IMG/VR virus record: IMGVR_UViG_3300009419_000078
Coordinates: 1 to 26,158 of that record
DNA length: 26,158 bases
Direction: 5' to 3' (one strand)
Source: a virus
Position numbers and translations under genes: made by a program. Of this stretch, positions 1-26,158 are shown piece by piece; position 1 is the stretch's first letter, and the number at the start of each line of letters is the position of its first letter. The notes under the pieces were generated by a model. It was not told the origin of the DNA. It searched no databases and saw nothing but the letters and a program-made list of their open reading frames with translations.

Positions 1-802
1 GCATTCGATGTGGTGATGTAACAATTGTCGAACCCAATGTTTCTATAGTTACATATCCATAATCATTTTGTATTTCAGCAAAGTCGGCACGACGATTTTC
101 AACGTTCCACACCAATATCCCGTGGTCTAATGCTTCGCCATGATTTTGTTGAATTAATGATCCAGGATATGCAATAGTTTGTGCAGCATCTAAAAATTGT
201 GCCGGTTTATGTATATCACCTAGCAATGTAATATCATGTCCTGTAAACATTTCTGTAGTTACATGCTCATTTGAAATTTGATATCCAATATCCGTTTTAG
301 CAGTATTTACCGCTCCGTGATGCAATGCAATTTTATATGGCGCATCAAAATCTTTAGCTCGAACATATTCATCAGGTGTCTTATCAACAGCCATATGATT
401 CCATGTAATTCCACCAAATTCAAACAATCCATTTTCTTTAATAAAAATTATATTAGGATTATTAATAACATCTAAAATAGGACTAACAGCATCAATGCGA
501 TGCATATTATTTAAATTCATGTCATGATTACCTAGAATAACAATTGTAGGTATTGCAAAGCCATTAAAGAAATCAACTAGCATTTGTACTAGTTCTGGTG
601 ACATATCTAATTTGCTGTGAACAATATCTCCAGTAACAACTGCAATACTATTTTCAGTTGAATGACTATTAATATAAGTAAACATGTTTTGAAATACTTC
701 TCGGTATTCTGTATGTCTTTTTAATGTACGAATATGAATATCAGATACATGAAAGATTTTATCAATTTTACTAATAGTTGATTGTATTTTTTTTATTTCC
801 AT
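1..802 (-). CDS. 47: gp47/SbcD/Mre11-like recombination nuclease subunit (partial, C-terminus off window)
   Basis: Calcineurin-like metallophosphoesterase of the Mre11/SbcD/T4 gp47 type; with a gp46/Rad50-like ATPase partner, not in this window, such enzymes resect DNA ends for recombination-dependent replication. Reading leftward from the ATG at 802, the family motifs occur in order: VSDIHIR (D21, H23), GDIVH (D59, H62), GNHD (N92, H93), HHG (H161, H162), GDIHKP (D196, H198) and YPGSL (residues 212-216). All metal-binding motifs are present, so the enzyme looks active. The 267 visible residues cover the phosphoesterase core; the cap domain and C-terminus lie beyond the left edge. The start overlaps the end of the upstream primase gene by 10 bp, which suggests translational coupling. 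No good Shine-Dalgarno sequence is visible. Family assignment is strong; the T4 gene-number equivalence follows from the setting. Confidence 0.9.
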   Translation of the reverse strand, partial: MEIKKIQSTISKIDKIFHVSDIHIRTLKRHTEYREVFQNMFTYINSHSTENSIAVVTGDIVHSKLDMSPELVQMLVDFFNGFAIPTIVILGNHDMNLNNMHRIDAVSPILDVINNPNIIFIKENGLFEFGGITWNHMAVDKTPDEYVRAKDFDAPYKIALHHGAVNTAKTDIGYQISNEHVTTEMFTGHDITLLGDIHKPAQFLDAAQTIAYPGSLIQQNHGEALDHGILVWNVENRRADFAEIQNDYGYVTIETLGSTIVTSPHRM

Positions 803-1734
803 ATAAGACCCATTCTTAATTCCATAACATGTTCAAATGTTAATACTGGAGTATTTTGTATAATTTCTGTAATTTTATTAAAACCTAATTCCGATGCATC
901 TTCTGCCTGTAATTCAATAAAATATACATTTAATCCTTCTGCCATAAATCGTTCTGCAAATTGCAATGCATTGCGTAATGCGTCGGCATCCAAACAAATA
1001 TAAATGTCTCGTACTCGTTTTTCAATAATTTTCTTTTGAAGTGCAGGTTGTATGATTTTACCAAATAATGGAATAGCATTTCGTTTAACTGCAATTGCAT
1101 CAAATGCACCTTCACATAATACGATTGGCTCTGCCCAATTAATTGTCAAATCAAAACCAATAATATCTTTTGAAATTTTAGGATTTTTATGTTTAAATTT
1201 ATCAGCTCGATAAAATGCTCTACTAACAAAATAATTCAATTGTCCGTCAGCATCATAACTTGGTATAATAATTTTTCCGGAATATTCTCCAGCTTCACAA
1301 TAACCAATACGATATTTTAAGATATCAAAAATAGATACACCTCGTTGTGTAAGATAGTGAATTGCATTTCTATAATCAGGTGTATTTTTTTTGTTCCAAA
1401 GTGGTATGTATTCTTTTGGTAGTTGTATTATTTCTTGTTTTTCTTTGGTTGTATCAACACGATATTTTGCTGATTCAATTATTCTAGAAAGTTGGTCAAA
1501 CCGTTCTTTTGGTAAATTTAATTGTTTAAACAAAGAAGCAATGCTTCGACCTTTTTTATCAGATATCCAACAATGCCAATGATTTTCTCCAGCACTAGTT
1601 GTTTTAATGTTAATTTCTAATTTTGGTTTGTAATGTGAAACGAATGGAGAGAAGAATGCAATGTTGTCTCCGGAAGTAGATTTCCCTTTACCCAATATTG
1701 ATTCTAACAATTGGAGGAGTTTAAGATTCGTCAT
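793..1734 (-). CDS. DNA primase with TOPRIM domain and degenerate zinc-finger-like N-terminus
   Basis: A 313-residue DnaG-type primase, which would make RNA primers for lagging-strand synthesis at the phage fork. The TOPRIM core is visible: VLCEGAFDAIAV (E208, D212), then YICLDADA (D249, D251), the acidic residues that bind Mg2+. Upstream, the pattern SPFVSHYKPKLEINIK (from S29) followed by HWHCWISDKKG resembles the CHC2 zinc finger of DnaG primases, but only His34 and Cys55 remain at ligand-like positions, so zinc binding may be lost. The middle (about 105-175, including RGVSIFDILKYRIGYC) matches the primase N-terminal core region. The length is close to T4 gp61 (about 340 residues). The gene lies between the resolvase and the gp47-like gene, consistent with a replication/recombination block. 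The start at 1734 has no Shine-Dalgarno sequence and follows a very AT-rich leader. Confidence 0.82.
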   Translation of the reverse strand: MTNLKLLQLLESILGKGKSTSGDNIAFFSPFVSHYKPKLEINIKTTSAGENHWHCWISDKKGRSIASLFKQLNLPKERFDQLSRIIESAKYRVDTTKEKQEIIQLPKEYIPLWNKKNTPDYRNAIHYLTQRGVSIFDILKYRIGYCEAGEYSGKIIIPSYDADGQLNYFVSRAFYRADKFKHKNPKISKDIIGFDLTINWAEPIVLCEGAFDAIAVKRNAIPLFGKIIQPALQKKIIEKRVRDIYICLDADALRNALQFAERFMAEGLNVYFIELQAEDASELGFNKITEIIQNTPVLTFEHVMELRMGLIWK

Positions 1735-1919
1735 ATTATAATATAATAAAATAATGTAAGGAATCCAATTTAATATATTATATATATTATATTATTAGTT
1801 AAGCACATACATTACATTACTGGCTTAACGATCGATTCAAAAAAACTGAATCAATCAATTAATTAAATAAATTCATTAATCTTCATAAAATATAGTTAAA
1901 ATAATTGACACTTCCAACC
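1735..1919 (-). other. Intergenic AT-rich spacer with two tandem inverted repeats
   Basis: A 185-bp non-coding gap between the resolvase and primase genes, longer than most spacers here. It holds two inverted repeats back to back: GTTAAGC (1798-1804) with GCTTAAC (1823-1829), loop 18 nt, and GATTCA (1834-1839) with TGAATC (1847-1852), loop 7 nt containing a T-run on the transcribed strand. The rest is nearly pure A/T. It could be a weak terminator, an mRNA-stabilising structure or a protein-binding site. It is not a tRNA, as no T-loop or anticodon arm is visible. Confidence 0.45.
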
Positions 1920-2402
1920 TTAAGCAAAAAAACTTTTAACTTGTTGTGGAGATTCACCATTTTTAATACATTCCGCCATCCATTCTGCAGGAATATCTTT
2001 TTTACCTACATGTTTTATGCCTAATTTAATTGCATATGATTCATATGTAGTTTTACTTCCTTTTGATATTTTTTGTGTAGGAGCTTGGAATACCATGCGA
2101 ATATCAATATCTGGATTTGATGCTAAAACATGTTTCATTTTAAGCCGATCAATGCTAGTCCAACGTCCTTTTGTTTCAATATACATTAATTGGCCATTCT
2201 TTTTTGTGAATATAAAATCAGGAGTATATTTTGCTTTACGCTCAGGCACTATGTAATTAAGTGTTTCTGTTTCGTAATTTAACGGATAATCCGCAGTTTT
2301 TATTTGTTCTGCAACTGTATGTTCTAATCCAGATTTATAACCGTATTTTAATGCTGCAGCACGTTTTGAATTACCCGAGCTGTGAAAATGATTTTTTGCC
2401 AT
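1920..2402 (-). CDS. T7 endonuclease I-like Holliday junction resolvase
   Basis: A 160-residue member of the T7 gp3 (endonuclease I) family, which cuts four-way junctions and branched DNA before packaging. The T7 fold signature is clear: SGLE (E27), YTPDF (D62), ETKG (E76, K78), then D-x-RMVF, KGSKTTYESYA and GIKHVGKKDIPAEW, which closely follows the C-terminal half of the T7 enzyme. E27, D62, E76 and K78 align with T7 catalytic residues E20, D55, E65 and K67, so activity is expected. T4 itself uses an unrelated resolvase (gp49, endonuclease VII), so this is a T7-type module in a T4-like setting. It starts 17 bp after the 576-residue gene ends and has no obvious Shine-Dalgarno sequence. Confidence 0.92.
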   Translation of the reverse strand: MAKNHFHSSGNSKRAAALKYGYKSGLEHTVAEQIKTADYPLNYETETLNYIVPERKAKYTPDFIFTKKNGQLMYIETKGRWTSIDRLKMKHVLASNPDIDIRMVFQAPTQKISKGSKTTYESYAIKLGIKHVGKKDIPAEWMAECIKNGESPQQVKSFFA

Positions 2403-2419
2403 AACTAGTTTTTAATAAT

Positions 2420-4150
2420 TTATTTTGGTATTTCGAACCAAGCAGTTGGAAACCATGCGCTTTGTTTTCCAGATGTTATATAATACCATGTAAAAAATTG
2501 AGGATCTGCATTACCTGGAATCCAATACACTGTTGTATGTACACCTTTTATAATACTGTCAGTGCCTATAGTTGCGCCTTTATACATTCCTTTAAAATAC
2601 CATTTTGCCTTATTAGATGGAGTAAAAAAATCTATAATTGATGCTAATCCAGCAGCTCCAAAACCACGACTTATAGTAGCAGCTGCCGTGCTTCCGCCAC
2701 CGGTACTCGTAAATCCTTGTAAACTTTGCCACTGCGGGTCGACCCCCATTCTTACTGTTAAATTAGATTTACCATAAACCATTGGTTTAAATAACTTTGT
2801 TGCTAGAGTATATGGTTTACGGTCTTGACTACCTTTAAACAGGTTAAATGTAGCAACAGGAATAACAGACCCATTCTTTCCACGCATCAACCCCGATCCA
2901 CCAGATGTTTTCTTTGCTTTCTCTGCCGCTGCTTTTTTCGTTTGTGCTAATGCAAGTAAAAGAGCATCATCTGCCATTTTCTTTGCTTTTTCTATATCAG
3001 CTTTTACTTTTTTCTGTTGCTCCGGTGACATCTTTTGTATTTTAGGATCTACTTTAGGATTTACTTTAGGATTTACTTTCGGAACTACTTTAGTAACAAG
3101 ATGTGGCGGTAGTGGTCTGTTTAAATTTAATTGTTCTTGTAATATTTTAGATTCTATAATTGTCATATATCTAGGTTTGTAAGATATTAAATTTTCTGCA
3201 ATGATCTTTATTTTGCTTCCTCCCGGAAAATAGAATCTTATCATTGTATTTATTAACTCCGGCGTGGCTGCTGTTCCGTCAGTACCGTTTTTATCTGGCG
3301 TTTCTGCTCCCCAACTTAACCAAGCAATAATTTTTGCAGAAATAGGACCATAATTACCGTCAGTGCCATAACCTACAAATTTATTAGCATCCGTTTTAAA
3401 ATCAGGAAAATTTTCAGACAGCTTTATACCAAATGGACCTTTACATATATCAATTAAAACCTGTTGAACTTTTGCAAATTCATCATTATCTTTAATACCT
3501 TGTTTAAATCCAGCTTTTGGCATTTTAATTATAATTTCATCGCCTTTTAGTTCAACGTTTTTAAAGTCAGATGATCCAGAAGCAGCTGTGTTAATTGGAT
3601 TTCCGTCAGCATCTGCCGGCCGGAACTCATAATTTTTCTTTTCTAATTCCCCTGGTTTAATTGGTTCTTTTGTTGGTTCTGTATTTGATACAATTGATTT
3701 TATAAAATCAGACCCTTTATCCACGACTTGACCAACTGTTGGTTTAGCTATTGCTAATTCTCGATAAACAGGCGCAGTTCCAATTAATCCATTTTGTTGA
3801 GCATCAATTACGCCGTCTTTACCATAAATTTTAATAGCTGCAGCGACAGGTAAAATTAATACATTACAAAAAAACTTTCTTTCAGCATCTCGTAAATCTG
3901 CGCCAAATATATAAACCCATTTATCATCACTAGTATGTGAATTTTCACCATATTGATCATTAATACGTACTCTTTTAACTAGAGTGTCTATATCAACAGT
4001 ACCACCTGTTCTAGTTGATTGTATGCGAAATGCATATCCTTTTAATGCTCGTGCTTTGTCGACAACCGATCTTGGAGCTTGTTTAATTACAGTTTTAATT
4101 GTATCTTCAAATAAACTTTTGAAAATTATTTGTTCTAATATTTTATGCAT
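2420..4150 (-). CDS. Large protein of unknown function with leader helix, PG-binding-like segment and Pro/Lys linker
   Basis: Not recognised as a named family; 576 residues. The first 24 residues form a likely amphipathic helix containing L-F-E at 13-15, similar in style to prohead-protease-processed leaders. Residues about 227-290 (including YGTDGNYGPISAK) resemble the small peptidoglycan-binding repeat (DG-x-x-GP-x-[ST]), but the match is weak. A PK-V-[ND] repeat stands at about 354-370, followed by a Lys/Ala-rich helix (about 374-424). The last 140 residues are rich in Gly and aromatics, with closely spaced Trp near the C-terminus (YYITSGKQSAWFPTAWFEIPK region). A TATTTATA late-type promoter lies 26 bp upstream, so it is probably a late gene and perhaps a virion or internal protein. 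A cell-wall-related role is only a guess from the PG-binding-like segment. Confidence 0.6.
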   Translation of the reverse strand: MHKILEQIIFKSLFEDTIKTVIKQAPRSVVDKARALKGYAFRIQSTRTGGTVDIDTLVKRVRINDQYGENSHTSDDKWVYIFGADLRDAERKFFCNVLILPVAAAIKIYGKDGVIDAQQNGLIGTAPVYRELAIAKPTVGQVVDKGSDFIKSIVSNTEPTKEPIKPGELEKKNYEFRPADADGNPINTAASGSSDFKNVELKGDEIIIKMPKAGFKQGIKDNDEFAKVQQVLIDICKGPFGIKLSENFPDFKTDANKFVGYGTDGNYGPISAKIIAWLSWGAETPDKNGTDGTAATPELINTMIRFYFPGGSKIKIIAENLISYKPRYMTIIESKILQEQLNLNRPLPPHLVTKVVPKVNPKVNPKVDPKIQKMSPEQQKKVKADIEKAKKMADDALLLALAQTKKAAAEKAKKTSGGSGLMRGKNGSVIPVATFNLFKGSQDRKPYTLATKLFKPMVYGKSNLTVRMGVDPQWQSLQGFTSTGGGSTAAATISRGFGAAGLASIIDFFTPSNKAKWYFKGMYKGATIGTDSIIKGVHTTVYWIPGNADPQFFTWYYITSGKQSAWFPTAWFEIPK

Positions 4151-4175
4151 AGTAGTTTTCTTATTTAGTATTTTA

Positions 4176-4183
4176 TATAAATA
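4176..4183 (-). promoter_or_regulatory. Candidate late promoter (TATTTATA) for the 576-residue gene
   Basis: TATTTATA on the coding (minus) strand within CATATTTATATAAAATAC, 26 bp upstream of the ATG at 4150. It matches the octamer found before eight other genes in the window in the same orientation, and would be read by the gp55-like sigma encoded at 19091-19792. No other promoter element is evident. Confidence 0.6.
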
Positions 4184-4210
4184 TGTATATCTTAATATTA
4201 CTAGTATTTA

Positions 4211-4753
4211 TCACCAATCAACCATCACCATATTACCATTCCATATCATTATATTGCCTGAATTAAAATCTAAATCTAAATCTAATTCCGGAATATTAGT
4301 TTTGTTTATATCTCGCTGTAAAGCCCGTAAAAAATTAACTAGCTTTTGACTAGTATCTCTAGCTCCGTCATTATCTAAAAATTCAAAAATACTAACTTCG
4401 CCTCCTTGAGATCTAGCATATTGAGCAAATTGTTTCATGAATTTATCAATTGTATTAGTATCTGCTGTAGTTAATTTTTTTGCATTTGCCATTATATACA
4501 TATGTTGTTGGTCGTCGACATAGTAAATTGGAATAAAAGTCGTAAATTCAGTCCATCGTCCAACAATAGTAGTAGCCACCTCAAATTCATCACGTTCTTG
4601 TGTAATTTTAAAACAACGATCTTCACCATTTATTTCGTAAACACGTCCATTATCTCCCGCACCGATAAATTTAAACTGTTTATTTTTAATTTTATCTAAT
4701 AGCCGGGTTAAATCCGTATCTACCATTTCTAATAATGATTTTAATCGTATCAT
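4211..4753 (-). CDS. Minimal protein-kinase-like protein ending at the DFG-equivalent Asp
   Basis: A 180-residue protein with the N-lobe and catalytic-loop signatures of the protein kinase fold: glycine-rich loop GAGDNGRVYE (31-40), a β3-type lysine in CFKIT (Lys49), a catalytic-loop-like D162-x-x-x-x-N167 (LDFNSGNIMIW), then MVMVDW, where Asp179 would be the metal-binding DFG Asp. The chain ends one residue later, so there is no activation segment or C-terminal lobe, and a canonical HRD is absent. It may be a small non-canonical kinase/phosphotransferase or a pseudokinase. The N-terminus (MIRLKSLLEM) is a short helix with L-L-E at 7-9, a possible prohead-protease-type leader. The start is supported by AAAGGG, which lies in the end of the preceding gene four bases away. 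Fold assignment is moderate; substrate unknown. Confidence 0.62.
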   Translation of the reverse strand: MIRLKSLLEMVDTDLTRLLDKIKNKQFKFIGAGDNGRVYEINGEDRCFKITQERDEFEVATTIVGRWTEFTTFIPIYYVDDQQHMYIMANAKKLTTADTNTIDKFMKQFAQYARSQGGEVSIFEFLDNDGARDTSQKLVNFLRALQRDINKTNIPELDLDLDFNSGNIMIWNGNMVMVDW

Positions 4754-4757
4754 CTCA

Positions 4758-6398
4758 TTACCCTTTAAAAATTATATTTTTATCTAAATCTAAACGTATC
4801 AAAAAGTTCATATCAACATCATTTCTTTTACGAATTGAATTTGCTAATTTTCCAATAGCTAACAATTGTCCCGCATCATTATACATTCCAATTGTTGTAA
4901 TATATGGCGCAAAATCGCTACCAGACACAAATGAATAATATGTAACATCATCATCTTGTGTTAATGTTATGTTAGTCGACATATTAAAATCGCCAGCATC
5001 TAAACGAGCAACTACACTTAATTCATTTATTGTAACGGTACTACGATATGATGCAGTAAATGGCGTATATATAATATTATTAAATCGATAATCGAGCGAT
5101 GAAATTACTGCTATTCCCTGCTTAGTAAATATGTTTCCTACATATTGAGTTTGTAAAACACTTCCAGTCTCGCTACGGTCCATTAACGCACTTATCTCTA
5201 ATCCCGTAAGCGACTTATTAAAGATTCTAACTTCATCAATTAAACCTTGTACGTTTGAGCTATTGGTGCTATAACCGCCTATTTTCAATGTATCCGTATT
5301 ATCAATTCTTGCTGATGCTGTAAATGGAGAATTTGGAACAATTAATAAATTAGATGATGCATTAGAATGCAAAGTTCCATTAATATACATTTGCAATGAA
5401 CTACCTGACTTTTGACAGACAACATGATACCACGAACTAGATACTGCGGTTGATGATGTAATTTGAGTTTTAAATGTATTGCTACCCGCAGCTGAAAATA
5501 TCAATTGATTGCTACCACTTAATTCAATTTTAAACGGATATGTTGGACTTATTGAACTAGATGCTTTTGCTATAATCAATTGATTTGTAATACTTGTATT
5601 CGAACTACTTATAAAAAAAGATATTGCATAATTATTGTCTCGATCATATAATCCATCTATTTCAGTTTCAATAAATCCATTACCATTAAATTTAGCTGAT
5701 AACCCTAATATATCTTGTTGACCCGATGTAGTATTAATTCCAGGAACATATGTAACATTTTCTGATTTATATGTAATTCTAGATGTATCAAAATATTCAT
5801 TAAATCCTTCATAAAATTTTACATCGGAAACAATTGAACTAGTATTATATGAAGCATTATATAAATTTCCATATCGATCGGACTTTATATAAAGATTAGT
5901 TAATGTGCTATAAGATCCGGTACCATAATATGATGATCCATAAACTGCGCCTGTTATATAACTTCCGCTTAAAGTAAATGAACCAGGTTTTATTCCTTCT
6001 CCAATTTTAACTTGTGGAATTGAAAAAATAGATGCTGTTTGAAATAAAAACTTTTTCGTTCTAGTTATATCGGTAGGACCATATGTTTGTGCTGGGTTTG
6101 ATTTGTATTTATAGTATAAATGATTTACACTAAAATATATTATGGATTGTAATGATCCGTCGATATTTGCAGCATCATTATATGTTAATTCACTACCCAA
6201 TATTGGTAATACGGATGTATCACTATATACACCTTGTAACGGAAGTAAACTAGATGTACTACTACCCGACAATACACTCCAAGTTTTAAAAACTTGAAAT
6301 GGATTAACATTAATATCAGACTGATCGATTTTTTTAAAAACCGCAGGATATACTCCTTGATATAAATTTTCGGTATTTTGTATTTTTATTTCTGCCAT
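4758..6398 (-). CDS. Tail fibre/virion surface protein with LamG-like domain
   Basis: A 546-residue structural protein. Residues about 232-407 form a LamG/concanavalin A-like β-sandwich: AKFNGNGFIE at the start, SSWYHVVCQKSG and LQMYINGTLH in the middle, and GLIDEVRIFNKSLTGLEI at the end, the standard order of these glycan- or protein-binding domains. The C-terminal module (about 455-546), including YITTIGMYND and LLAIGKLA, is shared with the C-terminus of the next gene upstream (6460-7755) and probably anchors or trimerises both proteins. Many SGS/TSS stretches are typical of phage fibres. It is preceded by a hairpin with a late-type promoter in its loop, and followed 4 bp later by the kinase-like gene. 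Function (host-surface binding or virion decoration) is inferred from the domain and setting. Confidence 0.75.
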   Translation of the reverse strand: MAEIKIQNTENLYQGVYPAVFKKIDQSDINVNPFQVFKTWSVLSGSSTSSLLPLQGVYSDTSVLPILGSELTYNDAANIDGSLQSIIYFSVNHLYYKYKSNPAQTYGPTDITRTKKFLFQTASIFSIPQVKIGEGIKPGSFTLSGSYITGAVYGSSYYGTGSYSTLTNLYIKSDRYGNLYNASYNTSSIVSDVKFYEGFNEYFDTSRITYKSENVTYVPGINTTSGQQDILGLSAKFNGNGFIETEIDGLYDRDNNYAISFFISSSNTSITNQLIIAKASSSISPTYPFKIELSGSNQLIFSAAGSNTFKTQITSSTAVSSSWYHVVCQKSGSSLQMYINGTLHSNASSNLLIVPNSPFTASARIDNTDTLKIGGYSTNSSNVQGLIDEVRIFNKSLTGLEISALMDRSETGSVLQTQYVGNIFTKQGIAVISSLDYRFNNIIYTPFTASYRSTVTINELSVVARLDAGDFNMSTNITLTQDDDVTYYSFVSGSDFAPYITTIGMYNDAGQLLAIGKLANSIRKRNDVDMNFLIRLDLDKNIIFKG

Positions 6399-6406
6399 GA
6401 TAGTAA

Positions 6407-6443
6407 AAGCCCCGGGACATTTAATATAAATATACCGGGGCCT
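6407..6443 (-). terminator. Terminator-like hairpin enclosing a promoter
   Basis: Arms CCGGGGC (6435-6441) and GCCCCGG (6409-6415) on the plus strand can form a 7-bp all-GC stem in leftward RNA, extendable by G-U and A-U pairs. It is followed by only four U, so it is a moderate intrinsic terminator for the 431-residue gene. The loop of about 19 nt contains TATTTATA. This is the most GC-rich short segment I saw in the structural region. Confidence 0.65.
6425..6432 (-). promoter_or_regulatory. Candidate late promoter (TATTTATA) inside a hairpin loop
   Basis: TATTTATA on the coding strand, 26 bp upstream of the ATG at 6398. It lies between the two arms of the 6407-6443 inverted repeat, so transcripts starting here would carry only the 3' arm. 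Confidence 0.6.
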
Positions 6444-6459
6444 AAATCATTGTTGTTTT

Positions 6460-7755
6460 TTAGAAATCTAATTTTACACGTATCAGTGATTCTCGTTGAA
6501 ACGATTTTAATAACGGCTTACTTAATTTAGCAACAGCTAATAATTCTTGTTGATCATTATATAATCCTACTGTAGTTATATATGTTTTTGGATCGCCAAT
6601 AAATGTTGATTGGGCAATTTGACCTACACTGCCAGAAACATATGATGGATTATTTGAAAAATTATATTCTGCATTTTTAATTCTTACAAAATAATGTGTA
6701 CTAGTAACCTTTTCAGAATTTCTTGCAATAAAACTATATGGATCACTAGTTGACGGATTTGTAAAGAATGCTGATCCAGATATTGAATGATGTAATACAA
6801 AATGATTATTTCCTTCACTACTAGAACTAGTATTAGTTGCAAATCCAGATTGTTGATCTAACATTTTACCGTCTAGAATCAAAGTACCATAATCCGGATA
6901 TACTAATCCATAATAAACAGGTGCTGCTGAATTATAAACACCGGAGTTGATCGATCCGGAAACAATATTATAAACTTTTCCTGATTGTCCAATTGATGCA
7001 GCTGCAATAGATGAATCATCAATCAATGTAATAATACCACTACCGGTAGCTACAGATCCTGTTGCGTTTGTAGCTCTAGATAATATTTTTACTAGTGGAA
7101 TTTCAAAATTTCCTGGATCTAAACGTTCTTTTAATCTGCTACGTTTAAAATTAACTATATATATTGAATCAGTACTACCAGAACCTGCTGTCGTAAATCT
7201 AGTGTCAGTTGGGGCTAATAATAATTGTCTATATTGCGAATAAATAGCTTTAGATGGAGAATCATTTAATTGACCTTGTGAATCAGACCCACTACCTAAT
7301 GCATGACCGTATGCCAATGAATATTGTACAGCCGCGCCTTCTGCTGACGGAGTGTCTTGATATACATCAACATAATATCGTCGTTGTGATGTAGTTTGGC
7401 CGGATGCAGTAAAATAAGTTGTTAAACTTGCTAAATTATCACTCCAAAGTCCACCGGTAACAATTTCTGTTTGATTTCCGACAACATCATTTACAGCATC
7501 AAATTTTGTATATGTTCTACCATTACGAGCTAAAACTTGTGTTTGCTGCATTTCAGCAACCATTTGATTTGCAAGTTGAGTTGCAAGTTGCTGTACTTGT
7601 TCGTTAATAACAGCTACAGCCGCTGGTGCACTAGCTACCCCACCTGGTGAGATATTGGCATTAAGATTGTTAGCAATAGGTACGGTTCCTAATCTAGGGA
7701 CACCTCCTTGACACGGTTGTTGTTTTAAATTTTTAATCAACATTAATTTATTCAT
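6460..7755 (-). CDS. Virion structural protein, paralogous C-terminus to the LamG fibre protein
   Basis: A 431-residue probable tail/fibre structural protein with no catalytic motif. The N-terminus (MNKLMLIKNLKQQPCQGG) is followed by an Ala/Pro-rich stretch and a helix of the form Q-x-x-QLATQLANQM (about 52-70). The centre is β-rich with Ser/Gly repeats. The C-terminal 80 residues (YNFSNNPSY, then YITTVGLYND at 392-401, LLAVAKLSKP and the ending LIRVKLDF) match the C-terminus of the downstream gene 4758-6398, marking a shared module. It starts 12 bp after the 216-residue gene ends, with AGG 8 bases upstream of the ATG. Recalled phage structural proteins with this C-terminal pattern support a virion role, but the exact position in the particle is unknown. 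Confidence 0.7.
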   Translation of the reverse strand: MNKLMLIKNLKQQPCQGGVPRLGTVPIANNLNANISPGGVASAPAAVAVINEQVQQLATQLANQMVAEMQQTQVLARNGRTYTKFDAVNDVVGNQTEIVTGGLWSDNLASLTTYFTASGQTTSQRRYYVDVYQDTPSAEGAAVQYSLAYGHALGSGSDSQGQLNDSPSKAIYSQYRQLLLAPTDTRFTTAGSGSTDSIYIVNFKRSRLKERLDPGNFEIPLVKILSRATNATGSVATGSGIITLIDDSSIAAASIGQSGKVYNIVSGSINSGVYNSAAPVYYGLVYPDYGTLILDGKMLDQQSGFATNTSSSSEGNNHFVLHHSISGSAFFTNPSTSDPYSFIARNSEKVTSTHYFVRIKNAEYNFSNNPSYVSGSVGQIAQSTFIGDPKTYITTVGLYNDQQELLAVAKLSKPLLKSFQRESLIRVKLDF

Positions 7756-7767
7756 ATTTTTTACCTA

Positions 7768-8418
7768 TTAAATAGTTGCAGTAGTTGCTTTTTTAACTGT
7801 AACAGTTAAAGTAACACTTCCACCAGTTTCGTTTGCAATAATAGTAATTGTTGCAGTTTTATCTTCAATCATTTGAGTTTTTCCAATAACTCGGAATTCA
7901 AATCCTGCTACTGCAATACTTTGTGCATCTTCATTATCTCCAATAAAACGAGGAGTAGTTGGAAGCACTGAGTTTTGTAAAACTTTAGTTACTTGTATAT
8001 CAGCAATCGTAGAATCAGACAATATTGCAGTATATCCTAAAGTTGCATTTCCGCCTTGGAAATTACTTGTATTTGGTGCAATAATTGCACTATCTCCTGG
8101 CGCTGATAATGTTATCGATGTATTACCAACATTTACAACCGGTATATTAGTTGTTTGTTTTGGCAATGTAATTAATTTATATTTCAATGCCTGCGTTTCA
8201 TCTGGAACTGCTTCTGTAATTGGCATATTTTCTATAATAGTACCATAATATGAAGTTCCTAGTGGATGATCTGAATTCCATAGTGAATAATCAATTTCAT
8301 CATCTCCTACTGCAAACTGAGTAATACTAAATGCACTACCTCCTTTAGCTAAAAGTTCACGTCCTTTTAATGTTAATATTGCGTCGACGGTTACGCTTGA
8401 ATTATCTAAATATCCCAT
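7768..8418 (-). CDS. Conserved phage structural protein with MGYLDNSSVTVDAILT N-terminus
   Basis: A 216-residue protein. The N-terminal half (LTLKGRELLAKG, ITQFAVGDDEIDYSLWN, then YYGTIIENMPITEA) fits a conserved phage structural family that I recognise from environmental T4-like phages, usually next to fibre genes. The C-terminal half is β-rich (VEDK-type Ig-like strands near ATITIIANETGGSVTLTVTV). It may be a fibre connector or small decoration protein. TATTTATA lies 21 bp upstream, and AAGG sits between it and the ATG. No enzyme motif is visible. Confidence 0.65.
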   Translation of the reverse strand: MGYLDNSSVTVDAILTLKGRELLAKGGSAFSITQFAVGDDEIDYSLWNSDHPLGTSYYGTIIENMPITEAVPDETQALKYKLITLPKQTTNIPVVNVGNTSITLSAPGDSAIIAPNTSNFQGGNATLGYTAILSDSTIADIQVTKVLQNSVLPTTPRFIGDNEDAQSIAVAGFEFRVIGKTQMIEDKTATITIIANETGGSVTLTVTVKKATTATI

Positions 8419-8438
8419 AATGTTTTAACCTTATTTTA

Positions 8439-8446
8439 TATAAATA
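8439..8446 (-). promoter_or_regulatory. Candidate late promoter (TATTTATA) for the 216-residue gene
   Basis: TATTTATA on the minus strand in the context GTATATTTATATAAAATAAGG, 21 bp before the ATG at 8418 and within the 49-bp gap after the 356-residue gene. Same orientation as the other sites. Confidence 0.6.
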
Positions 8447-8467
8447 TACATGTTATTGATTTTGATG

Positions 8468-9538
8468 TTAAACTAGTACAAAACTTCCTTGTTCTCCGTT
8501 ATTTTGGTAGATCAATTGATTTGGATTAGCAGATCGCCATTCTACGACCGGGCCACCATCCACTGTTTGAGTTGAATTTATATTAAATGCAGGACTAGTT
8601 AATTTAGATCCAGCATATCGATGATTATCAATACCTGTTGGTAAATAATCCTGGACATCAACTCGACTACCGGTCCATCTAGTTATAACTGCAGATCCCG
8701 TAATATATCTAGTATCAGATGCTAACAATTTAATTGTTGAATATACTCCAGTTAAATAAACAGGTAATTCACCCTCACTCATCCAATATGGAGTAGAAGC
8801 TGTTATATAAGTACTACCCGAATATATTAAATAATCATACGTATATGGTGTACCATCATATTTTTGCGCAGTCGATGATGTTAAATATCCTTGTAATTGA
8901 TCGTCATCCTCTGCAGAAATTTGTAAAATCTTCCCATCTACTTCGCCTAGGTATGTTATATATGCAGCCGATGCAGTTGGTGATATATTGTCAATTATAC
9001 ATGTATACGAATTATCAAATCTTTGTATTTTTGGAAGTATTGTATCTTTACTACGTTCTAAAATATTTGGTTGAATTAATATACCTGTTAATTTACTAGT
9101 ACGGGCAGGTAATAATTGGTCTAATTGTTTAAAGAATGATAAATCAAACAATGTAAACATGTTAATATATGCATTAATATCATTTTTATTAGAATATTTT
9201 TTCCAATAAGTTTGAGCAGCTTGCACTAGTCTAGGATATGAGTTTGCCTCAGTCATTCCTGGATCACCAATATATTGATCTAATTCAGTGAATCCCAATT
9301 GAGCAATGATATCTTCATCAATCATGGTTTGCGGAGAAAAGTATACGCCTATTTTTTTGCTGTCTAATGGAGCTTTATCAAATTGACTACGTTCTGCTCT
9401 AGTTTTAACATCTAATGTTCCTACCAATTCATTTTCTTCTAAACGAATTTTATTATCATCAAATGTACCAGCCCCTAATGATATAGAATCATAATAATAT
9501 GTTTCTTCGATTGAATCATATGGGGTTGCTATGTCCAT
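8468..9538 (-). CDS. Virion structural protein (likely downstream half of a split large protein)
   Basis: A 356-residue structural protein. The N-terminal third contains EETYYYDSISLG, NKIRLEENELVG, RAERSQFDKAPLDS, GVYFSPQTMIDEDIIAQLG and LDQYIGDPGM. From memory this pattern occurs near the C-terminal part of very large (more than 1000 residues) structural proteins in marine T4-like phages. Here it is a separate gene whose ATG overlaps the stop of the 824-residue gene (ATGGACATAG). Together the two genes would make about 1,180 residues, so they look like a split version of one polypeptide. The rest is β-rich with repeated [ST]GS motifs. A tail-fibre or baseplate-appendage role is inferred. Confidence 0.65.
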   Translation of the reverse strand: MDIATPYDSIEETYYYDSISLGAGTFDDNKIRLEENELVGTLDVKTRAERSQFDKAPLDSKKIGVYFSPQTMIDEDIIAQLGFTELDQYIGDPGMTEANSYPRLVQAAQTYWKKYSNKNDINAYINMFTLFDLSFFKQLDQLLPARTSKLTGILIQPNILERSKDTILPKIQRFDNSYTCIIDNISPTASAAYITYLGEVDGKILQISAEDDDQLQGYLTSSTAQKYDGTPYTYDYLIYSGSTYITASTPYWMSEGELPVYLTGVYSTIKLLASDTRYITGSAVITRWTGSRVDVQDYLPTGIDNHRYAGSKLTSPAFNINSTQTVDGGPVVEWRSANPNQLIYQNNGEQGSFVLV

Positions 9539-12003
9539 CCAGCAAATGAAGCAGAGATTGTCGACGCCTTAGGTTGATATCCACCTAAACTTGAAGTTAA
9601 TGTATGATTAATTTTTTGTGTTAATGGTAATCGAAATACTAGTTCGTCATATGCATCTAAATTTCCGTTATATGCTGCTGGTGCACTAACATGATTATTA
9701 AATGCTGAATCTAATAAACTCGAAGACCAAAATCGTAATTCTTGAATTTGTCCTAAAAGTCTACTTGCTCCTGCAGATGTACTTCCTAATGTCAATGATG
9801 CAGAAGCAGCAAACGATGCTGTAGCTGACGCTGAAACAGCGGCAACAATTTTACCATATTTGGATTTCTTAGTTATTAGATCTAAATTAGTGCCATTTGT
9901 TCGTAACATTGTAGTTAACCAACTACCATCAAATAATTCAATATTAGCAGAGCTAGTACCATTAATTTTCATAGTACCAAGTGTACCACTAGTATAATCT
10001 AATGTTACGGTATTTGAACCTATAGTAAATAAATTCATTGTACTAGGCATTGTTGGATATTTAATAACATCTGCTGTACGGAAACGTAATTCTACAGTAT
10101 TAATTGATTGTGAATAATTTACAGTAACAGTACCTGCACTACTACCACTTAAATCTAATGCATAATCAAAATTTAATTTTTTATATAATGGTACTCGTTC
10201 GAGTCTAGGTCCACCATATTCATTAATACTAATAAATGATTGCGGAATACCATAACAAGATAATAATGCCTGAATACTTCGTTTTGTTCCTTTAGACTTA
10301 AGTAATAACGGCAAATTATTAACAATTCTCCGCCAAACAGCGTATGTCATATCGCGGCCTGGTACAGAAGGATCGCCAACTGTATTAGATCCTGTAAGAG
10401 GAACTCCCGCTTCAGACGTGCCTAATACATATTTCCATAAATCTTGTGACTGATTTCCATCCGTTAACGTCCATCCAAATTGTTTTGCTACAGAATATAA
10501 CAATTCATTTGGCATACCTAGCTTAGGATTTTCTACTCGTTTATTAATTAACGACATATGATTAATATACGTGTATAAAATATCATAATGCTGTCCGAGC
10601 ATATTAACAAATGTAGATAATTGCTCATTATTAGCATCAAATCTAATATATTCTGGAATTGCATATATTAATGCATTTGAATTTAATGAATCATATAATG
10701 ATGCAGTTACAATTAAATTGTTATACCACGATGAAAAACTAGTACTATTAATAGAAGCTAACGTATATGGACTAGTAGCATTTGTTTTCGGTACGGGAGT
10801 TACATAACTGCCGGTAATTTGAATAACATTTGACGATTCTCTAGGTAAATCATATGTAGTTACCATGGAAGCTGACTGATAATACATATACTGTTCGAAT
10901 CCGTCAAATCCACCAATTAAATTAGTTTGTAAATTTAAAAAATCTTGAGCATTTGTAATCGCAACACTTCCGGAGATTAACGCTACCGCTGCACTTTGCG
11001 AAGTATAATATTCTAACAATTCTAATTTATATCTAAAATTAGCTAATCGTTCAGTTGCTGAGCTATAAAATATAAAATTATTGAAATCAGCATAGTTAAT
11101 GTTTAATTTTGTAGACGACAAACTTCCGGAGAAATATGAATCTACTAGTTGTTGTGACGTTTGAGTTGATGAACCCAGTAAGTCTGACCATGTTTTTAAT
11201 CCAGTATCATTTGATGTATTATATGCATATGATGCTTGCCAATTCGGACCTGATAATAATTTAGGTGATTGTACCAAGTTGTTAGCTAATACTATATTAA
11301 TTTTATCAATGTATGGATTTTTTAGTTCTGCAACTATCCAACATTTAAAATTAATATCAAATTCTAATGGTAATTGGTCTTTTAATTTAACATATATGTA
11401 TTCACCAATTACTACACTGTTAACAAATTGTATAGTTTGATTTCTACTAAAATTTAATAAGTATGATATAAACTTCGAATTTTTATCAATCGATGTTTGT
11501 TTTACCGTATCGATAAAATTAGTAATTTCTTGTAAAAATTTAGGATTACCTGAATCAATTGCGCGGAATCTTATTTCTGTACGATCTGGTGATATTTCAT
11601 CAATACATATCGTTTGTTGTTCATAACTACCAATTAAATTTTTGAAGAAGTTAACAACGATCGTATAATTACCATATGATAATTTCAACGTATCGAGTTG
11701 TTTTTTAAGATCTATCCCGATACCATTTTTAATTGATATCGACTTATTAGTAGTTTTATCAACAAATTCAGATAATTTAGTAACTTGTTGTATTTTGTGA
11801 TTACCTGTTATCCAAATATTTGATGAATATGCATGTAATTCTAATCTAATATCTTCTAAATTATTAGTAATTTCCGGGACAACTGGGAATTGATTAGACT
11901 CAAAATATGAAAATAATTGAGTTTCTATATCAGTAAATCGCTGTCCCGATGTTGATTTCGTTGCGAATTGAATTTGATCGATATTTTTATACTGCGTTAA
12001 CAT
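9529..12003 (-). CDS. Large tail/fibre structural protein with C-terminal LamG-like domain
   Basis: An 824-residue protein and the longest gene in the window. The N-terminus (QIQFATKSTSGQRFTDIETQLF) and the central GMPNELLYSVAKQFGWTL, RRIVNNLPLLLKSKGTKRSIQALLSCYGIP and INEYGGP motifs are characteristic of large structural proteins of marine T4-like phages; the KGT-x-RSI-x-ALLxCYGIP segment recalls phage tail proteins that contact the baseplate. Residues from about 610 to 790 form a concanavalin/LamG-like sandwich (VELRFRTADV early, LGQIQELRFWSSSL late). The last codons overlap the next gene by 10 bp. It lies just downstream of a 272-residue gene it overlaps by 17 bp. Specific location in the particle is unknown. 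Confidence 0.7.
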   Translation of the reverse strand: MLTQYKNIDQIQFATKSTSGQRFTDIETQLFSYFESNQFPVVPEITNNLEDIRLELHAYSSNIWITGNHKIQQVTKLSEFVDKTTNKSISIKNGIGIDLKKQLDTLKLSYGNYTIVVNFFKNLIGSYEQQTICIDEISPDRTEIRFRAIDSGNPKFLQEITNFIDTVKQTSIDKNSKFISYLLNFSRNQTIQFVNSVVIGEYIYVKLKDQLPLEFDINFKCWIVAELKNPYIDKINIVLANNLVQSPKLLSGPNWQASYAYNTSNDTGLKTWSDLLGSSTQTSQQLVDSYFSGSLSSTKLNINYADFNNFIFYSSATERLANFRYKLELLEYYTSQSAAVALISGSVAITNAQDFLNLQTNLIGGFDGFEQYMYYQSASMVTTYDLPRESSNVIQITGSYVTPVPKTNATSPYTLASINSTSFSSWYNNLIVTASLYDSLNSNALIYAIPEYIRFDANNEQLSTFVNMLGQHYDILYTYINHMSLINKRVENPKLGMPNELLYSVAKQFGWTLTDGNQSQDLWKYVLGTSEAGVPLTGSNTVGDPSVPGRDMTYAVWRRIVNNLPLLLKSKGTKRSIQALLSCYGIPQSFISINEYGGPRLERVPLYKKLNFDYALDLSGSSAGTVTVNYSQSINTVELRFRTADVIKYPTMPSTMNLFTIGSNTVTLDYTSGTLGTMKINGTSSANIELFDGSWLTTMLRTNGTNLDLITKKSKYGKIVAAVSASATASFAASASLTLGSTSAGASRLLGQIQELRFWSSSLLDSAFNNHVSAPAAYNGNLDAYDELVFRLPLTQKINHTLTSSLGGYQPKASTISASFAGWT

Positions 12004-12805
12004 TTATTTCCTGATTCCAAAGATCTACATTTTTACTAGCATCGGATATTACCCAATATGATTGTATACTATTAATGGTGTGATATTGTGTATTATTATT
12101 TTGTCCTGATTTAGCACCTATTGAAAAAGTATCACTGATATCAAATTCTGAATTAGGAATAATGACATCAATAATTAAATTTTGAACTTCATATTGATTA
12201 ATTGACCCTAAAACTGTAGGTTGAAATTGCGAAGTATTTGCATAAGTAAGGTACTCTCTATTTACTCCATTACTATTTGTGTTAATTATAGAAAAATAAG
12301 CGGTACCATAACCCGGAGTTGAATCATATCGATGTTGCAAGTTAATTCTAAATCTTAAATCAACCCCAGAATTTTTAATTTCTTTTGTAATATAATATGC
12401 ATTTGTAGTTTTTTGTAAATCACCTTCTTCAACATCATCCATTAAAATACCGGAATATGTGTCACCCTCTACAATCCTAGAATCTGCAGATGGTGCATAT
12501 CTAGCAAATATTGGGTCTGCAAGTTGAATATCTAAATCTAAATTAGTATCTAAGCTTATCGGATCAATAACATTGCTAACAGTAGCTGGAAATTTAAAAT
12601 ATCTAAATTGTGTATCAATAACTGGTAAGACTGATTTATTTAAAATTCCATAAGCGATGCCTTCAATTGTCAATATAGAAGAATCACCGTCTACAATAAT
12701 ATTACCAGCAGTATCCCTAGGATTAACAGAATCATTATTAGAAACTGTAGTTAACCCATTAATGATATATTTTGTATCCTTAAATTTTGAAACACTATCT
12801 GCCAT
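11987..12805 (-). CDS. Virion structural protein, unknown (272 residues)
   Basis: No named family recognised. The protein is β-rich and acidic, with MADSVSKFKDTKYIINGLTT at the start, GDSSILTIEGIAYGIL near residue 40 and a short strand-rich body. It is tightly embedded: its ATG shares a base with the stop of the upstream gene (TAATG junction), and its end overlaps the 824-residue gene by 17 bp. This argues for fixed-stoichiometry expression in the fibre/baseplate operon. Most likely a tail or fibre component, by position only. Confidence 0.6.
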   Translation of the reverse strand: MADSVSKFKDTKYIINGLTTVSNNDSVNPRDTAGNIIVDGDSSILTIEGIAYGILNKSVLPVIDTQFRYFKFPATVSNVIDPISLDTNLDLDIQLADPIFARYAPSADSRIVEGDTYSGILMDDVEEGDLQKTTNAYYITKEIKNSGVDLRFRINLQHRYDSTPGYGTAYFSIINTNSNGVNREYLTYANTSQFQPTVLGSINQYEVQNLIIDVIIPNSEFDISDTFSIGAKSGQNNNTQYHTINSIQSYWVISDASKNVDLWNQEINVNAV

Positions 12806-13929
12806 TATCTAACTACTTTAAAATAAATGTCATCATCAACATACTGAACAGTAAAACCATCTACTATTTTTATTTGTAAACGATAATACCGTTCTGGTAA
12901 AAATCCGTTCATATCGACGTGAATAAAATTACTTGTACTATCACAACTTATTTTAGTATAAATATTATCATACGGAATAATGACTTCATCTGTAGCTGCA
13001 TCTTTAATTGAATAATATGATGCCGTAGATAAAAACTTAATTGTTTCTATAGGAAATAAATTTGTAGGAGATTTTCTAGGATATTTATCCCGTGCATATA
13101 ATCTAATTTTTGCTACTTCTGTATCTTTATAGACAGGTTTTAACTGCGTATATATTATATATGACTCTAAGTCTACCGGAGCTAACGATCCTGTTGTAAA
13201 TGCACTGTTATCAAAGTACATCGTTAACTTAGGAACATATATTGTATGTGTATCTCTACTAAAATATCGTATAAATCCTTTTACATTATCATTAACCTCA
13301 TCAGCATCTGAATACTGTAATAAAAATCCGTGATTTGGTATAGTTGCACCACTACTTCCACTTATCCATATTTTAATAGCAGCAGTAACATCCATGTTGA
13401 TGTCTGTTGTTCTAGAAGAAAATGATTCAGATGTTACTAACCCAACAGACGAGCTACCTACCAAAATAGATCCAGACTGATACAGATAATTAGCACCTGT
13501 GCCAGAACCTGTTATATATAATGTACTTGTGCCTACTTGTGTATTACTACCAGAGATCCAATTGGAGCCACTATTAGAACCACTCCAAGATGCACCATCG
13601 GTAGTTAATGATGAAACTGTACCGGTACCATTAATCCAGGCCTGTCCTGCTATTTTTGCAAATATCGAATAATCTGATGGTAAATTTTTTGCATGTGATG
13701 TATATAATTGTAAAATAAATTTGCAATCATTAACTGTTTTTCCATATGTTGCTAATGATGCTGAAATTTCAGCCATATCAAATTTAAGTAAACCCCTAGA
13801 TTTCAATAACGTGCTACCATCAGTTCCTAGACGTTTGCCGATTTCAATTATTTCATCTAATCCAGTATTATATGTTGGTGCTGATTCATATAATGTAGTA
13901 TCTTTTTCTGCATAAAATATTCTAAACAT
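12805..13929 (-). CDS. Virion structural protein with DNRLRE-like N-terminal motif
   Basis: A 374-residue protein. The beginning (FRIFYAEKDTTLYESAP, then GLDEIIEIGKRLG and SRGLLKFDM) resembles the DNRLRE pattern found in secreted and surface β-sandwich proteins (D-x-T-[IL]-Y-x-x-x-P ... E-x-x-x-[IV]-G ... R-x-[LY]-[LV]-x-F-D). A Ser/Gly-rich region with many SGS/TGS motifs fills residues about 105-215, and a second β-rich domain (about 250-374, from YIIYTQLKPVYKDTEV) ends the protein. AAGGAAA precedes the ATG at 13929, 8 bp after the gp6-like gene. Its position next to baseplate genes suggests a baseplate-attached fibre or appendage. Confidence 0.62.
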   Translation of the reverse strand: MFRIFYAEKDTTLYESAPTYNTGLDEIIEIGKRLGTDGSTLLKSRGLLKFDMAEISASLATYGKTVNDCKFILQLYTSHAKNLPSDYSIFAKIAGQAWINGTGTVSSLTTDGASWSGSNSGSNWISGSNTQVGTSTLYITGSGTGANYLYQSGSILVGSSSVGLVTSESFSSRTTDINMDVTAAIKIWISGSSGATIPNHGFLLQYSDADEVNDNVKGFIRYFSRDTHTIYVPKLTMYFDNSAFTTGSLAPVDLESYIIYTQLKPVYKDTEVAKIRLYARDKYPRKSPTNLFPIETIKFLSTASYYSIKDAATDEVIIPYDNIYTKISCDSTSNFIHVDMNGFLPERYYRLQIKIVDGFTVQYVDDDIYFKVVR

Positions 13930-13937
13930 GTATTTCC

Positions 13938-15818
13938 TTAATAATTTACAACTCGACCTTTAATATCTTGATTTAAAAATTTAACTTCAAATATACTAGG
14001 ATCTAGTGATGGATAAATAATTCCGTTTTTAGTAGCAGTTAATAAATCATACGCATTGCCTGAATAATTTAATGTCGTATCATATAAATTATTAAATGTT
14101 ATATTAACAACATTTAGTACTCCGGAGATATTACTTATCGTATTTAATATATCAGATTTTATAATTGGCTGATTAATTTGCCATTTATCTATATCAAAAT
14201 ATGATTTAAGTGAATCAATACATTTTAATAATACTTCGTTACTATTATAATTAGATAATACCGTAATTTCAAATTGTATACCTATATTAATAATAAATGC
14301 ATCTTTAATATTTACAGCATCAGTTAAAATTCTATATTGATCTAAATATGTTTTTAAATTTTCTTTAACTGCTGTATTTAGTGATACTAATTGTTTATTT
14401 TGATCAAAGCCTAAAATATACATATTCATTGCTAATGGATTAGCAATTCTAGATTGTTGTAGATCAGCTTGTGCTATCTGATCATCTGGAACTATATATG
14501 CTTTCGCAACACTTCCAAATCTTGCTGGCATTGAATATGTTCGTATAATATAATCTTCAAGAGTTACTAATCTATTTTGTGTTGCAAAATTAGCTAATGC
14601 ATTATTTTTTATGTCTTGTAATGTGTCAGAAAGCTTTGCGCCTGTTGCTGGTTCTGGATTATTAACGGTAATTGTAGATTTAATAAAATTAGATGCTGGC
14701 TGACTTAATGTTGAATTAACATCATCATTAAAAATGATATTATCAATAATAGTTAATACATTGGCTGAAACATTATCTTGAATGCCATTTCCTACCGTAT
14801 ATGTTACCGTTAATGTAGTATTCGACGGAGCTTGTCCATATGTCCTAGTATATAAAAAATTAGACGGGTCAATGTCGACATCTATAGTTCTACGAAAACT
14901 TGCTAGACCATTTCCTACATTTGTTGGGTTTGGAATTATTTCTTCATCATTATTATCTGAAACACCTGCTCCGAATTGTATCTCTAATTTATTATCGCTT
15001 CGAAGTCTAGTTATAAACCGTTTAGCAGTTTTCTTCATTTTTAATAAATTAGGAGCTGATGATCGGTATATTGATAATTCTGGATCATTTTCCGCTAAAT
15101 TCGGAACTGATTCGAATATTGTATCTTGAGCTAAATATGGAACTTCAAACCAATTATCGCCATCTGACTCCGTAACGGACACAATTTCTATAACATTGAT
15201 ATCAGGTATTACAACGGCATCATACGCAATTGGACTAGTAAATGTATATGGAATTGTTTTGATATTTCCAGAAACTGCTTTTACTTGTTTTTTTAGTAAG
15301 AAATAAGTTGGTTGTGATGTTGTTGGATTAGTTTCATATACAGTAACAACGGTTGGGTCAATCGATGATGAATATGAAAACTCAATTGAATCTAATGTTC
15401 TAAATACAGAACTGCCGTTATTTTGTTTAATACGCATTCCTGGTTTGATTGATACTGCATAATTAAAATCCGGGGCAACTGTGCTACCTACTCCGATTGC
15501 TGGCAATAATTGATACACGTCTAACATTACATATGCCGGTATACTATTTTTTGGTGTATACCCTAAAGTTTTTGCGATATCATAAATATTAGTTCGTTCA
15601 GATGCTTGTTCTAGTAATGATTCTTTTAAATTATTGTCGACATAATACGATAAAACATCCCCTACATATGATGCTAATTCCATAAACAACATCCCGGGAG
15701 ACGAGTCATTAAAATCAGTATATGTAGCAGGAAAATATTGTTTTGTAAAATCTATTAAATTTTTACGAAACTGCCCAAAATCTTTATTAAGATATGATAT
15801 ATCTTTTTTATTTTCCAT
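13938..15818 (-). CDS. 6: Baseplate wedge protein, T4 gp6-like (baseplate J family)
   Basis: A 626-residue homologue of the T4 gp6 / baseplate J family, which builds the inner iris of the baseplate wedge (T4 gp6 is 660 residues). The N-terminus is diagnostic: YLNKDFGQFRKNLIDFTKQY, DFNDSSPGMLFMELASYVGDVLSYYVDNNLKES, then the ERTNIYDIAKTLGYTPK helix. The middle has the ITRLRSDNKLEIQFGAGVSD strand region, and the later VTLEDYIIRTYSMPARFGSVAKAYI motif is the classic gp6 'ED[YF]...P..G...KA' segment. AAAGGAA stands before the ATG. It sits 18 bp downstream of the gp25-like gene, the order seen in T4-like baseplate clusters. Confidence 0.92.
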   Translation of the reverse strand: MENKKDISYLNKDFGQFRKNLIDFTKQYFPATYTDFNDSSPGMLFMELASYVGDVLSYYVDNNLKESLLEQASERTNIYDIAKTLGYTPKNSIPAYVMLDVYQLLPAIGVGSTVAPDFNYAVSIKPGMRIKQNNGSSVFRTLDSIEFSYSSSIDPTVVTVYETNPTTSQPTYFLLKKQVKAVSGNIKTIPYTFTSPIAYDAVVIPDINVIEIVSVTESDGDNWFEVPYLAQDTIFESVPNLAENDPELSIYRSSAPNLLKMKKTAKRFITRLRSDNKLEIQFGAGVSDNNDEEIIPNPTNVGNGLASFRRTIDVDIDPSNFLYTRTYGQAPSNTTLTVTYTVGNGIQDNVSANVLTIIDNIIFNDDVNSTLSQPASNFIKSTITVNNPEPATGAKLSDTLQDIKNNALANFATQNRLVTLEDYIIRTYSMPARFGSVAKAYIVPDDQIAQADLQQSRIANPLAMNMYILGFDQNKQLVSLNTAVKENLKTYLDQYRILTDAVNIKDAFIINIGIQFEITVLSNYNSNEVLLKCIDSLKSYFDIDKWQINQPIIKSDILNTISNISGVLNVVNITFNNLYDTTLNYSGNAYDLLTATKNGIIYPSLDPSIFEVKFLNQDIKGRVVNY

Positions 15819-15836
15819 AGTATTATATTCCTTTTA

Positions 15837-16265
15837 TTAAACTACTAGTTGTCCTTGATTATCTAGTGATATTCCAATCTGTTGTTCCAGATACCCCGAT
15901 GAAAAAGTAATAGTTATCGTTATTTGATGATTTAAGTTAGGGTCATCATCAGCTGTTAATACATTGATATCTATTAATGTTATATACGGTAGCCACTGAC
16001 TAACAGGGGCTGTTATTGCGTCAATAACATCTTGTTTTCGATCTTCATTATTTGGTTCGAAAATAATATTTAATAAATTGGTACCATACGTTGGAGAATT
16101 ATATCGTTCGCCAATTCGCGTTAATAATAAATTTTTTAAATTATTTAATGCTTGGTTGTCAGAATCGCGGATTGAATCAAATACACCTGGCCTATCAAAT
16201 GATATTGACACGCCTAGGGCAATATCTGGATTATCAGGTGACGCTACTTGAATTTGATATCCCAC
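15837..16265 (-). CDS. 25: Baseplate wedge protein, T4 gp25-like
   Basis: A 142-residue member of the gp25/lysozyme-like wedge family (T4 gp25 is 132 residues), a conserved part of contractile baseplates. Key pattern: LLTRIGERYNSPTYGTNLLNIIFEPN, then a helix and VSQWLPYITLIDINV, followed by two edge strands (HQITITITFSSGYLEQQIGI). The start is GTG at 16265, preceded by AAAAAAGGATAAT; no in-frame ATG lies nearby that would keep the conserved N-terminus. It is 6 bp downstream of the 172-residue gene. Confidence 0.9.
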   Translation of the reverse strand: MGYQIQVASPDNPDIALGVSISFDRPGVFDSIRDSDNQALNNLKNLLLTRIGERYNSPTYGTNLLNIIFEPNNEDRKQDVIDAITAPVSQWLPYITLIDINVLTADDDPNLNHQITITITFSSGYLEQQIGISLDNQGQLVV

Positions 16266-16271
16266 GTTACA

Positions 16272-16790
16272 TTATCCTTTTTTATTATTTATTGCTTTCA
16301 TTAATTGTGAATAATCTCGAGTCATTGCCTTTGCTACTTCTGGGGCAACTTCATATGTTTTACCTGTTTCTGGGTCTTCCATTACTTTAGGAGCAGATGC
16401 TGTTGAGTTATTCGTATTTTGTCGCATCATTCCAAATCCACGAGCATCATTTGACGTCATATGAATATCATCCATTCCTTCATTCATAAGATCTGCAAAA
16501 CTATTCATTGCGCCTGGCTGTTGTTCTGATAATGCATCTGTTTCATTTAAGATGTTAGCCCATTTATTTTCCGTAAACTGTACGCGTTTCTTTTCTGGTG
16601 CTATTTGTTTAGGTCTATTATTAACCAAATTACTGTTTGTTTTAGGCTTATTATTAACTATCGGCTGTGTCGTCGCAGTTATTTCATTGATTGTAGATTG
16701 TAACCCTTCGCGAAGAATCTCTGTTAATTCTTCTTTAATAACTTGTCGTACGGCTACTTTAAGTGCTTTTATTAATGTTTTTGAATCCAT
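16272..16790 (-). CDS. Unknown protein next to gp25, helical N-terminus and disordered middle
   Basis: 172 residues, no named family. The first 35 residues are a charged amphipathic helix (IKALKVAVRQVIKEELTEIL); then follows an Asn/Pro/Lys-rich low-complexity linker (about 42-72), FTENKWANILNETD, and a C-terminal helix (YEVAPEVAKAMTRDYSQLMKAI). This design (helix, flexible linker, helix) suits a scaffold, chaperone or assembly protein. It is read from a TATTTATA site only 14 bp upstream, without a Shine-Dalgarno sequence, and lies first in the run leading into gp25 and gp6. Confidence 0.6.
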   Translation of the reverse strand: MDSKTLIKALKVAVRQVIKEELTEILREGLQSTINEITATTQPIVNNKPKTNSNLVNNRPKQIAPEKKRVQFTENKWANILNETDALSEQQPGAMNSFADLMNEGMDDIHMTSNDARGFGMMRQNTNNSTASAPKVMEDPETGKTYEVAPEVAKAMTRDYSQLMKAINNKKG

Positions 16791-16803
16791 ATGATAATTT
16801 TAT

Positions 16804-16811
16804 TATAAATA
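16804..16811 (-). promoter_or_regulatory. Candidate late promoter (TATTTATA) for the 172-residue/gp25/gp6 run
   Basis: TATTTATA in TTATATTTATAATAAAAT on the coding strand, 14 bp before the ATG at 16790. The short distance implies a very short or nearly leaderless mRNA if this is the promoter. Confidence 0.52.
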
Positions 16812-16817
16812 TAAGTA

Positions 16818-17648
16818 TTAGTAATTTACGGCTGTTGGCCATTCTGAATCTGAGAGTTTAGGTCCATATATGATGTTGTTTGTACGATCTATGAAATAGT
16901 CTCCGGATTTTCCAATATCATTCGCCGGATATCCTTGTCCTGTAATTACTTTGCTAGGTGCTTCTAATAGATCTAATAACGAGCGTTGTTGTTGTTCTAG
17001 GTCACTTAATAATTGTTGCCTGGATTGAATATCATCCGCTGATACATTGATCAATTGATAAAATTCAGACTCCGATTGAATATTAACTAGTTCAACATTA
17101 CCTGAATCTATAGTAGTATTGCGAAAATTTGCAAACACATCATCAAGTGTTTCTGTATTACAAATTGATGATAACATGTTGATTACTGGTGCTAATAGCG
17201 CAGATATCAGTGTAATAGAACCATTTACAATTGTAATAATAATTCCTGCTTGTTTTAAACATGCAATAATATTAGCAATCAATTGATTTTGTACTGCGAT
17301 AGCTTGACCCACAGCTGGAGGCGCTGGTACTGGCGTTAATAATTGAGCATTTAATGCAACAGCCGCAGTCGTTGCAATTTTCTTAAGTATCGGTATTATA
17401 ATATTTAATATAGTTAAAACGCCTTGAATTTGATCAAGTAACGTTTGTAGTTGTAATAAATCTTGTTTTAAATCTCGAATCCTAGGATCAGCGCAATTGA
17501 TATTTTTTGGTAGTTTATTTGTTTTTGATATTGCATCCGTAACTTTTTCATTTATTTTTGAAATACTTTTATTTAGTGCGGACTGTAATTTATTTATTGC
17601 GGAACCTGGTTTATTAACAATAATATCAAATGGTGGTGCAACTGCCAT
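16818..17648 (-). CDS. Hydrophobic baseplate/tail structural protein with fibre-like C-terminus
   Basis: 276 residues. Residues 13-75 are helical (NKLQSALNKSISKINEKV). Two long hydrophobic stretches follow (about 75-100 and 120-160, rich in Ile/Leu/Ala), unusual for a soluble tail protein. A Gln-rich coiled coil (about 208-230) leads to a C-terminal segment, GKSGDYFIDRTNNIIYGPK then WP, the motif used at the ends of many phage fibre and spike proteins. It lies directly downstream of the spike/hub gene (TAACATG junction), so it may associate with the hub or tail tip. A membrane-contact role during DNA ejection is an inference from the hydrophobic segments. Confidence 0.62.
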   Translation of the reverse strand: MAVAPPFDIIVNKPGSAINKLQSALNKSISKINEKVTDAISKTNKLPKNINCADPRIRDLKQDLLQLQTLLDQIQGVLTILNIIIPILKKIATTAAVALNAQLLTPVPAPPAVGQAIAVQNQLIANIIACLKQAGIIITIVNGSITLISALLAPVINMLSSICNTETLDDVFANFRNTTIDSGNVELVNIQSESEFYQLINVSADDIQSRQQLLSDLEQQQRSLLDLLEAPSKVITGQGYPANDIGKSGDYFIDRTNNIIYGPKLSDSEWPTAVNY

Positions 17649-17649
17649 G

Positions 17650-18639
17650 TTATGTTTTCTTTATTTTATATTTTGTACTATTCAATGATTGTAATTTCGC
17701 AAGTGCGGTTTGTAGTTGTGCAGAACCATTTGTTACGCAAGGACCTCCTGGGCTTGTCGATCCTGCTGTAATTGCATTAATAAGTTCTTGTATAATTTCA
17801 ATTAATACATTACCGTGAGGTATTGGTTCCTCTGCAGAATCACTACCAATTAGAACATCGCCATCTGTATTTAAAACAATACCTTCAATTGAATCTAAAA
17901 CGATAATATCTGTTTTTGCACGTATCATGATGCGGTCTGCACTTCCTATAAGTTGAGACCCGTTAAATTTAGAATTAAAACATTCTAAATTATTAGATAA
18001 TACCATCGGTACCGTTTGTGTGCTAGTTAAATATAATGATGATGCATCCTGTTCTATATTTTCAACAACGTATTTTCTATTCGTGCTTGTATATGTAGTA
18101 TTTGATAATATAATAATAGGATCAGTTACAGTTTTCCCGGTCCATGTCGGTTGAACATCATAATCGGTAGTTGGAATTGTACTACTAAATCGTAAACTGT
18201 TTCCAAATCGGCCTTCTAATAATATATCTCCACGATATGGTTGCAATATCGGACTAGATCGTTGAATAAAATTATTATCCGGCGTAAATATTTCTGAATT
18301 AATTGGTAATATATTAGAATTAATTCCGGAAGTTATACCTACCGGTGGAAAATAATACCATTGATGAGTTCGTTTATCAACTGATGTGGTAAAATCATAT
18401 CCTCGGAATACTAATACATTTTCACCTATTATAGGTATTTGTTTTATATTTGGAAATGCCGGCTTAACATTCTGAAGATTAATAGTATTATTATTTTCTC
18501 GGACTAATATTGTTAAACAAAATAAATTATTTGAATCGGATGAATCAGATTGTCGTTTATATGTATTAGTTGTTTTTGTTGTATTCTGAACAACTTCACC
18601 AAAATAAAATTTTACATAATCACTATCTGTATTATACAT
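17650..18639 (-). CDS. Baseplate hub/central spike protein, gp5-like, without lysozyme domain
   Basis: 329 residues. An OB-fold-like domain is visible at about 65-105 (IPIIGENVLVFRGYDF, HQWYYFPPVGI). The motif QPYRGDILLEGRFGNSLRFSS (134-152) is a conserved hub/spike signature in T4-like phages. After it, short repeating strands (SADRIMIRAKTDIIVLDSIEGIVLNTDGDVLIG, about 233-265) look like a β-helix needle. T4 gp5 (575 residues) carries a lysozyme between OB and needle; here that space has no lysozyme residues, so any cell-wall cleavage must come from another protein. The ATG overlaps the end of the upstream gene by 8 bp. Confidence 0.8.
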   Translation of the reverse strand: MYNTDSDYVKFYFGEVVQNTTKTTNTYKRQSDSSDSNNLFCLTILVRENNNTINLQNVKPAFPNIKQIPIIGENVLVFRGYDFTTSVDKRTHQWYYFPPVGITSGINSNILPINSEIFTPDNNFIQRSSPILQPYRGDILLEGRFGNSLRFSSTIPTTDYDVQPTWTGKTVTDPIIILSNTTYTSTNRKYVVENIEQDASSLYLTSTQTVPMVLSNNLECFNSKFNGSQLIGSADRIMIRAKTDIIVLDSIEGIVLNTDGDVLIGSDSAEEPIPHGNVLIEIIQELINAITAGSTSPGGPCVTNGSAQLQTALAKLQSLNSTKYKIKKT

Positions 18640-19066
18640 TTGATGCCTTATCTATTTTTTGTTTTGCTAACGTAATTTTTTGTTGCAATTCGGTATCATT
18701 ATGTAAAATATCATCTAATTCATCATGCAATTCAGCTGATAATGTTTGTTCAGCAACATTTAACAATTGTTGTTTTTCTTCATCACTTAATAACCCATCG
18801 GCACCTGATATAGTTTGTTTTGTTGAAATATACCGCTGAACTATGGCTGTTAATTTTACGAGATGATCGTCATTTTTAACAGCAACATCTAGATATTCCT
18901 TGATCAGTGGTACAATGATTGTAGCATCAGACGCATTTTTTATTAGCGGCTGTAATTGGGCAATAAGTTGATTAATTTGTCGGTCTTTCTTTTTACTATT
19001 ATGATAAACATCAGACATTAAGTCAGCAAACGAAGTACCTTTAAATAGTTCATCATTTTTATCCAT
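18632..19066 (-). CDS. Conserved-looking helical protein, unknown (144 residues)
   Basis: Almost entirely α-helical and charged. The N-terminal FKGTSFADLMSDVYHNSKKKDRQI and the central IIVPLIKEYLDVAVKNDDHLVKL are patterns I recall from a small protein found in related environmental phages, but no function is assigned there. It lies between the late sigma gene and the spike gene, overlapping the latter by 8 bp. Its Shine-Dalgarno sequence AAAGGA forms one arm of a short inverted repeat with a late-type promoter in the loop. It may be a baseplate assembly factor, by position only. Confidence 0.6.
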   Translation of the reverse strand: MDKNDELFKGTSFADLMSDVYHNSKKKDRQINQLIAQLQPLIKNASDATIIVPLIKEYLDVAVKNDDHLVKLTAIVQRYISTKQTISGADGLLSDEEKQQLLNVAEQTLSAELHDELDDILHNDTELQQKITLAKQKIDKASNV

Positions 19067-19082
19067 AACACAAATCCTTTAA

Positions 19083-19090
19083 TATAAATA
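19083..19090 (-). promoter_or_regulatory. Candidate late promoter (TATTTATA) between CCTTT and AAAGG arms
   Basis: TATTTATA on the coding strand, 17 bp before the ATG at 19066 and directly after the gp55-like stop codon. It is flanked by CCTTT (end of the sigma gene) and AAAGG (the Shine-Dalgarno sequence of the next gene), so read-through RNA can pair across it. Confidence 0.6.
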
Positions 19091-19792
19091 TCAAAAAGGC
19101 AGATTTACGAAATTTAATAGTTCATATTCACGGAACTTGTCGACATAAATTTGTTTTAATGTTTTAACAACTCGAGTAATATTATTTGTTTCTAAACCCG
19201 TACGTTCTCGTATAAAAATATATAATGCTTTTTTATTAAAATCTTCAATGTTTTCTCGAGTCTCAAAAATATGAAGTACTGAGTCTGCGACATGAATATC
19301 AATCGGACTATTAAATATATAATTTAGATTAGCATGACAATATTCAATATACGCATCCATAAATTCATGCAATGTTTCTCGCATATCATCATTATGAATT
19401 TCTGTAACAATATTTCGCTGATCGTCAATATTCAATTCTATCCCGGTAGATTTTAATTTTGCATATGCCTTTTGATTTTCGGCAATTAAATAATTAAATG
19501 ATGTCCTCGTATAATAAGAATATGCTTTACCCGCTAATGGATTAAATTTATTTAACCGTTCTGTCAAATATGTAACTAAATCAGTTTGTAAATCTACAAA
19601 TGATGAATCAATATATGTTGGTTTAATTTTATTAATTAAATTTTCAGCCATTTTCATTAATGCTGGATATATAAATCGTCTATAGATTTTCTCTCGCAAT
19701 GCTGGAGATTCGGCCGTTCGATTATATGCAGCAATTGCTAAATCTGTTATTTTGGTAAAGTATATATTACTTTTTTTCTTCGCTCTCGCCAT
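19091..19792 (-). CDS. 55: Late-transcription RNA polymerase sigma factor, T4 gp55-like
   Basis: Homologue of T4 gp55, the small sigma factor that directs host RNA polymerase to late promoters. Typical segments: LREKIYRRFIYPALMKMAENLINKIKPTY, DLQTDLVTYLTERLNKFNP, and GKAYSYYTRTSFNYLIAENQKAY, which carries the sigma region 2-like core. The C-terminal part is helical (ALYIFIRERTGLETNNITRVVKTLKQIY). About 233 residues from the ATG at 19792, longer than T4 gp55 (185). A TTG two codons upstream (19798) is possible but less likely. The start lies inside the upstream membrane-protein gene (26-bp overlap), so translation is probably coupled. The gene's presence fits the nine TATTTATA sites. Confidence 0.87.
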   Translation of the reverse strand: MARAKKKSNIYFTKITDLAIAAYNRTAESPALREKIYRRFIYPALMKMAENLINKIKPTYIDSSFVDLQTDLVTYLTERLNKFNPLAGKAYSYYTRTSFNYLIAENQKAYAKLKSTGIELNIDDQRNIVTEIHNDDMRETLHEFMDAYIEYCHANLNYIFNSPIDIHVADSVLHIFETRENIEDFNKKALYIFIRERTGLETNNITRVVKTLKQIYVDKFREYELLNFVNLPF

Positions 19793-20087
19793 TATCAAAT
19801 TCTGATTTTAATTGTTGTATAACTTCGTTTAGTAATTGGAATGTTGATCCTGCTTCGTCATCTTTTTCAAATGCACCTAATCGGTCTATCTCTTGCATTT
19901 TATCGTAACTTTCAACAATTTTTCCATACATATATTCATTAGTTAATTCTAATGTTTCAATATATTCTAAAATATCCTCAGTATGATCTTGTGTATCAGC
20001 TAATGCTCCAGCTAAGAACCATACTCGATATGCTAGATATGTAGTACTTGTAAATAGTCCGATTGATAATATCAATAATGTTAACAT
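19767..20087 (-). CDS. Small single-pass membrane protein
   Basis: 106 residues from the ATG at 20087, preceded by GGAAG at good spacing and separated from the HD gene's stop by one base. An ATG 24 bases further upstream (20111) lacks a Shine-Dalgarno sequence and overlaps the HD gene, so I prefer 20087. Residues 1-25 form one transmembrane segment (LTLLILSIGLFTSTTYLAY); the remainder is an acidic coiled-coil-like tail ending GESEEKK. Its position between an HD hydrolase and gp55, overlapping gp55, suggests co-expression. A role as a transcription co-activator (like T4 gp33) is unlikely given the membrane segment. Function unknown. Confidence 0.65.
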   Translation of the reverse strand: MLTLLILSIGLFTSTTYLAYRVWFLAGALADTQDHTEDILEYIETLELTNEYMYGKIVESYDKMQEIDRLGAFEKDDEAGSTFQLLNEVIQQLKSEFDNGESEEKK

Positions 20088-20088
20088 G

Positions 20089-20868
20089 TTAATCTTCCAT
20101 TTTAAATGCATTAAATAATTCAGTCAATGTTTTTTCAACATCTGGATTATTTTCAGCTAGGTTTTTCAATCCATTACTTTTTTGAATGCGACTCTTTTCC
20201 GATACTGGATTTGGAGATGTATTTTTATTGTTTCTCCAACGTTCGAATTCAATTGTAGATGCCATATGATCTGCATGATGCAATATAATAGGCAAATTTG
20301 TTTTCAATTTAGATTGTGGAGATCTAGAAACAAAATAAGGTTTATTTGCATCATCATACATCCCATCATGAATTTTAATAGCTTGATATTCTGTCCATGA
20401 CATTTTAATATCATATTCTTGTAGCAACCAAATTGAAAGGTCTGGTACCATTGCAAACGGAATATTTGCATTTGATTTATAAAGTTTCCCTTGATTTTTT
20501 CGATGCCAATCTGATGTTTCGACTTGATAAACTTCATTACCATCGCCCGGGAAACCTGCTTTACCTAAATCATGATGCATTGCTGCAAATAATAATTCTT
20601 CTTCAGTGTATCCAGACATATCGGCTCCCATTACTGTCCAGGTATTATGCAAAGTTAATGCACAATCCATTACTCGAAGTACATGATCAACATATCCTCC
20701 GGCAAATGCATTATGAAAGTGTTCCATGGAAGATGCTGGCATGAATATCAGTCGATCTTCAAATTCATCATACATTTTATTTAATGCATCTTTACGAGTA
20801 GGAAATAAATTATTAACTAGACCGCGATATCTTTCCCAATTGGATTTTATTTTTTCTGCTTCTAACAT
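20089..20868 (-). CDS. HD-domain phosphohydrolase
   Basis: A 259-residue metal-dependent HD hydrolase. Key residues: HFHNAFAGGYVDHVLRV (H52, H62), MHHDLGKAG (H99-D100, the HD pair), IHDG (H167, D168) and ILHHADHMAS (H197, H198, D200, H201). This order fits YfbR/HD-superfamily enzymes that act on nucleotides or nucleic acid ends; phage versions have been linked to dNTP or cyclic/linear nucleotide turnover, but the substrate cannot be read here. The C-terminal 50 residues are helical and charged. The gene follows two small genes in the same direction; no strong Shine-Dalgarno sequence is visible before the ATG at 20868. Confidence 0.85.
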   Translation of the reverse strand: MLEAEKIKSNWERYRGLVNNLFPTRKDALNKMYDEFEDRLIFMPASSMEHFHNAFAGGYVDHVLRVMDCALTLHNTWTVMGADMSGYTEEELLFAAMHHDLGKAGFPGDGNEVYQVETSDWHRKNQGKLYKSNANIPFAMVPDLSIWLLQEYDIKMSWTEYQAIKIHDGMYDDANKPYFVSRSPQSKLKTNLPIILHHADHMASTIEFERWRNNKNTSPNPVSEKSRIQKSNGLKNLAENNPDVEKTLTELFNAFKMED

Positions 20869-20894
20869 ATTTGTTTTATAACAATTATAAAGAA

Positions 20895-21056
20895 TTATTT
20901 GCGTAATTCCAATATTTCACCATTTACTAGCTTAGATGTGCATTCACTACATGTAACTGCAGTTGCCTTTTCATCAACTCGTTGACAAATATTTTTGCAA
21001 TATTTGCATTGTAACCGTTTAAACCCTCGGCCTAAACTTTTAATTGTTTCTTTCAT
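20895..21056 (-). CDS. Small zinc-ribbon protein (53 residues)
   Basis: A short gene read from the ATG at 21056. The protein starts MKETIKSLGRGFKRLQ and contains two Cys pairs: C17-x-x-C20 (CKYC) and C36-x-x-C39 (CSEC), a zinc-ribbon knuckle arrangement, plus Cys24. It ends EILELRK. Such tiny ribbons often bind nucleic acid or RNA polymerase, but there is no direct evidence here. It lies 6 bp after the 59-residue gene and 26 bp before the HD gene, in the same operon. Coding potential is supported by the intact Cys pattern and tight spacing. Confidence 0.7.
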   Translation of the reverse strand: MKETIKSLGRGFKRLQCKYCKNICQRVDEKATAVTCSECTSKLVNGEILELRK

Positions 21057-21062
21057 ATAATA

Positions 21063-21242
21063 TTATTCGCGGTCAATATAATAACGGGCTGAATCTAATT
21101 TCTTCATTGCTCGTAATAGATTATCCATTAATGATGCTTTATCAATTTTGCCTTCTTCTAGGGCTTTACCTGCTGCGCGTACAATTTCGCGCGCATCTTC
21201 AACATCGTCAGTAAGCTTTGCTTTATACTTGTAATGTGCCAT
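21063..21242 (-). CDS. Small helical protein (59 residues), unknown
   Basis: The ATG at 21242 follows AAAGGATC at good spacing. The 59-residue product (MAHYKYKAKL, DDVEDAREIVRAAGKALEEG, MDNLLRAMKKLDSARYYIDRE) is highly helical and charged, and resembles a small conserved protein I recall from environmental T4-like phages. It has no catalytic motif. The late-type octamer sits 49 bp upstream. Function unknown. Confidence 0.65.
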   Translation of the reverse strand: MAHYKYKAKLTDDVEDAREIVRAAGKALEEGKIDKASLMDNLLRAMKKLDSARYYIDRE

Positions 21243-21290
21243 AACTTGATCCTTTATTTAAATTATTATTGTTTATTACTTATTATCTAT

Positions 21291-21298
21291 TATAAATA
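21291..21298 (-). promoter_or_regulatory. Candidate late promoter (TATTTATA) upstream of the 59-residue gene
   Basis: TATTTATA on the minus strand immediately downstream of the UV endonuclease stop codon, 49 bp before the ATG at 21242. It could drive the small genes, HD hydrolase, membrane protein and gp55, which would make gp55 partly self-driven. The greater distance makes it less certain than the others. Confidence 0.45.
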
Positions 21299-21300
21299 TA

Positions 21301-22326
21301 TTATATTAAAATTATTGGTGATTTTTTACAACACTCAACATTGATATTTAATAGTGCTTGCTCTTTTGCTTTGGCTTCAACCATAATATCTAATGCATCA
21401 ACACCATATGTGTTGGGAGTAGTTAAAATATAGTCTGCGTGTGCTGCCTCGCGGATTTTTGTAAATTCTTTGTATTGTTTCTGAAACGTTGGCCACTTAG
21501 GTAAATCTTCCAATGAAATACCATGATGTTCAAACATGCGTTCTATAAGGGTTTGAGCCTCTCTACGACGCGACTCTGAATAATGGGTACATTGGGTTAC
21601 ATTGTGTCGATCCCAAGTCTCTCGTGCTAAAAAGAAGGCTTCCTGTTCGGATAAGTCACCAGTATTGAAAGTGTGGTGCCAATAGTCAAATGTAATCGGA
21701 ATTGCAATTTCTTGATGAAGCATCTCATATAATTCTCGTACGGAATACATGGATGCCTTGTCATCATTTTCAATAACTAGACGGGACTTGCAAGAATCTG
21801 ATAAACGATCCCAATTGCGCAACCATCTTGCAATAGTACCAGGTTTATCATTATAAGTAGCACCTACGTGAATATTAATCTTGTTTTCAAAGCTAGGAGT
21901 AAAACCCATAAGATCAAAGAGTTCAGAATGTCGTTCTAAACTAACAATGCTATTATCAACAACTACAGCATCGGGACTACCTAGAATATGAAAAGGGCCA
22001 GGATGTGTTGTAATGCGATGTCCATGCATTTTTGCATAATCACCTGCAGCACGAAGATGTGCAGCAATTTCTGCAATGCCCGGCAAATCATGTAGCTCGT
22101 AATGATTCCAACGAGGAAACAATTCTGAACCTAAACGAAACAAGCGAATGTCGTGTGCTTCGTTCCATTTTAAGATAGTTATCAAATCTCGAGCATTTGC
22201 TAACGCAATGTCAGATGCTAATTGTAAGCCGCCTTGTTTGAACTTGCGATCAATTAAAGAACGACCCGTACGGATGCCTTGCTGTCCAAGCTCCATATTA
22301 ATACATGCATATCCGGTTCTAATCAT
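21301..22326 (-). CDS. uvdE: UV damage endonuclease (UVDE family)
   Basis: A 341-residue UVDE-family enzyme, a TIM-barrel metal nuclease that nicks 5' of UV photoproducts and abasic sites. The N-terminal RTGYACINMEL and LKWNEAHDIRLFRLGSELFPRW are diagnostic; likely metal ligands include His108 (THPG), His153 (NIHVG), Glu186 (VIEND), Asp214 and His217 (FDYWHHTFN) and His248 (THYSES). Length is usual for the family. GC content is clearly higher than the flanking genes (two sampled 60-bp lines each have 27 G+C, against 11 and 17 in two sampled structural lines), suggesting recent acquisition. It has no visible Shine-Dalgarno sequence. T4 uses a different UV enzyme (DenV). Confidence 0.92.
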   Translation of the reverse strand: MIRTGYACINMELGQQGIRTGRSLIDRKFKQGGLQLASDIALANARDLITILKWNEAHDIRLFRLGSELFPRWNHYELHDLPGIAEIAAHLRAAGDYAKMHGHRITTHPGPFHILGSPDAVVVDNSIVSLERHSELFDLMGFTPSFENKINIHVGATYNDKPGTIARWLRNWDRLSDSCKSRLVIENDDKASMYSVRELYEMLHQEIAIPITFDYWHHTFNTGDLSEQEAFFLARETWDRHNVTQCTHYSESRRREAQTLIERMFEHHGISLEDLPKWPTFQKQYKEFTKIREAAHADYILTTPNTYGVDALDIMVEAKAKEQALLNINVECCKKSPIILI

Positions 22327-22431
22327 AGTATTTTTATATATAATATGAAATTTATCATGTAATTCAAAATATTATGTTAATTTTTTTGCTTATATTTATA
22401 TGAAAGAAGAAACCTTAAAGGAATATAAAAC
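22327..22431. promoter_or_regulatory. Divergent spacer between uvdE and cassette 1
   Basis: A 105-bp AT-rich gap. Its right half (about 22372-22431) copies the plus-strand promoter arm found before cassettes 2 and 3: ATGTTAATTTTTT, GCTTATATTTATATGAAAG and ACCTTAAAGGAAT. The left half, towards uvdE, is unrelated to the corresponding part of the cassette spacers and lacks their 28-bp core, so cassette 1 marks the left border of the array. Confidence 0.65.
22393..22400 (+). promoter_or_regulatory. Candidate late promoter (TATTTATA), cassette 1
   Basis: TATTTATA on the plus strand in CTTATATTTATATGAAAG, 32 bp before the ATG at 22432; followed by the Shine-Dalgarno-like AAAGGAAT. Near-identical copies precede cassettes 2 and 3. 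Confidence 0.68.
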
Positions 22432-23097
22432 ATGAAAAATACATTAGCAGAAAATATGCTTAGATTTGGATCAAAAAACTTGTCTGAGGAAAATCGCAAA
22501 AATTTGAAACAATTAACAGAAGGCGATGCAGTTATAACACCACATTTTAAGCATAACAATGGCGTGATCTATAGAACACCGTTTAAAGACACTGCACAAT
22601 ATAAAATGTTTACAACTCCACCAAAATTAGGTGCTCTCATCGGGCAACAGATAGATCCAAATATAAGTACCTTAGAAAATAATTATTATCTATACGCCGG
22701 CGCAATTCTACAAAAAGTAGCATTAGCTGGCAAGTATAATCCTGCAGATTATAAAACACCCCAAATATTTCGTGACTACATGTTTAATACAAATGATGAA
22801 GCAGTGAATCAACCTGATTGGTATGATAGAATCCTATGTAATACTGGCGGACATGGAAATTCTGTACAGATGGATCTAACTTGGAATAAACTAGGCGATG
22901 ATATTGACGAAGCTGCGGCAACACAATCCACCGGTGCACCGGTACCGGGACAATCGCCGAATCCAAAATTCTTTGCAGGATGGAGTATGATGTTATCGAC
23001 ATTAAATTCAGTGATACCGACACGATTTAATGCAGTTAATTCTGATCCAGGTATATTTTGGAAAAATCCAAGCAACAAAATAGAACTCCACAGTTGA
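22432..23097 (+). CDS. Cassette 1 leader-family protein (candidate packaged/ejected protein)
   Basis: 221 residues. The leader (MKNTLAENMLRFGSKNL, continuing to Glu30) is almost identical to that of cassette 3 (27 of the first 30 residues) and similar to cassette 2. It is a helical, basic segment ending KQLTE, an L-x-E motif like those cut by the T4 prohead protease after capsid targeting; a second L-S-E is at 17-19. Residues about 40-60 (NGVIYRTPFKDTAQYKMF) still align with cassette 3, after which the sequence is unique, with no recognised domain. It ends 16 bp from the facing secreted-protein gene, without a terminator hairpin. AAAGGAAT supports the start. Packaging and ejection are inferences; function of the body unknown. 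Confidence 0.7.
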   Translation: MKNTLAENMLRFGSKNLSEENRKNLKQLTEGDAVITPHFKHNNGVIYRTPFKDTAQYKMFTTPPKLGALIGQQIDPNISTLENNYYLYAGAILQKVALAGKYNPADYKTPQIFRDYMFNTNDEAVNQPDWYDRILCNTGGHGNSVQMDLTWNKLGDDIDEAAATQSTGAPVPGQSPNPKFFAGWSMMLSTLNSVIPTRFNAVNSDPGIFWKNPSNKIELHS

Positions 23098-23113
23098 TGC
23101 TAGTTATTAATAT

Positions 23114-23557
23114 TTAGTCGATATTAGAAGTTAATATTACACTAGTGGCTACGATTGTTTTGGTAAGATTTTCTAATTTACTATAGTATGTATAAGTAAA
23201 CATGTTTAATTTAATATTAAAACAAATTATAGTCGTAAATCTAGTACCAGAACCATACTTATCGCGATCACTAAACGTAATACAAATATCATCTCCAATT
23301 GTTGTAATAGATTTAAATTTTAATATTGAAACAAATACGCCATTATCATAAAAAGTTGATGTTTTACAATCTAGGTCAATTATATAGTAACTAGCCGTTA
23401 ATTCAACTAATCCTATAGAATCCGGAGATGCTATAACAGCTTCACACGTGTTTTTATTTTTTTTAAAAAATGGTTGTGTTTCAGTTACTTTAATAGTAAC
23501 TACTTGGGAAGATGCTACGGTTGAAATAACCAATGCTACAAATACTAACTTTTTCAT
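23114..23557 (-). CDS. Cassette 1 small secreted protein, paralogue family
   Basis: 147 residues with a clear signal peptide: MKKLVFVALVISTVASSQ, a basic start, hydrophobic core and A-S-S-Q end. The mature part begins VVTIKVTETQPF and contains YYIIDLDCKTSTFYDNGVFVS, shared with the cassette 2 partner (24481-24927) and recognisable in the cassette 3 partner. It is β-rich with no catalytic motif and no lipobox cysteine directly after the cleavage site. Likely exported to the periplasm or surface of the infected host; could modify the envelope, block other phages or be a host-derived gene. Translation start has no strong Shine-Dalgarno sequence, unlike the facing gene. Confidence 0.72.
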   Translation of the reverse strand: MKKLVFVALVISTVASSQVVTIKVTETQPFFKKNKNTCEAVIASPDSIGLVELTASYYIIDLDCKTSTFYDNGVFVSILKFKSITTIGDDICITFSDRDKYGSGTRFTTIICFNIKLNMFTYTYYSKLENLTKTIVATSVILTSNID

Positions 23558-23688
23558 GGCTTAATTTTTAAGTGGTTAATTATACTATATAATAAGATAT
23601 ATAATATTATTATCCAACCAGTTTATTAATTAATGTTAATTTTTTTTGCTTATATTTATATGAAAGAAACCTAAAAGGAATAAAAAAT
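23558..23688. repeat. Cassette spacer repeat B (divergent promoter region)
   Basis: 131 bp between divergent genes. The left part holds a 28-bp core (23562-23589, starting TAATTTTTAAGTGG) that is identical at 24933-24960 and 26108-26135; on the minus strand it supplies GTATAAT about 33 bp before the secreted-protein ATG. The middle has ATCCAACCAGT, shared with copy C. The right part holds the plus-strand TATTTATA promoter arm shared with copies A and C. Confidence 0.8.
23653..23660 (+). promoter_or_regulatory. Candidate late promoter (TATTTATA), cassette 2
   Basis: TATTTATA in GCTTATATTTATATGAAAG, 29 bp before the ATG at 23689; followed by AAAAGGAAT as the ribosome binding site. Confidence 0.68.
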
Positions 23689-24411
23689 ATGAATTTAGAA
23701 AAATTAATAGCGAAAAACATGATTCGCTTTGGCACAAAGAATTTAAATGAGGATGTTAATCCACAACTAGTCGGATTGGTAAGCACATATATTCCAGCAA
23801 AAGATTTAACGGCATTGGATAAGATGTTAGCCGCAGCTGCAAAAGCTAATACTCCTCAAGTATTATATGCCGGAACTTATTGTTATTTTGTATGTAATCG
23901 AAATACTGCTCAACCTGATCCTAAGGATCCTACTGCTTATTATAATTATAAAATATCTAGCTATATATTAGGCCCACGTAGATATGGCGATATCTTGTTA
24001 ATAGACTGCGCAATGGCAGACGAAGCTGATACAGGAATGACATATCGCAAAGATGCGAAGCCAAATTTAACGTATCTATCTGATTCAACATTAACACGAG
24101 ATAGTAAATATCCCGGATGGAACAATGCTTGGGTGGGTCGAGTAGATGGCAAATATACTCCTGCAACTGCAGCGGCCGCTGTAAGCAAAAATTTTGCTAA
24201 CCTAGGTACCGCTGCTGGCGCATGGGTTACATCTCAAGCATCAAATAATGCTATGATTAAACAATGGTTAACTAAAGCAACTAATAATCCGGCTACCGTC
24301 ACTGCAGTAAATGCAGCTAAACTTACTACAGGTAATGCTAAATTGTTTTATAGTGGACTTACTCAATCATCGCCGAGCACACAAACTGTACCTCCAGTAA
24401 AGCAACCATAA
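23689..24411 (+). CDS. Cassette 2 leader-family protein (candidate packaged/ejected protein)
   Basis: 240 residues. The leader MNLEKLIAKNMIRFGTKNLNE is a diverged version of the cassette 1/3 leader, keeping the [AK]-x-NM-[IL]-RFG-[ST]-KNL core, and reaches an L-N-E motif at 19-21, nine residues earlier than in the other two. The body is unrelated to cassettes 1 and 3; it is Ala/Thr-rich with VLYAGTYCYFVC, YILGPRRYGDILLIDCA and a Pro-rich end (TVPPVKQP). No domain recognised. A strong intrinsic terminator follows 22 bp after the stop. Expression late and head packaging are inferred from the promoter and leader. Confidence 0.7.
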   Translation: MNLEKLIAKNMIRFGTKNLNEDVNPQLVGLVSTYIPAKDLTALDKMLAAAAKANTPQVLYAGTYCYFVCNRNTAQPDPKDPTAYYNYKISSYILGPRRYGDILLIDCAMADEADTGMTYRKDAKPNLTYLSDSTLTRDSKYPGWNNAWVGRVDGKYTPATAAAAVSKNFANLGTAAGAWVTSQASNNAMIKQWLTKATNNPATVTAVNAAKLTTGNAKLFYSGLTQSSPSTQTVPPVKQP

Positions 24412-24432
24412 TTTAAAAGTAATTAAAGTAGT

Positions 24433-24463
24433 AAAGCCCCTCTGCAAAGAAGGGCTTTTTTAC
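24433..24463 (+). terminator. Intrinsic terminator after cassette 2 plus-strand gene
   Basis: AAAGCCC (24433-24439) pairs with GGGCTTT (24452-24458); inner TCT/AGA pairs extend the stem, and a run of six T follows. The outer AGTAAA/TTTACT flanks are also complementary, so the structure could act weakly on the opposing transcript. Confidence 0.85.
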
Positions 24464-24480
24464 TGGGCTAATATTAAATA

Positions 24481-24927
24481 CTATTTTGTACTAGTAATTA
24501 CGCATTGAGTATTCAATTGAGTTCTAGTGTATCCATTATATGGGTCATACCAAGAATATGAAGATGTTCCTGTTTTTGTATTATAATTAATTTCAGTTTT
24601 CATTGTAAATTCTGGCATATCTATTACATGATCTGTTAACGTAATACGAACGTCTGTATTTGTTTTTATTATTGATTCAAACGGCAATGTAGAAACAAAT
24701 ACACCGTCTAAATAAAATGTTGATGTTTGATCATCTAAATCTAATACATACTCACAATTTGCAGGTTCTTTATACCCAGTCCATTCTGGATTTGCAAGCA
24801 CGGCTTTTGCTGTGGTTTGTTCATATCTAACAAACGGTTGTGTTTGTGTTACTTTAATAGTAACTACTTGGGATGTTGCTACGGTTGCAATAACGGTTGC
24901 TACAAATAATAATGCTAACTTTTTCAT
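24481..24927 (-). CDS. Cassette 2 small secreted protein, paralogue family
   Basis: 148 residues. Signal peptide MKKLALLFVATVIATVATSQ, then VVTIKVTQTQPF, matching the cassette 1 partner almost residue for residue at the mature start. The central CEYVLDLDDQTSTFYLDGVFVS aligns with YYIIDLDCKTSTFYDNGVFVS of that partner; the flanks have diverged. β-rich, with aromatic residues near the C-terminus (SSYSWYDPYNGY). Probably exported; function unknown. It faces the cassette 2 leader gene with the terminator between them and starts divergently from cassette 3. Confidence 0.75.
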   Translation of the reverse strand: MKKLALLFVATVIATVATSQVVTIKVTQTQPFVRYEQTTAKAVLANPEWTGYKEPANCEYVLDLDDQTSTFYLDGVFVSTLPFESIIKTNTDVRITLTDHVIDMPEFTMKTEINYNTKTGTSSYSWYDPYNGYTRTQLNTQCVITSTK

Positions 24928-25061
24928 GTCTCTAATTTTTAAGTGGTTAATTATACTATATTATATGAACTATTAATTGAATATCCAACCAGTATACTAA
25001 TAAATGTTAATTTTTTTTTGTTTATATTTATATGAAAGAAACCTTAAAGGAATATTAAAAT
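24928..25061. repeat. Cassette spacer repeat C (divergent promoter region)
   Basis: 134 bp, built like spacer B: the 28-bp core at 24933-24960, a diverged AT-rich middle, ATCCAACCAGT, then the AATGTTAATTTTTT and TTTATATTTATATGAAAG promoter arm. Conserved ends with a variable middle suggest that both promoter arms, not the whole spacer, are under selection. Confidence 0.8.
25025..25032 (+). promoter_or_regulatory. Candidate late promoter (TATTTATA), cassette 3
   Basis: TATTTATA in GTTTATATTTATATGAAAG, 30 bp before the ATG at 25062; followed by CCTTAAAGGAAT carrying the ribosome binding site. Confidence 0.68.
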
Positions 25062-25634
25062 ATGAAAAATACATTGGCAGAAAATATGCTTCGCTTTGGA
25101 TCAAAAAACTTGACCCGAGAAAATCGAAAAAATTTGAAACAATTAAGTGAATCATTTGCTTCAAAGGATGGTATAACGTATAAGTCTAATTTTAAAGATC
25201 AAGCAATGTTTGATAACTATGTAGCTGGTGCTACCCCTGATCCGAAGACAGACATGTTACAAACAGCAGCCGGTGCTAGTTTTGGTAAACTAGGTGTGAC
25301 TACTAACGTACTTACATCATGTATTTGGCACGCTGCGGCATATGCTGGTACGGTCCCTGCTTATAGTAACATCGGAGCTGCTAAATCGCAAATACAATTG
25401 TTTCAAACAGGAACTAGTCAGTTACCGAATGTACAACGCGTTCATAATCAACTTAAATTGTCAGGCGTGATATCAACGCTTGAAGATACCAAGTGGTGGG
25501 AAACACAAATTGCTGACCCGACTAATCCCAAAGTAAATATTACCAGATGGAATTTATGGATACGTACAAATATTACTCCAAATTGGTCTGCAAAAAAAGC
25601 ACTTGTATTACCTCCAACAACAGGGCCTAAATAA
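25062..25634 (+). CDS. Cassette 3 leader-family protein (candidate packaged/ejected protein)
   Basis: 190 residues. The leader MKNTLAENMLRFGSKNL continues RENRKNLKQLSE (to Glu30), nearly identical to cassette 1 and ending at an L-S-E motif. Similarity to cassette 1 persists in a short block (DGITYKSNFKDQAMF), then stops; the C-terminal 125 residues are unique, with several Trp (TKWWETQ, NLWIRTN, NWSAKK). No domain recognised. A terminator hairpin follows at 25655. AAAGGAAT supports the start. As in the other cassettes, packaging into the head is inferred from leader and promoter. Confidence 0.7.
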   Translation: MKNTLAENMLRFGSKNLTRENRKNLKQLSESFASKDGITYKSNFKDQAMFDNYVAGATPDPKTDMLQTAAGASFGKLGVTTNVLTSCIWHAAAYAGTVPAYSNIGAAKSQIQLFQTGTSQLPNVQRVHNQLKLSGVISTLEDTKWWETQIADPTNPKVNITRWNLWIRTNITPNWSAKKALVLPPTTGPK

Positions 25635-25654
25635 TTTAATATATTATAAGTAGT

Positions 25655-25683
25655 AAAGTCCCTCTGAAAAGACGGGCTTTTTT
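25655..25683 (+). terminator. Intrinsic terminator after cassette 3 plus-strand gene
   Basis: AAAGTCC (25655-25661) pairs with GGGCTTT (25674-25680), one G-U pair, followed by six T in total. It is clearly a copy of the cassette 2 terminator (AGTAAAG, CCTCTG and GGGCTTTTTTACT are shared), so the terminator travels with the cassette. Confidence 0.82.
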
Positions 25684-25707
25684 ACTGTGTCTAAACAATT
25701 ATTATTT

Positions 25708-26103
25708 TTAATTAATTTTTATACTAAATTTTACGAATTCGTAAGAATATTCACCAATTGGATCTTGATCACTTAGCTTAACGGAATTGTTGTTTTTATC
25801 AATAATAAATGCCATAGCTGTTCCTTTATCGTCATAAACTATAGTAATAATATTATTAATTACTGATTTACTTACAATATTGCGAGTAACATTGATATTA
25901 TAATTAGGACATTTATAAACAACTGTACTGTCTTCTAAATTGATAAAATAATAAGAGTCAACATTTTTAAAAGTTCCTGCATTTAAAATACCCGAATCGG
26001 CTATGCGAAATAATATCTTTGTAACATGAATATCAACATGTTGACTAACAGAATTGAAGGCGGTTGATAATACAACTCCTAATACAAATGCTAACTTTTT
26101 CAT
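25708..26103 (-). CDS. Cassette 3 small secreted protein, diverged paralogue
   Basis: 131 residues. Signal peptide MKKLAFVLGVVLSTAFNSVSQ, then HVDIHVTK, a diverged form of the VVTIKVT mature start in cassettes 1 and 2. SYYFINLEDSTVVYK corresponds to their [YV]-x-[IL]-DLD-x-x-TSTFY segment, but the rest has little visible similarity and the protein is shorter. β-rich, no enzyme motif. Export is likely. Its start region is the 28-bp core repeat, so it belongs to the same array despite its divergence. Confidence 0.7.
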   Translation of the reverse strand: MKKLAFVLGVVLSTAFNSVSQHVDIHVTKILFRIADSGILNAGTFKNVDSYYFINLEDSTVVYKCPNYNINVTRNIVSKSVINNIITIVYDDKGTAMAFIIDKNNNSVKLSDQDPIGEYSYEFVKFSIKIN

Positions 26104-26158
26104 GTCTTAATTTTTAAGTGGTTAATTATACTATATAATAAGATATATAATATTAATA
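26104..26158. repeat. Cassette spacer repeat D (cut by window edge)
   Basis: The start of a further spacer: the 28-bp core at 26108-26135, and identity with spacer B through the following ATAATAAGATATATAATATTA segment. A fourth plus-strand leader gene can be predicted just beyond the right edge. Confidence 0.78.

Follow-up and report, generated by a model that had tools for sequence, protein, structure and literature searches.

A hypervariable island of leader-gene and exported-protein cassettes, a putative accessory cargo locus, in a T4-like phage group

Background

The closest described counterparts of the locus analyzed in this work are the internal proteins of the T-even phages, which are highly diverse and conserve the CTS alone (PMC3012670). 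In T4, the protease gp21 cleaves after L/I-X-E, and for IPIII a change of the Glu of the site is reported to prevent cleavage while packaging still takes place (PMC9026906). IPI, IPII, IPIII and Alt combine diverse bodies with a short conserved N-terminal leader and an (L/I)xE site (PMC3012670, PMC9026906, PMC9958956), and this combination is also found in the genes described here. The resemblance to the T-even internal proteins extends to a late-type promoter motif, to the presence of a gp21-type protease in the phage group and to a variable gene set. However, the leader has a different sequence and is longer (about 21-30 aa as compared to 10 for IPIII), and the genes, whose products are predicted to be packaged, form tandem cassettes with duplicated promoters that are usually paired with a convergent gene for an exported protein. 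A further likeness exists to the head and ejection proteins of SPN3US and phiKZ, some of which are injected and which carry N-terminal propeptides that are cut after Glu by a gp21-related protease (PMC5694885, PMC9026906). Most of these propeptides exceed 100 residues, though, and are cut at AxE or S/AxE; a cassette array with exported partners was not found described for these phages.

For the exported half of the cassettes, the relevant comparison is with Spackle and Imm of T4, where an early phage periplasmic protein is set against an incoming virion protein; Spackle (gp61.3) inhibits the gp5 lysozyme of the incoming phage (PMC7677548). In contrast to Spackle, many unrelated exported proteins adjoin their presumed partners at the present locus, and inhibition is presumed. 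Furthermore, the partner family of the window is a predicted beta-barrel, whereas Spackle is an alpha-helical bundle. Open-licence papers yielded no description of a layout that pairs convergent genes having two classes of promoter; the cargo half of the cassettes is of a known kind, and the pairing of cargo and partner looks new.

The window, a whole viral contig of 26,158 bases, had received a first-pass annotation in which the variable internal-protein region of T4 was named as the nearest analogue of its right-hand part. This assignment is supported by the gp21-type [LI]xE behind the leader and by the late promoter motif. In the reading that we favor, the locus serves a T4-like phage group as an accessory cargo island, composed of two-gene cassettes that would each encode an injected cargo protein and an exported partner.

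Organization of the array

Three leader genes begin at positions 22432, 23689 and 25062 of the plus strand, and each is confronted by a minus-strand gene encoding a signal-peptide protein. The first-pass annotation had described three units repeating at about 1.26 and 1.37 kb, with plus-strand genes that share a constant leader and face minus-strand signal-peptide genes, which agrees with the spacing of 1257 and 1373 bp and with the gene order in all three cassettes.

21301..22326, minus strand: uvdE (UV endonuclease, PF03851; Pfam E 2e-58), the conserved left flank of the island, syntenic in relatives
22432..23097, plus strand: cassette 1 leader gene, 221 aa, body without homologue
23114..23557, minus strand: cassette 1 exported partner, 147 aa, signal peptide
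23689..24411, plus strand: cassette 2 leader gene, 240 aa, body without homologue
24481..24927, minus strand: cassette 2 exported partner, 148 aa, predicted secreted beta-barrel (pLDDT 89.4)
25062..25634, plus strand: cassette 3 leader gene, 190 aa, with relatives of its body in loci L078, L081 and L097
25708..26103, minus strand: cassette 3 exported partner, 131 aa, signal peptide

The blocks comprising spacer, promoter and leader, which had been called constant, are indeed repeated at DNA identities of 82-97%, with E-values down to 2e-28. A core of 29 bp recurs exactly at 23562, 24933 and 26108, and a reversed control gave no match. These copies lie in the promoter regions of the three partners:

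23562..23620, minus strand: partner 1 promoter region, with TTGGAT (complement of 23612-23617) and an AT-rich core downstream, of the early/host-like class
24933..24961, minus strand: copy 2 of the 29-bp core, an exact repeat, in the partner 2 promoter region
26108..26136, minus strand: copy 3 of the 29-bp core, an exact repeat, in the partner 3 promoter region; no fourth cassette begins here

The gene bodies had been considered to differ strongly. This is correct for cassettes 1 and 2, for whose bodies no homologue was found among all fetched loci, and a tblastn search with the cassette 1 gene against 50,697 phage records gave no match. The claim needs to be qualified in that leader genes 1 and 3 have an early segment, G(I/V)xYxxxFKD, in common; the cassette 3 body has three relatives among the fetched loci.

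The array had also been thought to run on past the right edge of the window, with further leader copies downstream, which turned out to be wrong for this phage. Contig L025, which is 100% identical to positions 15822-26158 of the window (10.3 kb), reaches 4.16 kb beyond this edge, and there the third minus-strand gene is followed by a short spacer and then by an unrelated conserved gene of 185 aa (MAKKQLVPD...). Since this extension contains no fourth leader, a fourth cassette is ruled out and the array consists of three units in this phage; the core at 26108, from which the continuation had been deduced, belongs to the promoter region of the third minus-strand gene.

The island in related phages

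Loci were fetched by means of uvdE, not the leader, and then read outward, and the set was supplemented with some loci selected by the leader. Between uvdE and the 185-aa-type conserved gene, about 40 different complete islands were found, and this interval is hypervariable, containing 0 to 3 leader genes at this locus and nothing between the flanks in L150 and L153. The leader genes of L031 and L033 lie on the opposite side of uvdE, and six are present in the relocated island of genome G002. Rather than occurring as unlinked single copies, leader genes are commonly found in linked multi-copy arrays in the relatives.

Comparison of related phages for the gain and loss of whole cassettes, as the first-pass annotation had proposed, identified clear cases. 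L078 and L081, whose uvdE genes are 95.7% identical, are set apart by precisely one cassette of 966 bp, and the L078 leader is a hybrid, of which the promoter and first codons correspond to cassette 1 of L081 and the rest to cassette 2, the switch being located inside the leader. Another example is that of L086 and L090 (uvdE 97.7% identical), for which both flanks are 97-98% identical and the islands differ; homology breaks off where the distal partner gene begins and, on the uvdE side, within the promoter/leader region. The same behavior was observed for L105 and L106, which carry different islands next to uvdE genes of about 97% identity. The nearest relatives of the window (uvdE 91-92% identical) have only a distant relative of cassette 3 in common with it. 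As read from these alignments, recombination within the leader adds or removes cassettes, and near-identical phages exchange entire islands. The notion of an expanding, exchangeable set is thus borne out by the variable cassette number at the same locus, by the one-cassette difference between L078 and L081 and by different islands in pairs with about 97% identical uvdE. Such natural recombinants let the exchange mechanism be read base by base.

The hybrid junction inside the leader, as well as the observation that island-wide homology stops near conserved promoter and start regions, would also be compatible with promoter and leader serving merely as a recombination anchor at the DNA level, devoid of a targeting role. 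We consider this highly improbable. Among 87 leader sequences, 15367 synonymous and 7751 nonsynonymous pairwise codon differences were counted, a ratio of approximately 2:1, and codon position 3 was the most variable; these mainly synonymous differences indicate that the peptide and not the DNA is under selection. In addition, the leader is present away from the island in G003-G005, which speaks against a recombination anchor.

The leader and the head machinery

A degenerate DNA pattern of the leader core identified 30 loci, and the search with a leader profile that had been suggested in the first-pass annotation resulted in 54 distinct proteins, which have the core AENMLRFGxKNL in common. An [LI]xE motif is present within about 27 residues after the core in 41 of these proteins, as compared to 16.7 +/- 3.0 in shuffled tails, a comparison that overstates the significance because the 54 proteins are not independent, although past the leader their bodies are mostly unrelated. 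Beyond this stretch the motif is not enriched (7 versus 6.3 in shuffles). The remaining 13 leaders have no [LI]xE after the core, and some of them carry only the NLxE of the core itself. The leaders of the window are as follows:

22432..22521, plus strand: cassette 1 leader MKNTLAENMLRFGSKNLSEENRKNLKQLTE, predicted cleavage after LSE and/or LTE
23689..23751, plus strand: cassette 2 leader MNLEKLIAKNMIRFGTKNLNE, candidate cleavage after LNE
25062..25151, plus strand: cassette 3 leader MKNTLAENMLRFGSKNLTRENRKNLKQLSE, predicted cleavage after LSE

A gp21-type protease (PF03420) and a gp23 capsid protein (PF07068) are both encoded by each of the four long relatives that were checked for the two genes (G001, G002, G004 and G005). 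No match to the protease was obtained in G003, a partial contig, and no head genes were recognized in the window, which is a fragment. The head proteins of the relatives themselves bear [LI]xE at the expected cleavage spots, namely, SLNE/SLTE in the protease and FFGLTE/FFGLAE in a small head protein, and a candidate cleavage site of the capsid protein lies between QLVKE and ASQTG. Given the [LI]xE enrichment, the gp21-type protease, the sites in the phages' own head proteins and the T4 precedent, the leader is best read as a capsid-targeting propeptide, and the products of the leader genes are likely to be packaged, cleaved and injected. Alternatively, the leader may be a signal for another part of the virion, such as the tail or baseplate, or a regulatory or chaperone-binding tag, in line with its absence from every cultured relative examined and with the structural genes of the window being mostly baseplate genes. 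This appears improbable in view of the enrichment of [LI]xE right behind the leader, its presence in the phages' own head proteins and the encoded gp21-type protease; moreover, T4 tail proteins are not known to be gp21 substrates.

For 36 leader proteins, searches of Pfam, PHROGs and NCBIfam produced no domain match that scored above chance, and no convincing sequence homologue of either leader proteins or partners was found among solved structures. An exact-pattern leader scan of bacterial and archaeal genomes was empty, and the single structure model of a leader-gene body was unusable (pLDDT 41.7). A second, short leader, M(I/K)(R/K)LKxLLxE, opens many other proteins of these phages.

Promoters and terminators

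The late motif ATATTTAT was detected within 70 nt upstream of 108 of the 518 genes of four relatives, as compared to 9 for its reverse complement, and is mostly located 20-35 nt from the gene start; the genes concerned include those for the tail sheath and portal. Of the 53 leader genes, 47 have it ahead of them, at a distance that is usually 25-32 nt, and none of 40 uvdE genes does. In the window, its positions are as follows:

22392..22399, plus strand: cassette 1 late-type promoter core ATATTTAT, 32 nt ahead of the start codon
23652..23659, plus strand: cassette 2 late-type promoter core, 29 nt ahead of the start codon
25024..25031, plus strand: cassette 3 late-type promoter core, 30 nt ahead of the start codon

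A different motif, T[TA]GGA-N13-19-TAnnTT, precedes 38 of 52 partners, 2 of 53 leader genes and 13 of 40 uvdE genes (2-4% in shuffled sequences), and the primase carries a similar site. The late motif also occurs in 15 of the 52 partner upstream regions, mostly farther from the start and mostly inside the other motif. The partner promoter class resembles the Bacteroidota housekeeping promoter. Leader genes would accordingly be late and the partners of an early/host-like class, a timing suggested by the motifs. The constant promoters reported initially can be confirmed for the late motif at the leader genes, whereas the minus-strand genes across the relatives use the other class. In the array, a sigma-70 scanner called no more sites than expected.

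Terminators had likewise been proposed. A similar stem-loop-like block is present in cassettes 2 and 3, but it was not listed by a consensus terminator scanner:

24408..24471, plus strand: cassette 2 terminator-like block between the convergent genes, 86% identical to 25631-25694
25631..25694, plus strand: cassette 3 terminator-like block between the convergent genes, 86% identical to 24408-24471

Exported partners and their pairing with leader genes

A simple rule predicted a signal peptide or N-terminal membrane segment for at least 47 of the 52 opposing genes, as compared to 65 of 654 genes overall (background 0.10); of the five genes that it missed, two seem by eye to have a signal peptide. 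Export is thus common to the minus-strand genes, which had been regarded as one secreted family; across the relatives, however, they belong to several unrelated families, including CAP, rhomboid, DUF2927 and the family of the window. For the latter family, a confident model of the cassette 2 partner predicts a secreted beta-barrel. Its best fold matches (Z 9.3, 3.0 A over 96 residues; best Foldseek E 0.0095) are middling, comprise lipocalin-like and other small barrels and are not diagnostic of function. The identity of partners as defence systems was considered, but the two single weak PADLOC matches were read as chance.

A convergent gene comes after 45 of 53 leader genes, as compared to 56 of the 647 genes in the long relatives (background 0.09); consecutive leader genes with no partner between them occur in some islands. 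Among 18 pairs of homologous bodies from different islands, several of which are not independent and some of which share members, 10 have homologous partners versus 0.8 expected by permutation (0 of 5000 permutations reached this number). One of these 10 is near-identical by descent (97%), and the other nine have body identities of 25-63%. The cassettes therefore tend to move as pairs, and exchange within pairs occurs too, as illustrated by the eight pairs whose partners are not homologous. Co-inheritance of cognates, as found here, is what is expected of an effector-immunity pair.

We lean towards a functional coupling of cargo and partner. The main rival to a role of the partners in immunity is that the cargo is injected counter-defence similar to the T4 internal proteins and that the exported genes are independent accessories, possibly for surface masking, proteolysis or envelope change, which share insertion-tolerant spacers. 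The diversity of partner families, the eight of 18 pairs with non-homologous partners, the unpartnered consecutive leader genes and the fact that T-even internal proteins work alone (PMC3012670) are all consistent with such accessories. Yet the retention of homologous partners in 10 of 18 pairs far exceeds the 0.8 expected, and convergence and export in nearly every cassette represent more order than this explanation predicts, so that we hold it to be possible but rather unlikely.

Proposed function of the cassettes

According to the favored reading of an accessory cargo island, the cargo protein would be made late and brought into the prohead core by its cleavable leader; the gp21-type protease would then cut after [LI]xE, and the cargo would be injected together with the DNA. 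From its early/host-like promoter, the convergent partner would be produced, and it would then either pass through the Sec pathway or be inserted into the membrane. Recombination in the shared promoter and leader segments would lead to the gain, loss and swapping of cassettes, making cargo exchangeable without rebuilding targeting or expression. T-even phages provide the precedent of diverse injected proteins under one targeting tag, and here a similar tag would drive modular exchange. The cassette proteins may be effectors, as the first-pass annotation had suggested.

Because T4 Spackle is the closest precedent, an exclusion or immunity role is favored for the partner: by analogy, it might shield the infected cell from the cognate cargo of incoming phages or block entry, with the envelope or host defences as targets of the cargo itself, a suggestion that we put forward tentatively. 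More doubtful still is the possibility that each cassette is a matched weapon-and-immunity pair in phage-phage competition, in which the virion would deliver the cargo and the early exported partner would immunize the infected cell against whatever cognate cargo competing phages inject. If true, phages that are near-identical elsewhere would fall into exclusion groups according to the content of their islands. The islands offer a catalogue of candidate counter-defence and superinfection proteins, and the leader is a candidate new capsid-targeting sequence for protein loading.

Distribution and host

The phage group carrying these cassettes is widespread and uncultured. Judged by the baseplate gene (43-54% identity), the closest cultured phages infect Flavobacterium or were recorded from Microcystis; the leader is absent from both (Mel-JY01 and immuto), and a uvdE scan of bacterial and archaeal genomes revealed no relative. 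The signal peptides, which end in SQ or AQ, and the promoter type suggest that the host is probably a member of the Bacteroidota.

Short leaders and predicted exported partners

Many proteins carry a second, short N-terminal leader, M(I/K)(R/K)LKxLLxE(Q), and among the carriers are genes of 400-750 aa in the hypervariable islands beside uvdE. This leader possibly represents another capsid-targeting class. The carriers and island genes concerned are:

Islands of the related phage loci L085, L102, L106, L124 and L126, and window 4211-4753: short leader
L147:8910-9926: island gene, short leader and peptidoglycan-binding domain (PF01471)
L152:7749-8192: island gene, N-terminus of the short-leader type and SET domain (PF00856)

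The short leader and the peptidoglycan-binding domain at L147 suggest that this gene encodes a cargo that acts on the envelope. The SET domain is uncommon in phages.

Among the predicted exported partners (alignment A6; L017:1129-1707), one member matched a rhomboid protease domain and others were CAP-superfamily proteins; judging from these domain matches, envelope enzymes may be among the partners.

Other genes and island position

In L031 and L033, the island of six leader genes is located 3' of uvdE, which is a relocation with respect to the other phages. Two further features were recorded:

Window 1920-2402: phage endonuclease I, T7-type (PF05367), within a T4-like genome
G003:21480-27521 (partial contig of a relative): gene run with TAGGATCC-N-CTTATCTTTAAGTATA upstream of several members, probably an early gene cluster
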